DNA from: Paracoccaceae bacterium
Lineage (GTDB): Bacteria; Pseudomonadota; Alphaproteobacteria; Rhodobacterales; Rhodobacteraceae
Direction of reading: 5' to 3'
NCBI GenBank assembly: GCA_002708925.1
Contig: PAPN01000055.1
Coordinates: 1 to 64,000 of the forward strand
DNA length: 64,000 nt
The translations under genes and the position numbers were made by a program. The notes under the pieces are model-generated. The model had not been told where the DNA came from and ran no database searches. It saw nothing but the letters and a program-made list of their open reading frames with translations. Below are positions 1 to 64,000 of the stretch, piece after piece (positions within the stretch are counted from its first letter, which is position 1; each line of letters starts with the position of its first letter).

Positions 1-159
1 CGCCTGCTGCGCCGCCTGTTCCAGCGTCATCCCCCGGCCCTTGCGCAGCTCGCGCACGCGGGTGGCCAGGTTCAGCGGCTCGGCCAGCTCTTCGGTTCCG
101 TTTTCACGGGCGATGCGGATGATGGATTTGGGGTCACTTTCGCTCATGCTGTCAGACAT
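1..159 (-). CDS. XRE-family HTH transcriptional regulator, N-terminal part (runs off the left edge)
   Basis: Only the first 53 codons lie in the window, reading leftward from an ATG at 159. After a short acidic stretch rich in Ser and Asp, the sequence enters the start of a helix-turn-helix domain of the Xre/Cro type (about residues 32-53, with the motif RVRELRKGRGMTLEQAA). Such N-terminal HTH domains often precede a cupin sensor domain in proteins of this size class, but that part is outside the window. The gene is divergent from the acyl-CoA synthetase at 214, with only 54 bp between starts, so it may regulate it; that is inference from position. Confidence 0.75.
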   Translation of the reverse strand, partial: MSDSMSESDPKSIIRIARENGTEELAEPLNLATRVRELRKGRGMTLEQAAQQA

Positions 160-213
160 AGGCCGCGCGCGCGGCGCTTGCAACTGGCGAGAGCCGGGCC
201 TAGACCTGCCACT

Positions 214-1731
214 ATGTTGTCGATCTTTGATAAGGGCGGCCATGCGCCCTGCCCCACCCCGTTCAATCTGGCCGCTCATGTGCTGGCCCGCGCCGAGGAT
301 GACCCCGATAAGATCGCCCTGGCGATCCTGTCGCCTTCGGGCTCCGAACGCTGGAGCTATGGCCGCCTGAAAGCTGCCATTCTGGGGATCGGCACGGGGC
401 TGTTGCAGGCCGGGTTCCAGCCGGGGGACATCCTGCTGATGCGGCTGGGCAATACGGTGGACTTCCCGCTGGCCTATCTGGGCGCGATCGCGGTGGGGAT
501 GGTGCCGGTGCCGACCTCCTCGATGCTGACCGCCCCCGAGGTCCAGCGGATGATGGATCAGCTCTCTCCTGCCGGGGTCTTGCACGATCCGCAGATCGCC
601 TGCCCGCAGACGGACATCCCCGTTCTGGATATTGCGCAGCTGACGGCCATGCACGATCTGCCCCCCGCCGCCTATCACATGGGGGATCCCGAGCGGCTGG
701 CCTATATCATCTATACCTCGGGCACCTCGGGCGTGCCGCGGGCGGTGATGCACGCCCATCGTGCGATCTGGGCGCGGCAGATGATGCACCGGGACTGGTA
801 TGGGCTAAGTGCGCAGGACCGGCTGCTGCACGCCGGCGCCTTTAACTGGAGCTTCACCCTGGGCACCGGCCTGATGGATCCCTGGAGCGTCGGCGCCACC
901 GCACTGATCCCTGCTCAGGGCGTCCAGATCGAGGCTCTGCCGCTGCTATTGCACCGCCATGACGCCAGTCTTTTTGCCGCAGTTCCGGGTGTTTACCGGA
1001 AAATCCTAATCCATCACACGAAGATTAACCTTCCCAAGCTGCGGCACGGTCTGGCCGCCGGGGAAAAGCTGTCGGATACCATCCGCACCCACTGGGCCGA
1101 GGCCACAGGCGGCAAGAAAATCTATGAGGCCTATGGGCTGTCCGAATGCTCGACCTTCATTTCCAGCAGCCCCGATGCGCCGGCGATTGCTGGCAGTCTG
1201 GGCCGCCCTCAGATCGGGCGAAAAGTTTCCATCATAGATGAAGAAGGCCCCGTAGGCACTGGAAAAGACGGCATTATTTGCGTGCACCGCAGCGATCCGG
1301 GGTTGATGCTGGGCTATTTCGGTGCCCCCGATGAAACCGCACAGAAATTCCAGGGGGACTGGTTCATGACCGGCGATCACGCCGAGATGACTCCGCAGGG
1401 CGATATTGTGCTGCATGGGCGCGTCGATGACATGATGAACGCCGGCGGCTATCGCGTCTCTCCGCTGGAAATCGAGGCCGCGCTGCTGCCCCATCCCGCC
1501 ATTCAGGAAATCGGCGTGACCGATGTCGAGATCAAAGAAGACACGCGCATCATCGTCGCCTTCTACCGCGCGGATACCGAGATTCCGGCCGCAGATCTGA
1601 CCCGCTATGCCGCCGAACGGCTGGCCCGGTACAAACAGCCCCGCGCCTGGGTGCGCCTGACAGAAATGCCCACAAACCCGAACGGCAAACTATCCCGCCG
1701 AGCGCTAAAGCCCTTGTTTAACGGGATTTAA
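214..1731 (+). CDS. AMP-dependent acyl-CoA synthetase/ligase (ANL superfamily)
   Basis: This 505-residue enzyme should activate a carboxylic acid to its acyl-AMP and then acyl-CoA in the cytoplasm. The nucleotide P-loop YTSGTSGVPRA is at residues 167-177, an aromatic motif YEAYGLSE follows in the middle, the hinge region GRVDDMMNAGGYRVSP precedes the C-terminal lid, and the lid carries the catalytic lysine in PNGKLSRR (about residue 492). The ATG at 214 was chosen over an upstream start at 178 because homologous sequence begins there. The substrate cannot be named; the small N-terminal domain is like benzoate- and medium-chain acyl-CoA ligases. It reads away from an Xre regulator and is followed by a DsbA-family oxidoreductase. 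Confidence 0.88.
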   Translation: MLSIFDKGGHAPCPTPFNLAAHVLARAEDDPDKIALAILSPSGSERWSYGRLKAAILGIGTGLLQAGFQPGDILLMRLGNTVDFPLAYLGAIAVGMVPVPTSSMLTAPEVQRMMDQLSPAGVLHDPQIACPQTDIPVLDIAQLTAMHDLPPAAYHMGDPERLAYIIYTSGTSGVPRAVMHAHRAIWARQMMHRDWYGLSAQDRLLHAGAFNWSFTLGTGLMDPWSVGATALIPAQGVQIEALPLLLHRHDASLFAAVPGVYRKILIHHTKINLPKLRHGLAAGEKLSDTIRTHWAEATGGKKIYEAYGLSECSTFISSSPDAPAIAGSLGRPQIGRKVSIIDEEGPVGTGKDGIICVHRSDPGLMLGYFGAPDETAQKFQGDWFMTGDHAEMTPQGDIVLHGRVDDMMNAGGYRVSPLEIEAALLPHPAIQEIGVTDVEIKEDTRIIVAFYRADTEIPAADLTRYAAERLARYKQPRAWVRLTEMPTNPNGKLSRRALKPLFNGI

Positions 1732-1807
1732 CTGCAATGTGACGGGCTTGGGGGTTTTCCTTACCGCCAACAGGCTTTACCAATACGGGACCCAAAAGGA
1801 GACCCCG

Positions 1808-2452
1808 ATGGTCAAGCTTGATATTCTGTCCGATCCGATCTGCCCGTGGTGCTATATCGGCAAAACCAACCTGGATCGCGCGTTAGAGCAGCGCCCGGAT
1901 CATCCCTTTGTGATCGAATGGCACCCCTTTCAGCTGAACCCGGACATGCCCCGCGAAGGCATGGATCGCCGCACCTATCTAGAGGCCAAATTCGGCGGCA
2001 AGGATGGCGCGGTGCAGGCCTATGCCCCGGTTGTGGAACACGCCAAAACCGCCGGGCTGGACATCAACTTCGAGGCCATGCAGCGCACGCCCAACACGCT
2101 GGATGCGCATCGGCTGATCCTATGGGCCGGCATTGAGGGGCGGCAGACGGCGGTTATCTCGTCCCTGTTCAAGGCCTATTTCGTCGAGGGTCTGGATATC
2201 GGCGATCGCGACATCCTGGCCGATATCGCCGATGGCTGCGGCATGGATGCCAGCGTGATCTTGCGGCTTCTGGCCACCCAAGAGGACGAACAGGCGATCC
2301 GCGACAAGGACACCGCCGCGCGTGAAATGGGGGTGAACTCCGTGCCCACGTTTATCGTGGCCTCACAGCACGCCGTGCCTGGCGCGCAACCGACAGATCT
2401 GTGGCTTAGGGTCATGGATGACATCATCGCGCAGCGCACCGCCGACGCATGA
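1808..2452 (+). CDS. DsbA-family oxidoreductase (FrnE/HCCA-isomerase-like)
   Basis: A 214-residue thioredoxin-fold protein of the DsbA/2-hydroxychromene-2-carboxylate isomerase family. The active-site motif CPWC is at residues 12-15, immediately after the first beta strand, and a cis-proline loop SVPTF is near the C-terminus. There is no signal peptide, so it is expected in the cytoplasm, as for FrnE-type disulfide oxidoreductases. The start at 1808 follows an AAAAGGAGAC ribosome-binding site; the longer open frame from 1739 lacks one. The stop overlaps the start of the ion channel gene by 4 bp, implying translational coupling. Confidence 0.85.
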   Translation: MVKLDILSDPICPWCYIGKTNLDRALEQRPDHPFVIEWHPFQLNPDMPREGMDRRTYLEAKFGGKDGAVQAYAPVVEHAKTAGLDINFEAMQRTPNTLDAHRLILWAGIEGRQTAVISSLFKAYFVEGLDIGDRDILADIADGCGMDASVILRLLATQEDEQAIRDKDTAAREMGVNSVPTFIVASQHAVPGAQPTDLWLRVMDDIIAQRTADA

Positions 2453-2838
2453 CAAGCCTGTTGAAGATCATAACCCTGCTGGTCACGCTGGCTCTGGTGG
2501 TGCTGGGGGGCACGGTCTTCTTTCATTATGTCGAGGGCTGGAGCTGGCTGGATTCCTATTTCTTTACCGTCGTGACGCTCTCGACCGTGGGGTATGGGGA
2601 AATGGTGCCGGCCTCGGCCATGGGGCGGATCGGCACCACGGTGTTTATCTTTGTCGGCCTTGGGATTTTCGCCGTGGCCGTCCAGCAATTCGGCGCCTTT
2701 ACCGTGCGCAAACGCGAAGAGCACACAGAATGGCTGGTGGCGCGGCTGGGGCATCAGCATCAGCCATCCGAACCTTCGGCCGCCAATGAGGACGACATCC
2801 CCGAGCCCCCTAAGCGCCGCACGTCCAAGACACCATAA
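2449..2838 (+). CDS. two-TM potassium channel family protein
   Basis: A 129-residue membrane protein with one helix at about residues 5-27, a pore helix and the K+ selectivity filter TVGYG at 46-50, and a second helix at about 59-80, followed by a polar, Pro-rich cytoplasmic tail. This is the minimal Kch/KcsA-like Ion_trans_2 layout; four copies would form a pore. There is no RCK/TrkA-N regulatory domain. The start codon overlaps the DsbA-like gene stop (ATGA), so the two are probably cotranscribed. Gating stimulus is unknown. Confidence 0.85.
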   Translation: MTSLLKIITLLVTLALVVLGGTVFFHYVEGWSWLDSYFFTVVTLSTVGYGEMVPASAMGRIGTTVFIFVGLGIFAVAVQQFGAFTVRKREEHTEWLVARLGHQHQPSEPSAANEDDIPEPPKRRTSKTP

Positions 2839-2885
2839 TTGCGCTTGATCTTGGCGGTGGGCGCTGTATATCTCAGCCCACCATT

Positions 2886-2959
2886 GCGGGTATGATGTAA
2901 TGGTAGCCTGTCAGCTTCCCAAGCTGAACGCGCGGGTTCGATTCCCGCTACCCGCTCCA
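2886..2959 (+). tRNA. tRNA-Gly (anticodon CCC)
   Basis: A 74-nt cloverleaf: acceptor stem GCGGGTA pairs with TACCCGC, the anticodon arm is TCAGC-TTCCCAA-GCTGA with CCC at the anticodon positions, the T arm carries GGTTCGATTCC, and the 3' CCA is genomically encoded (2957-2959). It decodes GGG. No integrase or attachment-site duplication was seen just downstream. Confidence 0.95.
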
Positions 2960-3050
2960 TTCCTATCAAAATAGTATCCTTATAAATCAGCGCCATACGC
3001 TGAATTTTGGCCGTTTCCGCAAAAGCCAATCAAGAGTGGAGACTGGAAGA

Positions 3051-3071
3051 TTCGGGAGCGCGAGTCCCGAA
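3051..3071. other. 7-bp inverted repeat in the gap after tRNA-Gly
   Basis: The 257-bp gap between tRNA-Gly and the AbrB-family gene holds a perfect inverted repeat TTCGGGA / TCCCGAA with a 7-nt loop. No T-run follows on either strand, so it is not a convincing terminator. Short frames in the gap match nothing I recognise. Confidence 0.3.
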
Positions 3072-3160
3072 GGCACTTCCGAAGCCCTGAAGCGCCTTCT
3101 CAATCCGGCCATCCGCTTTGCGCCCTGCACATATCCCCTGGCGCGCTAGGGCGGAATCTC

Positions 3161-3188
3161 TTGTTGCAGCGCGATTGTTATGTAATAT
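3161..3188 (+). promoter_or_regulatory. predicted sigma-70-type promoter of the AbrB-family gene
   Basis: TTGTTG (3161-3166) and TAATAT (3183-3188) are separated by 16 bp, placing a start of transcription about 20 bp upstream of the ATG at 3217. Assigned by eye only. Confidence 0.4.
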
Positions 3189-3216
3189 AGCTATCAGCAG
3201 CTTCGCGAATTCCGAA

Positions 3217-4284
3217 ATGACACTACAGACCATCCTGTTGACTCTTTTGCTGACCGCCCTGTCCGGAGCGGGCGGGCTGGTGGCGGCCGGGCTGCATCTG
3301 CCGCTTCCGTTCATGCTGGGCTCTTTGGTCACGTCGGGCCTGATCGCGCTGTTCGCCGCGCCGCGCCTGCCGGATGACTATCGATTCCCGATGAAATTCC
3401 GCGCCCTGTTCATGATTATCATCGGCGTCATGATCGGCACGCGCGTGACCCCGGATGTTCTGGGCGCGCTGCCCGGCTATCTGCCCTCTTTTGCGCTGTT
3501 GATCGTGTTCGTGGCCGCCGCGCATGGGGTGAACTATGTGATTTTCCGCAGGCTGGGCAGGTATGATCCGGCCACGGCCTTCTATTCGGCAACGCCCGGC
3601 GGGCTGATGGAATCGCTGGCCATGGGCGAAGAAGCCGGCGCGAATGTCGCAATCCTGACAATGCAGCAATTTCTGAGGATCATTGCCGTGATCGTGCTGG
3701 TCCCGGTCGGCCTGTCGCTGTGGTACGGCGCGCCTGTGGGCTCGGCCTCGGGGCAGACATTGGCCAGCGCGGACGGAGACCTGAGCACCCTGCCCCTGGC
3801 CCTGGTGATCGGCGCCGCCGGGCTGTTTATCGGCCGCGCGATCCGATTGCCCGCCGCGCAGCTGACCGGCCCCCTGCTGGCTGCTGCCGCCGTAACGGTA
3901 AGCGGGCTGGTCGCGCTGCCGATCCCGCAATGGGCGATCAATCTGGCTCAGGTCGTGGTGGGCACCAGCCTGGGGATGCGCTTTGCCGGGCTGAAGGGGC
4001 GCACGATGCTGCGGGCCTCGGGGCTGAGCGTGCTGTCAGTCAGCGCGATGCTGGCGCTGGGGCTGATCTGCGCGCGGATTCTACAGCCTGTGACCGGGCT
4101 GGAGCTGGATGTTCTGCTGATCTCATTCGCCCCCGGAGGCGTCACGGAAATGGCGCTGGTCGCGCTCAGCCTGCACGCCAATCCCGCGATCGTCACCATG
4201 CACCACATTTTTCGCATCATCCTGACCGTTGTTGAAATGACCCTGGCCGCGCGGTGGCTGAAACCGCAACACCGGCCCGAATAA
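3217..4284 (+). CDS. AbrB-family integral membrane protein (Pfam AbrB, 'ammonia monooxygenase-like')
   Basis: A 355-residue, very hydrophobic protein with about ten predicted membrane helices in two similar halves, each containing a PLPxMLGSL- or QLTGPLLAA-like segment. This matches the AbrB membrane family (often mislabelled ammonia monooxygenase; unrelated to the Bacillus regulator), with members implicated in transport. The ATG at 3217 starts the first membrane helix; the open frame from 3118 adds a non-membrane stretch that overlaps the predicted promoter. It lies 38 bp upstream of an SDR dehydrogenase. The substrate is unknown. Confidence 0.75.
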   Translation: MTLQTILLTLLLTALSGAGGLVAAGLHLPLPFMLGSLVTSGLIALFAAPRLPDDYRFPMKFRALFMIIIGVMIGTRVTPDVLGALPGYLPSFALLIVFVAAAHGVNYVIFRRLGRYDPATAFYSATPGGLMESLAMGEEAGANVAILTMQQFLRIIAVIVLVPVGLSLWYGAPVGSASGQTLASADGDLSTLPLALVIGAAGLFIGRAIRLPAAQLTGPLLAAAAVTVSGLVALPIPQWAINLAQVVVGTSLGMRFAGLKGRTMLRASGLSVLSVSAMLALGLICARILQPVTGLELDVLLISFAPGGVTEMALVALSLHANPAIVTMHHIFRIILTVVEMTLAARWLKPQHRPE

Positions 4285-4322
4285 ACCACCATCACACCAT
4301 TCCCAGAGGAGAGGAAACCAAA

Positions 4323-5078
4323 ATGCAAATGAACGAAACCTGCGCCGTCATCACTGGGGGCGCTTCGGGCCTGGGCGAGGCCACCGCCCGCCTGTTCGCC
4401 GCGTCGGGGGCCAAAGTGACCCTGCTGGATCGTGACACCAAGCGCGGCCCGCAGGTCGCGGCTGAGATCGGCGGCACTTTTGTCGAAACCGACGTCACCA
4501 GCGAAGACTCGGTGCAAAACGCCATGTCCGCTGCCGTTGCCGCGATGGGTAAGATCAACACCGCGGTGAATTGCGCGGGCATTGGCACGGCCGAAAAGAC
4601 CCTGGGCAAAAACGGCCCGCACAGTCTTGAACATTATCAGCGCATCCTGAACGTGAACCTGGTGGGCAGCTTCAATGTGGCGCGCCTGGCTGCCGCTGAA
4701 ATGGCCAAGAACGATCCCACCCCGGACGGTCAGCGCGGCGTGATCATCTCAACCGCCTCGGTTGCGGCGTTTGATGGGCAAAAGGGCCAGGTGGGCTATG
4801 CGGCCTCGAAGGGCGGGATCGTGTCCGGCACCCTGCCCATGGCCCGCGATCTGCAACGCGAAGGCATCCGCGTGATGGCCATTGCGCCGGGGATTTTCCT
4901 GACCCCGATGCTGATGTCCCTGCCCGAAGAGGTGCGCGACCAGCTGGCTCAGGACGTGACCAACCCCAAGCGCCTGGGCGATCCCAGCGAATATGCCGCG
5001 CTGGCGCGTTTCATCTGCGAATGCGGCTATCTGAACGGCGAGGTGATCCGTATCGACGGCGCCCTGCGGATGCAGTAA
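4323..5078 (+). CDS. short-chain dehydrogenase, 3-hydroxyacyl-CoA dehydrogenase type (HSD10-like)
   Basis: A 251-residue classical SDR. The NAD-binding motif TGGASGLG is at residues 11-18, an Asp follows the second strand (LLDRD, favouring NAD over NADP), the NCAG motif is near 83-86, and the catalytic tetrad includes Ser146 and Y159-AAS-K163. Overall sequence resembles type II 3-hydroxyacyl-CoA dehydrogenase (human HSD17B10), acting in fatty-acid or branched-chain beta-oxidation; that assignment comes from pattern memory. The ATG at 4323 follows a strong AGAGGAG ribosome-binding site. It is probably cotranscribed with the AbrB-family gene upstream. Confidence 0.85.
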   Translation: MQMNETCAVITGGASGLGEATARLFAASGAKVTLLDRDTKRGPQVAAEIGGTFVETDVTSEDSVQNAMSAAVAAMGKINTAVNCAGIGTAEKTLGKNGPHSLEHYQRILNVNLVGSFNVARLAAAEMAKNDPTPDGQRGVIISTASVAAFDGQKGQVGYAASKGGIVSGTLPMARDLQREGIRVMAIAPGIFLTPMLMSLPEEVRDQLAQDVTNPKRLGDPSEYAALARFICECGYLNGEVIRIDGALRMQ

Positions 5079-5080
5079 AC

Positions 5081-5122
5081 GGCCGGGCGCGTCCGACTGG
5101 GGCGCGCCCTACCCGGCCTTTT
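5081..5122. terminator. probable bidirectional terminator between SDR and ABC-F genes
   Basis: Between convergent genes lies a hairpin with inner stem GGGCGCG / CGCGCCC and outer GGCC / GGCC pairs, followed on the plus strand by TTTT (5119-5122). It overlaps the last codons of the minus-strand gene. Confidence 0.5.
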
Positions 5123-6920
5123 CCTCAAGCTCCAGCCACTCTTCTTCGGCGGCTGCCAGAGCCTGCTGACGTTCGACCAGCGCATCGGTCGCTTTTTGGA
5201 ATTTCACCGGCTCTTTGGTAAACAGATCCGGATCCATCAGGAACTCTTCCAGCTTGGCGATTTCCGCTTCCAGCCGCTCAAGGATCGCTGGCAGGGCCTC
5301 CAGCCGGTGCTTTTCTGTAAAGCTTAACCCGTCCTGAGCGGTTTGAGGGGGCTTTTCTTGCTTTAACTTATCTGCTTTGTGCTTTGTTTTTACAGGAGTT
5401 TCCGAAGGATTTTCCTGACGCTGAGACTGATAGTCCGACCAGCCGCCAGCATAGACAATCGCCTGGCCATTCCCCTCCATCGCGACAGTCTGCGTGGCGA
5501 CCCGATCCAGAAAATCCCGGTCGTGGCTGACCAGAAGAACCGTGCCATCATAATTGTCCAGCAGTTCCTGAAGCAGGTCCAGCGTTTCGACATCCAGATC
5601 GTTCGTCGGTTCGTCCAGCACCAGCAGATTGCTTTCGCGCGCCATCAGCTTGGCCAGCAGAAGCCGCGCTTTTTCCCCACCGGACAAGGACTTAACGGCC
5701 GCTCTTGCCTGGCGTTCGTCAAACAGAAATTCCTTTAGATAGCCCACCACATGTTTGGGCTGGCCGCGCACCAGCACCTGATCGGCCTTCCCCGAGACCC
5801 GCATGTCCGGATCGCCCGTCAGACTGTCCCACAGGCTCATTTCCGGATCCAGCTGCGCGCGGGTCTGATCGAACACCGCGGGCAACAGATTCGTGCCGAT
5901 TTTCACGCTACCACTGTCGGGCACCTCTTGGCCCATCAGCATTTTCAGCAGCGTGGTTTTACCCACGCCATTGGGCCCGACAAAGGCCACGCGATCCCCG
6001 CGTTCGACCTTGATCGAGAAATTTCGCAGGATAAGCTTTTCCCCGTAAGTCTTTGTAATACTGTCCGCTTCGAACACCTTCTTACCGGATTTCGGCCCCG
6101 AGGCCAGCTCCATCGCGGCGGTGCCCTGCCGTTTGATCTGCGCGCCGCGTTCGGCCTTGAGCGCGTGTAGCGCCCGCAGCCGCCCCTGATTCCGCTTGCG
6201 CCGCGCACTGATGCCTTCGACGGCCCAGCGGGCCTCGGATTTGATCTTGCGATCCATCTTGTGGCGCTGGGTGTCTTCCTCTTCCCAGACTTTATCGCGC
6301 CATTCTTCGAAATCCGCGAAACCTTTTTCCTGACGCCGCGTCATTCCCCTGTCAATCCAAAGGGTTGCACGCGTTAGTTCACGTAAAAATGCCCGATCGT
6401 GGCTGATCAGAACATAGCCCGCGCGGGTCTGTTTCAGCTCATTTTCCAGCCAGGCAATGGCCTCGATATCCAGATGGTTCGTGGGTTCGTCCAGCAGCAT
6501 CAGCTCAGGCGCTTCGGCCATCAGTTTTGCCAAAGCCGCGCGCCGCCGTTCCCCGCCCGAGGCCGTTGCTACCTCGCGCGCGGGATCGAATTTCAGCCCT
6601 TCGCCCGCCATTTCGACCTTATACATCTCGGATGGGTCCAGCGCGCTGGCGGCATAGTCCCCCAACGTGGAAAATCCTGACATATCAGGATCTTGCTCCA
6701 TATAGCCAACGCTGATTCCAGGCGGGATGATACGCGTTCCGTGGTCCGGCTCGACCAGTCCGGCCATCACCTTCATCAATGTGGATTTGCCCGAACCATT
6801 GCGCCCCACCAGCGCCACCCGGTCGCCCGGCTGAACCACCAAAGACAGGTCATGAAACACAGGATCGCCGCCAAAGGTCAGCGAAATATCGGTCAGCTGT
6901 AAAAGAGGTGCACGTGCCAT
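5109..6920 (-). CDS. uup: ABC-F family ATP-binding protein (Uup-like)
   Basis: A 603-residue soluble protein with two ABC ATPase domains and no membrane segments. Domain 1 has Walker A GRNGSGKST (about 39-47), signature SGGERRR and DEPTNHLD; a charged ABC-F linker follows; domain 2 has GPNGVGKTT, LSGGEKAR and DEPTNDLD. The C-terminal 100 residues are Lys/Glu-rich and predicted coiled coil, as in Uup. ABC-F proteins act on ribosomes rather than in transport, and Uup also influences transposon excision and DNA repair phenotypes. The start at 6920 directly precedes the first ABC domain. The paralogue call (Uup rather than EttA or YheS) rests on the C-terminal coiled coil. Confidence 0.85.
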   Translation of the reverse strand: MARAPLLQLTDISLTFGGDPVFHDLSLVVQPGDRVALVGRNGSGKSTLMKVMAGLVEPDHGTRIIPPGISVGYMEQDPDMSGFSTLGDYAASALDPSEMYKVEMAGEGLKFDPAREVATASGGERRRAALAKLMAEAPELMLLDEPTNHLDIEAIAWLENELKQTRAGYVLISHDRAFLRELTRATLWIDRGMTRRQEKGFADFEEWRDKVWEEEDTQRHKMDRKIKSEARWAVEGISARRKRNQGRLRALHALKAERGAQIKRQGTAAMELASGPKSGKKVFEADSITKTYGEKLILRNFSIKVERGDRVAFVGPNGVGKTTLLKMLMGQEVPDSGSVKIGTNLLPAVFDQTRAQLDPEMSLWDSLTGDPDMRVSGKADQVLVRGQPKHVVGYLKEFLFDERQARAAVKSLSGGEKARLLLAKLMARESNLLVLDEPTNDLDVETLDLLQELLDNYDGTVLLVSHDRDFLDRVATQTVAMEGNGQAIVYAGGWSDYQSQRQENPSETPVKTKHKADKLKQEKPPQTAQDGLSFTEKHRLEALPAILERLEAEIAKLEEFLMDPDLFTKEPVKFQKATDALVERQQALAAAEEEWLELEEKAG

Positions 6921-6956
6921 GGCGCGCAGCTAACCACGCAGCTCAGTGGCGTCAAG

Positions 6957-8030
6957 TCACATCCGGAAATGCTTGGACAGCTTCAGCCCCTGACCCTGAT
7001 AATTCGACGCAATCCCCGCGCCATAAAGCTGATCGGGCACCTCGGCCATGCGTTCATAGACCAGACGGCCCACGACCTGCCCATGCTCCAGCACAAAGGG
7101 CGCCTCGTGACAGCGCACCTCCAGCACCCCGCGCGAGCCGGCCCCGCCCGCATCCGCATTGCCGAACCCAGGATCAAAGAAGCCCGCATAATGCACCCGG
7201 AATTCCCCCACCATTGCCAGATAGGGCGCCATTTCCGCAGCATAGGCGGGCGGGATATGCACCGCCTCGCGGCTGACCAGGATGTAGAACGCGCCGGGGT
7301 CCAGAATGATCTGACCGGATTTGGTGCGGATTTCCTCCCAGAACTCGGCCGGGTCATATTCGCCGATCCGGTCCAGATCAATCACGCCGGTATGAGGCTT
7401 GGCGCGATAGCCCACCAGATCGCCCTGCGCCGGGCACAGATCCACGGAAAATCCCAGCCCCTCGTCGATCACGGCCTCACCATCCACCAGCGGGGCCTCA
7501 GCATGAAGCGCGCGCAGCGCGTCATCGCTGAGCACCGCCTGACCCGAGCGGAACCGGATCTGATTCAGCCGCATCCCCGGACGCACCAGAACGGAAAACG
7601 ACCGCGGGCAGATCTCGGCATAGAGCGGCCCGGCATAGCCCGGCTGAATACGGTCGAACTCTTCCCCGCCATCGGTGATCGTGCGGGTCAGCAGATCCAG
7701 CCGCCCGGTCGAGCTTTTGGCGTTGGCGACAGCCTGCACACCCTGAGGCAGGGCCAGACCCTCCATCAGCTCAACGACGTAAACGCAGCCCTTTTCCAGC
7801 ACCGCGCCGTGGGTCAGATCAATCTGGTGCATCTCGAATTCGCTCAGCCGCTGGGCCACGGTGCGCCCCTGCCCGGCCAGAAAAGACGCACGCACGCGCC
7901 AGGCCCGCACACCCAGGCGCAAATCCAGGCTGGCGGGCTGAATCTGCGCATCAATCACCGCCGGTTCCGCGGTAATCTGACCTTGCGCAATCATGGTTTT
8001 CAGCTGTTGGCTGGGCAGGACGCCTGTCAT
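6957..8030 (-). CDS. dcd: double-length 2'-deoxycytidine 5'-triphosphate deaminase-like protein (Dcd family)
   Basis: A 357-residue protein built from two dUTPase/Dcd-like halves. The N-terminal half (to about residue 190) has the nucleotide-binding segment NAKSSTGRLDLLTR and FDRIQPGYAGPLYAEI; the C-terminal half repeats the fold with AGFFDPGFG and ends with the SNYQGQGLKL signature typical of Dcd C-termini. Dcd converts dCTP to dUTP for dTMP synthesis. E. coli Dcd is about half this length. The ATG at 8030 was chosen because GAGGAG lies seven bases upstream; the frame opens at 8051. Downstream of a crotonase gene on the same strand. Confidence 0.8.
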   Translation of the reverse strand: MTGVLPSQQLKTMIAQGQITAEPAVIDAQIQPASLDLRLGVRAWRVRASFLAGQGRTVAQRLSEFEMHQIDLTHGAVLEKGCVYVVELMEGLALPQGVQAVANAKSSTGRLDLLTRTITDGGEEFDRIQPGYAGPLYAEICPRSFSVLVRPGMRLNQIRFRSGQAVLSDDALRALHAEAPLVDGEAVIDEGLGFSVDLCPAQGDLVGYRAKPHTGVIDLDRIGEYDPAEFWEEIRTKSGQIILDPGAFYILVSREAVHIPPAYAAEMAPYLAMVGEFRVHYAGFFDPGFGNADAGGAGSRGVLEVRCHEAPFVLEHGQVVGRLVYERMAEVPDQLYGAGIASNYQGQGLKLSKHFRM

Positions 8031-8114
8031 CGCGATCTCCTCTGAGTTCACCCGTCTTAGCGCGTCCGAAAGGGCAGGAAAAGGCTGAGAAGTCAGCCTT
8101 TCCCCGATATTGCG

Positions 8115-8915
8115 TCACTCCGGGCGCACGCGGGCCGCGGTTTTGTTGGCAAAGGCCTCAAGCCGCCCGCGCGAGGCCGGCTGCGTGTTCACAATCCCGG
8201 CCACCACGGATTCGGCATAGGCCGCATCCAGCGCCGACATGTTCTGCATATGGCTGATCGCCGAGCAGATCGCGAAATTGGACAGCGGCGGGTTCGTGGC
8301 GGCGGCGCGGGCGATTTCATAGGCTTTGGCCTCGGAATCCTCGACCAGATATTGCGCCAGACCGACCTGGATGGCCTCGTCCTGTTTGTAGACGCGGCCC
8401 GTCAGCATCATGTCGATCATCCGCGCCTTGCCGACCAGATCTGCCACGCGAATTGTGGCGCCCCCGCCGGTGAACAGGCCACGCTGGCCTTCGGGCAGAG
8501 CGAAATAGGTGGACTGATCAGCGACGCGAATATGAGCCGAGCTGGCCAGCTCCAACCCGCCCCCCACAACCGTGCCCTTCAGCGCCGCGATGATCGGCAC
8601 CCCGCCATATTCCATCTTGTTGAATGCCTCGTGCCAGCGCAGGCACAGGTGCATGAAAGCCTCGGGTCGGCGGTCTTCCTGATGGTGTTCGACCAGATCC
8701 AGACCGGCACAGAAATGCGTGCCCTCGGCCCGCAGAACCACGGCACGCGCGCCCATGCGCGGCAGATTCGAGAACACCTCGATCAGCTCTTCGACCGTCT
8801 CGGCATTCAGGGCGTTGCGTTTCGAAGCGCGGTTCAGCGTCACGGTGGTGATACCGTCATCATCCATCTTAACCAGCAGATTTTGCAGGATAAAATCGTC
8901 TAAACTCTTGGCCAT
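8115..8915 (-). CDS. enoyl-CoA hydratase/isomerase family protein (crotonase)
   Basis: A 266-residue crotonase-fold enzyme. The oxyanion-hole motif HFCAGLDL is near residue 68 and a second glycine-rich element VVGGGLELA near 118; the region that carries the catalytic acids in hydratases follows. The substrate is an acyl-CoA thioester; exact chemistry (hydratase, isomerase or hydrolase) cannot be read from this. The start at 8915 follows GGGAGG. The nearest upstream feature is a tRNA-Pro on the same strand. Confidence 0.82.
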
Positions 8916-9097
8916 TCTTCCCTCCCATTCCCGTTGGATATGCCCTTAGGCTCTGGGGATAGCTTCGCTGAGCCTGCGGGGAAGTCAAGCCGGATCGACA
9001 GATAAATCGACCGGACGGACGGTTTTGCCGCAACGGAACAAAACCCTGCCATTGCCCCAAAATCAGGGGCAAACACCATCGTATTGCAGAGGGAAAA

Positions 9098-9174
9098 TGG
9101 TCGGGCTAGCAGGACTCGAACCTGCGACCTTCCGTCCCCCAGACGGACGCGCTACCAGGCTGCGCTATAGCCCG
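9098..9174 (-). tRNA. tRNA-Pro (anticodon GGG)
   Basis: Read on the minus strand, this is a 77-nt cloverleaf with acceptor stem CGGGCTA / TAGCCCG, anticodon arm TCCGT-CTGGGGG-ACGGA (anticodon GGG), T arm GGTTCGAGTCC and encoded CCA (9098-9100). It sits just after merR of the rpmF-ihfA operon and may be cotranscribed. Confidence 0.95.
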
Positions 9175-9244
9175 ACGGTTTGCTCTTCTTACTGATTTTC
9201 CGGGTGGGGGCAAGAGCGTTTCGACGTTTTTTTCGCCCCAAAGA

Positions 9245-10108
9245 TCAGTTCTGTGTCAGCCGCCCTGTCAGAGCCCTGATCTGCCCGCGCAGTTCCTGCA
9301 AAAGCGCGGGCTCGGCGGTCAGCCCGGCGGATTTCGCCTGCATCAGCCGCGTCAGAATCCCCGCCCCCGCCTGCGAGTCGGCGTCAACCGGCACATCCAC
9401 CACGGCGGGCATGGCTGCGGGGGGAGATGTGTCCGAAAGCTCAGGCTCTTCGCCGCAGGCCTGCGCTGTCTGCTCAGCCGTTTCTTCTACCGCTTGCTCT
9501 TCGATCTGCGGTTCGGCGGGCGCTTCGCCGCTGTCCCCGTCGAACATAGAAAAGAACGACGGCGTGGCGTCTTCGGCCGAGGGCGTGTCCTCTGGCAGAT
9601 CCGAAACCGGCGTTTCCGGCGCGCTGGCCTCCTCTTCGGGTGTCGAATCCGCAAGGGGCGCCAGCTCTTCCTCGGTCTGCTCATAAGGGGCGCCGGTCAG
9701 GTCGGTCTCGGCCTCGGCCCCGCCGGGGAAGCGCAGCAAAGTGGCCGAGTCCGGCTCTTGTGGTTCGGTCTGCACCTTCAGCGCGGCAACCTTTTCGGGC
9801 GATGGGACCAACTCGCCTGTTTCGGCATGTTCATCCAACGGCTGAGACAACCCGGACACATGCTCAACCCCTTGTTCACGCAGGATTTTCTGCACACCTT
9901 TGATGGTCAGCCCATCGTCGTGCAGCAGCTTCTTTATGCCCCCCAGCAGCAGCATGTCCTGCGGGCGAAAATACCGCCGGCCTCCGGCCCGTTTGATCGG
10001 GCGGACCTGGGTGAACTTGCTTTCCCAAAACCGCAGAACATGGGCCGGGCGATCCAGCCAATCCGCAACTTCGCTGATGGTGCGAAAAGCGTCGGGGGAT
10101 TTGGACAT
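9245..10108 (-). CDS. MerR-family transcriptional regulator
   Basis: A 287-residue protein whose first ~75 residues are a MerR winged HTH ([19 protein letters not shown], then [12 protein letters not shown]). The rest is a long acidic, Pro/Ala/Glu-rich, low-complexity region ending in a short helical segment, without a metal-binding cysteine cluster. A MerR gene directly after ihfA is a conserved alphaproteobacterial arrangement, but its target is not established to my knowledge. It starts 18 bp after ihfA, so it is the last gene of the rpmF-plsX-fabH-ihfA-merR operon. Confidence 0.85.
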
Positions 10109-10126
10109 GCTACCGCCCCCCAGCTA

Positions 10127-10429
10127 TCAGGCCTTGTTTCCGGCGGCGACCCGCTCTTTCATCAGATGCGACGGACGGAAGGTCAGCACACGGCGCGGAT
10201 TGATGGGAACTTCTTCGCCGGTCTTGGGGTTGCGACCAACGCGGGCGGCCTTCTCGCGAACAGAGAATGTCCCGAACGACGAAATCTTGACTTGTTCGCC
10301 ATCCACCAAAGCATCCGACATATGCAGCAGCACGCTTTCGACCAGCTGACTGGCGTCGTTCCGTGACAGGCCGACCTCACGAAAGATTGCATCACTCAGA
10401 TCCATGCGCGTCAGAGTCTTTTCACTCAT
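10127..10429 (-). CDS. ihfA: integration host factor subunit alpha
   Basis: A 100-residue DNA-bending protein of the HU/IHF family. The N-terminal helices are followed by the signature [20 protein letters not shown] (about residues 46-65) and the beta-arm RVLTFRPS, which inserts into the DNA minor groove. IHF-alpha dimerises with IHF-beta and shapes promoters, origins and recombination sites. Length equals the family norm. It lies 90 bp after fabH and 18 bp before merR. Confidence 0.95.
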
Positions 10430-10519
10430 ATCCGTCCCCTTGTTTTGAACACCATGGGCGATGGGATTTTCCGAGTCAATATCAATGGCTTGCGCGGCAC
10501 AATTTCAGCGGGTTCCGCC

Positions 10520-11494
10520 CTACCAGCGCAGCACGACCGAGCCCCAGGCCAGACCGCCGCCAATCGCCTCGGCGACCAGCAGATCGCCCGGTTTGATCTG
10601 TCCGCGTTCGCGCCCCACCGACATGGCCAGCGGAATCGAGGCCGCCGAGGTATTGCCGTGATCCTGCACCGTGACCACGACCTGCTCCATCGGCAGGCCC
10701 ATTTTCTTGGCGGTGCCCTGAATGATGCGGATATTGGCCTGGTGCGGGACGATCCAATCCACCTCGGATTCGGAAAAACCGGCCTTCTCCAGGGCCTTAT
10801 GCGCCGTCGAGGTCAGTTTCTCGACCGCCTGACGGAACAGCGGATTGCCCTGCATCCGCAGCTTACCTGCCGTGCCCGTGCTGGACACGCCGCCATCCAC
10901 ATAGAGCATCTCGCGGTAGCGTCCGTCCGAGTTCAGATCGGTGGCCAGCACACCGCGGTCGGATTTGTCTCCGGTGCCCTCTTGGGCCTCCAGAACCAGC
11001 GCCCCGGCGCCATCGCCGAACAGCACGCAGGTGGCGCGGTCGGTCCAGTCCATGATGCGGGAAAACGTCTCGGCGCCAATCACCAGTACACGGTCCGCCT
11101 GCCCGGCCAGAATCAGCGCATTGGCATTGGCCAGCGCGAAAATAAAGCCCGCGCACACGGCCTGCACGTCAAAGCCAAAACCGCGCGTCATGCCCAGTTT
11201 CGACTGCACCATCGTGGCCACGGATGGAAAGGTCAGATCCGGCGTGGACGTGGCCACAACCACCGCATCTATATCGTCGGCCTGCAACCCCGCATCGTCC
11301 AAGGCCGCCTGGGCGGCCTTGACCGCCAGATCCGAGGTCATCTCTCCGTCAGCGGCGAAATGCCGGCGTTCGATCCCCGATCGGGCGCGAATCCATTCGT
11401 CACTGGTATCCAGAGTTTTCTCGAACTCGCTGTTCGGAACCACTTTTTCCGGCAGGTAGTGGCCAACGCCCTGCACAACGGCGCGTTTAGTCAT
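10520..11494 (-). CDS. fabH: beta-ketoacyl-ACP synthase III
   Basis: A 324-residue thiolase-fold condensing enzyme that starts fatty-acid synthesis by joining acetyl-CoA to malonyl-ACP. The catalytic triad is visible: Cys114 in QAVCAGF, His251 in VPHQAN and Asn281 in HGNTSAAS. Length matches the family. The start codon lies 2 bp after the plsX stop, so the two genes are translationally coupled, consistent with joint control of fatty-acid and phospholipid synthesis. Confidence 0.96.
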   Translation of the reverse strand: MTKRAVVQGVGHYLPEKVVPNSEFEKTLDTSDEWIRARSGIERRHFAADGEMTSDLAVKAAQAALDDAGLQADDIDAVVVATSTPDLTFPSVATMVQSKLGMTRGFGFDVQAVCAGFIFALANANALILAGQADRVLVIGAETFSRIMDWTDRATCVLFGDGAGALVLEAQEGTGDKSDRGVLATDLNSDGRYREMLYVDGGVSSTGTAGKLRMQGNPLFRQAVEKLTSTAHKALEKAGFSESEVDWIVPHQANIRIIQGTAKKMGLPMEQVVVTVQDHGNTSAASIPLAMSVGRERGQIKPGDLLVAEAIGGGLAWGSVVLRW

Positions 11495-11496
11495 GT

Positions 11497-12597
11497 TTAT
11501 TCGCTGCTTTCCGCTTGGTCAGTTCCGGCATTCTTAGCCTGTGCGGTGGCGGATGCAACCCGTGCCGCCAGTTTCTGGGAAAACCCGGACTGAGAAAGTT
11601 GAAAAGCCAGCTTTACCGCAGCCGAAACCCCCGTCGCATCGGCCGAGCCATGCGATTTCACCACCGTGCCGTTCAGCCCCAGGAAAACCCCGCCATTCAC
11701 CCGGCGCGGATCCATGCGTTTGCGCAGTCGGCGCAGCGACGTATAGGCCAGAAGCGCCGCCAGCTTGGACAGGGGCGAGTGCATGAAGGCCTCTTTCATC
11801 AGGTCGCTGATCAGGCTGGCCGTGCCCTCGCCGGTTTTCAACGCCACATTGCCGGTAAACCCGTCGGTGACGATAACATCGCAGGTATCGCCCGGAATAT
11901 CGCCGCCTTCGACAAATCCGACAAATTCGAAATTCGCCGAGGGCGCGGCCTGGCGCATCAATTCATGCGCGGCTTTCAGTTCGGCGCGGCCCTTGTGTTC
12001 CTCGGTGCCGACGTTCAGCAGGCCGACGCGCGGGCGTTCCAGCGCCAGGCCGTTGCGCGCATAAGAGGCCCCCATCAGCGCGTATTGCAGCAGATCCTGT
12101 GCATCGGCGCGGATATCGGCCCCCACATCCAGCATCACGTTAAATCCCTGAGGATTGCGCGAGGGCCACAGAATCGCAATCGCCGGACGGCTGACCCCAG
12201 GCAATTTGCGCAGACGGATCATGCTAAGCGCCATCAGCGCGCCGGTATTGCCGCAGGAGACGCAGACATCGGCCTGGCCTTCGCGCACCGCATTCAGCGC
12301 CGACCACATCGAGGTCTGCTTACCGTGCCGCATCACCTGCGAGGGCTTGTCCTCCATGGTGACGACATCCTGCGCGTCGCGAATCTCGACCCGGCCCTCC
12401 AGCGGTTTGCGCTTGGCAACCAGCTTTTCCAGCTCGTCCCTGGGGCCGTGCAGAATGAACCCGATATCCGGATTCGCGGCGGCGGAATCAGAAATACCGG
12501 CGACAACAGCCGCCGGTCCCCGGTCTCCGCCCATAGCATCGACAGAGATAATGGTGCGCCCGGCACCCGCTTTGGCCTGATCGTTCTGAACGGACAT
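11497..12597 (-). CDS. plsX: phosphate acyltransferase PlsX
   Basis: PlsX makes acyl-phosphate from acyl-ACP and inorganic phosphate, the acyl donor for PlsY in phospholipid synthesis, and acts peripherally at the membrane. The protein is 366 residues, with the family motif ISVDAMGGDRGP near the N-terminus, VSCGNTGALM and LLNVGTEEHKG in the middle and VTDGFTGNVALK. The ATG at 12597 is preferred to a TTG at 12615, because the conserved domain starts shortly after it. It follows rpmF by about 24 bp. Confidence 0.95.
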   Translation of the reverse strand: MSVQNDQAKAGAGRTIISVDAMGGDRGPAAVVAGISDSAAANPDIGFILHGPRDELEKLVAKRKPLEGRVEIRDAQDVVTMEDKPSQVMRHGKQTSMWSALNAVREGQADVCVSCGNTGALMALSMIRLRKLPGVSRPAIAILWPSRNPQGFNVMLDVGADIRADAQDLLQYALMGASYARNGLALERPRVGLLNVGTEEHKGRAELKAAHELMRQAAPSANFEFVGFVEGGDIPGDTCDVIVTDGFTGNVALKTGEGTASLISDLMKEAFMHSPLSKLAALLAYTSLRRLRKRMDPRRVNGGVFLGLNGTVVKSHGSADATGVSAAVKLAFQLSQSGFSQKLAARVASATAQAKNAGTDQAESSE

Positions 12598-12620
12598 GCG
12601 GACGCCGGTCCCCAATAGGT

Positions 12621-12827
12621 TTATGCTGCGTCTTCGTCCAGTTCGACTTCGTCGGCCATCGCGACGACTTCGCGGTCTGCATAGTGGCCGCAGGACGGGC
12701 AGACGTGGTGCGGGCGCTTCAGCTCACCGCAGTTGGAGCACTCGTTCGGGTTTGCCGCAACCAGCGCGTCATGTGCGCGGCGGTTGTTGCGGCGCGACTT
12801 GCTTACTTTGTTCTGTTGGACAGCCAT
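12621..12827 (-). CDS. rpmF: 50S ribosomal protein L32
   Basis: A 68-residue basic protein beginning [18 protein letters not shown], the L32 N-terminus, and carrying a four-cysteine zinc ribbon (CSNC and CPSC). The acidic C-terminal tail (EVELDEDAA) is common in alphaproteobacteria. It is the first gene of the rpmF-plsX-fabH-ihfA-merR operon, a linkage of ribosome and lipid synthesis genes conserved in many bacteria. Confidence 0.97.
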
Positions 12828-12969
12828 GTCACAATCTCAATTTGCTGTGGGCGTGTCGCCCGGTTTCACGTGGGTGCGTGGCTCATATTCGGTCAAAGCC
12901 GACATGTCCAACCCAAAATTCGGATGAGGGGCGGAAAATACTGTCATTTCCAAAAGTCGCAAGGGTTTT

Positions 12970-13530
12970 TTACCCATCCGAGCCCTCATTTCCCGCCAAT
13001 TTATCCCGCAGGGCGGCCAAACCGGCAAATGGCTTCAGATCTTCGTCTTTCAGCGCCTCTTTGCCCGGTTCGGTATAGGTGGCCGCGCCGATTTCGGCCC
13101 CATCGGCCCGCGGATACAAAGGCAGCGCCAGGGCCAGGGCCTCGATCATCACCGCTTCGGGGTCAATCACGCTGCCCAACGGTTCGATCGAGTCGTCCTC
13201 GGCCATTTCGATTTCTTCGTCATCCTCGGCCAGATCGGGCATCTGAGCCAAAAACCGCCGAAGCACCTTTTCCTCGATCCGGGTGGTCACCGGCGCCAGC
13301 GTGACGACACAGGGCTGCACCACCGTGGCCCCCAGATGCCCCTCTAGCCGCCAGTCGCGTTTGCCCTCGGCCACGATCTGGCCCGTGAAACGCAGCTTGC
13401 GCAGCGCCTTGAGATCCAATTCCCGAGCGATTCCATGCAGCGCCGGCTCTTCGGGGATCAGGGTAAAGCGCGTGGGGCGCGTTTGCGACAGATCAGAGAC
13501 CCGCAGCGCTTGGGTTGAGGCATTTGTCAT
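12970..13530 (-). CDS. DUF177 / YceD family protein
   Basis: A 186-residue acidic protein of the YceD/DUF177 family, often encoded immediately upstream of rpmF and implicated in 23S rRNA or ribosome assembly (family knowledge, not shown here). A conserved CVVTLAPV segment lies near residue 75, and the C-terminus ends with PFAGLAALRDKL, typical of the family. The ATG at 13530 is preferred to a start at 13608 because the longer form would overlap the divergent bamE promoter. It is separated from rpmF by 142 bp. Confidence 0.85.
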   Translation of the reverse strand: MTNASTQALRVSDLSQTRPTRFTLIPEEPALHGIARELDLKALRKLRFTGQIVAEGKRDWRLEGHLGATVVQPCVVTLAPVTTRIEEKVLRRFLAQMPDLAEDDEEIEMAEDDSIEPLGSVIDPEAVMIEALALALPLYPRADGAEIGAATYTEPGKEALKDEDLKPFAGLAALRDKLAGNEGSDG

Positions 13531-13551
13531 CGGTGGCCAGTCGTCCTTTGC

Positions 13552-13578
13552 TTGAACCGGGGGCATTCCTTCTATAAT
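13552..13578 (+). promoter_or_regulatory. predicted promoter of bamE
   Basis: A perfect -10 hexamer TATAAT lies at 13573-13578. TTGAAC (13552-13557) is 15 bp upstream; an alternative TTGCTT at 13548 would give 19 bp. The start of transcription would be near 13585, 47 bp before the bamE ATG. Confidence 0.5.
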
Positions 13579-13631
13579 CGGATTAAAAGGCACGAGGTGC
13601 CAAGACAAGAGGGCACCACCAAGGGGGCAGC

Positions 13632-14087
13632 ATGTCAGGCATGGGTTCGAAACTGAAAACCACGATCGCGGCAGGCGTTTTGCTGATCGCCGCCGGGTGC
13701 AGCACGCAATACCGCAACCATGGCTATGTCCCGCTAGAGGAAGACCTGGCCAATATCGTGGTCGGGGTTGATACCCGTGACAGCGTGGCCGAATCCGTGG
13801 GCACCCCTTCGACCGGGGGAATTCTGGATGACAGCGGCTATTACTACGTCTACAGCCGCGTGCGCCATTTCGGCATGTTCGAGCCCAAGGTGATCGAGCG
13901 CGAGGTTCTGGCCATCACCTTTGACACCCGCGGCGTTGTGGCCAATATCGAGCGTTTCGGCCTGGAGGACGGCAATGTCGTGCCCCTGTCGCGCCGCGTG
14001 ACCAGCTCCAGCGTCGCCAACAAGAGCTTCTTGCGGCAGCTGCTGGGCAATCTGGGACGCTTCACCGCCTCTGATTTTGTCGAGTAA
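13632..14087 (+). CDS. bamE: outer membrane protein assembly factor BamE (SmpA/OmlA domain lipoprotein)
   Basis: A 151-residue lipoprotein. The signal peptide ends in a lipobox with the lipidated Cys at residue 23 (LLIAAGC), and the mature part has the SmpA/OmlA pattern: GVDTRDSVAESVGTPST, YYYVYSRVRHFG, a later beta strand with FDTRGVV and RFG. BamE belongs to the BAM complex, which inserts beta-barrel proteins into the outer membrane. The start at 13632 has AAGGGGGCAG just upstream. It is divergent from the DUF177 gene and followed by olsB. Confidence 0.88.
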   Translation: MSGMGSKLKTTIAAGVLLIAAGCSTQYRNHGYVPLEEDLANIVVGVDTRDSVAESVGTPSTGGILDDSGYYYVYSRVRHFGMFEPKVIEREVLAITFDTRGVVANIERFGLEDGNVVPLSRRVTSSSVANKSFLRQLLGNLGRFTASDFVE

Positions 14088-14168
14088 GGCTCGTCACAGC
14101 TTTGATACATCTTATATGCTAGGCGGGGCGAAACGAGAGTTCGCCTCACCCGGCGCGGAGATTGTGGG

Positions 14169-14900
14169 ATGCTGTCACTCAAGAAAGGTCGCTATCTGAC
14201 GCGGCTTGCCGAAACCCCCGAGCAGATCAGCGCCGCGCAGCGCCTGCGCCACCGCGCCTTTCACGGCTCTGAGGGGCTGGATGTGGACGCATTCGATGCG
14301 ATCTGCACACACTTTCTGGTGGAAGATCAGCGCAGTGGCCGTCTGGTCTGCTGCTTTCGTGTGCTGCCCCTGCCCGGCGGCGATCAGATCGGCCGCAGCT
14401 ATTCCGCCCAGTTCTACGAGCTGTCCGCCCTGGCGCATTTTCCCGGTCCGATGGTTGAAATGGGCCGCTTCTGTATCGATCCAGAGATCAAAGACCCGGA
14501 CATCCTGCGCGTCGCCTGGGGGGCGCTGACCCGCTATGTGGACGAGAATCAGATCGAAATGCTGTTTGGCTGCTCCTCGTTTCATGGCACGGATGCGGCC
14601 GAATACCTGGATGCCTTCGCAGTGCTAAAGCAAAGGCACCTGGCCCCGCGGCGCTGGCTGCCACGCGTAAAGGCCCCGCAAGTATTTAAATTCGCTCAGA
14701 AATTACGGCGCGAACCGGATGCGAAACAAGCCATGCTGCGGATGCCGCCCCTGCTGCGCACCTATCTGCTGATGGGCGGGTGGGTCAGCGATCATGCGGT
14801 TGTCGATCGTCATATGAATACGCTGCATGTGTTCACCGGGCTAGAGATCAATGCGATTCCCCCCGCACGCAAGCGTCTGCTGCGCGGTGTTGCCGGCTAA
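14169..14900 (+). CDS. olsB: L-ornithine N-alpha-acyltransferase (lyso-ornithine lipid synthase)
   Basis: A 243-residue GNAT-fold acyltransferase. The N-terminus has the OlsB pattern (RLAETPEQISAAQRLRHRAF), followed by the acyl-ACP binding region with EMGRFCIDP and FGCSSFHG. OlsB transfers a 3-hydroxyacyl group from ACP to ornithine, the first step of ornithine-lipid synthesis, a phosphorus-free membrane lipid abundant in marine Rhodobacteraceae. OlsA, which adds the second acyl chain, is not adjacent here. The MFS gene downstream is 123 bp away with its own predicted control region. Confidence 0.85.
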   Translation: MLSLKKGRYLTRLAETPEQISAAQRLRHRAFHGSEGLDVDAFDAICTHFLVEDQRSGRLVCCFRVLPLPGGDQIGRSYSAQFYELSALAHFPGPMVEMGRFCIDPEIKDPDILRVAWGALTRYVDENQIEMLFGCSSFHGTDAAEYLDAFAVLKQRHLAPRRWLPRVKAPQVFKFAQKLRREPDAKQAMLRMPPLLRTYLLMGGWVSDHAVVDRHMNTLHVFTGLEINAIPPARKRLLRGVAG

Positions 14901-14942
14901 GGCGCGCTCATTCCCGCCTATTTCTGGATTTGCCTGAAAAAG

Positions 14943-14963
14943 TTGACGTCTACGTAAGGTCAA
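14943..14963. promoter_or_regulatory. candidate operator upstream of the MFS gene
   Basis: A 21-bp imperfect palindrome with outer arms TTGAC and GTCAA and an internal TACGTA. The size and the promoter-like TTGAC arms are like MerR-family sites, but no cognate regulator is adjacent. Function is inference. Confidence 0.3.
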
Positions 14964-15023
14964 TTTCTTGATCGCTTGGTTAAGGCTTGACCAGACGATA
15001 TGAAAACGCGCTAATCTCTACTT

Positions 15024-16181
15024 ATGAGAGTTTTTAGCCGCCCAGTTCCTCTGCTGACGGCTGCTATCGGGGTTATCGGAGCCAATTCGCTTGTTTTGCC
15101 ACCAATCGCACCGGCGGTTGCGGCCGATCTGACAACCGAAGTAGCCACAATTCTACGCGCCGCTGCCGCTTATGGGGCCGGGACAGCGTTATCTGCGCTG
15201 CTGCTTGCGCCGCGCGCGGATGTTGTGGGCTCGGATCGGGTGTTGCGCAATGCCAGCCTGCTTTTGATTCTGGCGCTGGTGCTGTCGGCCCTGGCCCCCA
15301 ATGGCTATGTGCTGATGCTTGGGCAGGCGCTGGCCGGGCTGTGCGCGGGTGTGGCCCTGCCCTCGATCTATTCCCTGGCCGCGCAGGTAGCCCCCACCGG
15401 ACAAGAGAAAAAGACGATCAGCCGCGTTCTGACGGGGTGGACCCTGTCTTTGATCGGGGGCGTCACCCTGTCTGCGGTGATCGCCGATCAGCTGGGCTGG
15501 CGGGCGGTGTATGGGCTGATGGCCGGGCTGACGATCGTGATCTGGCTGTGCCTGCGCCTGTGCGACATGCGGGCCGAAAAACTGTCAAGCCGCCCCACCT
15601 CGCCCTTTACCGCGCTGCGGGTGCCCGGCATTGTCCGAGGCCTGTTTTCGAATGCCATGCTGATGCTGGCCTTCAATGGTGCCTATATTTTTATGGGCGC
15701 GCATGTCGTTGAAAACATGCAGCTTTCAACCAGCGCCACCGGGGTGATCACGTTGCTGTACGGTCTTGGATTCGCGCTGGCCGTCGCCTTTAACCGCTAC
15801 CTTGAGATGATGACGCTGCGCCGGTTGGGGCTTTTCGCGTTCAGCGGGCTCAGCGTGACCTATCTGCTGATGGATCACCTCTCGATGAGCTTTGCCCTGT
15901 TACTGCCGATCAGCGTGGTCTGGGGGGTGTTCCAGCATTTCGCGCTGAATCTGGTGGTGGACCGGCTGACCAGCCTGGACCCGGCACAGCGCGGCGCCAT
16001 CATGGGGCTTAACTCGGCCGTGACCTACCTGACAGTCATGAGCGGCGCGATCCTGTATCGCCTGCCCTATGAATACGGCGGATTGGCCCTGTGCCTGGCT
16101 TTCTCGGCGCTGTTTGCCGCCATCGCCGCCGTCGAGGCCTACTGGCCTCAGCGGCTCAAAACTTATTCAGCCGCCGAGTGA
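15024..16181 (+). CDS. major facilitator superfamily transporter
   Basis: A 385-residue protein with about twelve membrane helices in two bundles of six. The conserved MFS loop between helices 2 and 3 is degenerate (LAPRADVVGSDRVLR). The layout resembles DHA1-type drug/metabolite exporters such as YnfM/AraJ-like proteins. The ATG at 15024 is near a predicted -10 TAATCT, so the mRNA could have a very short leader. The 3' end overlaps the end of a small convergent gene by 26 bp. The substrate is unknown. Confidence 0.82.
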   Translation: MRVFSRPVPLLTAAIGVIGANSLVLPPIAPAVAADLTTEVATILRAAAAYGAGTALSALLLAPRADVVGSDRVLRNASLLLILALVLSALAPNGYVLMLGQALAGLCAGVALPSIYSLAAQVAPTGQEKKTISRVLTGWTLSLIGGVTLSAVIADQLGWRAVYGLMAGLTIVIWLCLRLCDMRAEKLSSRPTSPFTALRVPGIVRGLFSNAMLMLAFNGAYIFMGAHVVENMQLSTSATGVITLLYGLGFALAVAFNRYLEMMTLRRLGLFAFSGLSVTYLLMDHLSMSFALLLPISVVWGVFQHFALNLVVDRLTSLDPAQRGAIMGLNSAVTYLTVMSGAILYRLPYEYGGLALCLAFSALFAAIAAVEAYWPQRLKTYSAAE

Positions 16182-16335
16182 CCTTCATCGCGCGCCGCGC
16201 CTGTTTGGCGGCGGGGGTTGGCTGGCCGCGCTTCGGGCCGCCCGCCATACGGTTGATCCCTGCATTCATGCCCTTGTTCACCGCTTTGCGCACGAACAGA
16301 CGGACGATCATATTGATCAGTTGATTGGCATTCAT
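16156..16335 (-). CDS. small basic hypothetical protein (59 aa) downstream of scpB
   Basis: The reading frame starts at the ATG at 16335 with an excellent GGAGGCAGAG ribosome-binding site and ends at a TGA at 16156-16158. The product is 59 residues: an amphipathic N-terminus (MNANQLINMIVRLFVRK), a Gly/Met-rich middle, then a strongly basic tail with KRGQPTPAAKQARRAMK, many Arg/Lys and few acidic residues. I do not recognise the family; it may be membrane- or nucleic-acid-associated. It lies 66 bp after scpB on the same strand, and its end overlaps the end of the MFS gene on the other strand. Confidence 0.7.
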   Translation of the reverse strand: MNANQLINMIVRLFVRKAVNKGMNAGINRMAGGPKRGQPTPAAKQARRAMKVTRRLNKF

Positions 16336-16401
16336 CGCTCTGCCTCCGGGTTGCCTGAGGCTGATATAATGCGCGATTGTGCCGTTTTCAGGGCGGCCGC
16401 G

Positions 16402-17040
16402 TTAATTGTCGTCGAACAGTTCGGTCTGATCGTCGTCATCTGTGTCCTCGGGGTCTGGGATTTCGGGGGGCGGACGGCTGTCCAGCAACCCGGCCGAGCG
16501 CAGCTCTTTCAGGCCCGGCAGATCGCGGGCGTTCTCCAGGCCAAAATGATCCAGAAACTCTTGCGTCACAACGAAAGTCACCGGACGGCCCGGCGTCATG
16601 CGGCGGCGGCCGAAGCGAATCCACTCCATTTCCAGCAACTGATCAATCGTCCCGCGTGACACGGACACGCCGCGGATTTCCTCGATCTCAGCGCGTGTGA
16701 CGGGCTGGTGATAGGCGATGATCGCCAGGGTTTCGATTGCGGCGCGGCTAAGCTTGCGGGTCTCAACCGTTTCCTTCTGCATCAGGAAACCCAGATCGGG
16801 CGCGGTGCGGATAGCCCAGGCCTCGGCCACTTTGATCACATTCACGCCCCTGCCCTCGTAGCGGCGGCGCAGATGGTCCAGCGCCTGGGCGGCATCGCAG
16901 CCATGCGGCATCCGCGATTCCAGTTCACGCACGCTGACCGGCTGAGCCGAGGCAAACAGGATCGCTTCGACCATGCGTTCCTGTTCGGCCATCGGAGGGG
17001 CTTCGAACAGGCTTTCTTCGGTTCCGATGTCCTCAGCCAT
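16402..17040 (-). CDS. scpB: segregation and condensation protein B
   Basis: A 212-residue protein with two winged-helix domains, characteristic of ScpB (AILFASAQPVSVREL near the N-terminus; LSRAAIETLAIIAYHQPVTR and IRGVSVSRGTIDQLLE in the second). ScpB binds ScpA and the SMC ATPase to form condensin. The C-terminal tail is highly acidic. The ATG at 17040 was chosen because ScpB homology starts there; the open frame reaches 17136 but would overlap scpA further. The start overlaps the scpA stop by 8 bp. Confidence 0.93.
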   Translation of the reverse strand: MAEDIGTEESLFEAPPMAEQERMVEAILFASAQPVSVRELESRMPHGCDAAQALDHLRRRYEGRGVNVIKVAEAWAIRTAPDLGFLMQKETVETRKLSRAAIETLAIIAYHQPVTRAEIEEIRGVSVSRGTIDQLLEMEWIRFGRRRMTPGRPVTFVVTQEFLDHFGLENARDLPGLKELRSAGLLDSRPPPEIPDPEDTDDDDQTELFDDN

Positions 17041-17818
17041 CACGGCCCTCCCGTCTGCGAAGATGAATGGGCGCAAAGGTTTCCGTCTGGCGAATCTCGG
17101 CCTTGCCTTCCTTGACCAGTTCCAGCGAGGCGGCAAAAGTCGCTGCCGTGGCCGAGCGCCGCTTCACCGGGTCATCCTCCCATCCGGGGGGCAGATAGCT
17201 GCTCAGATCGGTCCAGCTACCGGCAAAGCCGATCATCCCGCGCAGCCTGTCCAGCGCCTGCTCCATGGTGAAGACCGACTCGCGGTCCATCACGAAGGGG
17301 CGGAATTCATCGCGCGTCCTGATCCGCGCATAGCCCTGCATCAGATCCAGCAGCGTCGCGGTATAAGTGACGCGCTTCACACGAGAGATGTTCTCGGGGA
17401 TGCCGCGCACAAAGAAATCCCGGCCCTTCTGATCGCGCGCCATCAGCCGCGCGGCGGCCTCGCGCATTGCCTGAAGCCGCTCCAGCTGAAAGGCCAGATG
17501 CGCGGCCAGTTCTTCGCCCGAGGGGCCCTCTTCGGTTGGGTCGGGCGGCAGCAGCAGGCGGGATTTCAGGAACGCCAGCCAGGCCGCCATCACCAGATAA
17601 TCGGCAGCCAGTTCGATCCGCAGCTGTTTGGCGCGCTCAACGAAATCCAGATATTGCTGCGCCAGATGCAGGATCGAGATTTTGCGCAAATCCACCTTCT
17701 GCGTGCGGCTAAGCGTCAGCAGCAGATCCAGCGGGCCCTCATAGCCATCGACATCAATGATCAGGGCCTCGGCGGCCAGCCGTTCGGCGACGGTCTGATC
17801 TGCAAATTCCTGGGACAT
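17033..17818 (-). CDS. scpA: segregation and condensation protein A
   Basis: A 261-residue kleisin subunit of the SMC-ScpAB condensin complex. The N-terminal motif YEGPLDLLLTLSRTQKVDL and the ISILHLAQQYL helix bind the SMC neck; the C-terminal winged helix binds the SMC head. It begins 7 bp after nagZ ends and overlaps scpB, so nagZ, scpA and scpB are one transcription unit. Confidence 0.95.
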   Translation of the reverse strand: MSQEFADQTVAERLAAEALIIDVDGYEGPLDLLLTLSRTQKVDLRKISILHLAQQYLDFVERAKQLRIELAADYLVMAAWLAFLKSRLLLPPDPTEEGPSGEELAAHLAFQLERLQAMREAAARLMARDQKGRDFFVRGIPENISRVKRVTYTATLLDLMQGYARIRTRDEFRPFVMDRESVFTMEQALDRLRGMIGFAGSWTDLSSYLPPGWEDDPVKRRSATAATFAASLELVKEGKAEIRQTETFAPIHLRRREGRDG

Positions 17819-17825
17819 GCGCGCC

Positions 17826-18815
17826 CTATCCGTTCAATAAGGCGTCCAGCTTGGCTCGCAGGGCTGGAATGTCAACCTCGGCGGGCGTTTTTCGCGTGGC
17901 AATGGCGGCGGCGGCGCGGCGCTGGCCTGCGGCATCCAGGGGGCCTGCGGCCTCGGCCACCTGACGCTTTTCGTCCAGCGACCCGTTGCAATGCAGCACC
18001 ACATCGCAACCCGCCGCGCGCGCGGCCGCGCTAAGCGAGCCCAGATCGCCACTCAGCGCCTTCATCGAGATGTCATCCGTCATGATCAGCCCGTCAAAGC
18101 CGATCTGGTCGCGGATCAGCCCCATCATTTTGGCTGAAATCGTCGCCGGTTGCGGGTCGATCTGTGTATAGACCAGATGCGCCGTCATCCCCATTGGCAG
18201 ATCGTTCAGCGCCTTGAAGGGGGCGAAATCAATACGGCTCAGTTCGGCGGGATCGGCATCCACATGCGGCAGCTCCAGATGGCTGTCGGCCACCGCGCGC
18301 CCATGGCCGGGGATATGTTTCAGAACCGGCAGAACGCCGCCATCCAGCAGACCATCCGCCACCGCACGGCCCAGGTCTGCCACGCTTTGGGCGTCGGTCC
18401 CATAGCAGCGGTTTTTCAGAAAAGGATGCGTGCTGTCCTGCGCCACATCCACCAACGGCGCGCAATTGCTGTCTATGCCAAGCTGTTGTAATTCATGCGC
18501 AATAATCCGGTAGCGCAGGTACATCGCCTGCGCCGCATTGCCCCCGGCGCGGGTGGCGTGCTCAAGCGGAGGCAACCATTCGGTCCAGTCCGGAGCGCGC
18601 AGGCGCTGCACCCGTCCGCCCTCTTGGTCGATGGTGATCGGAGCGGCGCGGCCCACGGCCTCGCGCAGATCGCCGCATAGGGCGCGGATCTGATCGGGAC
18701 TGTCCAGATTGCGCGCAAACAGGATGAAACCAAACGGGTCCGTATCGCGGAAAAACGCCTTTTCCTCGGCGCTCAGGCGCAGACCCAGCGGGTCCAGTAT
18801 GGTTGCGCCGCTCAC
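17826..18815 (-). CDS. nagZ: beta-N-acetylhexosaminidase (family GH3)
   Basis: NagZ removes GlcNAc from anhydro-muropeptides during peptidoglycan recycling in the cytoplasm. The 329-residue protein has the GH3 signatures IDQEGGRVQR (about 63-72), KHIPGHGRAVADSH (166-179, with the catalytic Asp-His loop) and MTDDISM (nucleophile Asp at 247 or 248). The start is a GTG at 18815: it overlaps the TGA of the SPOR gene in a GTGA arrangement. A longer frame to 19004 runs through that gene and is rejected. Confidence 0.93.
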   Translation of the reverse strand: MSGATILDPLGLRLSAEEKAFFRDTDPFGFILFARNLDSPDQIRALCGDLREAVGRAAPITIDQEGGRVQRLRAPDWTEWLPPLEHATRAGGNAAQAMYLRYRIIAHELQQLGIDSNCAPLVDVAQDSTHPFLKNRCYGTDAQSVADLGRAVADGLLDGGVLPVLKHIPGHGRAVADSHLELPHVDADPAELSRIDFAPFKALNDLPMGMTAHLVYTQIDPQPATISAKMMGLIRDQIGFDGLIMTDDISMKALSGDLGSLSAAARAAGCDVVLHCNGSLDEKRQVAEAAGPLDAAGQRRAAAAIATRKTPAEVDIPALRAKLDALLNG

Positions 18816-19708
18816 CGGGTTGTCACCGGGATACACTCGGCTTTTTCGGCCACCAGAGCCGAGCAGAACCGCCGCGCATCGTTGATGTCGCCAAAGCCAT
18901 GCGCGCGCAGGCGATAGAAGGTACGCCCGCCGCTTTCGGCCTTTTGGATCACGCGCTTTTTGTCTTCCATATAGTCCCCGAAACGCGCGAACAGACGGTC
19001 CCATTCCTTGCGGGCGATGGCGGCGTTTTCATAGGCGCCCAGCTGCGCCAGACGGGTGCCTGCGGGAATGCTGGCGGCGGCGACATCCAGCGACCCAGCC
19101 GTCGAAATCGCAGCCGGAGCCGCCACCGTGTTCAGCCCCTTAGGCCGGGAATGCGGACGCAAAGACCGCCCCAGACCGCCAATGACCTCGGACGTCGCGG
19201 GGGGCGCGGCATCGGGTGCGGCATCGGGCGCTTTGAGCGCGACAGGCTCGATCTGCTCCAGAGGCGCGGCGTCTTTGGTCAGGCTGGCAACCAGATCCTC
19301 GACCGACATGTTGCCGGGCTGAGCGGGCTGCGTGGTGGCCGCGGGCATGGCGGTGCCCAATGCGCCCTGCGCGACGTCCTCGGCCGTCAGATCCACGGGT
19401 TTGGGCGCCAGGATCAAGCGCTCGGCGGGGGGCTCGGCGCTGCCTTGGGCGGCCACCATATTCACGGCCAGCCCCTGATTGACAGCGGCGGCCCCGCCCG
19501 GTTCTTCGGGTTGGATCCGCATTGGGCCTTCGGCGGCGCGCACAACGGGAATGCCGCTTATGTCCCGCGTCGCCAGCTGATAGCCCCAAACCCCGACGCC
19601 AACGACCAGCGCCAGCGAAACCGCCGCACCTGTCCAATTCGCCAGGGTGCCGAATGCAATGGAAGTCTCAGGGGCACCGATGCCCCCGTTTGCCTGTATC
19701 TCCGCCAT
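18812..19708 (-). CDS. SPOR-domain membrane protein
   Basis: A 298-residue bitopic protein: a short cytoplasmic N-terminus, one membrane helix at about residues 26-47, a long Ala/Pro-rich periplasmic linker, and a C-terminal SPOR domain (about 215-295, with RLAQLGAYENAAIARKEWD and FYRLRAHGFGD). SPOR domains bind denuded peptidoglycan at the septum, so a role in cell division or wall remodelling is likely. It starts 81 bp after argS and overlaps nagZ by 4 bp, fitting the wall context. Confidence 0.9.
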   Translation of the reverse strand: MAEIQANGGIGAPETSIAFGTLANWTGAAVSLALVVGVGVWGYQLATRDISGIPVVRAAEGPMRIQPEEPGGAAAVNQGLAVNMVAAQGSAEPPAERLILAPKPVDLTAEDVAQGALGTAMPAATTQPAQPGNMSVEDLVASLTKDAAPLEQIEPVALKAPDAAPDAAPPATSEVIGGLGRSLRPHSRPKGLNTVAAPAAISTAGSLDVAAASIPAGTRLAQLGAYENAAIARKEWDRLFARFGDYMEDKKRVIQKAESGGRTFYRLRAHGFGDINDARRFCSALVAEKAECIPVTTR

Positions 19709-19789
19709 GTTCGCCTCTGTTCTTCGGGACGCGCGCGCCCGTCAGTCTGCTATGGTCGTCTGCTCTGCGACACCGGCGGATCTGTGCGT

Positions 19790-21535
19790 TTAGCGCATCT
19801 CTTCCGCCGGAGTTACGCCCAGAATACCAAGACCTGCGGAAATAACAATGGCAACGGCCCGCGCCAGCGCGATTTTCGCCTGGCTGGTGGCGGCGTCGCC
19901 CTCTTGCAGGAACCGCAGGGACATGTCGTCATTGCCGCGGTTCCACAGCGAATGGAAATCCGAGGCCAGCTCATAGAGGTAAAACGCCACGCGGTGCGGC
20001 TCATTCGTGCGGCCGGCGATTTCCACCAGGCGCGGCCATTCGGCCAGCTTCTTGGCGACGGTCAGCTCCGCCTCATGGGTCAGGCCGGACAGATCGGCGG
20101 CGGCCAGGGTGGCGTCGTCATGGTCAATGCCTGCCTCGGCCGCCTTACGCAGCACCGAGCACACCCGCGCGTGCGCATATTGCACATAGAAAACCGGGTT
20201 GTCCTTGGATTGCTCCAGCACCTTGTCGAAATCGAAATCCAGCGGTGCATCGTTCTTGCGGGTCAGCATGTGGAAGCGGGTGACATCGGCGCCCACCTGT
20301 TCCACCACATCGCGCAGCGTCACGAAAGTGCCCGCCCGTTTGGACATCTTGAACGGTTCGCCATTTTTGAACAGTTTCACCAGCTGGATCAGCTTGATGT
20401 CCAGCGGCACCCGGTTTTCCGACAGGGCCGCCACAGCCGCCTTCATCCGTTTGACATAGCCGCCATGATCGGCGCCGAACACGTCGATCAGCAGGTCAAA
20501 GCCGCGCTCGACCTTGGTATAGTGATAGGCAATGTCGGGGGCGAAATAGGTCCACGAGCCGTCCGATTTCATCACCGGGCGGTCCACGTCATCGCCGTAT
20601 TGCGTGGATTTGAACAGGGTCTGCTCGCGCGCTTCCCAGTCTTCGGGCAGTTTGCCCTTGGGCGGCTCCAACGTGCCCCGGTAGATCAGGCCAAGCCCCT
20701 TCAGCCGTTCCAGCGCGGCCTCGATCTGGCCGGTGCCATAGAGCGATTTTTCGCTGTAATAGGTGTCCATTTTCACACCCAGCGCGGCTAGATCGCCCCG
20801 GATCATTTCCATCATCGCTTCGGTCGCGAATTCGCGGATGTCCGCCAGCCAGACATCCTCGGGCTGGTTCAGCAGGCTGTCGCCGTATTTTTCCTTCAGC
20901 GCCTCGCCGACCGGGATCAGGTAATCGCCAGGATAGAGCCCCTCGGCAATCTCAGGCTCCAGCCCGTTGGCCTCGCGGTAGCGTTCATAGGCCGAGCGCG
21001 CCAGCACATTCACCTGCGCACCGCCGTCATTGATGTAATATTCGCGGGTTACGTCATAGCCGGCGTAATCCAGCAGGCTGGCCAGCGCATCGCCGAACAC
21101 CGCGCCGCGCGTGTGACCCACATGCATCGGCCCCGTCGGGTTGGCCGAGACATACTCTACATTCACCTTCTTGCCCTGCCCCAAATCCGAGCGCCCATAA
21201 GCCGTGCCCGCAGTCAGCGCAGTCTGGATGATGCCCTGCCACAGCGCCCCGTCCAGACGCATGTTCAAGAACCCCGGCCCGGCCACCTCGGCGCTGGAAA
21301 TGCGCGGGTCGGCCCGCAGGCGCTCGGCCAGTTTGTCGGCAATATCGCGCGGTTTCATCTTGGCCGGTTTGGCCAGCACCATCGCCGCATTGGTGGCCAT
21401 ATCCCCATGGGCCGCATCGCGCGGAGGCTCGACCGTCACGTTTTTGGTGTCCAGACCTTCGGGCAGCTCTCCGGCCTGGACCATCTGGGCCAGAGCGTCC
21501 AGCACCAGCGCGCGGATTTCGGTGAACAGGTTCAT
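19790..21535 (-). CDS. argS: arginyl-tRNA synthetase
   Basis: A 581-residue class I aminoacyl-tRNA synthetase. The HIGH-type motif is [10 protein letters not shown] and the KMSKS-type motif is FKMSKRAG. The N-terminal ~100 residues form the ArgRS-specific additional domain and the C-terminal ~130 the DALR anticodon-binding domain. The product charges tRNA-Arg. It lies 82 bp downstream of dgt in the same direction. Confidence 0.96.
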
Positions 21536-21617
21536 GGGGCATATTCCTTTCGGCTTGGCCGGTCAGCTAGGCCGGGGTTTACCACGCAAAGGCCAAAGGT
21601 CAACGCCCCAAACAGCG

Positions 21618-22805
21618 CTAACCGCCGCGCTGTTCGGGCGTGGCGCGCCGCCCGGCCGGAATGGCCTGCCGCCCGGTCAGCCGCTCGTGTTCCTGCAGCG
21701 CAAACCTGTCGGTCATCCCCGCGATATAATCCGACACGATCCGCGCCAGATCGGTATCCGCCTGCGCCTGCTGCACATCCTTGCGCCACTGACGGGGCAG
21801 AATATCGGGCTGCTGCATATAGATGGCGAACAGCTCGCGCACCACCTCGGTCACGTAGGATCGCACCTCGACCACCTCGGGCGCGCGATACATGCGGTGG
21901 AACAGAAACTCGCGGATGACCTTCAGATCCTCCCACAAAGGCTGTGAGAATTGCACCATCATCCGCCCCGCCGCCCGCACATCGGCAACGGAGTGCGGCC
22001 CCAGATCGGCCAGGTTCTGCTGCGTCACCGCAATCACATCCTCGACCAGAACCCCAAAGAACCGGCGCAACGCCTCGTGCCGGCGGCGATAGTAATTCAG
22101 CCCCGGATACAGCGCATCCACCTGGGCAAAACACCCGTCCAGAATGGGCATCTCGGCCAGCTCGTCGGTGGAAAACAGCTCGGCGCGCAGCCCGTCATGC
22201 AGATCGTGATTGTTATAGGCAATGTCATCGGACAAAGCCGCCACCTGCGCCTCGGCGCTGGCATGGGTGTGCAGCTCCAGATCGTGGCGCGCGTCATAAG
22301 CGGCCAAAGCCCAGGGAATATCCCCCGTCACCGGCCCGTTATGCTTGGCGATCCCTTCCAAGGTTTCCCAGGTCAGGTTCAGCCCATCCCATTCCGCGTA
22401 ATGCCGCTCCAACCCGGTGACGATCCGGATCGCCTGCGCGTTATGATCAAACCCGCCATAAGGGGCCATCAGCGCGGCCAGCGCATCCTCGCCCGTATGC
22501 CCAAAAGGCGTGTGCCCCAGATCATGCGCCAGCGCCACGGCCTCGGTCAGTTCCTGGTTCAGCCCCAAAGTGCCCGCAATCGTCCGCGCCACCTGCGCCA
22601 CCTCGATCGAATGGGTCAGCCGGGTGCGGAAATAATCGCCCTCGTGCTCAATAAAGACCTGAGTCTTATGCTTCAGCCGCCGAAACGCGCTGGCGTGAAT
22701 GATCCGGTCCCTATCACGCTGAAAACACGACCGAAACGCGCTCTCCTCTTCGGGATAAAGCCGCCCCCGGCTCTCAGCCGGGTCAGATGCGAAACACGCT
22801 GCCAT
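21618..22805 (-). CDS. dgt: deoxyguanosinetriphosphate triphosphohydrolase-like protein
   Basis: A 395-residue HD-domain phosphohydrolase of the dGTPase-like group, which splits dNTPs to nucleosides and triphosphate. The metal-binding histidines and aspartates are in RLTHSIEVAQ and ALAHDLGHTPFGHTGED, with a later DDIAYNNHD completing the HD site. The ATG at 22805 is preferred; the frame opens at 22904 but would then overlap iscA. It is divergent from iscA, with 83 bp between starts. Confidence 0.92.
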   Translation of the reverse strand: MAACFASDPAESRGRLYPEEESAFRSCFQRDRDRIIHASAFRRLKHKTQVFIEHEGDYFRTRLTHSIEVAQVARTIAGTLGLNQELTEAVALAHDLGHTPFGHTGEDALAALMAPYGGFDHNAQAIRIVTGLERHYAEWDGLNLTWETLEGIAKHNGPVTGDIPWALAAYDARHDLELHTHASAEAQVAALSDDIAYNNHDLHDGLRAELFSTDELAEMPILDGCFAQVDALYPGLNYYRRRHEALRRFFGVLVEDVIAVTQQNLADLGPHSVADVRAAGRMMVQFSQPLWEDLKVIREFLFHRMYRAPEVVEVRSYVTEVVRELFAIYMQQPDILPRQWRKDVQQAQADTDLARIVSDYIAGMTDRFALQEHERLTGRQAIPAGRRATPEQRGG

Positions 22806-22888
22806 ATGAACTGGTCCTTGTCGCCTGTCTTGGCCCCACATATATTGTATTGCACAGACCAAAGGAACCGCGTAGGAGCCCCAAACCC

Positions 22889-23212
22889 ATGCAATTGCCC
22901 CCAAAAGTGACCGATCGCGCCTTCGCCCGCCTCTCTGAAATCGGTGCGGGCACCCAGGGTCAGGCCCTCCGAGTCGCCGTCGAGGGCGGCGGCTGCTCCG
23001 GCTTCCAATATGACATCAAGCTCGACACCCCCGCCCAGGACGACCTGATCCTCGAAGGCAGCGGCGAAAAAGTCCTGATCGACAGCACCTCCCTACCCTT
23101 CCTGGCCGGCGCCACGATCGACTTCACCGAAGAACTGATCGGCGCGCGGTTCGTCATCGACAACCCCAACGCCACCGCCTCCTGCGGCTGCGGCACCTCT
23201 TTCTCGATCTGA
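22889..23212 (+). CDS. iron-sulfur cluster assembly / insertion protein (HesB/IscA/ErpA family)
   Basis: A 107-residue A-type Fe-S carrier. The three conserved ligands are visible: Cys36 in GGGCSGF and Cys99 and Cys101 in SCGCGTSF. These proteins receive clusters from a scaffold and deliver them to apo-enzymes. The ATG at 22889 follows TAGGAG; the frame open from 22787 would overlap dgt. The exact paralogue (ErpA-like versus IscA/SufA) is uncertain. No suf or isc genes are adjacent. Confidence 0.88.
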   Translation: MQLPPKVTDRAFARLSEIGAGTQGQALRVAVEGGGCSGFQYDIKLDTPAQDDLILEGSGEKVLIDSTSLPFLAGATIDFTEELIGARFVIDNPNATASCGCGTSFSI

Positions 23213-23250
23213 CCCCCCTTTCTTTGCTCTTGCAAATACTCAAATCCCCC
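23213..23250 (+). repeat. intergenic motif with CAAATACTCAA core, copy 1
   Basis: Directly after the iscA stop lies a C-run, a TTTCTTT tract and GCAAATACTCAAATCCC. A closely similar arrangement occurs at 61683-61720. Possibly a family of short intergenic repeats; no hairpin is evident. Confidence 0.4.
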
Positions 23251-23331
23251 GCGCGCCCCAGGCGCGCCACTCTGCTCTTGCGCGCTCCCTTGTGAACGGG
23301 CCATACATCCCCAAACAGAACGGAGAGCCCC

Positions 23332-24138
23332 ATGAAAATCGCCACCTTCAACATCAACGGCATCAAGGCCCGCGTGAAGGCGCTCAGCGATTGGCTGGAG
23401 GAAACCCAGCCCGACGTCGCCCTGCTTCAGGAAATCAAATCGGTCGATGAAAACTTCCCCCGCGAACTGTTCGAGGACATGGGCTACAATGTCGAAACCC
23501 ATGGCCAGAAAAGCTTCAACGGCGTGGCGATCCTGTCCAAACTCCCGCTCGAAGATGTCACCCGCGGCCTGCCCGGCGATGACAGCGACGAACAGGCCCG
23601 CTGGATCGAGGCCACGGTAGTCGGCAAAACCGCGATCCGCATCTGCGGGCTCTATCTGCCCAATGGAAACCCGGTCGAGCTGAGCGCCGACGGCACCCCC
23701 GTGCCCGGTGGCAAATACGCCTATAAACTGGCCTGGATGGAGCGCCTGAAGGCCCGCGCCCAGGCCCTGCTGGCCGATGAAATGCCCGCGCTCATGGCCG
23801 GGGATTACAACATCATCCCCCAGGCCGAAGACGCCAAAACCCCCGAGGCCTGGCGCGAAGACGCGCTGTTTCGCCCCGAAAGCCGCGCCGCCTTTCGCCG
23901 GATCGTGAACCTTGGCTTTACCGAGGCCTTCCGCGCCCGCACCCAGGGGCCGGGTCACTACTCGTTCTGGGATTATCAGGCCGGCGCCTGGAACAAGGAT
24001 AGCGGCATCCGCATTGATCATTTCCTGCTGACCCCGCAATGCGCGGACCTGCTGCTGGACTGTAAGATCGACCGGGCCATCCGCGGCCGCGAAAAACCCT
24101 CGGATCACGTGCCCGTCTGGGTCGAGCTGGACGCCTAA
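23332..24138 (+). CDS. xthA: exodeoxyribonuclease III
   Basis: A 268-residue exonuclease/endonuclease/phosphatase-fold enzyme acting as AP endonuclease and 3'-5' exonuclease in base-excision repair. Visible catalytic motifs are FNINGIKAR (about 7-15), the metal-binding Glu34 in LLQEIK, the AGDYNI segment and the C-terminal SDHVPVWVEL histidine. Length matches E. coli XthA. Its last 4 bp overlap the end of the convergent FAD monooxygenase gene. Confidence 0.94.
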   Translation: MKIATFNINGIKARVKALSDWLEETQPDVALLQEIKSVDENFPRELFEDMGYNVETHGQKSFNGVAILSKLPLEDVTRGLPGDDSDEQARWIEATVVGKTAIRICGLYLPNGNPVELSADGTPVPGGKYAYKLAWMERLKARAQALLADEMPALMAGDYNIIPQAEDAKTPEAWREDALFRPESRAAFRRIVNLGFTEAFRARTQGPGHYSFWDYQAGAWNKDSGIRIDHFLLTPQCADLLLDCKIDRAIRGREKPSDHVPVWVELDA

Positions 24139-25292
24139 GCGCTGCGGCGCGTCTCATCGTGCAGGTATAGCCAGTCGAACTGGTGCATCATCCGCCCCGG
24201 CGCGAACACGCCCCCCAGCCGCAGCGCCGTATGCGCGGCAAAGCGCAGCGGGCCAAATCCCAGATGGTATTTCCAGGCATTGCCCGAGGCCGCGTTGATC
24301 ACACGTGTGACCCGCGCATGACGCCGCAGCTGATACGCGGCCAGCGCGGCGGCCGGGCTATCAGAGGCTGACAGCTCCTCGGCCAGCGCCCAGGCATCCT
24401 CCAGCGCCATCGAGGCCCCCTGCGCCAGAAACGGCAGGGTCGGATGGGCCGCATCGCCCAGAATGGCTGTGTTTTGCCCGTGCCAGACCCTGGCCACCGG
24501 GTGACGGAACAGCCCCCACAGACGCACCTGCTGCACCTGCGCCAGCATGTCCTGTACCTCGGGGCCGAAATCGGCGAAGGCGGCGCGCAGATTGTCCGGG
24601 GTGTCGGCGTGGTTCCAGCCTTCCTCGACCCAATCGGTGCGCTCCTGCACCGCGACGAGATTCACCTCGGTCCCGCCGCGCAGAGGATAGCTGACCACAT
24701 GCCGCCCCGGCCCCATATGCACCCGCGCCACAGGCGGCAGATCCAGCGTATTGGGGATCACCGCGCGCCAGGCAACCTGCCGGGTAAAGAACGGTTTGTC
24801 CTGCCCGTTCAGCGCCAGCCGGGTTTTCGAATGCAGCCCGTCCGCACCGATCACCAGATCGGGCGTCAGCTCGGATCCGTTGGCCAGCTTGATCACCGGA
24901 GGCGCGCCGGGAATGACCGCGGACACCTGCTGAAGCAGGCGGATTTTCACCCCGGCCTCGCGTGCGCCCCTGGCCAGCAGATCAATCAGATCGGCCCGGT
25001 GCACGAAAAAGTAGTTTCGATTCTGCAACCGGGTCAGATCCAGCCGGACGATCTGCCCCTTGCGATAATCGCGCAGGCTGACGGCCTGGGCCTGCACCGC
25101 GGGGGCGGCCAGATCGGCCCCCAGTCCCAGCGCGTCCAGCACCGCATAGCCATTGGGGCTGATCTGCAAACCGGCGCCCACCTCGGTGATCTCGCAGGCC
25201 TGCTCCAGCACCGTGACCGAGGCCCCCCGCATCGCCAGCGCACGCGCGGCGGCCAATCCGCCGATGCCGCCGCCGATCACGGCAATCTTCAT
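24135..25292 (-). CDS. FAD-dependent monooxygenase (salicylate hydroxylase / UbiH-like)
   Basis: A 385-residue class A flavoprotein monooxygenase. The Rossmann motif GGGIGG is at residues 7-12, the middle has VIGADGLHSKTR (the DG motif) and the C-terminal part has LGDAAHPTLPFLAQGASMALEDA (second FAD motif, cited here in two overlapping parts). It would hydroxylate an aromatic compound using NAD(P)H and O2; 3-hydroxybenzoate- or salicylate-type substrates are suggested by overall family only. An alternative ATG at 25307 adds five residues. No aromatic-degradation genes are adjacent. Confidence 0.85.
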   Translation of the reverse strand: MKIAVIGGGIGGLAAARALAMRGASVTVLEQACEITEVGAGLQISPNGYAVLDALGLGADLAAPAVQAQAVSLRDYRKGQIVRLDLTRLQNRNYFFVHRADLIDLLARGAREAGVKIRLLQQVSAVIPGAPPVIKLANGSELTPDLVIGADGLHSKTRLALNGQDKPFFTRQVAWRAVIPNTLDLPPVARVHMGPGRHVVSYPLRGGTEVNLVAVQERTDWVEEGWNHADTPDNLRAAFADFGPEVQDMLAQVQQVRLWGLFRHPVARVWHGQNTAILGDAAHPTLPFLAQGASMALEDAWALAEELSASDSPAAALAAYQLRRHARVTRVINAASGNAWKYHLGFGPLRFAAHTALRLGGVFAPGRMMHQFDWLYLHDETRRSA

Positions 25293-25325
25293 TCCCAATA
25301 GGTGCATATCTGTCCCTTGAAACAC

Positions 25326-25357
25326 AAAAGCGCCGAAGGCCAGCCCCCGGCGCTTTT
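25326..25357 (-). terminator. probable terminator downstream of dksA
   Basis: A perfect 10-bp inverted repeat AAAAGCGCCG / CGGCGCTTTT with a 12-nt loop lies 80 bp after the dksA stop and just before the monooxygenase start. The T-run is inside the stem on either strand. Confidence 0.6.
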
Positions 25358-25388
25358 GAATCCTTTAACTTGTCCGGACCTAGCTTGG

Positions 25389-25429
25389 CCAGACCCGGAT
25401 CCCAGACCCCGAATCCCAGACCCCGGATC
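25389..25429. repeat. three tandem copies of a 13-14 bp unit
   Basis: Three consecutive units of CCAGACCC(C)GGATC or close variants occupy 25389-25401, 25402-25415 and 25416-25429, immediately before the 3' end of dksA. Consistent with slippage in non-coding DNA. Confidence 0.7.
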
Positions 25430-25437
25430 CGCCGGGA

Positions 25438-25860
25438 TCAATCGTCGCGATGGACCTTTTCGCGCCGCTCGTGGCGTTCCTGGGCCTCAAGGCTCATGGT
25501 CGCGATCGGGCGCGCATCCAGCCGCTTGAGGCTGATCGGCTCGCCGGTGACCTCGCAATAGCCATACTCGCCCTCGTCGATCCGGCGCAGGGCCGCGTCG
25601 ATCTTCGAGACCAGCTTGCGCTGACGATCACGGGTGCGCAATTCCAGCGCGCGGTCGGTTTCCTCGCTTGCGCGGTCGGCAATGTCGGGGATGTTGCGCG
25701 TGCTGTCCTGCAAGCCTTCAATCGTGTCGCGGCTATCGGCCAAAAGTTCGTTTTTCCAAGCATGGAGCTTGCGCCGGAAATATTCCAGCTGGCGTTCATT
25801 CATGAACGGTTCGTCTTCTGCCGGACGGTAATCATCGGCAAGAATTGTTTCCGCCTTCAT
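25438..25860 (-). CDS. dksA: RNA polymerase-binding transcription factor DksA
   Basis: A 140-residue DksA/TraR protein: an N-terminal coiled coil (MNERQLEYFRRKL onward) that enters the RNA polymerase secondary channel, then a zinc-finger-like C-terminal domain. That domain keeps GYCEVTGEPIS but lacks the other three cysteines, so it is a cysteine-poor DksA, a form known in alphaproteobacteria. DksA works with ppGpp in stringent control. The ATG at 25860 follows GAGGGAAG; an in-frame ATG at 25911 also follows a strong GGGAGGG and would add 17 acidic residues. Confidence 0.88.
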   Translation of the reverse strand: MKAETILADDYRPAEDEPFMNERQLEYFRRKLHAWKNELLADSRDTIEGLQDSTRNIPDIADRASEETDRALELRTRDRQRKLVSKIDAALRRIDEGEYGYCEVTGEPISLKRLDARPIATMSLEAQERHERREKVHRDD

Positions 25861-26043
25861 TTCACTTCCCTCATCAAGGTCCATCTCAGTCAAGGCATTC
25901 TCTTCTGACATATATGGTACCCTCCCGACGCCGGATTTAACGCAAGACATGTTGCTTGTCACTACCCTTAAACGCCACACATTGCGGCTCACATCTGTTC
26001 ACGCTACTGTGCGCCTCGAACAGGGCAGAAGGGTGATTAAATC

Positions 26044-26889
26044 ATGAAATTTCAGGGTACAGACGCGTATGTGGCCACCGACGATCTGAAGGTGGCGGTC
26101 AATGCCGCGGTCACGCTGGAACGGCCGCTGCTGGTCAAGGGCGAGCCTGGCACGGGCAAGACCGAACTGGCCAAACAGGTGGCCAGCGCGCTGGGTCTGG
26201 AAATCATCGAGTGGAACATCAAGTCCACCACCAAGGCGCAGCAGGGCCTGTATGAATACGATGCGGTCAGCCGCCTGCGCGACAGCCAACTGGGCGAAGA
26301 GCGCGTCCATGACGTGAAAAACTACATCAAGAAGGGTAAGCTGTGGCAGGCCTTTGAGGCCGGCAAGAAAGTCGTGCTGCTGATTGACGAGGTCGATAAG
26401 GCCGATATCGAATTTCCGAACGATCTGCTTCAGGAACTCGATAAGATGGAGTTCCACGTCTATGAAACAGGCGAGACCATCCGCGCAGCGCAGCGCCCGA
26501 TCGTGATCATCACCTCGAACAATGAAAAGGAACTGCCCGACGCTTTCCTGCGGCGCTGTTTCTTTCACTACATCCGCTTCCCCGAACCCGAAGTGATGAA
26601 ACAGATCGTCGAGGTCCACCACCCCGACATCAAGCAGAAACTGCTGACCACCGCGCTGACGCAATTCTACGAAATCCGCGAGACCTCGGGGCTGAAGAAG
26701 AAACCCTCGACCTCTGAAGTTCTGGACTGGCTGAAACTGCTGCTGGCCGAGGACATGACCCCCGAGGATCTGAAACGCGACGGCGCCAATGCCCTGCCCA
26801 AACTGCACGGCGCGCTGCTGAAAAACGAACAGGATGTGCACCTGTTCGAACGTCTGGCCTTTATGGCGCGCAATCAGCAGCGCCGGTAA
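26044..26889 (+). CDS. MoxR-type AAA ATPase
   Basis: A 281-residue AAA+ ATPase of the MoxR group. Walker A GEPGTGKT is at 33-40, Walker B VVLLIDEVDKAD at about 112-123, sensor 1 TSNNEKELPDAF and an arginine-finger region LRRCFFHYI follow. MoxR ATPases act as chaperones with VWA-domain partners to mature or activate enzyme complexes. Such a partner is encoded three genes downstream at 28525. The start has AGAAGGG upstream. It is followed by an 88-bp gap holding a strong stem-loop, then a lipoprotein gene. Confidence 0.9.
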   Translation: MKFQGTDAYVATDDLKVAVNAAVTLERPLLVKGEPGTGKTELAKQVASALGLEIIEWNIKSTTKAQQGLYEYDAVSRLRDSQLGEERVHDVKNYIKKGKLWQAFEAGKKVVLLIDEVDKADIEFPNDLLQELDKMEFHVYETGETIRAAQRPIVIITSNNEKELPDAFLRRCFFHYIRFPEPEVMKQIVEVHHPDIKQKLLTTALTQFYEIRETSGLKKKPSTSEVLDWLKLLLAEDMTPEDLKRDGANALPKLHGALLKNEQDVHLFERLAFMARNQQRR

Positions 26890-26925
26890 GCTTTTGCCGG
26901 CAAGCTTTTCGCCGCAAACGCGTAT

Positions 26926-26952
26926 GCCGGAACAAAACCCCATTGTTCCGGC
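26926..26952. other. intercistronic stem-loop between the MoxR and lipoprotein genes
   Basis: A perfect 10-bp stem GCCGGAACAA / TTGTTCCGGC with a 7-nt loop. It lacks a T-run, so a role in mRNA processing or stability is more likely than termination. Just before it are two imperfect copies of AAGCTTTTGCCGGC (from 26889). Confidence 0.55.
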
Positions 26953-26977
26953 GCGCCGACACGGGCAGGATAGGCGC

Positions 26978-28357
26978 ATGAGAAAACTGCTCTTTAGTTT
27001 TGCGGCGATATGTACGCTGGCTGGGTGTATGCCCGCCGGCACAGGCGGCCCCGCCAGCCGCGCCGCCGCCAGCCCCATCGGCGGGCTGCCCCCGATGAAA
27101 ACCTTCTCCAGCCAGCCGCTGGAATCCGTGCGCGCCTCGAACCGTGACATCGCGCGCGATTTTCTGGACCTGGCCTTTCAGCTGGAATCGGGGCGCGAAC
27201 TGCCCGTCTTTACCCGGTTCGAAGGCCCGATCACCCTGCGCGTTACCGGCCGCGCTCCGGCCCATATGCGTAACGATCTGAACCGCTTGCTGGCGCGGCT
27301 GCGCCATGAGGCCGGGATCGACATTACCCTGACCAACAGCGCCAGCGCCTCGATCACCATTGCGGCGGTCAAACGCGCCGATATTCAGCGGCACCTGCCC
27401 CAGGCGGCCTGTTTCGTGGTGCCCAATGTGTCTTCTTTGTCCGAATATGCCCGCGCCGCCCGCGCCGTCAAAACCGATTGGGTGCAACTGAATGCCCGCA
27501 GCAAAATGGCGATTTTCGTGCCGGTCGATTCCCCGCCGCAGGAAACGCGCGATTGCCTGCACGAGGAACTGGCCCAGGCGCTGGGGCCGCTCAATGACCT
27601 GTATCGCCTGCCCGATTCGGTGTTCAATGACGATAATGTGCACACGGTTCTGACGCGCTATGACATGCTGATCCTGCGCGCCTATTACGCGCCCGAGCTG
27701 CGCAACGGCATGTCCCGCGCCGAGGTGGCCCGCCGCCTGCCCTCGATTCTGGTGCGGCTGAACCCGGCCGGGCAATCGCGCACCTCGCGCGGGCTGTCGC
27801 AGACGCCGCGCGCCTGGATCGAGGCAATTCAGACCGCCCTGGGCCCCGGCACCCGCCCCGTCGCGCGCCAGCAGGCCGCGCGCAGGGCCCTAGCCATCGC
27901 GCAGAATGCGGGCTGGACCGATCATCGCATGGGGTTCTCCCATTATGCGCTGGGGCGGCTGACCCAAAGCATCAACGCCCAGGTCGCCCTGTCGCATTTC
28001 CGCGCCGCGCAGGCCTATTACACCCGTGATCCGGTCACGCAACTGCACGCCGCCCATGTGGCCGCGCAGTTGGCCGCCTTTGCCATCACCGAAGGCAACG
28101 GCGCCGAGGCCCTGCTGCTGACCGGCCCCTATCTGTCCGTCGCCGCCCGGCACGAGAACGCGGCGCTGCTGTCCACGCTGCAATTGCTACGCGCCGAGGC
28201 GCTGGAGCTACAGGGCCGCCCGCGTGAGGCTCAGGCCGTCAGGCTGGACAGTCTGGGCTGGGCGCGATACGGATTTGGCGCGGACCGGGCGGTGCGGGCA
28301 AAACTGCACGAAATCACCTCCCTGTCCCCACTGAACAGAGGAAACGGGCAATCATGA
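26978..28357 (+). CDS. DUF2927-type lipoprotein
   Basis: A 459-residue predicted lipoprotein: a lipobox ending at Cys17 (TLAGC), then a Pro/Ser-rich linker, then a domain of about 250 residues matching what I recall as DUF2927 (motifs WVQLNARSKMAIFVP, HEELAQALGPLNDLY, DSVFNDDN and LRAYYAPELRNGM). HEELAQ with nearby acidic residues looks metalloprotease-like but is not a canonical HExxH, as position 5 is Ala. The C-terminal ~130 residues are helical, possibly TPR-like. It overlaps the next gene by ATGA, so it belongs to the MoxR-VWA operon. Function unknown. Confidence 0.8.
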   Translation: MRKLLFSFAAICTLAGCMPAGTGGPASRAAASPIGGLPPMKTFSSQPLESVRASNRDIARDFLDLAFQLESGRELPVFTRFEGPITLRVTGRAPAHMRNDLNRLLARLRHEAGIDITLTNSASASITIAAVKRADIQRHLPQAACFVVPNVSSLSEYARAARAVKTDWVQLNARSKMAIFVPVDSPPQETRDCLHEELAQALGPLNDLYRLPDSVFNDDNVHTVLTRYDMLILRAYYAPELRNGMSRAEVARRLPSILVRLNPAGQSRTSRGLSQTPRAWIEAIQTALGPGTRPVARQQAARRALAIAQNAGWTDHRMGFSHYALGRLTQSINAQVALSHFRAAQAYYTRDPVTQLHAAHVAAQLAAFAITEGNGAEALLLTGPYLSVAARHENAALLSTLQLLRAEALELQGRPREAQAVRLDSLGWARYGFGADRAVRAKLHEITSLSPLNRGNGQS

Positions 28358-28521
28358 TCGTCATCGCAGGCGCAATTTTGGGTTTGATCTTCGGTATTTA
28401 CCGCGCAAAGAAACGCGGCGGAAACGGCAAGGACATCGCGCAACATGCGGTGGTTTACATGTTGTTGTTTCTGATTATCGGCCTGTTTGTCACCATTATC
28501 ATCCACCGCGCGGCGCTTTGA
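28354..28521 (+). CDS. small two-helix membrane protein (55 aa) in the MoxR-VWA operon
   Basis: The ATG overlaps the lipoprotein stop (ATGA, 28354-28357), and the TGA at 28519-28521 is 3 bp before the VWA gene. The product has a hydrophobic N-terminal helix (IVIAGAILGLIFG), a short basic loop YRAKKRGGNGKD and a second helix (VVYMLLFLIIGLFVTIII). The tight packing on both sides supports it as a real coupled gene. I recognise no family; a membrane anchor or partner for the neighbouring proteins is a reasonable inference. Confidence 0.75.
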   Translation: MIVIAGAILGLIFGIYRAKKRGGNGKDIAQHAVVYMLLFLIIGLFVTIIIHRAAL

Positions 28522-28524
28522 TCC

Positions 28525-29709
28525 ATGTTCCTGCCCTTCTTTGAAAACCTCAGAAAAACCGGCGTGCCAGTGTCCCTCCGCGAGTATCTGAGCTTTCTGG
28601 AAGCGATGAAAGCCGGGCTGGTCACCTACGATGTCGAAGGGTTCTATTATCTGGCCCGGACCTCGATGGTGAAGGACGAACGCAACATCGACAAGTTCGA
28701 CCGCGCCTTTGCCCAGACCTTCAAGGGGCTGGAGCAGATCCAGCTGGGTGACGTGCTGGAGGCAATCGACCTGCCTGCGGACTGGCTTGAAAAAATGGCC
28801 GAAAAATATCTCAGCGATGAGGAAAAAGCCGAGATCGAAGCTTTAGGAGGCTTCGATAAGCTTATGGAAACGCTGAAAAAACGCCTGGAAGAGCAAAAAG
28901 GACGTCACCAGGGCGGGAATAAATGGGTCGGCACGGCGGGCACCTCGCCTTTTGGGGCCTATGGCTACAATCCCGAAGGGGTGCGCATCGGCCAGAAAGA
29001 AAGCCGCCATCAGCGCGCCGTCAAAGTCTGGGATAAGCGTGAATTCAAGAACTTAGACGACAAAGTTGAACTGGGAACGCGCAATATCAAGGTGGCTCTG
29101 AAACGTCTGCGCAGCTGGGCGCGCGATGGCGCCCACGAAGAGCTGGATCTGGACGGTACGATCCGCGCCACCGCCGAGCACGGCTATCTGGACGTGCAGA
29201 CCCGACCCGAGCGGCGCAACGCCGTCAAGGTGATCCTGTTTCTGGACGTCGGCGGCTCGATGGATCCGCATATCAAGGTGATGGAAGAGCTGTTTTCTGC
29301 CGCCAAATCCGAATTCAAACATCTGGAACACTACTATTTCCACAATTGCCTGTACGAAGGCGTGTGGAAAGACAACAAGCGTCGCTGGGATCAGCAGACC
29401 CCCACCTGGGAAGTTCTGCGCACCTATGGCTCTGATTATAAATGTATTTTCATCGGGGACGCCTCGATGTCGCCCTATGAAATCCACTATCCGGGCGGCG
29501 CGAATGAACATTGGAACCCCGAGGCCGGCCAGGTCTGGCTGGAACGCGCGCGCGAGCAATGGCCCGCGAATCTGTGGATCAACCCGGTGCCCGAACGCTA
29601 TTGGAGCTACACCCAATCCATCAAGATGATCGACGAGATTTTTGAAGGAAGAATGGTCTCTATGACATTGGAAGGATTGGAAAAAGGCATGAAAGAGCTA
29701 ACGCGCTAA
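28525..29709 (+). CDS. VWA-domain protein, CoxE-like (partner of MoxR)
   Basis: A 394-residue cytoplasmic protein without membrane segments. The N-terminal ~180 residues are helical and charged (FFENLRKTGVPVSLREYL; LETLKKRLEEQKG-like), and the C-terminal ~180 form a von Willebrand A domain. Its metal-site motif is DVGGSMD at 241-247 instead of DxSxS, so the first Ser is Gly. FIGDASMSPYE is probably the later metal-site element. The layout matches CoxE-like VWA proteins encoded beside MoxR ATPases. It starts 3 bp after the small membrane protein gene. Confidence 0.85.
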   Translation: MFLPFFENLRKTGVPVSLREYLSFLEAMKAGLVTYDVEGFYYLARTSMVKDERNIDKFDRAFAQTFKGLEQIQLGDVLEAIDLPADWLEKMAEKYLSDEEKAEIEALGGFDKLMETLKKRLEEQKGRHQGGNKWVGTAGTSPFGAYGYNPEGVRIGQKESRHQRAVKVWDKREFKNLDDKVELGTRNIKVALKRLRSWARDGAHEELDLDGTIRATAEHGYLDVQTRPERRNAVKVILFLDVGGSMDPHIKVMEELFSAAKSEFKHLEHYYFHNCLYEGVWKDNKRRWDQQTPTWEVLRTYGSDYKCIFIGDASMSPYEIHYPGGANEHWNPEAGQVWLERAREQWPANLWINPVPERYWSYTQSIKMIDEIFEGRMVSMTLEGLEKGMKELTR

Positions 29710-29828
29710 GCAAGCCGCCTTTTCTAATCGCAGTGCCATTTACACCAAATTAGGGTTTCTCGCCCAATGTGAATCGAAATTGCCGCGCGGGCTCTTTCCT
29801 TTGCGCCGGGGATGGCCATATTAGCGCT

Positions 29829-30518
29829 ATGCTGAAACTCATGCCCCTTTTGCTGGCGCTGCTATATGGCGTTGCGATGTACCGCGTGTCTGCCTGGCGC
29901 ACCCGCAAAGAGCTGGATTCGAAATCCACGGTCCTGGACGATCCCGAACTGGCCAGGGTGACGGACCGCCTGGCCGCCGCGCTGGAAATCCCCAGGGTGC
30001 GTGTCGATATTTTTGAGGTCGATCCCGTCAACGCGCTGGCTGCCCCCGATGGACGGGTTTTTGTGACGCGCGGCATGATCGAGCGCTATCAGCGCGGCGA
30101 CATCCTGCCCGAGGAAATCGCCAGTGTGATCGCGCATGAACTGGGCCATGTTGCGCTGGGGCATACCCGTCGGCGGATGATTGATTTTTCGGGGCAAAAC
30201 GCGTTGCGGACGGCCTTGGGTGCGATGCTGTCACGGTTCTTGCCCGGAATCGGCGGTCTGATCGCCGGGCTGATGACCCGCGTTCTGGCCGCGCATTTAT
30301 CGCGCGCGGATGAATACGAGGCCGACGAATACGCCAGCGCGCTGATGGTCAAGGCCGGGTATGGCACCGGCCCTCAAAAGGATCTGTTTGCCAAGCTGGA
30401 TCAGATGACCGGCGCGCATGGGGCTGCGGGCGTCGCCTGGCTGATGAGCCACCCCAAAAGCCGCGATCGCATCGCGCGGATCCAACAGAACGAGCGGAAA
30501 TGGGGTATCAGCGGCTAA
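29829..30518 (+). CDS. M48-family zinc metallopeptidase
   Basis: A 229-residue protein with an N-terminal membrane helix (about 2-20) and the zinc site H103-E-L-G-H107; the third ligand is probably a Glu in DEYEADEYA. A hydrophobic hairpin (GIGGLIAGLMTRVLAAHL) sits between them, and WLMSHPKSRDRI is the typical C-terminal HP motif of M48. HtpX/Oma1-like M48 enzymes degrade misfolded membrane proteins. It follows the VWA gene by 119 bp and may be transcribed separately. Its end overlaps the convergent PIN gene by 11 bp. Confidence 0.88.
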   Translation: MLKLMPLLLALLYGVAMYRVSAWRTRKELDSKSTVLDDPELARVTDRLAAALEIPRVRVDIFEVDPVNALAAPDGRVFVTRGMIERYQRGDILPEEIASVIAHELGHVALGHTRRRMIDFSGQNALRTALGAMLSRFLPGIGGLIAGLMTRVLAAHLSRADEYEADEYASALMVKAGYGTGPQKDLFAKLDQMTGAHGAAGVAWLMSHPKSRDRIARIQQNERKWGISG

Positions 30519-31050
30519 GCGCCTTACCCAGGCGCGGCAGCCGGGCCTTTTTCAGCAGCTTGCGCGTGTCCCAGGTCTCGCCGGACAAAAGATCAGCCTG
30601 TTGGCGCACCTGTTCAACGGCAGCAGCCACGGCCGAAGGGGCCGCCAGCCAGCAATGATACAGCAGCTCATCGGGGGTTTGGCGCGACAGGCCTTCCTCG
30701 GCCAGGGTGTGTTTGGGGAAATCCTTGGCGTTCATCGTCAGCAGCACATCGGCCGAGCCCGCAATCGCCGCCGCCAGCACATGCACATCGGCCGGATCGG
30801 GCAGATAAAGGCGGTTTTCCAGCGAGGGCGGCCAGCTGACCTCGGCCCGTGGCCAATCGCGCGAGACCAGCGCGATCTCGGTGCGGGCCTGCGGCTCGCC
30901 CGTGGGGCCCAGTTTGCGCGCCGCCCGCGCCCATTCCTCAAGGATCCGCGCAGACCAGAGCGGCTGAAACGCGCCGGTGCGCGCCACGGCCAGCAGAACC
31001 TCTCGCATCACGGTGGGGTACAGAACGCAGGTATCCAGCAGCACCTTCAT
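30508..31050 (-). CDS. PIN-domain ribonuclease-like protein
   Basis: A 180-residue PIN-fold protein with the acidic residues of the family in order: Asp6 in MKVLLDTCVLYP, a Glu in RILEEWARA, the Asp pair in LPDPADVHVLAA and Asp in MNAKDFP. PIN domains cut RNA. No small antitoxin gene is adjacent, so a VapC-type toxin is unlikely. Its ATG overlaps the stop of the upstream rRNA methyltransferase gene (ATGA), pointing to coupled expression and possibly an RNA-related role. The target is unknown. Confidence 0.8.
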   Translation of the reverse strand: MKVLLDTCVLYPTVMREVLLAVARTGAFQPLWSARILEEWARAARKLGPTGEPQARTEIALVSRDWPRAEVSWPPSLENRLYLPDPADVHVLAAAIAGSADVLLTMNAKDFPKHTLAEEGLSRQTPDELLYHCWLAAPSAVAAAVEQVRQQADLLSGETWDTRKLLKKARLPRLGKALSR

Positions 31051-32255
31051 AGGCGGAAGAACAGCGCCTTCAGATAGCCGCTTTCGGCCAGTTGCGGCAT
31101 CAGGGGATGGTCCGGCCCGGCATAGCCCGTGTGGATCAGCTGAGCCGCGCGCCCTGCCCGTCCGATCCCACGCACACAGGCACCACGGAATTTCGTCAGA
31201 TCGGCGGCGTGCGAACATGAACACAGCCCCAGATACCCCCCCGGCGCCACCAGAGGCGCGGCCAGCCGGGCAACGCGTTCATAGGCGCGCAGGCCGGCCT
31301 CCAGCGCCTTTTTCGAGGGCGCAAAGGCCGGCGGATCGCAGATCACCACGTCGAATTGCGCGCCTTCCTCGGCCAGTTTTGTCAGCACGTCAAAGGCATC
31401 GCCCTTGCGGGTTTCGAACCGATCCGCCGCGCCCATGGCCTCGGCCCCCTGGGCTGCCAGATCCAGCGCCGCCTGCGAGCCATCGACAGCCAGGGCGCTG
31501 CGCGCGCCCCCGGCCAGAGCGGCCAGGGAAAACCCGCCCACATGGCTGAACACGTCCAGCACACGCGCGCCATTGGACAGGCGCGCGGCGAAGGCGTGGT
31601 TGGGCCGCTGATCAAAGAAAAGGCCGGTTTTCTGCCCCGCAACCAGATCGGCCATATAGACCGCTCCGTTCATCGGCACCGGGATGGGCGCGTCCGGCAG
31701 GGCTCCGGCGGCGATACCGCTGTCCTCGTCCAGCCCCTCCAGCGCCCGCGCCCGCCCCGAGGCGTTCTTCAGCACATGTTTCACGCCCGTCACCTGGATC
31801 AGCGCCGCCACCAGCGCATCAAACCGCGCATCGGCCCAGGCCGCATTGGGCTGCACCACGGCGGTGTCCGCGAAGCGATCAATCACCACGCCGGGCAGCC
31901 CGTCGGCCTCGGCATGGATCAGGCGGTAAAACGGGGCATCGTACAGGCGCGCGCGCATTTGCAGCGCTTTCTCGATCCGGGCAGCGAACCAGGCCTGATC
32001 AATCTGGGCCGTCACGTCCCGGTCCAGCATCCGGCACATGATCCGGCTACCGGGGGTGACCGCCACCAGCCCCAGATCGGCGCGGTTCTCATCCTGCAAT
32101 ACGGCCACGGTGCCGGGGGTCAGGGATTTGGTGCGCCGGTCGGTGACCATTTCATTGTCATAGACCCAGGGAAACCCGTGCCGGATGGCGCGGGCGTTGG
32201 ATTTGGGCTTCATACGGACGGTCGGCAGGCTGGTGGGCTGGGCTGTATCTGTCAT
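31047..32255 (-). CDS. class I SAM-dependent rRNA methyltransferase (RlmI-like)
   Basis: A 402-residue protein: an N-terminal PUA-like RNA-binding domain (RHGFPWVYDNEM), then an RlmI-like middle domain (VIDRFADTAVVQ), then a Rossmann methyltransferase domain with VLDVFSHVGGFSLAA (SAM-binding) and VICDPPAFAPSK (catalytic region for m5C). RlmI methylates C1962 of 23S rRNA in E. coli; equivalent specificity is inferred. The ATG at 32255 has GAGGG upstream and is preferred to one at 32285. It is coupled to the PIN gene by a 4-bp overlap. Confidence 0.85.
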   Translation of the reverse strand: MTDTAQPTSLPTVRMKPKSNARAIRHGFPWVYDNEMVTDRRTKSLTPGTVAVLQDENRADLGLVAVTPGSRIMCRMLDRDVTAQIDQAWFAARIEKALQMRARLYDAPFYRLIHAEADGLPGVVIDRFADTAVVQPNAAWADARFDALVAALIQVTGVKHVLKNASGRARALEGLDEDSGIAAGALPDAPIPVPMNGAVYMADLVAGQKTGLFFDQRPNHAFAARLSNGARVLDVFSHVGGFSLAALAGGARSALAVDGSQAALDLAAQGAEAMGAADRFETRKGDAFDVLTKLAEEGAQFDVVICDPPAFAPSKKALEAGLRAYERVARLAAPLVAPGGYLGLCSCSHAADLTKFRGACVRGIGRAGRAAQLIHTGYAGPDHPLMPQLAESGYLKALFFRL

Positions 32256-32294
32256 GCAGCCCTCATAGACAGCTTGCGCCGTCATGAAAAGCGA

Positions 32295-35027
32295 TCAATC
32301 CGGATCGCCCACCAGAATAAACGGTGCCCAATAGGCCGGGTGCGACCAGGCGGGCTGCTGAGGCGTGTCGATCATCGCCAGAATGGCCTGGCGCTGCGCC
32401 TGAGCGGCGCGCAGATCGGGATCGGCGGCGCGGCGGGCGAACAGATCGGTCATCAGCGCCACGGCCGAGCGGCTCTCGACCGGCCAGTGCGACACCATCA
32501 ACGCCCGCGCGCCCGCATAGGTAAAGGCCTGCGCAAGCCCCGACAGCGCCTCGGCCCCCGGTTCATCCCCGACGGCGGTGTTACAGGCCGACAGCACCAC
32601 CCAATCGGCATTCAGCCTGAGCGAGGCAATTTCCGAGGCCGTCAGCAGCCCGTCCTCGCCCTGCCCGGCGGTCAGCGCCAGCGCGGGTTCCGCCAGTTGC
32701 TGCTGCGCGGTCACCATATCGCCCGCCACCAGCCCATGCGTGGCGAAATACAGCACGCGGTAATCCGACAGGCTCTGGGCTTTCAGCTGCGCCTCGCTGG
32801 CCATGGACTGGGCCAGAACGTCCCTGTCCTGCGCGGCCCCGACGGCCTGCGCCACGGCGCGCACCTCGATTGCGGTTTCGGGCAAGGGCGCCAGCGCGCC
32901 GCGCATCGCCGCACGGGTGACATCCAGCCCGGCCACCCGATCCCGATTTTCTGACGGGTTGGATTCCGATTGGCCGAAAATCGGATCGGCCAGACCAAGG
33001 AACGGTTTGCTGGCCCTTTCGGTCTGGCGGGCAAGAGCCGTCAGCCGCAGCGAATCCACCGAAGGGATCACCGTCATCGCATGGTGGCGGATCAGCCAAT
33101 CGGCCTGGCTGCGATCCGGGGCCGCATTGCGCACCAGCAATTGCGGCGGCACCGAGGACATAGGCCCGCGCAGCTCGGTATAGATGTGGGTTTTTCCCTC
33201 CAGAAGATCGGCCACCACCCCGAACGTCTGGGTATAAATCCAATGCGCCGCATAGACATCAAAGGCATCGCGGCTGGCCTGTTTGGGCTGTTTCAGAGCA
33301 ATCCCTGCCCGCACCCCCATCCGCAAATCAATCGAGCCCCGCAGATCGCGGATCGCCATGTTCAGACTGTCCAGGCTAACCGGCATTTCGCGCCATTCGG
33401 CCCGATCGCGCGTGGCGACGAAAATGAAATCCCAGTCTTGCTCTTGGTCGCCGATGTCCAGAATGACCAGCGCCTCCTCGGGGCCCAGCATGGATTGGAC
33501 CTCGGCCAGGGACAGCGGCGCAGCCCCATAAAGCGCATCAAAAGGCAGATCCCGATCACGCAGGCTGGCGCCGACCGCGTTGATCCGATCAGACAGCGCA
33601 GAGATCTCGGCCCGGATCTGGCGCTCTTGCTCGGGGCGGCGCTGCGCGTTGGGCAGGCCGGCGAAGTAGGAAATCTCGTCTTGCAGCTGGGCCTGGCGGC
33701 GCTGCATATCGGTGAAATCGCGCATCATCTGCGATTTGGCCGTATCCTGCACCTGCACCCGCTGCGCAAGAGTGGCATAGGCCGCCCGCGCCGCGCTGCT
33801 ATAATTGACCTGCAAAATGCGAAAGGCCTGGCGCGTCACCTCGGCCGGGTCCAGCGCGCCGGAGTCTTTCGCCCGCCACAAGGTCTGCTGCAACAGCAGG
33901 CGGCTGCCATTGCCTGCGGCCTCGGCCTTCAGGGCCAGATCCCAGGCGGCGCGGTGATGGCCCAGATCGGACTCCATCGCGCCCAGATTCAGATAGGCCC
34001 GCCCGGTGAACGGATGGGTGGCCGAAAGCAGGCGTTCACGCAGAGCAACGGTTTCGCGCATATCCTGCAAGGCCAGATCGAACTGAGCCGTGCCCAGCGT
34101 CCCCCAAGACCGCATAAGCGCCCGGTGCCCCAGATATTCCGCATAGGGCAAGGATTCCCGGCCGAACCTGGCCAGAATACCCGTGTGCCATTGCTCCATG
34201 ATCCGCGCCATCTGCTGCATGTCGCGCAGCTCGTACAGCACCAGGGCATATTCCCCCAAAGTGTGCACCGTTTCAGGATGGTTCGGCGGGCGGCAGGTCT
34301 GCGCGCGGATCAGACTGTCCGCATAGGCATCGCGGGCTTGCTCTGTCTGCCCCAATTCCTGCAACAGATGCGCCCGCTGACGGGCAACAGCGCAGGCATA
34401 GCTGGCGGCGCGACCATCCTCAGAGACATCCATAAGCGGCAGAACCTGTTCAAAAATCCGCAGCGCCTCGGCCTGGAACCCCAGCCCCTTCAGAATGCCC
34501 GCCGTGTTGTATTGCCACAGCAATGTCTGGCTGTTTTCAGCCCCCCACACGGTTTCGGCAAAGCGGGTTGCCTCTAACGCCAGAGGCAGCGCATCGTTGG
34601 CCGATCCCATCCGGGCCAGGTGCATCGCCAATTGCATGGCCGCATCCATCCGCGCGGGGTGATATTTGAAATAGTTCTGTTCCCACAGCTTATAGGCTGC
34701 CTCCATTTCGCGCAGAGCCTCGGCGTCGCGCCCGCGCAGATGTATGATATTGGCCAGAGCCTGCCGCAGCCGCAGGGTCTTGATATGCGCTGGCCCGCCG
34801 GCCTCGGTGACCGTCTGGATCAGCGGACGAAGCGCGGCCTCGGCCCCGGCATAATCGCCTTGTCGGAAATGGCTGTCCATCAGCGCCTCTTGTGCGGCAA
34901 TCTGACTGTCCAGCGGTTCGCCGAACATCTGCGCATCAGCGGAATCGGCCGAGATAAAAGCCAGAAATAAGGCCAGAAACAGGGCCAGAAACAGGGCCCG
35001 AGAAAGAGCATTAATCAAACGTATCAT
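32295..35027 (-). CDS. exported TPR and CHAT-domain protein (caspase-like peptidase fold)
   Basis: A 910-residue protein. A signal peptide with repeated LFLA tetrapeptides (residues 12-24) ends near the ADAQ at about 33. Residues ~40-420 are helical TPR-like repeats, a coiled-coil region follows at ~430-500, and the C-terminal ~350 residues are a CHAT domain. The caspase-type dyad is present: His764 in YFATHGLV and Cys815 in LSACNTA. It is therefore predicted to be an active cysteine peptidase in the periplasm or outside the cell. The next gene (RlmI) is 39 bp downstream on the same strand but functionally unrelated. No obvious substrate or partner is adjacent. Confidence 0.88.
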   Translation of the reverse strand: MIRLINALSRALFLALFLALFLAFISADSADAQMFGEPLDSQIAAQEALMDSHFRQGDYAGAEAALRPLIQTVTEAGGPAHIKTLRLRQALANIIHLRGRDAEALREMEAAYKLWEQNYFKYHPARMDAAMQLAMHLARMGSANDALPLALEATRFAETVWGAENSQTLLWQYNTAGILKGLGFQAEALRIFEQVLPLMDVSEDGRAASYACAVARQRAHLLQELGQTEQARDAYADSLIRAQTCRPPNHPETVHTLGEYALVLYELRDMQQMARIMEQWHTGILARFGRESLPYAEYLGHRALMRSWGTLGTAQFDLALQDMRETVALRERLLSATHPFTGRAYLNLGAMESDLGHHRAAWDLALKAEAAGNGSRLLLQQTLWRAKDSGALDPAEVTRQAFRILQVNYSSAARAAYATLAQRVQVQDTAKSQMMRDFTDMQRRQAQLQDEISYFAGLPNAQRRPEQERQIRAEISALSDRINAVGASLRDRDLPFDALYGAAPLSLAEVQSMLGPEEALVILDIGDQEQDWDFIFVATRDRAEWREMPVSLDSLNMAIRDLRGSIDLRMGVRAGIALKQPKQASRDAFDVYAAHWIYTQTFGVVADLLEGKTHIYTELRGPMSSVPPQLLVRNAAPDRSQADWLIRHHAMTVIPSVDSLRLTALARQTERASKPFLGLADPIFGQSESNPSENRDRVAGLDVTRAAMRGALAPLPETAIEVRAVAQAVGAAQDRDVLAQSMASEAQLKAQSLSDYRVLYFATHGLVAGDMVTAQQQLAEPALALTAGQGEDGLLTASEIASLRLNADWVVLSACNTAVGDEPGAEALSGLAQAFTYAGARALMVSHWPVESRSAVALMTDLFARRAADPDLRAAQAQRQAILAMIDTPQQPAWSHPAYWAPFILVGDPD

Positions 35028-35100
35028 GCCGGAAAAATACGCGTCTTATTGCGCGTTCGTCCACTGATTTGACATGACAAATGCGGTTCGCGTGGATGGG

Positions 35101-35129
35101 TTGAACCGTTATCGCTAACAGTCTATAGG
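35101..35129 (+). promoter_or_regulatory. edd-eda promoter with LacI-type operator in the spacer
   Basis: TTGAAC (35101-35106), a 17-bp spacer and TATAGG (35124-35129) form a good sigma-70-like promoter 22 bp before the edd ATG. The spacer holds a palindrome centred on CG at 35106-35121 (CCGTTATC / GCTAACAG; half-sites match at 6 of 8 positions), the form bound by LacI-family repressors. Binding there would block RNA polymerase. No lacI gene is adjacent. Confidence 0.55.
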
Positions 35130-35150
35130 CTAAACAGGCAGGAGGGACTC

Positions 35151-36956
35151 ATGAATCTCAACGATACCATCGCACGCGTCACCGATCGGATCATTGCCCG
35201 CAGCGCCCCGACACGCCAGGCCTATCTTGCGCGCACCCAGGCCGCAATTCAGGCCGGGCCCGCCCGCACGCATCTGACCTGCGGCAACCAGGCCCATGCC
35301 TATGCCGCCATGGGCGCGGATCAGGACGCGCTGATTCAGGGACGCGCGCCCAATCTGGGAATCGTGACCGCCTATAATGACATGCTGTCCGCGCATCAGC
35401 CCTTTGAGCATTACCCCAGCCTGATCCGCGACACAGCCCGCGCGAACGGTGCCACAGCGCAGGTGGCGGGCGGCGTTCCGGCCATGTGCGATGGTGTGAC
35501 CCAGGGCCAGACCGGGATGGAGCTGTCTCTGTTTTCGCGCGATGTGATCGCGATGGCGGCGGGCGTGGCACTGTCGCATAACACTTTTGATGCTGCGATC
35601 TATCTGGGGGTCTGCGATAAGATTGTCCCCGGCCTGGTGATCGCTGCGGCCACTTTTGGCCATGTGCCGGCGGTGTTCCTGCCCGCCGGGCCGATGACCA
35701 GCGGCTTGCCCAATGATGAAAAGGCCCGCGTGCGGGCGCAATTCGCTGCCGGTCAGGTCGGGCGCGATGCGCTGATGCAGGCCGAGATGGCCAGCTACCA
35801 CGGCCCCGGCACCTGTACCTTCTATGGCACGGCCAACTCGAACCAGATGCTGATGGAGATCATGGGGCTGCACCTGCCCGGCGCGTCTTTTGTCACGCCC
35901 GGCACCCCGCTGCGCGAGGCGCTGACCCGCGCGGGCACCGAACGCGCCCTTCAGATCACCGCTCTGGGGAATGATTTCACCCCCGCCGCCCATGTTCTGG
36001 ACGAGCGCGCCTTTGTGAATGGCATCGTGGGGCTGATGGCGACGGGGGGCTCGACCAACCTGCTGATCCACTTACCCGCCATGGCAAAAGCGGCGGGTAT
36101 CCAGCTGACAATGCAGGATTTTTCCGAAATTTCCCAGGTGGTTCCCCTGCTGGCCAAGGTCTATCCGAACGGCTTGGCCGATGTGAATCATTTCCATGCG
36201 GCGGGGGGTTTGGGCTTTGTCATCGGGCAGTTACTGGAAACCGGGCTGCTGCATGACGACGTCCAGACCATCGCCGGTACCGGCCTGGCCCGTTATGCCC
36301 ATGAGCCGCAATTGATTGAGGGCAAACTGGGCTGGGCCTCGGCCCCGCGCAGCAGTGAGAACGATAAAATCCTGCGCCCGCCCAGCGATCCGTTCCAAAA
36401 AACCGGCGGGCTGGCCCTGATGCAGGGGAATCTGGGGGCCGGGGTCATGAAAATCTCGGCCGTCACGCCCGACCGTCACCGGATCGAGGCCCCCGCGCGC
36501 GTCTTCGATAGCCAGGAAGCCGTCAAAGCGGCTTTTCAGGCGGGCGAGTTCACTCAGGACACCGTGGTGGTCGTCCGGTTTCAGGGGCCGCGCGCCAATG
36601 GGATGCCCGAATTGCATGGGTTGACGCCGACGCTCTCGGTTTTGCAGGATCGCGGGCTGAAGGTTGCGCTGGTGACCGATGGGCGGATGTCCGGGGCCTC
36701 GGGTAAGGTGCCCTCGGCCATCCATGTCTCGCCCGAAGCCGCGATGGGAGGGCCCCTGGCCCGTGTTCAGGACGGGGATCTTCTGCGCGTGGACGCGACG
36801 GCCGGGACGCTGGAAAACCTGACCCACGGGTTCGAGAGCCGCAACCCCGCGTCCCCCGACCTGAGCGCCAACACCACCGGCATGGGCCGCGAGCTGTTCG
36901 AAACCTTCCGCCAATCGGTCGGCCCGGCCACCGAGGGCGCCAGCTCACTCACATGA
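35151..36956 (+). CDS. edd: phosphogluconate dehydratase
   Basis: A 601-residue enzyme of the Ilvd/Edd family that converts 6-phosphogluconate to 2-keto-3-deoxy-6-phosphogluconate in the Entner-Doudoroff pathway. Iron-sulfur cluster ligands lie in MCDGVTQG and GVCDKIVPG, with a further Cys in [25 protein letters not shown] and [10 protein letters not shown] are family signatures. The start has AGGAGGGACTC upstream. The aldolase gene eda follows by 7 bp. Regulation is probably by a LacI-type repressor, as judged from the promoter. Confidence 0.96.
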
Positions 36957-36963
36957 GGTTTAC

Positions 36964-37605
36964 ATGATAACACCTTCTGAAACATCAGTTTTTACTGAAT
37001 CTCTGTGCGCAAAAGCCCCCGTCATTCCGGTGCTGGTGGTGCATGAGCCCCGCCACGCCAAAGGGCTGGCGCAGGCGCTGATTTCCGGTGGACTGCCGGT
37101 ATTGGAGGTCACCTTGCGCACCCCCGCCGCTTTGGATGTGATCCGTGAAATGGCTGCGGTTCCGGGGGGAATCGTTGGGGCGGGCACTGTGTTGACCCCG
37201 CAGGATGCCCATGACGCCAAAGCGGCCGGCGCGGCCTTTGCAGTGTCACCCGGAGCGACGGACCGCCTGCTAAGTGCTTGTGAACAGGCGGATTTACCAC
37301 TATTGCCCGGCGCAGCCACCGCCACTGAGGCGATGGCATTGCTAGAGCGGGGCTATCGTGTGCAGAAGTTTTTCCCGGCCGAGGCCTCAGGCGGAGCCCC
37401 CGCGCTTCGGGCGATCGGCGCCCCGTTGCCTCAGATTCTGTTTTGCCCGACCGGCGGGATTGGGCTGCATAATGCGTCCGACTATCTAGCGCTTGGCAAT
37501 ACGCGCTGCGTCGGCGGCAGCTGGGTGGCACCGCAGAATCTGATCCGCGCCGAGGATTGGAGCGGGATTGAAACCCTGGCACGCGAAGCTGCGTCCCTGC
37601 ATTAA
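36964..37605 (+). CDS. eda: 2-keto-3-deoxy-6-phosphogluconate (KDPG) aldolase
   Basis: A 213-residue class I aldolase that splits KDPG to pyruvate and glyceraldehyde 3-phosphate. The Schiff-base lysine is Lys135 in VQKFFPAE, the general acid/base Glu48 is in PVLEVTLRT, and the phosphate-binding CPTGGIG segment follows. It forms a two-gene operon with edd. Its last codon and stop lie inside the first copy of a 22-bp tandem repeat. Confidence 0.95.
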   Translation: MITPSETSVFTESLCAKAPVIPVLVVHEPRHAKGLAQALISGGLPVLEVTLRTPAALDVIREMAAVPGGIVGAGTVLTPQDAHDAKAAGAAFAVSPGATDRLLSACEQADLPLLPGAATATEAMALLERGYRVQKFFPAEASGGAPALRAIGAPLPQILFCPTGGIGLHNASDYLALGNTRCVGGSWVAPQNLIRAEDWSGIETLAREAASLH

Positions 37606-37643
37606 CTTCGCGACATAATATCATTAACTTCGCGACATAATAT
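37600..37643. repeat. perfect 22-bp tandem duplication spanning the eda stop codon
   Basis: Two identical 22-bp units, 37600-37621 and 37622-37643, abut exactly. Each begins CATTAACTTCGCGACATAAT. The first supplies the terminal His codon and the TAA of eda; the second is untranslated. An internal TTCGCGA is palindromic apart from its ends. Confidence 0.9.
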
Positions 37644-37649
37644 ACTGTT

Positions 37650-37916
37650 TTAATTTCTTATTCTACTTTTCCATCCGCCACGTCTGCGCGGTGAAGACAT
37701 CTGATGAAGCCCCTCGGCCAGAATCGCGACCATCGGGTGATCGGGGTGTTTTTGCGCATAGAGAGGGTGCAATTCCGTTAACGCTTTGTGCGCCTCAACC
37801 CCCTCAAGGCTGAGCGCCCAATCCAGAAAAATCGTCCGGCATTCCGCCGCGGTTATCCCTTCAATCCGAAAAGATTCACGGATCAATCCTTTTGGGTCCA
37901 GTGGGTTACGATCCAT
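37650..37916 (-). CDS. conserved small hypothetical protein (88 aa) downstream of glnE
   Basis: An 88-residue protein starting MDRNPLDPKGLIRESF, with acidic and hydrophobic helices (AAECRTIFLDWALS, EAHKALTELHPLYAQKHPD) and a basic, AT-rich-encoded tail. The start is 3 bp after the glnE stop, so the genes are coupled. I recognise no domain; similar small proteins near glnE in related bacteria are recalled but not checked. It converges on eda. Confidence 0.75.
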   Translation of the reverse strand: MDRNPLDPKGLIRESFRIEGITAAECRTIFLDWALSLEGVEAHKALTELHPLYAQKHPDHPMVAILAEGLHQMSSPRRRGGWKSRIRN

Positions 37917-37919
37917 TAT

Positions 37920-40706
37920 TCAACCTTTCCATGAGCCCGATAGAAACGCGTCAATAACCGCGGCGGCTTGAGCGGTTTGCCCGGCCAGCGCGTCTTGTAA
38001 TGCGTTAATCGTGTCATACCCTGTCTCACGCAATAGCATCACGCGCCCGCCCTCGCCAATCTGCTGCGGATCAAGCGGTTTATCGGTCAGAAGCTTCGAC
38101 ACCACCTGCACCTGCCAACAGAGATCATACGCTCTGAGCAGACATTCCTGCTGGGCGTCCGTCAGGGCATCCACGGCAACAGCCGCCGCAATCCCCGCGC
38201 GAACACTGTGCCCGCTATGCCCCGTCAACAAGGCGCAGGTCTGCGCGATCAGCTCGATATCCTGAAGCCGTCCAGGGCCGATCTTGGCGTCCCAGATCCC
38301 GGCCGGAGCCTTTGTTGCGGCGATGCGCCCACGCATTTCAGACACATCGGCCAGAACCTTTGGCGCATCCTGCGGCTGGGTCAGCACCTCGGAGCGCACC
38401 AAGGCCACGGCCTGGGCGACGGTGGCCTCGCCCGCGACGGGCCGGGCGCGGGTCAGGGCCAGATGCTCCCAGGTCCAGGCCTCGGACGTCTGGTAATCGC
38501 GAAAAGACCTGAGACTGACCGCAACCGGCCCTTGCGTGCCGGACGGGCGCAGCCGCATGTCGATTTCGTATAGCCGCCCTTCGGACATCAAAGCCGTCAC
38601 CGCCGTCACGATCGCCTGCGTCAGGCGTGCGTAATAGGGCCGCGTGGCCAGCGGGCGCTTGCCATCGGAACTTTCGACCCCATCGGCATCATAGATCACG
38701 ATCACATCCAGATCCGAGGCCGCATTGATCCGCCCTGCCCCCAGCGATCCCATGCCCAGCAGCATCGCGCCCTTACCCGGCTGAGGCCCATGTTTCAGGG
38801 CGAAATTGTCCGTCACGACAGGCCACAAAGCGCCCAGAACGGCCTGCGCCAGATCGGCATATTCCTGCCCCGCAACATCAGCCGAAATCAGCCCGCGCAG
38901 ATGGTGAACGCCGATCCGGAAATGCCATTCCTTGGCCCAGCGACGGGCGGTATCCAGCTTGCGTTCGTAATCTGGCTCGGTCTGCATCCGTTCGGACAGC
39001 TCCGCTTGCAGGGCGTCCAAACCGGGCCAATCTTCGAAGAAACCGCCCCCGATTACCGCATCGAACACCCCCGCATGGCGCGACAGATGCGCCGCCAATG
39101 CCGGCGAGATTCCAACAATATCCACAAGCAAATCAATCAGTTGCGGGTTTGCCTCGAAGAGAGAGAACACCTGCACCCCGGCCGGAAGCCCGGACAGGAA
39201 CCCATCCAGCGCGACCAGCGCCTCGGCAGGTTTGGCCGCCCGCCGCAAGCGCGACAACAGCTCGGGGCGCAAACGGTCAAAGATCGCCACCGCCCGTTCC
39301 GAGCGCAGCGCGGGATAGCTGGCCCAGCGTTGCAAGATGGTCTCATCGAATTCGGTCTCGGGCTGCGGGCGCGGCGGCGGCGCGGCGTCAGGCGCAAAGA
39401 ACCCCTCGGTCAGGCTGTGCACCTCGTCCAGGCGCGCGGTCAGATCCGATTGCAGCGCAGCGACATCCGTGTCCATGAAGGCCGCCAGCCGGGCAAAGCC
39501 TTCGTCGGATTTGGGCAGCAGATGGGTCTGCGCGTCATTGATCATCTGCACCCGGTGCTCGACCTCGCGGTGATAGCGGTAGTGCCGGGTCAGGGTTTCA
39601 GCAACCTGAGAGGGAATCCAGCCTTTCTCGGCCAATGCAGCCAGCCCGTCGCAGGTGCCGCGCAGGCGCAATTCAGGGTCACGCCCCCCGGCGATCAACT
39701 GACGGGTCTGGGTGAAAAACTCGATCTCGCGAATGCCGCCGCGCCCCAGTTTCATGTTGTGCCCGGTCAGGCTGCGCCGCCCGCCGGTGCCCTTATGTTC
39801 ACGGATACGCAGGCGCATGTCGTGGGCGTCCTGAATGGCGGCGAAATCCAGATGTTTGCGCCAGATGAAGGGCCGCAGCACCTTTAGAAACCGCGCGCCA
39901 GCGTCCAGATCCCCGGCCGAGGGGCGCGCCTTGATATAGGCGGCCCGTTCCCAGGTGCGGCCCATGCTTTCGTAATAGGTCTCGGCGGCGGCCATGGCGA
40001 TGCACACGGGCGTGACCGAAGGATCCGGGCGCAGGCGCAGATCGGTGCGGAACACATAGCCCTCGGCTGTGACATCGTTCAGCATGGCCGACATTTTGCG
40101 CGTCGCCCGCACGAACGAGGCCCGCGCATCGTGATAATCGGCCGGGTCGAACCGCGTTTCATCAAACAGGCAGATCAGATCAATATCCGAGGAGTAGTTC
40201 AGCTCATAGGCGCCCATTTTCCCCATCGCCAGGCTGACCATGCCGCCCGCGCTGGGGATGTCATCCTCGGTGGCGCCGGGCAGTTTGCCGCGCCGGATTT
40301 CCGCCCCAACAGTGGCCTGCAACGCCACGTCGCTGGCCAGATCGGCAAAGCGGGTCAGCGTGCCGGTGACCATCTCCAGCGGCCAGACCCCGGCCAGATC
40401 GCACAGCCCCGACAAAAGCGCGATGCGCCGCTTCGCCTGCCGCAGATGCGCCGCCAGTTGATCGGGCGGACAGGCGCGCGCCTCAGCGAACAGCGCAACA
40501 ACCGCCTCTTCGGGGTTGTCCAGCGCGGGTGTCAGCCAGGCGTGCTCTTTCTCCATCAAGGTTTTCAGATAGGGGGCGCAGCCGGCGGTGCCCTCAATGA
40601 CCTGCAAGACTTCGGCGGGCAGGTCCGGAAATAAATCGCGCGCTTCGGCCCCGCGATCGGGATCAAAGGGACGCGGCGATCGGCTGATACGGGATGCAAA
40701 CTTCAT
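37920..40706 (-). CDS. glnE: bifunctional glutamine synthetase adenylyltransferase/deadenylase
   Basis: A 928-residue enzyme that adenylylates and deadenylylates glutamine synthetase in response to PII, tuning nitrogen assimilation. Two nucleotidyltransferase domains are visible, each followed by a PII-uridylyltransferase-type helical region: the first active site is YSSDIDLICLFDE (about 171-183), the second ASDLDVIVIYDAD (near residue 664). Length is close to the family norm. No glnA or glnB is adjacent. Confidence 0.95.
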   Translation of the reverse strand: MKFASRISRSPRPFDPDRGAEARDLFPDLPAEVLQVIEGTAGCAPYLKTLMEKEHAWLTPALDNPEEAVVALFAEARACPPDQLAAHLRQAKRRIALLSGLCDLAGVWPLEMVTGTLTRFADLASDVALQATVGAEIRRGKLPGATEDDIPSAGGMVSLAMGKMGAYELNYSSDIDLICLFDETRFDPADYHDARASFVRATRKMSAMLNDVTAEGYVFRTDLRLRPDPSVTPVCIAMAAAETYYESMGRTWERAAYIKARPSAGDLDAGARFLKVLRPFIWRKHLDFAAIQDAHDMRLRIREHKGTGGRRSLTGHNMKLGRGGIREIEFFTQTRQLIAGGRDPELRLRGTCDGLAALAEKGWIPSQVAETLTRHYRYHREVEHRVQMINDAQTHLLPKSDEGFARLAAFMDTDVAALQSDLTARLDEVHSLTEGFFAPDAAPPPRPQPETEFDETILQRWASYPALRSERAVAIFDRLRPELLSRLRRAAKPAEALVALDGFLSGLPAGVQVFSLFEANPQLIDLLVDIVGISPALAAHLSRHAGVFDAVIGGGFFEDWPGLDALQAELSERMQTEPDYERKLDTARRWAKEWHFRIGVHHLRGLISADVAGQEYADLAQAVLGALWPVVTDNFALKHGPQPGKGAMLLGMGSLGAGRINAASDLDVIVIYDADGVESSDGKRPLATRPYYARLTQAIVTAVTALMSEGRLYEIDMRLRPSGTQGPVAVSLRSFRDYQTSEAWTWEHLALTRARPVAGEATVAQAVALVRSEVLTQPQDAPKVLADVSEMRGRIAATKAPAGIWDAKIGPGRLQDIELIAQTCALLTGHSGHSVRAGIAAAVAVDALTDAQQECLLRAYDLCWQVQVVSKLLTDKPLDPQQIGEGGRVMLLRETGYDTINALQDALAGQTAQAAAVIDAFLSGSWKG

Positions 40707-40819
40707 GCGCGCAGATGGCCACGAAGCCGCCCGGTCGTCAACAGGACAAAGCGCAGCCCCTTTACATCTTATGCGGGCTTCGCTCTGCTCGCGCGGGACC
40801 GAGCGAAAGGAATCGCATC

Positions 40820-41287
40820 ATGAGCAAAAGCCTCAAACGCGTCACCCGCGCCTTGCAGGATCTGGGGATCGAGACCGAAATCAAAGAGCTGGGCCTGGCG
40901 CGCACCGCCCAGCAGGCCGCGGATGTCGCCGGGTGCGCCCTGGACCAGATCGCCAAATCCATGATCTTCAAGGGGCTGGAGAGCGGCCAGGCGATCCTGT
41001 TCCTGACGGCGGGGGGCAATCTGGTGGACACAGCCAAGGCCAGCACCGCCGCCCAAGAGCCCCTGGGCAAGGCCGATGCCGCGCTGATCCGGGCGCAGAC
41101 GGGCTTTGCCATTGGCGGCGTTGCGCCCGTCGGCCACCTGAACCCGATCCGCGCCTTTCTGGATCCGCGCCTGCTGGAATTCTCTGAAATCTGGGCCGCA
41201 GCGGGCACGCCGCATCATGTTTTCCCGATCAGCCCGGCCCTTTTACTGGAAAAAACCGGCGCTCAAATATCTGATTTCACTCAGTAA
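40820..41287 (+). CDS. YbaK/ProX-type aminoacyl-tRNA deacylase
   Basis: A 155-residue single-domain protein of the YbaK family, which hydrolyses mischarged aminoacyl-tRNA in trans. The conserved Lys is in QIAKSMIFKG, and VGHLNPIRAFLDP carries the family GxxxP-like motif. The exact specificity (Cys-tRNA-Pro, Ala-tRNA-Pro or other) cannot be told. The ATG at 40820 has AAAGGAAT upstream; the frame from 40694 overlaps glnE's 5' end and is rejected. Confidence 0.85.
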   Translation: MSKSLKRVTRALQDLGIETEIKELGLARTAQQAADVAGCALDQIAKSMIFKGLESGQAILFLTAGGNLVDTAKASTAAQEPLGKADAALIRAQTGFAIGGVAPVGHLNPIRAFLDPRLLEFSEIWAAAGTPHHVFPISPALLLEKTGAQISDFTQ

Positions 41288-41294
41288 ACAAAAA

Positions 41295-41316
41295 TAATGT
41301 AAAAAACATTCACATC
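41295..41316. promoter_or_regulatory. palindromic operator-like site, copy 1
   Basis: Sequence TAATGTAAAAAACATTCACATC (22 bp, cited as one site) lies 8 bp after the ybaK stop. It matches the copy at 41354-41375 at 20 of 22 positions. The core is an inverted repeat ATGTnAA-N5-TTCACAT. Confidence 0.5.
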
Positions 41317-41353
41317 ACCCCTTGTGGCAGACAGGTGCAATCCCAATCTAGTG

Positions 41354-41375
41354 TAATGTGAAAGACATTCACATC
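41354..41375. promoter_or_regulatory. palindromic operator-like site, copy 2
   Basis: A 19-bp core at 41356-41374 forms a perfect inverted repeat ATGTGAA-N5-TTCACAT. It starts 59 bp after copy 1. Its first six bases, TAATGT, could serve as the -10 element of the DUF2852 gene (ATG at 41398), so a bound repressor would block it. Confidence 0.55.
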
Positions 41376-41397
41376 GCAACACAACACGGAGAACCTG

Positions 41398-41835
41398 ATG
41401 ACACCCGCCGCCTCTTATACCGCCAGCACCCCCCATCGCATGGGGTGGCTGTCCCGGACCGAGGCCTGGCTGGACAGCAAGGGGAAAGGCGCCTGGATCG
41501 CCACGATGGTCCTGGGCTTCATCTTCTTCTGGCCGGTTGGCCTGGCCCTTCTCTTTTACATGATCTGGAGCAAACAGATGTTTGGAAAAAAATGCCGCCG
41601 CGGCAATACCCACATGACCCGCCACGGGTTCCACGCCATGCGTTCTTCGGGCAATGCCGCCTTTGACGCCTACAAGGCCGAAACCCTGCGCCGCCTGGAA
41701 GAGGAACAAGAACAGTTCGAAAGCTTCCTTCAGCGCCTGCGCGAGGCAAAGGACAAGGCCGAATTCGACGACTTCATGGACGAGCGCGCCCGCAAGGCAA
41801 GCGACGCCCCCGCAGACGAGCGTACGGACGCCTAA
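41398..41835 (+). CDS. DUF2852 membrane protein
   Basis: A 145-residue protein: a short N-terminus, one membrane segment (WIATMVLGFIFFWPVGLALLFY, residues ~33-54, cited in full as a 22-residue span by position), then a Gly/Lys/Cys loop and a long charged helix (AETLRRLEEEQEQFESFLQRL-type, from ~95) likely to be a coiled coil. The pattern fits DUF2852, common in alphaproteobacteria. Two palindromic sites precede it, suggesting tight control. Function unknown. Confidence 0.78.
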   Translation: MTPAASYTASTPHRMGWLSRTEAWLDSKGKGAWIATMVLGFIFFWPVGLALLFYMIWSKQMFGKKCRRGNTHMTRHGFHAMRSSGNAAFDAYKAETLRRLEEEQEQFESFLQRLREAKDKAEFDDFMDERARKASDAPADERTDA

Positions 41836-41919
41836 CCCCCCTGCATTGGCCCGGCACCCCACCGGGCCCTTGCCCCTCTTTTAGATCCTTTTTACCCCAA
41901 TCATACAGGACCCAAACCC

Positions 41920-42363
41920 ATGACCGCGTGGCACCTGCCCGATCCGCAAACCCAGCCTGAGTTTTATTCGGATGTCGCCTTTAAACGCCTGCTGGCCTTT
42001 GTGATCGACACCGTTCTGATCGTGCTGATCTGTCTGGCCATTCTGCCGTTCACCGCCTTTACGGGGCTGTTTTTCTTCCCTGCACTGATGGCTGTTGTCG
42101 GGTTTCTGTACCGGGTGATCACCATTGCCAATGGCTCGGCCACGCTGGGGATGCGTTTCCTGGCGATCGAGTTCCGCGCCGCCGATGGCCGCCGGTTCGA
42201 TCTGGGGCAGGCGTTTTTGCACACCGTTGGCCTGACCGTCTCCTTTGCCGTGGCGCCGCTGCAATTGGTGTCCATCGTGCTGATGGCCACATCCCAGCGC
42301 GGCCAGGGGCTGACCGACATGGTGCTGGGCTCGGTCGCGATTAACCGCCGCGCCCGCTATTAA
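41920..42363 (+). CDS. RDD-family membrane protein
   Basis: A 147-residue protein with three membrane segments and the RDD signature: an Arg in FKRLLAFVIDTVLI followed by two Asp (the second in GLTDMVLG). RDD proteins are small integral membrane proteins, some proposed as ion or small-molecule transporters. It lies 84 bp after the DUF2852 gene and 78 bp before bpt; a common transcript is possible. Confidence 0.85.
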   Translation: MTAWHLPDPQTQPEFYSDVAFKRLLAFVIDTVLIVLICLAILPFTAFTGLFFFPALMAVVGFLYRVITIANGSATLGMRFLAIEFRAADGRRFDLGQAFLHTVGLTVSFAVAPLQLVSIVLMATSQRGQGLTDMVLGSVAINRRARY

Positions 42364-42441
42364 GCCTGCGTTGAAACAGGTACTTGGCGCGTCAGGGATT
42401 GGTTGCTATCGTTTACCGCAACCCGACAAGATATATCCCTG

Positions 42442-43257
42442 ATGCGCCATACCCTACCCCTTGCCCCTCAGTTCTATGTGACCGCGCCGCAGCCCTGCCC
42501 CTACCTGTCGGGCCGGATGGAGCGCAAACTGTTCACGGCTTTGCAGGGCGAAAGCGCGGCGCGTCTGAATGATGAGCTGTCCAAGCAAGGGTTCCGCCGG
42601 TCGCAAAATGTGCTGTACCGCCCGTCCTGTACCGATTGCGCCGCCTGCATGTCCGCCCGCATCCGGGTGGCCGATTTCACCCCCTCGCGCAGTCAGCGCC
42701 GCGTGATCAAGCGCAACGCCCATATGGCCCGCCGCGCCACCTCGCCCTGGGCAACCGAGGAACAATACGATCTGTTCCGCCGCTATCTGGACAGCCGTCA
42801 CGCCGATGGCGGCATGGCCGATATGGACATCTTCGAATTCGCCGCCATGGTCGAGGAAACCCCGATCCGCACCCGCGTGATCGAATATACCGATCGCGAC
42901 AGCGGCGCGCTGCTGGCCACCTGCCTGACCGATATTCTGGATGACGGGGTCAGCATGGTCTATTCCTTCTATGACCCCGAAACCGAGCGGAACTCGACCG
43001 GGACGTATATCATTCTGGATCATATCCAGATCGCCCGCGAGGCCGGCCTGCCCTTTGTCTATCTGGGTTATTGGGTGCCGGGCAGTGCCAAGATGGGCTA
43101 TAAGGCGAAGTTTTCCGGCGTCGAACTGTATCTGGGCGGCGCATGGCAGAAAATGCGCGCCGAGGATGATTATTCAGCCGAGCTGCACCCTCTGTCCACC
43201 GATCCGATTGCCGAACAGGTGGCCAATATCAGCCTGCCCGATCTGCGCGACCGCTAG
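42442..43257 (+). CDS. bpt: aspartate/glutamate leucyltransferase (leucyl-tRNA-protein transferase)
   Basis: A 271-residue enzyme of the ATE/Bpt family that adds Leu to N-terminal Asp or Glu, marking proteins for degradation by ClpAP. The Cys-containing N-terminal motif [13 protein letters not shown] and the second element [16 protein letters not shown] are visible, as is the C-terminal [20 protein letters not shown] region. The ATG at 42442 starts the family-typical sequence; an upstream frame at 42403 is not needed. A bidirectional terminator follows. Confidence 0.9.
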
Positions 43258-43288
43258 GCCGTTCGCGTCACAGTCCCCACTCATGCAA

Positions 43289-43310
43289 AAGCCGCCCCGA
43301 AGGGCGGCTT
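43289..43310. terminator. bidirectional intrinsic terminator between bpt and the TRAP operon
   Basis: A perfect 9-bp stem AAGCCGCCC / GGGCGGCTT with tetraloop CGAA, followed by CTTGTTTT on the plus strand and, read on the minus strand, by a T-run. It serves the convergent genes on both sides. Confidence 0.85.
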
Positions 43311-43336
43311 CTTGTTTTCTACGCAGGTCCGTTTTC

Positions 43337-45691
43337 TTAGTTCGGGATCAGTGCGGGCACGATGGTCACGATCGAGGGGAAGAACCACAAGATCGCCAGC
43401 CCCACCACCTGGATCAACACGAACGGAATGATCCCGCGGTAGATATGGCCCGTCGTCACACTGGCCGGGGCAACCCCGCGCAAATAGAACAGCGCAAAGC
43501 CGAACGGCGGTGTCAGGAACGAGGTCTGCAAGTTCACCGCGATCATGATCGTCACCCATTTGGGATCGAAGGTGCCGCCATAGATGACGGGGCCCACAAT
43601 CGGGATCACGATGTAGATGATTTCGAGGAAGTCCAGCACAAAGCCCAGGATGAACAGCACCAGCATCACGATCAGGAAGACCGTGAACTCGTTGTCAAAG
43701 GACTTGAGGAACTGCTGGATGTAATGCTCGCCCCCGAAAGAGATCACCACCAGGTTCAGCAATTGCGAGCCGATCAGAATGGTGAACACCATCGAGGTGA
43801 CCTTGGCGGTTTCGCGCACGATGGGGCTGAGCACCCCGCCCGCGAACAGCACCCAGCCTGCATAGACCAGCCCAAAGGCCGAGAACAGGAAGGCCGCATA
43901 GGCCACAAAGAAGGCAACCCAGGTTTCGAAGCTGACGATCTCGTTGTTGATCCGCAAATCGAAGTTGGTGCCGACCAGCAGCATCAGGATCACGGCAAAA
44001 GTGGCCCAGATGATGACCTTACCGGATTTGCCCTGATCTTGCAGCTTGCGATAGGCGGCCAGCATGACAGCCCCGCCCGCCCCCAGCGCCGCGGCCGGTG
44101 TCGGGTTGGTGATGCCACCCAGAATCGAGCCCAGCACCGCAACGATCAGAACCAGCGGCGGGAACACCACGCGGATCAGCTCGTTTTTGGCACAGCGCGC
44201 GGCGGCCTCTTTCGCGCCATAGAGCGCCAAGGCCAGCGGCAACAGGATCAGCACAACCGTCACGCCCGGACTGGTCGTCGGTGCGATCAGCACCATGTCC
44301 ACCGCAGCGATCAGCAAAAGCCCGATAGCCCCCAGGATCAGCGGCTTGGGATCCGCCGAAGGGGCAACCCCACGGCCAACAATCAGCACCAGCCCCAGGA
44401 TCACGATCAGCGTTGCCAGCCCCGAGCCAATCGGCGCCGCATCGGCGATTTTCTGAACGCGCAGTTCCTCGATCTGTTCGGGGGTCAGGCGCTCGGCCTC
44501 GGCGACACCGCCAGCGGCGTCAATTGCCTCTTGCTCGGCCACGGCCGTGTCCCATTTGTCCTGGCCGTGCAGGTCGATCATCGCCGCCTTACAATCGTCC
44601 GAGACATTGGTCCGCAGGCTGGCCGTCTGACCCGCATCCGAGAACCCCGACACAGTGATGTCCTGGCTGCCCACAACACCGACCTGCCCCAGCAGCATGA
44701 TGCCCGCGATCAAGCCAACCGGCAGACCGACGAACCAGGTAAAGCCCTCGCCCTTGCTGATCGGCTCGTCGCTGGTGGCCCCCAGTTCCACGGCGGGTGC
44801 CTTGGACGGGTTGAACATCGCATAGCCGAACGCATAGAGCGCATAGAGCAGCGCCAGCATGATCCCCGGCAGCATCGCCGCCTGGAACAGCGTCCCGACG
44901 GACACAACGGCCGGCTCGCCCAGATAGGTCAGCGCATCCGAACAGCCCGCCGCCACGGCGCGGCTTTCTTGGGCGGTGGAATACAGATCCCCCGCCAGCG
45001 TGCCCAGCAGAACGATCACGATCGAAGGCGGAATGATCTGCCCCAACGTGCCCGAAGCCGCGATGACCCCGGTGGACAGTTCCGGCGAATAGCCGTTGCG
45101 CAGCATGGTCGGCAGGCTCAGCAGGCCCATGGTGACCACGGTGGCCCCCACGATCCCGGTCGAGGCCGCCAGGAACGCCCCCACAACCACAACCGACACG
45201 GCCAGACCGCCCGGCAGCGGGCCAAAGACGCGCGCCATGGTGGTCAGCAGATCGTTCGCGATCTTTGACCGTTCCAGCGTGATGCCCATCAGGACGAACA
45301 TCAGCACGGCCAGCAGGGTTTCAATGGATTGGCCGGCCAGCACCCGCTCGTTCATGCGGTTCACGATGAACGAAATGTTGCGATCCAGCGCGGTTTCCCA
45401 GCCCTGCGGGAAGACCGAGACGGCCTCGCGTGGCAAATCCGGGTATCGGAAAATCGAGATCGTATCAGATTTGACCCCCGCATTCACCAGATCGCGATAC
45501 GCCTGCGAAGACGTATCAATCGCCTGGTGGATCAGCAGGCCCGCGCTGTCCAGCGCGGCAATGATCCCGAAGGAAATGACCCCGGCCCCACCGATGGCAA
45601 AGGCCACCGGGAAACCGGACAGGATGCCTCCGAAAAGGCAGAAGAAGACGATGAGCAGGCCGATTTCGACGCCATCAAGACCGAATAGCAT
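43337..45691 (-). CDS. dctM: TRAP transporter large permease (DctM), extended form
   Basis: A 784-residue membrane protein against roughly 430 for typical DctM. It has the TRAP permease core (ASTGIVGATVVTMGLLSLP and ASGTLGQIIPPS at about 176-223) and about 16-18 helices. Extra material lies between two halves: a soluble stretch at ~338-422 that is acidic and helical (QEAIDAAGG, EQIEELRVQK) and further helices up to ~640. A second polar insert is at ~50-115. It carries substrate with Na+ across the inner membrane. It starts 17 bp after dctQ. Confidence 0.9.
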   Translation of the reverse strand: MLFGLDGVEIGLLIVFFCLFGGILSGFPVAFAIGGAGVISFGIIAALDSAGLLIHQAIDTSSQAYRDLVNAGVKSDTISIFRYPDLPREAVSVFPQGWETALDRNISFIVNRMNERVLAGQSIETLLAVLMFVLMGITLERSKIANDLLTTMARVFGPLPGGLAVSVVVVGAFLAASTGIVGATVVTMGLLSLPTMLRNGYSPELSTGVIAASGTLGQIIPPSIVIVLLGTLAGDLYSTAQESRAVAAGCSDALTYLGEPAVVSVGTLFQAAMLPGIMLALLYALYAFGYAMFNPSKAPAVELGATSDEPISKGEGFTWFVGLPVGLIAGIMLLGQVGVVGSQDITVSGFSDAGQTASLRTNVSDDCKAAMIDLHGQDKWDTAVAEQEAIDAAGGVAEAERLTPEQIEELRVQKIADAAPIGSGLATLIVILGLVLIVGRGVAPSADPKPLILGAIGLLLIAAVDMVLIAPTTSPGVTVVLILLPLALALYGAKEAAARCAKNELIRVVFPPLVLIVAVLGSILGGITNPTPAAALGAGGAVMLAAYRKLQDQGKSGKVIIWATFAVILMLLVGTNFDLRINNEIVSFETWVAFFVAYAAFLFSAFGLVYAGWVLFAGGVLSPIVRETAKVTSMVFTILIGSQLLNLVVISFGGEHYIQQFLKSFDNEFTVFLIVMLVLFILGFVLDFLEIIYIVIPIVGPVIYGGTFDPKWVTIMIAVNLQTSFLTPPFGFALFYLRGVAPASVTTGHIYRGIIPFVLIQVVGLAILWFFPSIVTIVPALIPN

Positions 45692-45708
45692 GTTCTATGA
45701 CCCTTTGA

Positions 45709-46635
45709 TTAGTGCGTGCCTTCGTAGGCTTCTTCGCCCTCGCCAAGGGAATCCTTGTCAAGGTTCTTACCGATGCTTTCCTCGCCCTCGATGAATTCGA
45801 GCAAGGAACGGTAGAAGAAGGCTACGGCGTGAAGAAAGACCATTGCGGCGAATGCGATCAGCAGGATCTTGAACAGGAAATACCCGTTGAATCCGTTGGG
45901 CGAAAACCCGATCGTTTCCACATTCCACCGCAAGGCGCGGGATTTCATGACCAGACGTTCCACAGTGTCGCTGGCCGAGGGTTTCGGCACGATCAGATGC
46001 CGCCACATGAAGAACCAGCCATACATCCAGACCAGAACCGCCATCGGCATCATGAACAAAAGCGCGCCCACCATATCGACGACCCGCTTGGCCCGGTGCG
46101 AAATGCCCGAATAGATCAGATCCACCCGCACATGCCCGCCCTGCACAAAGGTGTAGGTGGCGCACAGGCAAACGACCATGGCGTTATACAGCTTCAGCTC
46201 TTCGGCGAACCAGCTGATGTCCATTTGCAGCGGAATACCGAAGCCGAACGACATGTCGGGCCGGGCGAAAACGCGCTGCATGAAGACGATCACGATCTGC
46301 TGAAACACCATCAGCAACCCGGCCCAGGCAAAGAACCGCCCCACCGTGTTGGCAAAGCCCTCCAGCCCGATCACCATGCCCCACATGAACCGGCGGAACA
46401 CCAGCCCAAAGGCCGTCAGCACCAGAAAGAGCGTGAAAACCACAAAAAAGAACTCGACCGAGCCCCCGTAATAGACAAAGCGCATGATCGAGGCCTTGTC
46501 CGCCCAGTCCAGCCAAAGCTGCGGGTGGGTGGCTGCGTAGCCAAGATTATAGAAGGCAAGTCCGATGTTCTGAATGACCCACCAGAGCCCGTCAAACAGG
46601 GCCCCAATGGCCGATACGCCACTTTCTTCCTGCAT
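45709..46635 (-). CDS. dctQ: TRAP transporter small permease (DctQ), extended form
   Basis: A 308-residue membrane protein; ordinary DctQ subunits are about 160-200 residues. It has at least five to six hydrophobic segments; the middle has the DctQ element with GGHVRVDLIYSGIS, the family's conserved HVRVD motif. The C-terminal tail is strongly acidic. It bridges the large permease and binding protein. An upstream terminator-like hairpin separates it from dctP. Confidence 0.87.
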   Translation of the reverse strand: MQEESGVSAIGALFDGLWWVIQNIGLAFYNLGYAATHPQLWLDWADKASIMRFVYYGGSVEFFFVVFTLFLVLTAFGLVFRRFMWGMVIGLEGFANTVGRFFAWAGLLMVFQQIVIVFMQRVFARPDMSFGFGIPLQMDISWFAEELKLYNAMVVCLCATYTFVQGGHVRVDLIYSGISHRAKRVVDMVGALLFMMPMAVLVWMYGWFFMWRHLIVPKPSASDTVERLVMKSRALRWNVETIGFSPNGFNGYFLFKILLIAFAAMVFLHAVAFFYRSLLEFIEGEESIGKNLDKDSLGEGEEAYEGTH

Positions 46636-46696
46636 GTATCCCCCGGATAGTTGCTTGCTGCTGGCCGGCGTTTGACGCCTGTGCTGTCAGCAAGTG

Positions 46697-46724
46697 AAAA
46701 ACGGCCCCCCGCACGCGGCGGGGG
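46697..46724 (-). terminator. terminator/attenuator between dctP and dctQ
   Basis: On the minus strand a 7-bp stem CCCCCGC / GCGGGGG with a 5-nt loop (46706-46724) is followed by GCCG and then TTTTT. Partial termination would give more binding-protein mRNA than permease mRNA, common in such operons. Confidence 0.7.
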
Positions 46725-46749
46725 ACCAGATTGGTGCTAAGCGTGCGAA

Positions 46750-47835
46750 TTAACCCAGAACGCGGTCGCGCTGTGCGGTATAGGCACCCGACGACATGTT
46801 CAGCCAGTTCGACGACGCCTTCATCGAGGCCATCGCGCTGTCGTGGATCTTCTTATACAGATCGTCGCCCAGGTTTTCGGCGTGCACTTCCATCGAGGCC
46901 TTGCCGAAGGCATCCCAGACGCTGTCGGGGAATTCCATGACCTTCACGCCGCCGGCTTGCAGACGCTGCAAGGCGGCACCGTTGTTGGCCAGGAACAGCG
47001 ACAGGTTCCACTGGTGGGTTTCGGCGGCTGCGATCTCGATGATCTTCTGATGCGCGGGGCTCAGGCCTTCGAACACGTCACGGTTGGTGGCCAGCGACAG
47101 GGCTGCGCCCGGCTCGTGGAAACCAGCGGTGTAGTAGATCTTGGTGATTTCCTGGAAACCGGCCTTTTCATCCGCCCAGGGGCCGATCCACTCGGTGCCG
47201 TCAATCGCGCCCGAGGACAGGGCCTGGTACACTTCGGAGCCGGGAATGTTCTGCACCGAGGCGCCCAGTTTACCCAGGGCCTTGCCGCCCAGACCGGGCA
47301 TACGGAATTTCAGACCGTTGAAATCTTCGGGGCCGTTGATCTCTTTCGAGAACCAGCCGCCCGCCTGCGCGCCGGTGTTGCCCGCGATAAAGGACTTCAG
47401 GCCAAAGATCTGGCCCAGCTCGTCATGCAGCTCCATACCGCCGTCGTGGTAGTACCAGTTCACCAGTTCCTGCGCGGTCATGCCGAAGGGCACAGCGGTG
47501 AAGAAGGCGTAACCGGGGTGCTGACCCACAAAGTAGTAGTCAGCGGCGTGGTACATGTCAGCCTGGCCCGACGACACGGCGTCGAACACTTCGAAGGCCC
47601 CCACCAGCTCGCCGGCGGCTTTGATTTCGACGGTCAGTTCGCCATCGGACATGGCGGTGATCATGTCGGCCGAACGCTGTGCGGCGTCAAACACACCCGC
47701 CAGGCCACGGCCCCACGAGGTAACCATGGTCAGCGTGCGCTTGCCCGACGCATAGGCCGGCGCGGCCAGTGCGGTGGTCGATGCGGCAGCGGCGCCACCC
47801 AGAGCAGAAGTTTTCAGAAAAGAACGACGATCCAT
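46750..47835 (-). CDS. dctP: TRAP transporter substrate-binding protein (DctP family, TakP-like)
   Basis: A 361-residue exported protein. The twin-arginine start MDRRSFLKTS and an Ala-rich helix to about residue 30 (AAPAYASG) indicate Tat export, as usual for TRAP binding proteins of this type. The mature part has the DctP pattern (GELVGAFEVFDAVSSGQADMYH, IDGTEWIGPW, cited in short pieces). Its closest pattern, from memory, is TakP of Rhodobacter sphaeroides (2-keto acids); the substrate here is not proven. GGGAGGATACC is the ribosome-binding site. Confidence 0.87.
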   Translation of the reverse strand: MDRRSFLKTSALGGAAAASTTALAAPAYASGKRTLTMVTSWGRGLAGVFDAAQRSADMITAMSDGELTVEIKAAGELVGAFEVFDAVSSGQADMYHAADYYFVGQHPGYAFFTAVPFGMTAQELVNWYYHDGGMELHDELGQIFGLKSFIAGNTGAQAGGWFSKEINGPEDFNGLKFRMPGLGGKALGKLGASVQNIPGSEVYQALSSGAIDGTEWIGPWADEKAGFQEITKIYYTAGFHEPGAALSLATNRDVFEGLSPAHQKIIEIAAAETHQWNLSLFLANNGAALQRLQAGGVKVMEFPDSVWDAFGKASMEVHAENLGDDLYKKIHDSAMASMKASSNWLNMSSGAYTAQRDRVLG

Positions 47836-47919
47836 CGGTATCCTCCCAGATAGTTTAACTGTCCGCCCCTTTGGGCAGACGGATCGTTTGAAGTGTGACG
47901 AAACTACCTGACCGCCTTC

Positions 47920-47946
47920 GTATTGGAATACCTACTACTACGTAGT
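47920..47946. promoter_or_regulatory. paired palindromes in the divergent TRAP / histidine kinase promoter region
   Basis: Two perfect short palindromes lie side by side: GTATTggAATAC (47920-47931) and ACTACGTAGT (47937-47946). They sit about 85-110 bp upstream of dctP and 137-163 bp upstream of the kinase gene, plausible binding sites for the LuxR-type regulator encoded at 49516. The rest of this 247-bp gap shows only a short inverted repeat (GTCCGCCC/GGGCAGAC) near 47868. Confidence 0.45.
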
Positions 47947-48082
47947 CCGCCGCATTTTTTGTCACAAATTACCCCCGCAGCCCCGATTACGACCGATCCT
48001 TCCAAAGGCTGCGGCGCAGAAACAGAAAGCTCTTGGCGTTGCCCTTTGCGTTTTGGGCGAACTTCTCGTATCGATTCGGCTT

Positions 48083-49519
48083 ATGTCGTGGTTTCGCAGC
48101 CTTTCCAGCCCCTCTTACGCGCAGAAGCTGTTTCTTCTGGCGACGATACCCCTTGTGGTGGCGGTGGCGGCGATTGCGATTCTGGTGGCGCATCAGTCGC
48201 GCGCCTTTGCCGAGCGCGAAATTCAGGCGCTGGAGGCCCAGATGCTGGCCGCCAAGAAAGAAGAGCTGCGCAATTACGTCACCCAGGCGCGCAACGGATT
48301 TTACTTTATCTACGGGCTTGCCTCGCCCGAGGATGAGGACGCCAAGCGCCAGGTCGCGCAGATTCTGGCGGCGATGATCTATGGCTCGGACGGGTTTTTC
48401 TTTGTCTATGACTATAACGGCACCAATCTGGTCAGCCCGCGCCAGACGGAATATATCGGCCGCAACTGGACCGGGCTGTCGGAGTCGAACGGCACCCCCA
48501 TCGTGGACAAGTTCATCGATCTGGCGCGCGGCGGGGCGGGCTGGCACGAATTTCTGTGGGAAAAACCCTCGACCGGGCAAGAGGCCGAAATGGTCGCCTA
48601 TGTTCTGGGGCTACAGGATTGGCAATGGGCGATCGGCACGGGCGTGTTCATCGACGACGTGAAGGCCAGCGTCGCCGCCGCCCGCGCCGATGTCGAGGAC
48701 CGCGTGCGCCGCACATTTTATTATATCGGGGTGATCACCTTTGCCGCGCTGATGCTGGTGTTCATTTCCGGCATGGCGCTGAACATCCGCGAACGCCGGC
48801 TGGCCGATGCCAAGCTCAAACAGCTGACCCAGCGGGTGTTCGACGCCCAGGAAGAGGAACGCGGCCGCGTCGCGCGCGAATTGCATGACGGGATCAGTCA
48901 GAACCTGGTCGGGGTGCGCTATGCGCTGGACAGCGCCAGCCGGCGGCTCAGCCAGACCGACATGCGCGAGGATCGGGGCGTTGCCCTTCTGGACCGCGGA
49001 ATCGAGCACCTGTCAGGCGCCATCCAAGAGGTCCGCCGCATCAGCCGCGATCTGCGCCCCGGTGTGCTGGACGATCTGGGCCTGGGCCCCGCCGTCAAAT
49101 CCCTGACCGAGGATTTCAGCGCCCGCACCGGGATCACCGCCGATTTTTCGACCGTGGTGTTCCGCAACCGGCTGGATCAGGAATCCAAGATTGCGCTGTA
49201 CCGGATCGCCCAGGAGGCGCTGACCAACATCGAGCGCCACTCGGGCGCGACGCGGGTTTCAGTGGATCTGCGCGGCCACCGGACTGGCGCGACCTTGCAG
49301 ATTCAGGATAATGGGTCGGGGATTGCGCAATCTGTTCTGTCAGAACGCGGCAAAGGAGGGCTTGGATTGCGCAACATGCAAGAACGGATAGACCAGTTGG
49401 ATGGGACTTTGACGATTTCCAGCACCCGCTCGGGCACGCTGATCGAGGCCCGCGTGCCCCTGTCGCACCTGCTGCCCCCCGAAGACGTCTCGGACACCAA
49501 TAAGAAGGCCGCTGAATGA
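48083..49519 (+). CDS. Cache-domain sensor histidine kinase (NarL/HisKA_3 type)
   Basis: A 478-residue membrane sensor. Helix 1 is at ~16-36; a periplasmic Cache domain (about 40-205) contains YNGTNLVSPRQTEYIGRNW and WQWAIGTGVFID, fitting the single-Cache family that binds organic acids; helix 2 is at ~213-236. HisKA_3 carries the phosphorylated His268 in ARELHDGISQNLVGV, followed by the ATPase N box EALTNIERH and G boxes. The ATG at 48083 is preferred to a TTG at 48053. It is divergent from the TRAP operon, suggesting that it senses the transported substrate; it overlaps the response regulator by 4 bp. Confidence 0.9.
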   Translation: MSWFRSLSSPSYAQKLFLLATIPLVVAVAAIAILVAHQSRAFAEREIQALEAQMLAAKKEELRNYVTQARNGFYFIYGLASPEDEDAKRQVAQILAAMIYGSDGFFFVYDYNGTNLVSPRQTEYIGRNWTGLSESNGTPIVDKFIDLARGGAGWHEFLWEKPSTGQEAEMVAYVLGLQDWQWAIGTGVFIDDVKASVAAARADVEDRVRRTFYYIGVITFAALMLVFISGMALNIRERRLADAKLKQLTQRVFDAQEEERGRVARELHDGISQNLVGVRYALDSASRRLSQTDMREDRGVALLDRGIEHLSGAIQEVRRISRDLRPGVLDDLGLGPAVKSLTEDFSARTGITADFSTVVFRNRLDQESKIALYRIAQEALTNIERHSGATRVSVDLRGHRTGATLQIQDNGSGIAQSVLSERGKGGLGLRNMQERIDQLDGTLTISSTRSGTLIEARVPLSHLLPPEDVSDTNKKAAE

Positions 49520-50160
49520 ATACTCCGATCAAAGTCGTGATCGTGGACGATCACCCCATGGTGGCCGAAGGCATCCAGGCCGTGCTGGAATCCTATGACG
49601 ATATCCAGGTGCTGTGCGCGCTGAAAACCGGCCGCGAGATCGTGGACCAGGCCGAGGCGCTGGCCGCGGATGTGATCCTGATGGACCTGAACATGCCCGA
49701 GATCGGCGGGCTGACCGCCACCGAGATGATCCTGGAGCAGCGCCCCGACACGCGTATCCTGATCCTGTCGATGCATGACAGCCCTGAATATATTTCCTCG
49801 GCGCTGAGCCACGGGGCCAAGGGATATGTGCTGAAAGACGTGCCAACCGAAGAGATCAAGACCGCCATCGACACGGTGATGCGCGGCGAGCGGTATCTGT
49901 GCACGGGTGCCAAGGGATCCTTGCAGCCCGAGGGCGATGGCGCGCGCGAGCAGCTGACCGGGCGCGAGCAGACGGTGCTGCTGCAACTGGCGCAGGGAAA
50001 ATCCAACAAAGAGGTTGCGCTGGCGCTGGATATCTCGGTGCGGACGGTGGAGACGCATCGCAAGAATATCAAACGCAAGCTTGGGATATCCTCGACCGCG
50101 GGCCTGACACGCTATGCGCTGGAACACGGGGTGTTGCAGGGGACGGGTGTGAGCCTTTGA
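49516..50160 (+). CDS. NarL/LuxR-family response regulator
   Basis: A 214-residue regulator. The receiver domain has Asp11/Asp12 (VIVDDHPM), the phospho-acceptor Asp57 in LMDLNMPE and Lys in YVLKDVP. The C-terminal LuxR helix-turn-helix (about 148-197) has LTGREQTVLLQLAQGKSNKEVA and VRTVETHRKNIKRKL, cited in separate parts. The start overlaps the kinase stop by 4 bp (ATGA), so they form a two-component pair. The likely target is the divergent TRAP operon (inference from position). Confidence 0.93.
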   Translation: MNTPIKVVIVDDHPMVAEGIQAVLESYDDIQVLCALKTGREIVDQAEALAADVILMDLNMPEIGGLTATEMILEQRPDTRILILSMHDSPEYISSALSHGAKGYVLKDVPTEEIKTAIDTVMRGERYLCTGAKGSLQPEGDGAREQLTGREQTVLLQLAQGKSNKEVALALDISVRTVETHRKNIKRKLGISSTAGLTRYALEHGVLQGTGVSL

Positions 50161-50169
50161 TCCGAAGGG

Positions 50170-50189
50170 GCGCGCCCTGACGGGCGCGC
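50170..50189 (+). terminator. hairpin after the response regulator gene
   Basis: An 8-bp stem GCGCGCCC / GGGCGCGC with a 4-nt loop begins 10 bp after the stop. No T-run follows, so termination would need Rho or be weak. Confidence 0.4.
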
Positions 50190-50235
50190 GCTGGATATCT
50201 CGGCATTCGGCCTAGCGGCCTGCTGCCTCGGGAAA

Positions 50236-50255
50236 GGGGGCGCTGGCGCGCCCCC
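50236..50255 (-). terminator. probable terminator of phoX
   Basis: An 8-bp stem GGGGGCGC / GCGCCCCC with loop TGGC lies 16 bp beyond the phoX stop; on the minus strand a short TTT follows. Confidence 0.55.
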
Positions 50256-50271
50256 TGCCCTTGCTGATCGG

Positions 50272-52140
50272 TTAGCCGATCATTTCGCCATCTTTGCGCC
50301 AGACCGACACGACCGAGGAACGGGGTTTGCCGTTGCCATCGGGCCATTGGCCGCCCGGGTGCTGTACGCCGACAAAGGCCACTTTCTTGTCCGCCGACCA
50401 GCACAGGCCGGTGACTTCGGCGCCTTTGGGGACGGTCATGAAGCGGGCGATCTCACCGGTTTCGGGGTTGCCCACCAGCATCTGGTTATTGCCCATGCCG
50501 GCGAATTCGCCTTCGTTGCTGTCTTTGCCGTCGGTCTGGATCCACAGCATCCCGTCGGACGAGAACGCCATGCCATCGGGCGAGTTGAACATGTTGCCCG
50601 CGTTGATATTGTCCGAGCCCGCATAGGCGTTGTTATAGACGGTCGGGTTGCCCGCCATCACGTAAAGATCCCAGGTGAAGCTGTCTGCGGCGTGGTTTTC
50701 ATCCGCCGGGGTCCAGCGCACGATCTGACCGTAGTTGTTGGTCTCACGCGGGTTGGGGCCGTTAACGGAGATGTCATCGCCGCCCTTGTTGGGCTTCTTG
50801 CCGCGGTTTTTGTTGTTGGTCAGGGCGCAGTATGCCTCGGGTTTCAGCGGGTTGGCGGCGACCCATTCGGGGCGGTCCATGGTGGTGCCTTTGACGGCCG
50901 AGGCGCCCATACGGGTGAAGGCCAGGATTTCAGCGGCGGACATGCCGGTGGTTTCCGGGGTCAGGGCCAGCCATTCGCCGGTCTGGTCGTCGTTGAACTT
51001 GGCCACATAGAGCGTGCCGTCGTCCAGCAGGCCTTCGGTGCTGCCACCGGGCGTGTAGGTGCCGGTCGAGACATAACGGTACAGATATTCGCCGCGTTCG
51101 TCATCGCCCAGATAGACCACGATACGGCCGTCCTTGGCGTGGACCATTTCGGCGTTTTCGTGCTTGAACCGGCCCAGAGCGGTGCGTTTCACCGGGGTGC
51201 TGGTGGGATCGGTGGGGTCAATCTCGGTGATGAAACCGTGGCGGTGGGGCTCGTTCGGTTCATTCGAGATGTCATAGCGCGGGTCGAACTTTTCATAGGC
51301 ATAGCGGCCCTGCCCGCCGATACCATAGCGTTTGTAGCCCTCGCCCGCGGGCATGTCGCCCGTCGCGCCGAAATAGCCGTTAAAGTTTTCCTCGCAGGTC
51401 AGATAGGTGCCCCACAGCGTCTTACCCGAGCCGCAGTTGTTCATCGTGCCCAGAACGGTGCGGCCTTCGGGATCGGCCTTGGTTTTCACCAGATCGTGCC
51501 CCGCCAGAGGCCCCGCCAGAACCATCGGAGTTTCATGGGTGATGCGGCGATTATAAGGGCTGTCCAGCACAACCTGATAGCCATTGCCGCTGTCGGCCAC
51601 TTCCATCACGGTGACACCTTGCAGGTTTTTCAGCAGGTTCACCTCATCGGCGCTGCGCGGGGTGCCCGCAGCCTCGGCCGGCAGGTTGATCTTGGGGTTC
51701 ACATATTCCGAGTTCACCGCGATCAGCTGTTTGCCGTCTACCTCGAACAGCTCCATCCCGTCGGTGTTTTCGCCGAATACCTTGTCCGACATGTCCACCG
51801 AAACGCCGGTTTCGGGCGAATAGGCGCCCTCGGCCTCGGAAAACAGCGCATCGCCCCAGCGGGTCAGCACCTTCCAGTCATAGCCTTCGGGCACGTGGAT
51901 GTCGTAATCGGTGGCAATGTCGATGGGCTGGAAGTTGAACCCGTTGGTCATCGCCGCCGCGCTGTCCAGCAGGCCCGCGCCAAACACAGCCGCACCCGAG
52001 CCAAAGGCCAGCGCCCCGCCCAGGAACCCACGGCGCGAGATCGCGCGGTCCACCACGGCATCAAAGCCGTTTTCCGCCGGGCGCGGATCGCGCATTTCGT
52101 CAAATTCATCCCAGGACAGATCGCTGCTGTCGTTTTGCAT
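50272..52140 (-). CDS. phoX: PhoX-family alkaline phosphatase, Tat-exported
   Basis: A 622-residue protein of the PhoX (DUF839) family. The twin-arginine motif SRRGFLGG (35-42) and a following hydrophobic Ala/Gly-rich stretch direct folded export through Tat. The mature protein has the PhoX pattern with LTCEENFNGYFG, RHGFITEIDP and GDDERGEYLYRYV, residues that in known PhoX bind Fe and Ca ions. It hydrolyses phosphate esters to supply phosphorus in phosphate-poor sea water. No clean PHO box is visible upstream, only partial matches. The gene stands alone on the minus strand. Confidence 0.9.
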   Translation of the reverse strand: MQNDSSDLSWDEFDEMRDPRPAENGFDAVVDRAISRRGFLGGALAFGSGAAVFGAGLLDSAAAMTNGFNFQPIDIATDYDIHVPEGYDWKVLTRWGDALFSEAEGAYSPETGVSVDMSDKVFGENTDGMELFEVDGKQLIAVNSEYVNPKINLPAEAAGTPRSADEVNLLKNLQGVTVMEVADSGNGYQVVLDSPYNRRITHETPMVLAGPLAGHDLVKTKADPEGRTVLGTMNNCGSGKTLWGTYLTCEENFNGYFGATGDMPAGEGYKRYGIGGQGRYAYEKFDPRYDISNEPNEPHRHGFITEIDPTDPTSTPVKRTALGRFKHENAEMVHAKDGRIVVYLGDDERGEYLYRYVSTGTYTPGGSTEGLLDDGTLYVAKFNDDQTGEWLALTPETTGMSAAEILAFTRMGASAVKGTTMDRPEWVAANPLKPEAYCALTNNKNRGKKPNKGGDDISVNGPNPRETNNYGQIVRWTPADENHAADSFTWDLYVMAGNPTVYNNAYAGSDNINAGNMFNSPDGMAFSSDGMLWIQTDGKDSNEGEFAGMGNNQMLVGNPETGEIARFMTVPKGAEVTGLCWSADKKVAFVGVQHPGGQWPDGNGKPRSSVVSVWRKDGEMIG

Positions 52141-52437
52141 GGCTCGTCTCTCTTGCTATGTATGAGGTTCAAACTTGAAGGGCCCAGACTGCCCGGCCCC
52201 ATCCTGACCGACAGGTCGCGCGTTTTCGTGACAAAGATGTAAAGCAAATATGAAGACTATCTAACAGAGCGCCGCCCCACGCGTAAATCCGCACACAGGC
52301 TGCCCCTGAGGCAAATCAGCAGGAAAAGCGTCAGAAACCCCGCCCATTTTTTCGCTTTGTTGCGCAAAAAATAATGAAATCGCAATTTTCGCAAAGATTT
52401 TACACCAGAAATGTTCGGCAAAGGTGTGTTTTCGCGG

Positions 52438-52466
52438 TTGACGCTCCTGTTCTGCGCTCCTAATGT
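52438..52466 (+). promoter_or_regulatory. promoter of the ilv operon leader
   Basis: TTGACG (52438-52443), a 17-bp spacer and TAATGT (52461-52466) form a near-consensus sigma-70 promoter, with transcription expected to start near 52473, about 20 bp before the leader ATG. Confidence 0.65.
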
Positions 52467-52491
52467 CGCGCTCGCACGAAGGAGCCTTTGG

Positions 52492-52539
52492 ATGAGCACG
52501 CTAGTCGTAATCGTAGGTAGATGGCGCATGGGCCGGTAA
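52492..52539 (+). CDS. ilv operon leader peptide (15 aa)
   Basis: The small frame ATG(52492)-TAA(52539) encodes MSTLVVIVGRWRMGR. Codons 4-8 read CTA GTC GTA ATC GTA, i.e. Leu-Val-Val-Ile-Val, exactly the end products of the downstream pathway, using CTA and GTA, which are unusual in this GC-rich DNA. GGAG lies 7-10 bases before the start. When charged branched-chain tRNAs are scarce the ribosome should stall here. Confidence 0.85.
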   Translation: MSTLVVIVGRWRMGR

Positions 52540-52567
52540 CGGACACCATAACGGTACCCCATGCGCC
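52523..52567 (+). promoter_or_regulatory. ilv antiterminator hairpin
   Basis: GGCGCATGGG (52523-52532) pairs perfectly with CCCATGCGCC (52558-52567), with three extra pairs inside (52536-52538 with 52555-52557). It overlaps the last codons and stop of the leader peptide, so a ribosome at the stop prevents its formation, and its 3' arm takes three bases of the terminator stem. Confidence 0.7.
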
Positions 52568-52595
52568 CCCGACTGAACATCGGGGGCTTTTCTTT
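52565..52595 (+). terminator. ilv attenuator terminator
   Basis: A perfect 8-bp stem GCCCCCGA (52565-52572) / TCGGGGGC (52580-52587) with a 7-nt loop is followed by TTTTCTTT. It lies between the leader peptide and the ilvI start, 37 bp upstream of the latter. Confidence 0.85.
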
Positions 52596-52631
52596 GGCAG
52601 ATACAGTGACGTCGTAAACGGAGCAAACAAG

Positions 52632-54386
52632 ATGACACGTCAAATGACCGGAGCGAAAATGGTAGTTCAAGCCCTCAAGGATCAGGGTGTGGACGTCGTA
52701 TTCGGATACCCCGGTGGCGCTGTGCTACCGATTTACGATGAGATTTTTCAGCAAAATGACATCCGTCACATTCTGGTGCGCCACGAACAGGGCGCGGTGC
52801 ACGCCGCCGAGGGCTATGCCCGCTCGACCGGGAAACCGGGCTGCGTTCTGGTGACCTCGGGGCCTGGGGCCACCAATGCGGTGACCGGGCTGACCGATGC
52901 GCTGCTGGACAGCATCCCGATTGTTGTGCTGACCGGCCAGGTGCCGACCTTCATGATCGGCTCGGACGCCTTCCAAGAGGCGGACACGGTGGGCATCACC
53001 CGCTCGTGCACGAAACATAACTGGCTGGTCAAGGAAACCGATCAGCTGGCCGCCACCCTGCACGAGGCCTTTCACGTTGCCACCTCGGGCCGCCCTGGCC
53101 CGGTGCTGATCGACATTCCCAAGGACGTGCAATTCGCCACCGGCGAATATACCGCCCCGCAGAAGGTCTCGACCAGCCGCTACAAACCGCAGGTCAAAGG
53201 CGACATGGAGGCCATCACCGAGCTGGTCGCCGCGATTGAGACCGCAAAGAAGCCGGTTTTCTATACCGGCGGCGGGGTGATCAACTCGGGCCCCGCGGCC
53301 AGCACCCTGCTGCGCGAACTGGTGGAACAGACCGGATTTCCAATCACCAGCACGCTGATGGGCCTGGGGGCCTACCCGGCCTCGGGCGATAAATGGCTGG
53401 GGATGCTGGGGATGCACGGCCTGTACGAGGCCAACATGGCGATGCACGACTGCGACCTGATGATCAACATCGGCGCGCGGTTCGATGACCGGATCACCGG
53501 CCGCATCGACGCGTTCAGCCCAGGCTCGGTCAAGGCGCATATCGACATTGACCCGTCCTCGATCAACAAGGTGATCCGCGTGGACATCCCGATTGTCGGC
53601 GATGTGGCCCATGTGCTGGAGGACATCCTGAAAGTCTGGAAAGCCCGTGGACGCCAGACCGACAAGGCCGCGCTGAGCGAATGGTGGAAACAGCTGGACG
53701 CGTGGAAATCGGTGAAATGCCTGACCTACAAGGGCTCGGACAAGATCATCAAACCGCAATACGCGCTGGAACGGCTGGAGGCCCTGACCAAGGACCACGA
53801 CCGCTATATCTGCACCGAGGTCGGCCAGCACCAGATGTGGGCCGCGCAGTTCCTGGGCTTTGACGATCCCAACCGCTGGATGACCTCGGGCGGTCTGGGC
53901 ACGATGGGCTATGGCACGCCGGCCTCGATCGGGGTGCAGATGGCGCATCGTGACAGCCTGGTGATCAACGTCGCGGGCGAGGCCAGCTGGCTGATGAACA
54001 TGCAGGAAATGGGCACCGCCGTTCAGTTCCGCCTGCCGGTGAAACAGTTCATCCTGAACAACGAACGCCTGGGCATGGTCCGCCAGTGGCAGGAACTGCT
54101 GCATGGCGAGCGCTACTCGCATTCGTGGTCCGAGGCCCTGCCCGATTTCGTCAAGCTGGCCGAGGCCTTTGGCGCCAAGGGCATCTATTGCGACAACCCC
54201 GACGATCTGGATGACGCCATCCTGGAGATGATCAACTATGACGGGCCGGTGATCTTCGATTGCCTGGTGGAAAAGCACGAAAACTGCTTCCCGATGATCC
54301 CGTCGGGCGCGCCGCATAATGAAATGCTGATGGGCGATGCCAACACCCAGGACGCCATCGGCAAAACCGGCGCCGTTCTGGTGTGA
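52632..54386 (+). CDS. ilvI: acetolactate synthase, large (catalytic) subunit
   Basis: A 584-residue thiamine-diphosphate enzyme that makes 2-acetolactate or 2-aceto-2-hydroxybutyrate, the first common step of Val, Leu and Ile synthesis. The catalytic Glu52 is in VRHEQGAVHAAEGYAR, and the ThDP/Mg motif is AGEASWLMNMQE. FAD-binding and central domains are typical. The ATG at 52632 starts the homologous sequence; the longer frame from 52521 overlaps the attenuator. It is followed by the small-subunit gene by 59 bp. Expression is expected to be attenuated by branched-chain aminoacyl-tRNA. Confidence 0.95.
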   Translation: MTRQMTGAKMVVQALKDQGVDVVFGYPGGAVLPIYDEIFQQNDIRHILVRHEQGAVHAAEGYARSTGKPGCVLVTSGPGATNAVTGLTDALLDSIPIVVLTGQVPTFMIGSDAFQEADTVGITRSCTKHNWLVKETDQLAATLHEAFHVATSGRPGPVLIDIPKDVQFATGEYTAPQKVSTSRYKPQVKGDMEAITELVAAIETAKKPVFYTGGGVINSGPAASTLLRELVEQTGFPITSTLMGLGAYPASGDKWLGMLGMHGLYEANMAMHDCDLMINIGARFDDRITGRIDAFSPGSVKAHIDIDPSSINKVIRVDIPIVGDVAHVLEDILKVWKARGRQTDKAALSEWWKQLDAWKSVKCLTYKGSDKIIKPQYALERLEALTKDHDRYICTEVGQHQMWAAQFLGFDDPNRWMTSGGLGTMGYGTPASIGVQMAHRDSLVINVAGEASWLMNMQEMGTAVQFRLPVKQFILNNERLGMVRQWQELLHGERYSHSWSEALPDFVKLAEAFGAKGIYCDNPDDLDDAILEMINYDGPVIFDCLVEKHENCFPMIPSGAPHNEMLMGDANTQDAIGKTGAVLV

Positions 54387-54445
54387 TGAGCCTCGGGGGG
54401 CCCAGCGTCCCCCGCCCCCAAAGGATAGAAAAGAAGAGAAACGAC

Positions 54446-55006
54446 ATGTCTGCTCTACAAATCAAAAAAGGCTCGTCCAAGCATTCCGCCTATAACCTGC
54501 GGCCCAATTTTTCCGATGTCAGCGAAAAGCACACTCTGGCCGTCATCGTGGATAACGAGGCCGGGGTTCTGGCCCGCGTCATCGGCCTGTTTGGCGCGCG
54601 CGGCTATAACATCGACAGCCTGACCGTGGCCGAGATCGACCACGCGGGCCATCGTTCCCGCATCACCATCGTCACCACCGGCACGCCGCAGGTGATCGAA
54701 CAGATCAAGGCGCAGCTGGGCCGCATCGTGCCCGTGCACGAGGTCCATGACCTGACCGTCGAGGGCGACGCGGTGGAACGCGAGCTGGCGCTGATCAAGG
54801 TCCAGGGCGAAGGCGACAAACGGGTCGAGGCCCTGCGTCTGGCCGATATTTTCCGCGCCAATGCGGTGGACAGCACGCTGGGCAGCTTTGTCTTTGAAAT
54901 CACCGGCACGCCCGAGAAAATCGACGCCTTTGCCGATCTGATGCGCCCTCTGGGCCTGGTCGAGGTGGCGCGCACCGGCGTGGCCGCCCTGTCGCGCGGG
55001 CTGTAA
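54446..55006 (+). CDS. ilvN: acetolactate synthase, small (regulatory) subunit
   Basis: A 186-residue regulatory subunit. An ACT domain (about 30-105) with HTLAVIVDNEAGVLARVIG and FGARGYNIDSLTVA binds valine for feedback inhibition; the C-terminal ALS_ss domain follows. The ATG at 54446 has AAGAAGAGAA upstream. It is the second gene of the ilv operon, ending at a strong hairpin. Naming as ilvN versus ilvH is arbitrary. Confidence 0.95.
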   Translation: MSALQIKKGSSKHSAYNLRPNFSDVSEKHTLAVIVDNEAGVLARVIGLFGARGYNIDSLTVAEIDHAGHRSRITIVTTGTPQVIEQIKAQLGRIVPVHEVHDLTVEGDAVERELALIKVQGEGDKRVEALRLADIFRANAVDSTLGSFVFEITGTPEKIDAFADLMRPLGLVEVARTGVAALSRGL

Positions 55007-55024
55007 TTCTTCCCGCTAAATTTG

Positions 55025-55056
55025 CCGCCCCCCGGAATGCCCGTTCCGGGGGGCGG
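55025..55056. terminator. strong hairpin terminator between ilvN and the EF-hand gene
   Basis: A perfect 13-bp GC-rich stem CCGCCCCCCGGAA / TTCCGGGGGGCGG with a 6-nt loop sits between convergent genes; TTTT comes 5 nt after it on the plus strand. Confidence 0.75.
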
Positions 55057-55063
55057 TGTCGTT

Positions 55064-55306
55064 TTAGCTCTGCTGCGGCAGCAGGCCCGCCTCGACCATT
55101 GCGGCGGCCTCGGCGGCGTCCAGCAGACCATCGGCCGAGATGTCATAGCCGTTGAACACGTCCTGAGTAACGGCATCGGACACGGCCTGCACCTCTTGCA
55201 GGCTGTAGGCGCCATCCCCATCCGTATCAATGGCGGCGTCGATGCCTTCGGCCCACAGCGGAGTTGCCAGAGTGACAGCGGCAGCGGCGATCATGTATTT
55301 GGTCAT
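55064..55306 (-). CDS. exported EF-hand protein (80 aa)
   Basis: An 80-residue protein with an N-terminal signal peptide (to about residue 19, LATPLWA). An EF-hand loop DTDGDGAYSLQE follows directly, and a second, degenerate DISADGLLDAAE comes later. It is likely a small periplasmic Ca2+-binding protein. The ATG at 55306 is preceded by AAAGGACC; the longer frame to 55420 has no signal peptide. Function is unknown. Confidence 0.82.
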   Translation of the reverse strand: MTKYMIAAAAVTLATPLWAEGIDAAIDTDGDGAYSLQEVQAVSDAVTQDVFNGYDISADGLLDAAEAAAMVEAGLLPQQS

Positions 55307-55574
55307 TTTCAGGGTCCTTTCCGGTTTTAACGCAGCGCGTCTGTGCGCTGTACACAGACCATGCCCCCCACGCGCAGATGCCGGAACCTCGGGCGGTTTA
55401 GCCCCCGTTTTCCAGCGCACATTCGCGTGAATTGCCCCTGCGGCTCGGCAAGGAAAGGACCAGAAAAACCCCCGCGCGGCCGCTTGCCTGCTGCCCGGCC
55501 CCGAAACAGCAAAACGCCGCCCAGTTCGGCGGCATTTCCCTCATAAGCTGAATTTTGCCAGATCTGCTGCCCGA

Positions 55575-56372
55575 TCAGGATTCGGATTCGGGCTGCGCCT
55601 CGGCAGCTTCGATCAGCAGATGATAGAGGTGCCAGGTTGCGTGCCCCAACAAGGGCAGCACCACATAGAGCCCCAAAAACCCCGGCAGCATCCCCAGAAA
55701 CGTCACCACCGCGATGAACACGGCCCAGACCAGCATCGGCACGGGATTTTGCGCGACGGTCTGAAAGCTGGTGATCATGGCGGTGACGAAATCGACCTCG
55801 CGGTCCAGCAGCATCGGCAGGCTGATCACCGTGATCATATACAGCAGCAAGGCAAACAGCGCCCCCACAACCGTGCCCACCGCCAGCATCATCAGGCCAT
55901 TCGCGGTCAGGTACACCTCGAATGACGAGGACACATTGGTCATCGTGCTCAGCCCCAGAAACAGCGCAAAAATCATATGAGCGATGAAAAACCAGAACAA
56001 AAACATAAAGATAACGATAGCGCAGATCGAAGGCAGCTGCCGTTTGGACTGCATCATCACCACGCCGAAAATCTGGTACAGGTCCATCGCGCGCCCCTGC
56101 TGGATGCGCCGGCTGACCTCGTACAGACCGACCGCCGCGAAGGGCCCGATCAGCGGGAATCCAACGGCCGCAAAGATCAGCCAATAGGATTTTCCGGTGG
56201 CGACCGTGATCCAGGCAAAGATCAGCCCCAGCCCCACATAGACCGACGAGAACACAAATCCGAACCCCGGCGCGCGCTTCATATCGGTCCAGGCGCGGCG
56301 CAGCGCCTCTTTGAGCATATCAAGATTGGCACGCCCGAATTCAGGCGCCCCGTGCTCCAGCACGTAGGGCAT
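55575..56372 (-). CDS. DUF2189 integral membrane protein
   Basis: A 265-residue protein with about six membrane helices, starting MPYVLEHGAPEFG after a strong GGGAGGAGTG ribosome-binding site (start at 56372 preferred to 56429). The pattern (LKEALRRAWTDMKRAP near 20, GFPLIGPFAAVGLYEVSRR in the first helices, cited in short parts) matches DUF2189. No catalytic motif is visible. The function is unknown; a gap of 132 bp separates it from prfB. Confidence 0.8.
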   Translation of the reverse strand: MPYVLEHGAPEFGRANLDMLKEALRRAWTDMKRAPGFGFVFSSVYVGLGLIFAWITVATGKSYWLIFAAVGFPLIGPFAAVGLYEVSRRIQQGRAMDLYQIFGVVMMQSKRQLPSICAIVIFMFLFWFFIAHMIFALFLGLSTMTNVSSSFEVYLTANGLMMLAVGTVVGALFALLLYMITVISLPMLLDREVDFVTAMITSFQTVAQNPVPMLVWAVFIAVVTFLGMLPGFLGLYVVLPLLGHATWHLYHLLIEAAEAQPESES

Positions 56373-56504
56373 ACACTCCTCCCAGAAATATATTCCTATT
56401 TCAGAGTATGGGAGCGGGTTTTGACGCATAAATCAAGCGCCAGGGCTGCCCGGTGACTGATAAAATGCCGCAAAACGCGTTTTCGCGCCGCAGGTACGTG
56501 GGGG

Positions 56505-57632
56505 TTAGTCCTCGGAATTGGCCTCGGCGCGGGATTTGCCAGAAACCTGCATCGCCAGCGTGGCCGCCATCAGCCCGTCCAGATCGCCATCCAGAACGCC
56601 CGCACTGTCCGAGGTCTCATAGCCCGTCCGCAGATCCTTTACCATCTGGTAAGGCTGAAGCACGTAGGATCGGATCTGACTGCCCCAGCCCGCGTCGCCC
56701 TTGGATTCATGCGCGGCGTTGATCGCCTCGTTGCGGCGGTCCAGTTCCATCTGGTACAGGCGCGATTTCAGCGCTTTCATGGCGATGTCGCGGTTCTGGT
56801 GCTGCGATTTTTCCGAAGACGTCACCACGATCCCGGTGGGCATGTGGGTGATCCGCACCGCCGAATCCGTGGTGTTGACGTGCTGGCCGCCCGCCCCCGA
56901 GGACCGATAGGTATCCACGCGAATATCGGCCGGGTTCACCTCGATTTCGATGTTGTCATCCACCACCGGATACACCCAGACCGAGCTGAACGAGGTATGC
57001 CGCCGCGCCGAGCTGTCATAGGGCGAGATCCGCACCAGACGGTGTACGCCCGATTCCGATTTCAGCCAGCCATAGGCGTTATGCCCGCTGATCTTATAGG
57101 CGGCGGATTTGATACCTGCCTCTTCGCCGTAGCTGATGGATTGCAGCTCGACCTCGTACCCCTTTTTCTCGGCCCAGCGGACATACATCCGCGCCAGCAT
57201 CGAGGCCCAGTCGCAGCTTTCGGTGCCGCCCGCGCCCGAGTTGATTTCCAGGAAGGTATCGGAACTGTCGGCCTCGCCGTCCAGCAGGGCCTCCAGCTCT
57301 TTTTCGGCGGCTTTGACGGCCAGGGCCTTGATCGTGTCCTCAGCCTCTTTGACGACCTCGTCGTCCTCTTCCATCTCGCCCAGTTCGATCAGTTCGATAC
57401 TGTCGTTCAGTTCGGTCTGGATATCATTGTGACCGGCCACCGCATCCAGCAGGGACTGGCGTTCGCGCATCAGCTTCTGCGCGCCTTCGGGATCGTCCCA
57501 CAGGGTCGGATCCTCGACGCGGGCGTCGAATTCCTCAAGCCGGTATTTCACCGTGTCCCAGTTCATGCGCTGCCGCAACAGGGCCAGCGATTTCTCGATA
57601 GCTGCAACGGTGTTCTGAACTTCTGCGCGCAT
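56505..57632 (-). CDS. prfB: peptide chain release factor 2
   Basis: A 375-residue release factor that terminates translation at UGA and UAA. The catalytic GGQ is in [16 protein letters not shown], and the codon-recognition element is SPYD, where E. coli has SPF. The frame is continuous from the start to the end: the programmed +1 frameshift that regulates prfB in E. coli is absent. It is followed, on the same strand, by nothing close and preceded by mrcA (72 bp). Confidence 0.95.
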
Positions 57633-57704
57633 GGGAGGCCCCTGAATTTACGTGTCCGGATTGGGTGATAGCCCAGCCCGCAGGCCGGGGCAAGCGGGGC
57701 TGCG

Positions 57705-60257
57705 TTAATACAGCCCCCCCGAGGACACCGACCCGAACGAGGCCTTCGGCCCCACCACCGCGCGCTGCCCGGTCGAGGTGGTCACCTCTTTCGAGCGCTC
57801 CTGCACCTCATCGAACAGCGGCAGATTCGAGCCCATCGCGAAACCACCGTCATAGGTGATGCCGAAAATCGGCTCTTCACCGTCGCGGAAATATTCGGCC
57901 ACCACATTTTCACCACGCGCATCATTGGCCAGGCGCGCGCCGGTGAAACGGTCGATCTTGATGAAATGCCCGCCCTCGGGGACGCGGAATTTGCCGCCGC
58001 CGTATTTCGCGGTCGCCTTTTTCATGAACTCCTGGAACCCCGGGCCGCACATGGTACCGCCATAGGCCCCCCGCCCCATCGGGCGCGGCGTGTCAAAGCC
58101 GATATAGCAGCCGGCCACGATATTGCTGGTGAACCCGACGAACCACACGTCCTTGGAATCGTTGGTGGTGCCGGTCTTGCCCGCGGTCGGCACGCCCAGA
58201 CGCACAATGCCCGATGCCGTCCCGCGCTGCACCACGCCCTGCATCATCGAGGTCAGCTGATAGGCGGTGATCGCATCCATCACGCGCTCTCGGTTGGTGA
58301 CGATATGCGGGGCCTGGCCGCTGGCCAGCATCGGGTCGTAGCAATCGGTGCAGCTGCGTTTGTCATGGCGGTAAATGGTCTGGCCGTACCGATCCTGCAC
58401 GCGGTCCACCAGGGTGGGCTCGACCCGCTCGCCGCCATTGGCGAACATCGCATAGGCGGCGACCATCTTGAACAGGGTGGTTTCCTCGGCCCCCAAAGAG
58501 TTCGCCAGGAACTCGCCCATACTGTCATAGACGCCGAATTTTTCCGCATAGGCCGCGACGACATCCATGCCCACCTCTTGGGCCAGGCGGATCGTCATCA
58601 GGTTCCGGGACCGTTCGATCCCGGTGCGCAGCGGCGTCGGGCCGTAGAACTGGTTGGACGAGTTTTTCGGCCGCCACAGACCCTGCGGCGTGTTGATCTC
58701 GATCGGGGCGTCGATCACGATCGTGGCCGGGCTATAGCCGCTGTCCAGCGCCGAGGCATAGACGAAGGGCTTGAAACTGGAGCCGGGCTGCCGCTGCGCC
58801 TGTGTGGCGCGGTTGAACACCGAATGCTGATAGCTGAAACCGCCCTGCATGGCGATCACGCGGCCGGTGTTCACGTCCATCGCCATGAACCCGCCCTGCA
58901 CCTCGGGCACCTGACGCAGGGTCCAGCGGATAAAGCTGCCATCGCTGTCCTTGGTCATGGCGCGGACCAGAACCACCTCGCCCACGCTCAGCAGATCGCC
59001 GGCGACGCGCGCCTTGCGGCCCAGTTTATCGTTTTCCAGACGTTTGCGCGCCCAGGTGACGTCCTTGGCGGGAATCCAGTGGCCATCCTCGTCATCGGGA
59101 ATGCTTTCGATTCCGATGCGGGCGTCGTTTTTGCCGACCTCCAGCACCACGGCCGGATACCATTGACCATCCAGCGCAATATCACGCGGCACATCGGCAG
59201 CGGCCAGAGCCGCGCGCCAGGCGTCTTGCGATTTCAGCGCCTCGGGCGGCAGGCTGACGCCCGTGCCATTCCACACCCCGCGCGAGCGGTCGTATTTCTC
59301 CAGCCCCCGGCGCAGAGCCTGCGCCGCATCCACCTGCATTTCAGGGTCAATCGTGGCGCGCACGGACAGACCGCCGGTAAAGAACTCTCCCTCGCCGAAT
59401 TCATCGGACAGCTGGCGGCGGATTTCATCGGTAAAATAATCGCGCGGCGGCAGCGCGGTCTTGAAGCTTTCGAAATCGCCATTCTGGACCGAGCGTAGCG
59501 GCATCGCCCTTTCGGATTCGTAAACCGCTTGGGTGATATAGCCGTTTTCGGCCATTTCCTTCAGAACGAAGTTCCGCCGCGCCAGCACCCGATCCTTATT
59601 GCGGACGGGGTGGAACTTGCCCGGCGCCTTGGGCATCGAGGCCAGCGTCGCCGCCTCGTGCGGGGCCAGCTCGCCCAGGGTCTTGTTGAAATAGGTCTGC
59701 GCGGCGGCGGCCACCCCATAGGAATTCTGACCCAGGAAAATCTCATTCATATAGAGTTCCAGGATCCGGTCCTTGGGCAGGGTTTCCTCCAGCCGGGTGG
59801 CCAGAATGATTTCCTTGATTTTCCGCTCGATCTTGCGTTCGCCGCCCAGCAGGAAGTTCTTCATCACCTGCTGCGTGATCGTCGAGGCCCCGCGCACGTT
59901 CTGCCCCCGCGATTTGACGGCATCCACCGCCGCCGAGACCATGCCCCGCGCGTCATAGCCCTTATGCGTATAGAAATTCTTATCCTCGGCGCTGATAAAA
60001 GCCTGCTTGACCATCTCGGGGATTTCATCGGCCGGGGCGAACAGGCGACGCTCTTTGGCGAATTCGTCGATGATCTGGCCCTCGCCCGAATAAATCCGGC
60101 TGATGGTGGGCGGCTTATACTGCGCCAGGCTTTCGTGGCTGGGCAAATCCTGCCCATAGATCCAGAACACCGCCCCGATGGACAGCGCCACCACGGCCAG
60201 CCCCAGCGTGACCATGGTAAAGATAGAGCCAAAGAAAGAGAGTATGAACCTCAGCAC
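57705..60257 (-). CDS. mrcA: penicillin-binding protein 1A (bifunctional)
   Basis: An 850-residue class A PBP. One N-terminal membrane helix (about 7-33), a GT51 glycosyltransferase domain with EDKNFYTHKG (catalytic Glu91), then a transpeptidase domain with SSFKP (near 494) and KTGTTND (near 692). It polymerises and crosslinks peptidoglycan. Its own promoter is visible just upstream. The downstream gene is prfB and the upstream one amiC, another wall enzyme. Confidence 0.95.
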   Translation of the reverse strand: MLRFILSFFGSIFTMVTLGLAVVALSIGAVFWIYGQDLPSHESLAQYKPPTISRIYSGEGQIIDEFAKERRLFAPADEIPEMVKQAFISAEDKNFYTHKGYDARGMVSAAVDAVKSRGQNVRGASTITQQVMKNFLLGGERKIERKIKEIILATRLEETLPKDRILELYMNEIFLGQNSYGVAAAAQTYFNKTLGELAPHEAATLASMPKAPGKFHPVRNKDRVLARRNFVLKEMAENGYITQAVYESERAMPLRSVQNGDFESFKTALPPRDYFTDEIRRQLSDEFGEGEFFTGGLSVRATIDPEMQVDAAQALRRGLEKYDRSRGVWNGTGVSLPPEALKSQDAWRAALAAADVPRDIALDGQWYPAVVLEVGKNDARIGIESIPDDEDGHWIPAKDVTWARKRLENDKLGRKARVAGDLLSVGEVVLVRAMTKDSDGSFIRWTLRQVPEVQGGFMAMDVNTGRVIAMQGGFSYQHSVFNRATQAQRQPGSSFKPFVYASALDSGYSPATIVIDAPIEINTPQGLWRPKNSSNQFYGPTPLRTGIERSRNLMTIRLAQEVGMDVVAAYAEKFGVYDSMGEFLANSLGAEETTLFKMVAAYAMFANGGERVEPTLVDRVQDRYGQTIYRHDKRSCTDCYDPMLASGQAPHIVTNRERVMDAITAYQLTSMMQGVVQRGTASGIVRLGVPTAGKTGTTNDSKDVWFVGFTSNIVAGCYIGFDTPRPMGRGAYGGTMCGPGFQEFMKKATAKYGGGKFRVPEGGHFIKIDRFTGARLANDARGENVVAEYFRDGEEPIFGITYDGGFAMGSNLPLFDEVQERSKEVTTSTGQRAVVGPKASFGSVSSGGLY

Positions 60258-60288
60258 GGGTGCCCGCCTCTATTGGATTTGCAGCGTC

Positions 60289-60317
60289 TCTATACTGATC
60301 ACAGCCCCAAGCGTCAA
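60289..60317 (-). promoter_or_regulatory. promoter of mrcA
   Basis: On the minus strand, TTGACG (60312-60317) and TATAGA (60289-60294) are separated by exactly 17 bp, placing the start of transcription near 60282, 25 bp before the mrcA ATG. Confidence 0.65.
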
Positions 60318-60369
60318 AACAAGAAGCGTTGATCACATGGCGAGTTTCCGCTGCGCCCCCGCCGCCATC

Positions 60370-60397
60370 AGGGGGAATTTTCACAGGTTTTCCCCCT
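60370..60397 (-). other. stem-loop at the amiC stop codon
   Basis: An 8-bp perfect stem AGGGGGAA / TTCCCCCT with a 12-nt loop; flanking CCAT/ATGG can extend it. It overlaps the amiC stop codon and precedes the mrcA promoter. It lacks a T-run, so it may protect the mRNA end or assist termination. Confidence 0.45.
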
Positions 60398-61622
60398 AAT
60401 GGCGCACCAGATCCTTCAGGGCGGCATCCTCGGTCAGCCATTGACGCAGCGCATCGCGCAAGGCCACCGCCGTCTGGAACCGCCAGTTCCGATCGGTCAG
60501 GTTCTTCATGTCACGGGCCGAGGACATGAATCCCACCTCGATCAGCACCGAGGGAATATCGGCCGATTTCAGCACCGAAAACGAGGCATGGCGAATGGGC
60601 CGCGAATTCACCGGCGTGCCCGCCTGTTTCAGCCCCCGCACCAGGGTCCGGGCCATCCGCTCGGCCCGCGGCTGCGTTTCCTGACGCGCCAGATCCATCA
60701 AGATACCGGCCACCACATCGTCCTGACCGCTCAGATCGACGCCGGACAGGATGTCGTCGCGGTTGTGGCGCTCGGCCAGTTGGCGGGTTGCCTCGTCACT
60801 GGCGCTGTCGCGCAGCAGATAAACCGTCGCACCATGCGCCTGCCCGTTGCCCTCAGCCAAAGCATCCGCGTGTAGCGACAGAAACATATGAGCGCCCGCC
60901 TCATGGGCAATGGCAATGCGCCGCTCAAGCGAAACAAAACTGTCATCCTCGCGCGTCAGCACCACCTTGAACCGCCCCGAACGCACCAGCACTTCCTTCA
61001 GCTGCCTGGCAAAGGCCAGCACCAGATCCTTTTCCCGAAAACCATCGCGCTCGGCCCCCGGATCAATCCCGCCATGGCCGGGGTCCAGAACCACCACATA
61101 GGGCCCCTCGCCCTGCGCCTGCTTTTTCGCCACTCGCGCCGGAGGGGGCAGATCCCAGCGCGGATCATACGGCGCCCCGGCCCCCGCAGCAAACGCCTCC
61201 TCCGAAACCTTGGCCAGCAGAACCCGCAACCGCGCCCTGCCGCTTTCTGCGTCAATCTTCATCTCCACGGTTTGCGGCGCCAACGGCTCGGCCAGATCCA
61301 CCACCATCCGCGACCATCCGGGCCGAAACGCCCCGAACCGCACCCCCGAGGCCCGATCCGCATTCAGCAGCACATCCTTGCTCACCCCGGTCCAGTCGAT
61401 CTCGCGAAAATCCAGAACCAGCCGACGCGGATCATCCAGCGTATATACACGATACGGCACCCCCTGAGACAAGGCCAGCTCCAGCGACAGCCCCCCGCCC
61501 CAGGCATCCTTGATCTGCGAATGGCCCACCTCGACTCGCGCCAGCGCGCTCAGCTCCTGGCCCTGCCCTGCCGCTGGCCACAACGCCAGCATCAGCGCCA
61601 CTATTCGAAAAAATCCACTCAT
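60396..61622 (-). CDS. amiC: N-acetylmuramoyl-L-alanine amidase
   Basis: A 408-residue exported amidase that splits septal peptidoglycan. A signal peptide covers the first ~22 residues, an AMIN domain follows (about 30-130, RVEVGHSQIKDAWGGG-type start, cited short), then an Amidase_3 domain with the zinc motif DPGHGGIDPGA, HADA and LIEVGFMS (metal ligands and catalytic Glu). AMIN domains localise the enzyme to the septum. Adjacent to mrcA on the same strand. Confidence 0.93.
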   Translation of the reverse strand: MSGFFRIVALMLALWPAAGQGQELSALARVEVGHSQIKDAWGGGLSLELALSQGVPYRVYTLDDPRRLVLDFREIDWTGVSKDVLLNADRASGVRFGAFRPGWSRMVVDLAEPLAPQTVEMKIDAESGRARLRVLLAKVSEEAFAAGAGAPYDPRWDLPPPARVAKKQAQGEGPYVVVLDPGHGGIDPGAERDGFREKDLVLAFARQLKEVLVRSGRFKVVLTREDDSFVSLERRIAIAHEAGAHMFLSLHADALAEGNGQAHGATVYLLRDSASDEATRQLAERHNRDDILSGVDLSGQDDVVAGILMDLARQETQPRAERMARTLVRGLKQAGTPVNSRPIRHASFSVLKSADIPSVLIEVGFMSSARDMKNLTDRNWRFQTAVALRDALRQWLTEDAALKDLVRH

Positions 61623-61682
61623 CCGCCCTGTTCCGGCTGCCTCACGCTCACCCTACACCAAGCCCGACTGACCTGCACAGCC

Positions 61683-61720
61683 CCCCGCTTCTTTCTGATC
61701 CAAATACTCAACATCCCGCC
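61683..61720 (+). repeat. intergenic motif with CAAATACTCAA core, copy 2
   Basis: C-run, CTTCTTTC and CCAAATACTCAACATCCC match the arrangement at 23213-23250. Here it sits just beyond the 3' end of the aminotransferase gene. Confidence 0.4.
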
Positions 61721-61726
61721 ATCGCC

Positions 61727-62875
61727 TCAGGCACCGCGCTGCGCCATGAAACGCCGCAACCGCCGCAGCCCCTCCTCAATATCCGCCGTCGCGCGCGCAT
61801 AGGAAAACCGCAACGTCCCCGCCCCGCGGGTCTTGTCGAAATCCAGCCCCGGCGTCACGGCCACCCCCGCCTGTTCCAAGATCTCAGCGGCAAAGACCCG
61901 GCTGTCCTGGGTCAGATGGCTGACATCCGCATAGATGAAAAACGCCCCATCGGGCGGCGCGATCCGGTCGAATCCGGCCTTGGGCAGCCCCGCCATCATC
62001 AGATCGCGGTTGCGGGCATAAATCGCCAGATTCGCCTGCAATTCCTCCTCGCAATCCATCGCGTGCAGGGCCACGACCTGACTGGCATGAGGCGGGCAGA
62101 TGAACATGTTCTGCGCGATCCGCTCGATCCGGCGCACGTGATCGGCGGGCACCACCATCCAGCCCACGCGCCAGCCGGTCATGCTGAAATATTTTGAAAA
62201 CGAGTTGATCACATAGCACTCATCCGTCACTTGCAGCGCGGTCACGGCCTTTTTGTCATATTCGATCCCGTGGTAGATCTCATCGCTGATGAAGGTCGTC
62301 CCTGCGGCGCGGCACGCCTCCACCAAGGCCTCCATCGCGGGCAGGTCCAGCATCGTGCCCGACGGGTTCGCAGGCGAGGCCACCATCAACCCGTCCAGCC
62401 CCAGCCCTTCGAAATCGGCGGGCACGGGTTGCAGGCGGTTTTCCGGGCGCGCTTGCAGGCCCACGGGCTCCAGATCCAGCGCGGACAGGATCTGCCGATA
62501 CGACGGATAGCCAGGCTCGCCGATCCCCACCCGAGCGCCAGTATCGAACAGCGCGGTAAAGGCCAGGATGAACGCCGCCGAAGACCCCGAGGTCACCACC
62601 ACCCGGTTCCAGTCCAGATCCACCCCGTACCAATCGGCATACATCTGCGCGATTCGTTTGCGCAGCGCGGGCAGGCCCAAAGCCACCGTATAGCCCAGGG
62701 CATCGGCCTCCATCGCGCGGGTCAGCGCCGCGCGGGCGGCGGCGGGGGCTGGCGTGCTGGGCTGGCCCACCTCCATGTGGATGATGTTGCGGCCGGCCTC
62801 TTCTGCGGCGCGCGCGGCCTCCATCACGTCCATCACAATAAAGGGATCGACCTCTCCGCGTCTTGAGTTTTGCAT
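61727..62875 (-). CDS. class I/II pyridoxal-phosphate aminotransferase
   Basis: A 382-residue fold-type I aminotransferase. The PLP lysine is Lys228 in SFSKYFSMTGWR; SPANPSGT and the aromatic GYTVALG segment are also family hallmarks. The N-terminus (SRRGEVDPFIVMDVM) is typical of an alphaproteobacterial subgroup often annotated aspartate/aromatic aminotransferase. The ATG at 62875 has a weak upstream site; an alternative at 62914 adds 13 residues. The substrate pair is not defined. Confidence 0.85.
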   Translation of the reverse strand: MQNSRRGEVDPFIVMDVMEAARAAEEAGRNIIHMEVGQPSTPAPAAARAALTRAMEADALGYTVALGLPALRKRIAQMYADWYGVDLDWNRVVVTSGSSAAFILAFTALFDTGARVGIGEPGYPSYRQILSALDLEPVGLQARPENRLQPVPADFEGLGLDGLMVASPANPSGTMLDLPAMEALVEACRAAGTTFISDEIYHGIEYDKKAVTALQVTDECYVINSFSKYFSMTGWRVGWMVVPADHVRRIERIAQNMFICPPHASQVVALHAMDCEEELQANLAIYARNRDLMMAGLPKAGFDRIAPPDGAFFIYADVSHLTQDSRVFAAEILEQAGVAVTPGLDFDKTRGAGTLRFSYARATADIEEGLRRLRRFMAQRGA

Positions 62876-62935
62876 GTGTAGTTTCCTATGGTGCCGCAAG
62901 AGAGCCCAATTCATCGCGAAACGGACAGATCGTCA

Positions 62936-64000
62936 ATGCGTTACCTCGGCCAAACGGTTGCAATCCTGCTGCTCTGTCTGAGCATGGCTGCGCCCGCCCG
63001 CGCGGTTACCCTGCTGCGCGACGCCGATATCGAACACGCGCTGAAACAACTGGCCCGCCCCATTCTGACAGCGGCGGGGCTGCCGGTGTCCTCGATCCGG
63101 GTGCTGGTGGTAAAAGAGAGCGATTACAATGCGTTCGTGGTAGACAGCCGGCATATTTTCATCACCTCTGGGCTGCTGATGAAACTGACCAGCGCGGCGC
63201 AGCTACAATCGGTGCTGGCGCATGAGGCGGCGCATATTTCGAACGGCCACCTGTCACGGCGCGTGCAGAATGCACGTGCGGCCAGCTCGATTGCGGGGCT
63301 GGGGCTGGCCCTGGCGGCGGCGGCGGCAGCGGCGGGCAGCGATCAGGCCGCCGTGGGGCTGGGGCTGGGCGTGTCCAGTTCCGCCCAACGGGTGTTTTTC
63401 GCCCATACCCGCGCCGAGGAAAGCGCCGCCGACGCCTCGGGGTTGCGGTATATGATCCGGGCCGGGGTCAATCCGATGGCTTTCCTTGAAGTGCTGGAGA
63501 TTTTCCGCGGGCAGGAATATCTGGCCGAGCATCGCCAGGATCCTTACGCGCGCACCCATCCGCTCAGCCGGGACCGGCTGCGCGCCATTCAGGCACGGGC
63601 CGCCTCGGTCACGCCGCCGCGCCCGGACACGCAGGATGGCTACTGGTTCGCCCGCGCCAAGGGAAAGCTGGCCGCATGGGAGCGCGCGCCCAAATGGACG
63701 CTGCGCCGGGCACCGCAATCGCTGACCCCGGATATTCGGCTGCTGCGCGAGGCCTCGGCCTATCATCGCATCCCCGATGCCAAACGCGCCATTGCCGCCG
63801 CCGACCGGCTGATCGCGCTGCGCCCCAAGGATGCCTTTGCCCATGATCTGCGCGGGCAAATCCTGCTGGAAAACCGCCGGGTTCAGGCCGCCGTTGGGGC
63901 CTATCGTACCGCCTCGGCGCTGGCACCCAAGGATGCGCTGATCATGGCCGGCTATGGCCGCGCGCTGCTGGCGGCCAAGGACTATGGCTCTGCCCGCAAA
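62936..64000 (+). CDS. M48-family metallopeptidase with TPR repeats (BepA-like), 3' end outside the window
   Basis: The frame starts at ATG 62936 and stays open to the window edge (355 codons), so it is incomplete. A signal peptide ends near residue 23 (APARA). The zinc motif H96-E-A-A-H100 lies in LAHEAAH, with a Glu-rich helix (HTRAEESAADASG) carrying the third ligand, then a typical DPYARTHPLSRDR segment and, from ~250, TPR-like repeats. This is the BepA/YfgC layout, a periplasmic protease for outer-membrane protein quality control. It reads away from the aminotransferase gene. Confidence 0.88.
   Translation, partial: MRYLGQTVAILLLCLSMAAPARAVTLLRDADIEHALKQLARPILTAAGLPVSSIRVLVVKESDYNAFVVDSRHIFITSGLLMKLTSAAQLQSVLAHEAAHISNGHLSRRVQNARAASSIAGLGLALAAAAAAAGSDQAAVGLGLGVSSSAQRVFFAHTRAEESAADASGLRYMIRAGVNPMAFLEVLEIFRGQEYLAEHRQDPYARTHPLSRDRLRAIQARAASVTPPRPDTQDGYWFARAKGKLAAWERAPKWTLRRAPQSLTPDIRLLREASAYHRIPDAKRAIAAADRLIALRPKDAFAHDLRGQILLENRRVQAAVGAYRTASALAPKDALIMAGYGRALLAAKDYGSARK

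Follow-up and report, generated by a model that had tools for sequence, protein, structure and literature searches.

Pairs of MoxR-type ATPases and VWA proteins are common, with clients known for few of them. One such pair, NorQD, targets a membrane client, for which the MIDAS of NorD is required according to the partial text of PMC9976466. Among the metzincins, inactive ADAMs have their histidine ligands changed to Gln, Asn and other residues, e.g. QTLGQNLGMMWN in ADAM11 and QSLAQNLGIQWE in ADAM23 (partial text of PMC11266112). The locus analyzed here, located in a stretch of 64,000 nucleotides from a Paracoccaceae bacterium (hereafter the window), comprises a MoxR-VWA pair together with a DUF2927 lipoprotein and a small membrane protein (SMP):

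26044–26889, + strand: MoxR-type AAA+ ATPase, 281 aa; best Pfam match PF07728 (AAA_5), 1.2e-14
within 26044–26889, + strand: Walker A GEPGTGKT and Walker B LLIDEVDKAD of MoxR, read by eye
26978–28357, + strand: DUF2927 lipoprotein, 459 aa; PF11150 (DUF2927), 1.9e-52
27026–27028, + strand: Cys17 codon of the putative lipobox LAGC (sequence only)
27143–27742, + strand: DUF2927 domain, residues 56–255; PF11150, 1.9e-52; predicted metzincin/matrixin fold
27563–27598, + strand: EELAQALGPLND, residues 196–207, putative degenerate metzincin motif EExxQxxGxxND
27614–27631, + strand: DSVFND, residues 213–218, the likely Met-turn place by fold and motif order
27809–28276, + strand: putative TPR-like helical superhelix, residues about 278–433 (profile against PDB sequences, AF2 helices)
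28354–28521, + strand: SMP, a 55-aa membrane hairpin; ATGA overlap with the DUF2927 stop
28525–29709, + strand: CoxE-like VWA protein, 394 aa; PF05762, 2.1e-06
29245–29259, + strand: MIDAS-type motif DVGGS of VWA, residues 241–245, DxGGS in place of DxSxS
29829–30518, + strand: M48 peptidase (HELGH), downstream neighbor; PF01435, 6.1e-27

The four genes are real and were described correctly in the earlier note as a cluster of MoxR, DUF2927 lipoprotein, 55-residue two-helix protein and VWA; the reported ATGA junction (lipoprotein/SMP) and 3-bp gap (SMP/VWA) are both present, the VWA gene beginning three bases past the SMP gene. MoxR and the lipoprotein gene are separated by 88 bp. The start of the lipoprotein was placed at the ATG at 26978 instead of 26834 given in the list of open reading frames; this start yields MRKLLFSFAAICTLAGC with the predicted lipobox, whose C17 is invariant in two alignments (15/15 and 80/80 rows). 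The DUF2927 domain matches PF11150 with 178.8 bits (cut-off 26.2) and the VWA protein matches the CoxE-like family PF05762 with 27.8 bits (cut-off 26.4), while SMP scores over the cut-off of no family in Pfam or NCBIfam. Membership of the MoxR-VWA pair in the MadB-MadC families (NCBIfam NF047784 and NF047783) was rejected, with 127.7 and 11.1 bits against cut-offs of 475 and 600, respectively, and no client gene for the pair was recognized in the locus. The M48 peptidase is found downstream in 35 of 80 loci selected by DUF2927, and immediately 3' of SMP in three VWA-less genomes. The promoter/terminator scan of the locus provided no usable signal (3 and 6 sites versus 1.7 and 5.2 in shuffled sequences).

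The phyletic distribution was analyzed in 121 genomes from the order of the window, with the long DUF2927 protein counted at E<=1e-30. Orthologs of MoxR and of VWA are found in 117/121 genomes each and the two sets are identical, i.e. both genes are present in 117 genomes and neither in 4; by this phyletic pattern, VWA is the partner of MoxR. A relative of the long DUF2927 protein occurs in 113/121 genomes (one of these matches, in G165, is partial and covers residues 27–303 only) and SMP in 120/121, with three of the 121 genomes (G000, G003 and G018) having contributed rows to the SMP profile itself. DUF2927 and SMP are adjacent in 112 of the 112 genomes that have both, and SMP lies just upstream of VWA, within 3 kb, in 114/117; because of these counts the DUF2927-SMP and SMP-VWA linkage is not due to chance, and the tight coupling of the two middle genes to VWA, proposed previously from the window, holds across most of the family. 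However, dksA and similar neighbors are also conserved at the locus, and therefore part of the linkage reflects general synteny. MoxR is the loosest member of the cluster: it is located within 6 kb of DUF2927 in 90/109 genomes, and in 13 of the other 19 its coordinates place it on another contig.

The long DUF2927 protein is missing from 8 genomes that retain MoxR and VWA (six of them represent one genus, the absences being counted genome by genome), and all 4 genomes without MoxR and VWA retain DUF2927. Because the absences run both ways, neither the MoxR-VWA pair nor the lipoprotein strictly requires the other. One site, between dksA and PIN, shows a deletion series: it is occupied by DUF2927-SMP-M48 in 3 genomes, by DUF2927 alone in 1 and by MoxR-SMP-VWA-M48 in 2. 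At one locus (L036) SMP adjoins VWA, with neither DUF2927 nor MoxR within 5 kb; genus g65 has the DUF2927-SMP pair intact, apart from VWA and MoxR, and in genus g24 SMP adjoins VWA. These independent absences, combined with the retention of SMP with the remaining side, therefore reveal separable modules with SMP in common and not one obligate machine. The natural deletions in both directions provide ready comparisons to separate the two modules.

We favor, with a probability of roughly 40%, the reading that two separable modules are joined by one small membrane protein, with SMP as their hub. The first module would be an older alphaproteobacterial pair of a MoxR ring and a CoxE-like VWA adaptor with the MIDAS altered to DxGGS, which, by analogy with NorQD-type pairs, would remodel a client; DxGGSM is present in 46/46 VWA loci, and the MIDAS pattern DxSxS is thus lacking. 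The second module would be the lipoprotein, with its predicted metzincin-fold domain followed by the TPR-like superhelix, found beside the first module only in the family of the window and most likely binding, rather than cutting, a client in the periplasm or envelope. SMP exhibits the signature GxxxGxxxAx4GxxxDxx[QH] and a loop with basic residues, and is under purifying selection (median pN/pS 0.48, mean pS 0.60 in 78 pairs among 13 genes of equal length). According to the positive-inside rule, its basic loop should face the cytoplasm and both of its ends the periplasm, and with its GxxxGxxxA helix motif it most likely recruits both modules to one membrane site. This role is suggested because the SMP gene overlaps or abuts the lipoprotein and VWA genes and stays with the remaining module; SMP may be the shared partner of both sides, the hub idea being based on linkage and absence patterns. 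Against it, SMP does not adjoin VWA in genus g65, and one genome possesses DUF2927 without SMP.

The extra copies of SMP, which have neither module nearby, also argue against a hub. Four of them lie directly 3' of, and overlap, the gene for Lnt (PF20154 plus PF00795), and LspA is present at two of these four loci (L197 by Pfam, L201 by eye). Two further copies lie behind an M23 peptidase, assigned by Pfam in L202 and read by eye in L203, with no Lnt found in the stretches around these two. Because these copies sit by Lnt or M23 peptidase in the absence of either module, SMP may serve lipoproteins generally. Or perhaps, as a possible if doubtful alternative, SMP and DUF2927 could be a lipoprotein-handling pair, in which SMP holds, presents or retains the acylated lipoprotein and MoxR-VWA is a mere operon neighbor? 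The invariable DUF2927-SMP adjacency, its preservation in 3 genomes without MoxR-VWA, and the copies associated with Lnt and LspA would agree with such a pair, but two DUF2927-less genomes keep SMP between MoxR and VWA, SMP stands beside VWA in genus g24, and the copies in L202 and L203 follow the M23 peptidase instead of Lnt. Among the papers listed on Lnt and small membrane proteins, none deals with SMP, as judged by title and the start of the abstract.

Under the preferred reading of two modules joined by SMP, the lipoprotein would act by binding. The full-length fold search produced a list composed largely of TPR matches, and therefore the DUF2927 domain was folded alone (residues 38–268, AF2 pLDDT 89.0; 90.3 in the other lipoprotein model); the structure alignments comprised 79/80 loci and the window, with the frame-broken DUF2927 of L118 excluded. 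Foldseek identified MMP-13 as the best match of the separately modeled domain (E 2.4e-04), with just 2 matches reaching E 0.001 and with glycosidases at ranks 6, 7, 21 and 33. Re-alignment by VIA-align, restricted to 1000 chains already picked by Foldseek, returned metzincins in 50/50 rows shown (Z 9.3–9.9, rmsd 3.0–3.8, 130–153 residues aligned), and the DUF2927 domain is predicted to assume the metzincin (matrixin) fold. For residues 278–433, the profile search against PDB sequences identified an engineered TPR protein as the best match (E 1.5e-08) and VIA-align gave Z up to 17.2, while no Pfam TPR family matched at E<=1. The search of the literature for DUF2927 found no paper; the domain gains a predicted fold and the idea of a protease shape serving for binding.

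At the sequence level, proof of metzincin homology was sought and rejected: hhalign gave a non-significant match (probability 0.2%, E 0.35, 8 columns), and in a profile test with 10 of the 29 M10 sequences of that comparison the score of the whole segment was matched by 1/1000 column shuffles, but the segment downstream of the motif did not score above shuffles (176/1000). Residues E196, E197, Q200, G203, N206 and D207 are invariant in 15/15 rows (short paralog included) and in 80/80 rows, while H195 is found in 13/15 and 79/80. Spacing and predicted fold suggest the register E196-E197-x-x-Q200-x-x-G203-x-x-N206-D207, with H195 outside, as do the non-significant hhalign match and the profile test; the zinc motif HExxHxxGxxH is not matched (EExxQxxGxxN in 15/15 and 80/80 rows), and at the places of the three histidines of HExxHxxGxxH(D) DUF2927 appears to have E, Q and N, all of them invariant. 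Position 216 is F in 15/15 and F or Y in 80/80 rows, and by fold and motif order F216 would replace the Met of the Met-turn. HEELAQ (residues 195–200) was consequently rejected as a zinc protease site, since by metzincin spacing the first ligand position falls on E196 rather than on H195, and the other two on Q and N; the earlier note was right that the motif resembles a canonical site without being one, but read it one residue off. From these features, DUF2927 is probably a pseudo-protease that binds.

A short DUF2927 lipoprotein paralog lies between TelA and SPFH genes, with TelA upstream in 37/38 and SPFH downstream in 38/38 of selected loci (the best-scoring PF11150 matches among those listed, not a random sample); among the papers listed on TelA and SPFH, none deals with a TelA-DUF2927-SPFH cluster, as judged by title and the start of the abstract. 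It is conceivable, albeit unlikely, that DUF2927 proteins are receptors with a metzincin fold, their zinc histidines having given way to an invariant set of oxygen ligands (E, Q, N, D) that might hold calcium or the end of a peptide; the long form would then be an envelope reading head that the lineage-specific SMP can link to the cytoplasmic MoxR-VWA motor, and the second lipoprotein would do likewise for the TelA-SPFH module.

Outside the family of the window, 9/9 VWA loci lack both middle genes alongside, and MoxR is located within 2.2 kb of VWA in 8/9. The absence of the middle genes from most genomes with MoxR-VWA, which the earlier note had named as evidence against its proposal, is therefore observed outside the family. 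SMP was rejected as a general alphaproteobacterial gene: the search of 289 genomes of the class, with up to 23 candidates scored per genome, identified matches in 6 (E<=0.001), four of them in the family of the window and two partial, inside 325-aa frames. PF11150 had 0 matches in 14 control genomes, and of 46 pattern matches to putative viral DUF2927 relatives tblastn confirmed none. It is quite improbable that all four proteins form one obligate trans-envelope machine, in which SMP would be the link through which the ATPase-VWA pair acts on the lipoprotein or together with it; the tight order with overlaps in the window would agree with it, as would the succession DUF2927-SMP-VWA seen through most of the family, but the phyletic patterns already weigh against any obligate coupling, with independent absences in both directions, MoxR away from DUF2927 in 19/109 genomes and MoxR-VWA pairs devoid of the middle genes outside the family. 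Of the proposal of the earlier note that the ATPase-VWA pair works across the membrane with the lipoprotein, the linkage of the middle genes to VWA stands, while the independent absences and the loose position of MoxR speak against the remainder. An active hydrolase, its unusual metal site formed by E196, Q200, N206 and D207 instead of histidines, is a very unlikely reading of DUF2927, even with these residues and E197, in the place of the catalytic Glu, being invariant: metzincins bind zinc through His, the set of replacements is similar to that of inactive ADAMs (partial text of PMC11266112), and the Met of the Met-turn is lost too.

Comparison of the two modules joined by SMP with known systems reveals both similarities and differences. 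Like NorQ-NorD and other MoxR-VWA pairs, the pair analyzed here consists of a MoxR AAA+ ATPase and a co-inherited VWA partner, but it has a CoxE-like VWA with the DxGGS version of the MIDAS and a small membrane protein attached, a near-constant companion of a pair that is itself present in nearly all of the 121 genomes analyzed. DUF2927 shares with the metzincins (MMPs, karilysin, the serralysin-type PrtC) the predicted fold and a motif E-x-x-(H/Q)-x-x-G-x-x-(H/N) that is followed by S-(I/V)-(M/F)-N; unlike them, it has all three zinc histidines and the Met-turn Met replaced, and belongs to a lipoprotein with a putative TPR-like second domain. The inactive ADAM pseudopeptidases are likened to it by the pattern of replacement only, DUF2927 belonging to a bacterial lipoprotein and differing in the residues that stand in for the ligands. 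The short DUF2927 lipoproteins belong to the same Pfam family and exhibit the same EExxQxxGxxND as the long form; the copy in the genome of the window (312 aa) is devoid of the TPR-like region and has no SMP, MoxR or VWA among the neighbors read.

The four genes that the earlier note saw in a row, encoding a MoxR ATPase, a DUF2927 lipoprotein, a small membrane protein (SMP) and a VWA protein, are confirmed, and the best supported reading of the locus is that of two modules, the MoxR-VWA pair and the DUF2927 lipoprotein, with SMP as their shared partner. The genes of this region are:

26044-26889, + strand, MoxR-type AAA+ ATPase
26978-28357, + strand, DUF2927 lipoprotein
28354-28521, + strand, SMP, a 55-residue membrane hairpin
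28525-29709, + strand, CoxE-like VWA protein
29829-30518, + strand, M48 peptidase, after the VWA gene
30508-31224, - strand, PIN-domain protein, RSP_2648 family (NF046100, 267.9 bits)
32295-35027, - strand, 910-aa protein with TPR and CHAT domains (PF12770, 1.1e-51)

In the window the lipoprotein stop codon overlaps the SMP start (ATGA), SMP and the VWA gene are three bases apart, and 88 bp separate the MoxR and lipoprotein genes. Domain and family scans place dksA (- strand) upstream of the cluster and the PIN gene, a common neighbour of the locus in other genomes, downstream; another downstream gene is presumably RlmI. The closest named relatives of the lipoprotein among the matches listed come from Thalassovita (67-68% identity).

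In one set of 121 genomes of the order, all from a single family, separate searches for the four proteins identified MoxR in 117, VWA in 117, the long DUF2927 lipoprotein in 113 and SMP in 120. The same four genomes (G066, G120, G138 and G144) lack both MoxR, for which they yield only distant matches (≤37% identity), and VWA; eight others, six of genus g24 together with G142 and G172, lack the long DUF2927 protein and all possess MoxR and VWA. Every genome thus keeps at least one of the two sides, and 109 carry MoxR, DUF2927 and VWA together. DUF2927 and SMP are adjacent in 112/112 cases (median gap, measured between match ends, 22.5 bp), while SMP lies within 3 kb of VWA in 114/117, 87 of those within 20 bp; all three exceptions belong to genus g65, in which DUF2927 and SMP are adjacent and located elsewhere. 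MoxR is found within 6 kb of DUF2927 in 90/109 genomes, and coordinates put it on a different contig in 13 of the remaining 19, some of which may reflect assembly breaks.

The site between dksA and the PIN gene is occupied by DUF2927-SMP-M48 in three genomes (L205-L207), by DUF2927 alone in one (L223) and by MoxR-SMP-VWA-M48 in two (L224, L225). Thus, except in the genome keeping DUF2927 alone, SMP stays with the remaining side, and it is chiefly for this reason that the modules appear separable with a common membrane protein; the series is a pattern of absence rather than of physical contact. The obligate four-part machine proposed from the sequence is disfavoured. An M48 relative adjoins the 3' side of SMP in all three genomes that possess SMP without MoxR and VWA.

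The VWA protein was found in 46 of 61 relatives. Within the window's family it is present in 37/37 genomes (in two pieces in G017), with a DUF2927 gene or fragment up to 2.4 kb upstream in 33; in 34 an SMP gene lies no more than 1 kb away. The SMPs of L034, L064, L073 and L075 were spotted by eye, and these loci and L067 are themselves rows of the SMP profile. SMP still stands beside VWA in the DUF2927-less loci L036 (outside the profile) and L067 (inside it). VWA occurs in 9 of the 24 genomes outside the family, with MoxR within 2.2 kb in 8 of the 9 VWA loci and DUF2927 or SMP beside VWA in none of them; the MoxR-VWA pair is probably older, the middle genes having been added in the window's family. 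Among 80 named loci chosen for DUF2927, tblastn detected SMP in 78, and VWA lies within 2.6 kb in 77, the other three being one contig end and two loci with VWA farther away. In L042, which lacks DUF2927, the space between MoxR and VWA holds a two-helix protein (at about -154 to -28 relative to VWA) that shows no clear similarity to SMP (E 4.8) and is possibly its analogue. In L061, L063 and L065 the gene immediately preceding DUF2927 encodes a protein of ~150 aa that looks GNAT-like on inspection.

In an alignment of 25 SMP copies G10, G14, A18, G23 and D27 are invariant and Q30 nearly so. Across 13 SMP genes of equal length the median pN/pS is 0.48. By the positive-inside rule basic loops face the cytoplasm, and so should the basic loop of SMP. 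No Pfam or NCBIfam family matched SMP above cut-off, and a class-wide search (289 genomes) gave full matches in four only, all of the window's family. An alternative view, that SMP serves lipoproteins, is supported by additional copies: a strong second SMP occurs in seven of the 121 genomes, and a partial one in G070. Six of the strong copies have flanks that can be read: four of them start directly behind an apolipoprotein N-acyltransferase (Lnt) gene and overlap it (L197, L198, L200 and L201, about 4990-5235, several in metal-type clusters), and two follow an M23 peptidase, the flanking genes being assigned with Pfam for five and by eye for L203. Nearby, Pfam also recognises SCO1 in L198 and P-type ATPases in L197 and L202.

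For the lipoprotein of the two-module reading, the full-length AF2 model (80 sequences) has pLDDT 90.3, and the DUF2927 domain folded alone 89.0. Profile and structure comparison suggest that the C-terminal half is a TPR-like superhelix. The top Foldseek match of the DUF2927 domain in the PDB is MMP-13 (E 2.4e-04); only two matches reach E 0.001, and a few of the first 50 rows are glycosidases. In a second structural comparison, confined to Foldseek's own 1000 chains, all 50 rows shown are metzincins (Z 9.3-9.9). E196, E197, Q200, G203, N206 and D207 are invariant, with the spacing of HExxHxxGxxH(D); this register starts one residue later than the HEELAQ of the earlier note and leaves H195 outside. 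In this register hhalign pairs ELAQALGP with EIGHSLGL, without significance. The whole-segment profile score was reached by only 1 of 1000 column shuffles, in an alignment with a one-residue gap that also pairs H195 with the first His, and the segment after the motif gave no significant score. Since the sequence comparisons are weak, the metzincin fold is proposed on the basis of structure prediction. The domain probably binds and does not cut; inactive ADAMs have comparable His replacements (PMC11266112). Three M10 matches on contigs C22, C23 and C60 of the window's own genome have equal scores and frame length, and look like repeated or redundant assembly.

The same genome encodes a short DUF2927 lipoprotein (L078:7249-8187, contig C49) between TelA and SPFH-GYF genes, with an XpaC-like PF10112 gene upstream in the cluster. 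The 38 best-scoring short DUF2927 loci among those listed have TelA in 37 and SPFH in 38 cases. We take the TelA, SPFH and MoxR modules to be cytoplasmic and membrane-linked, in which case each DUF2927 lipoprotein adjoins such a module. Coupling of such envelope-stress systems to cell-surface lipoproteins is proposed in a PSP survey, whose main text is without the terms SPFH, XpaC, MoxR and VWA (PMC11237479).

The VWA motif is DxGGSM in 46/46 loci, so the usual DxSxS is not found. In NorQD, MIDAS changes abolish client activity and leave NorQ binding intact (PMC9976466); by analogy, the VWA protein of this locus may not need a classic MIDAS metal site to bind its client. The locus is built of parts of known kinds. 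New are the way they are combined, the changes in the metzincin motif and the proposed role of SMP as a hub.
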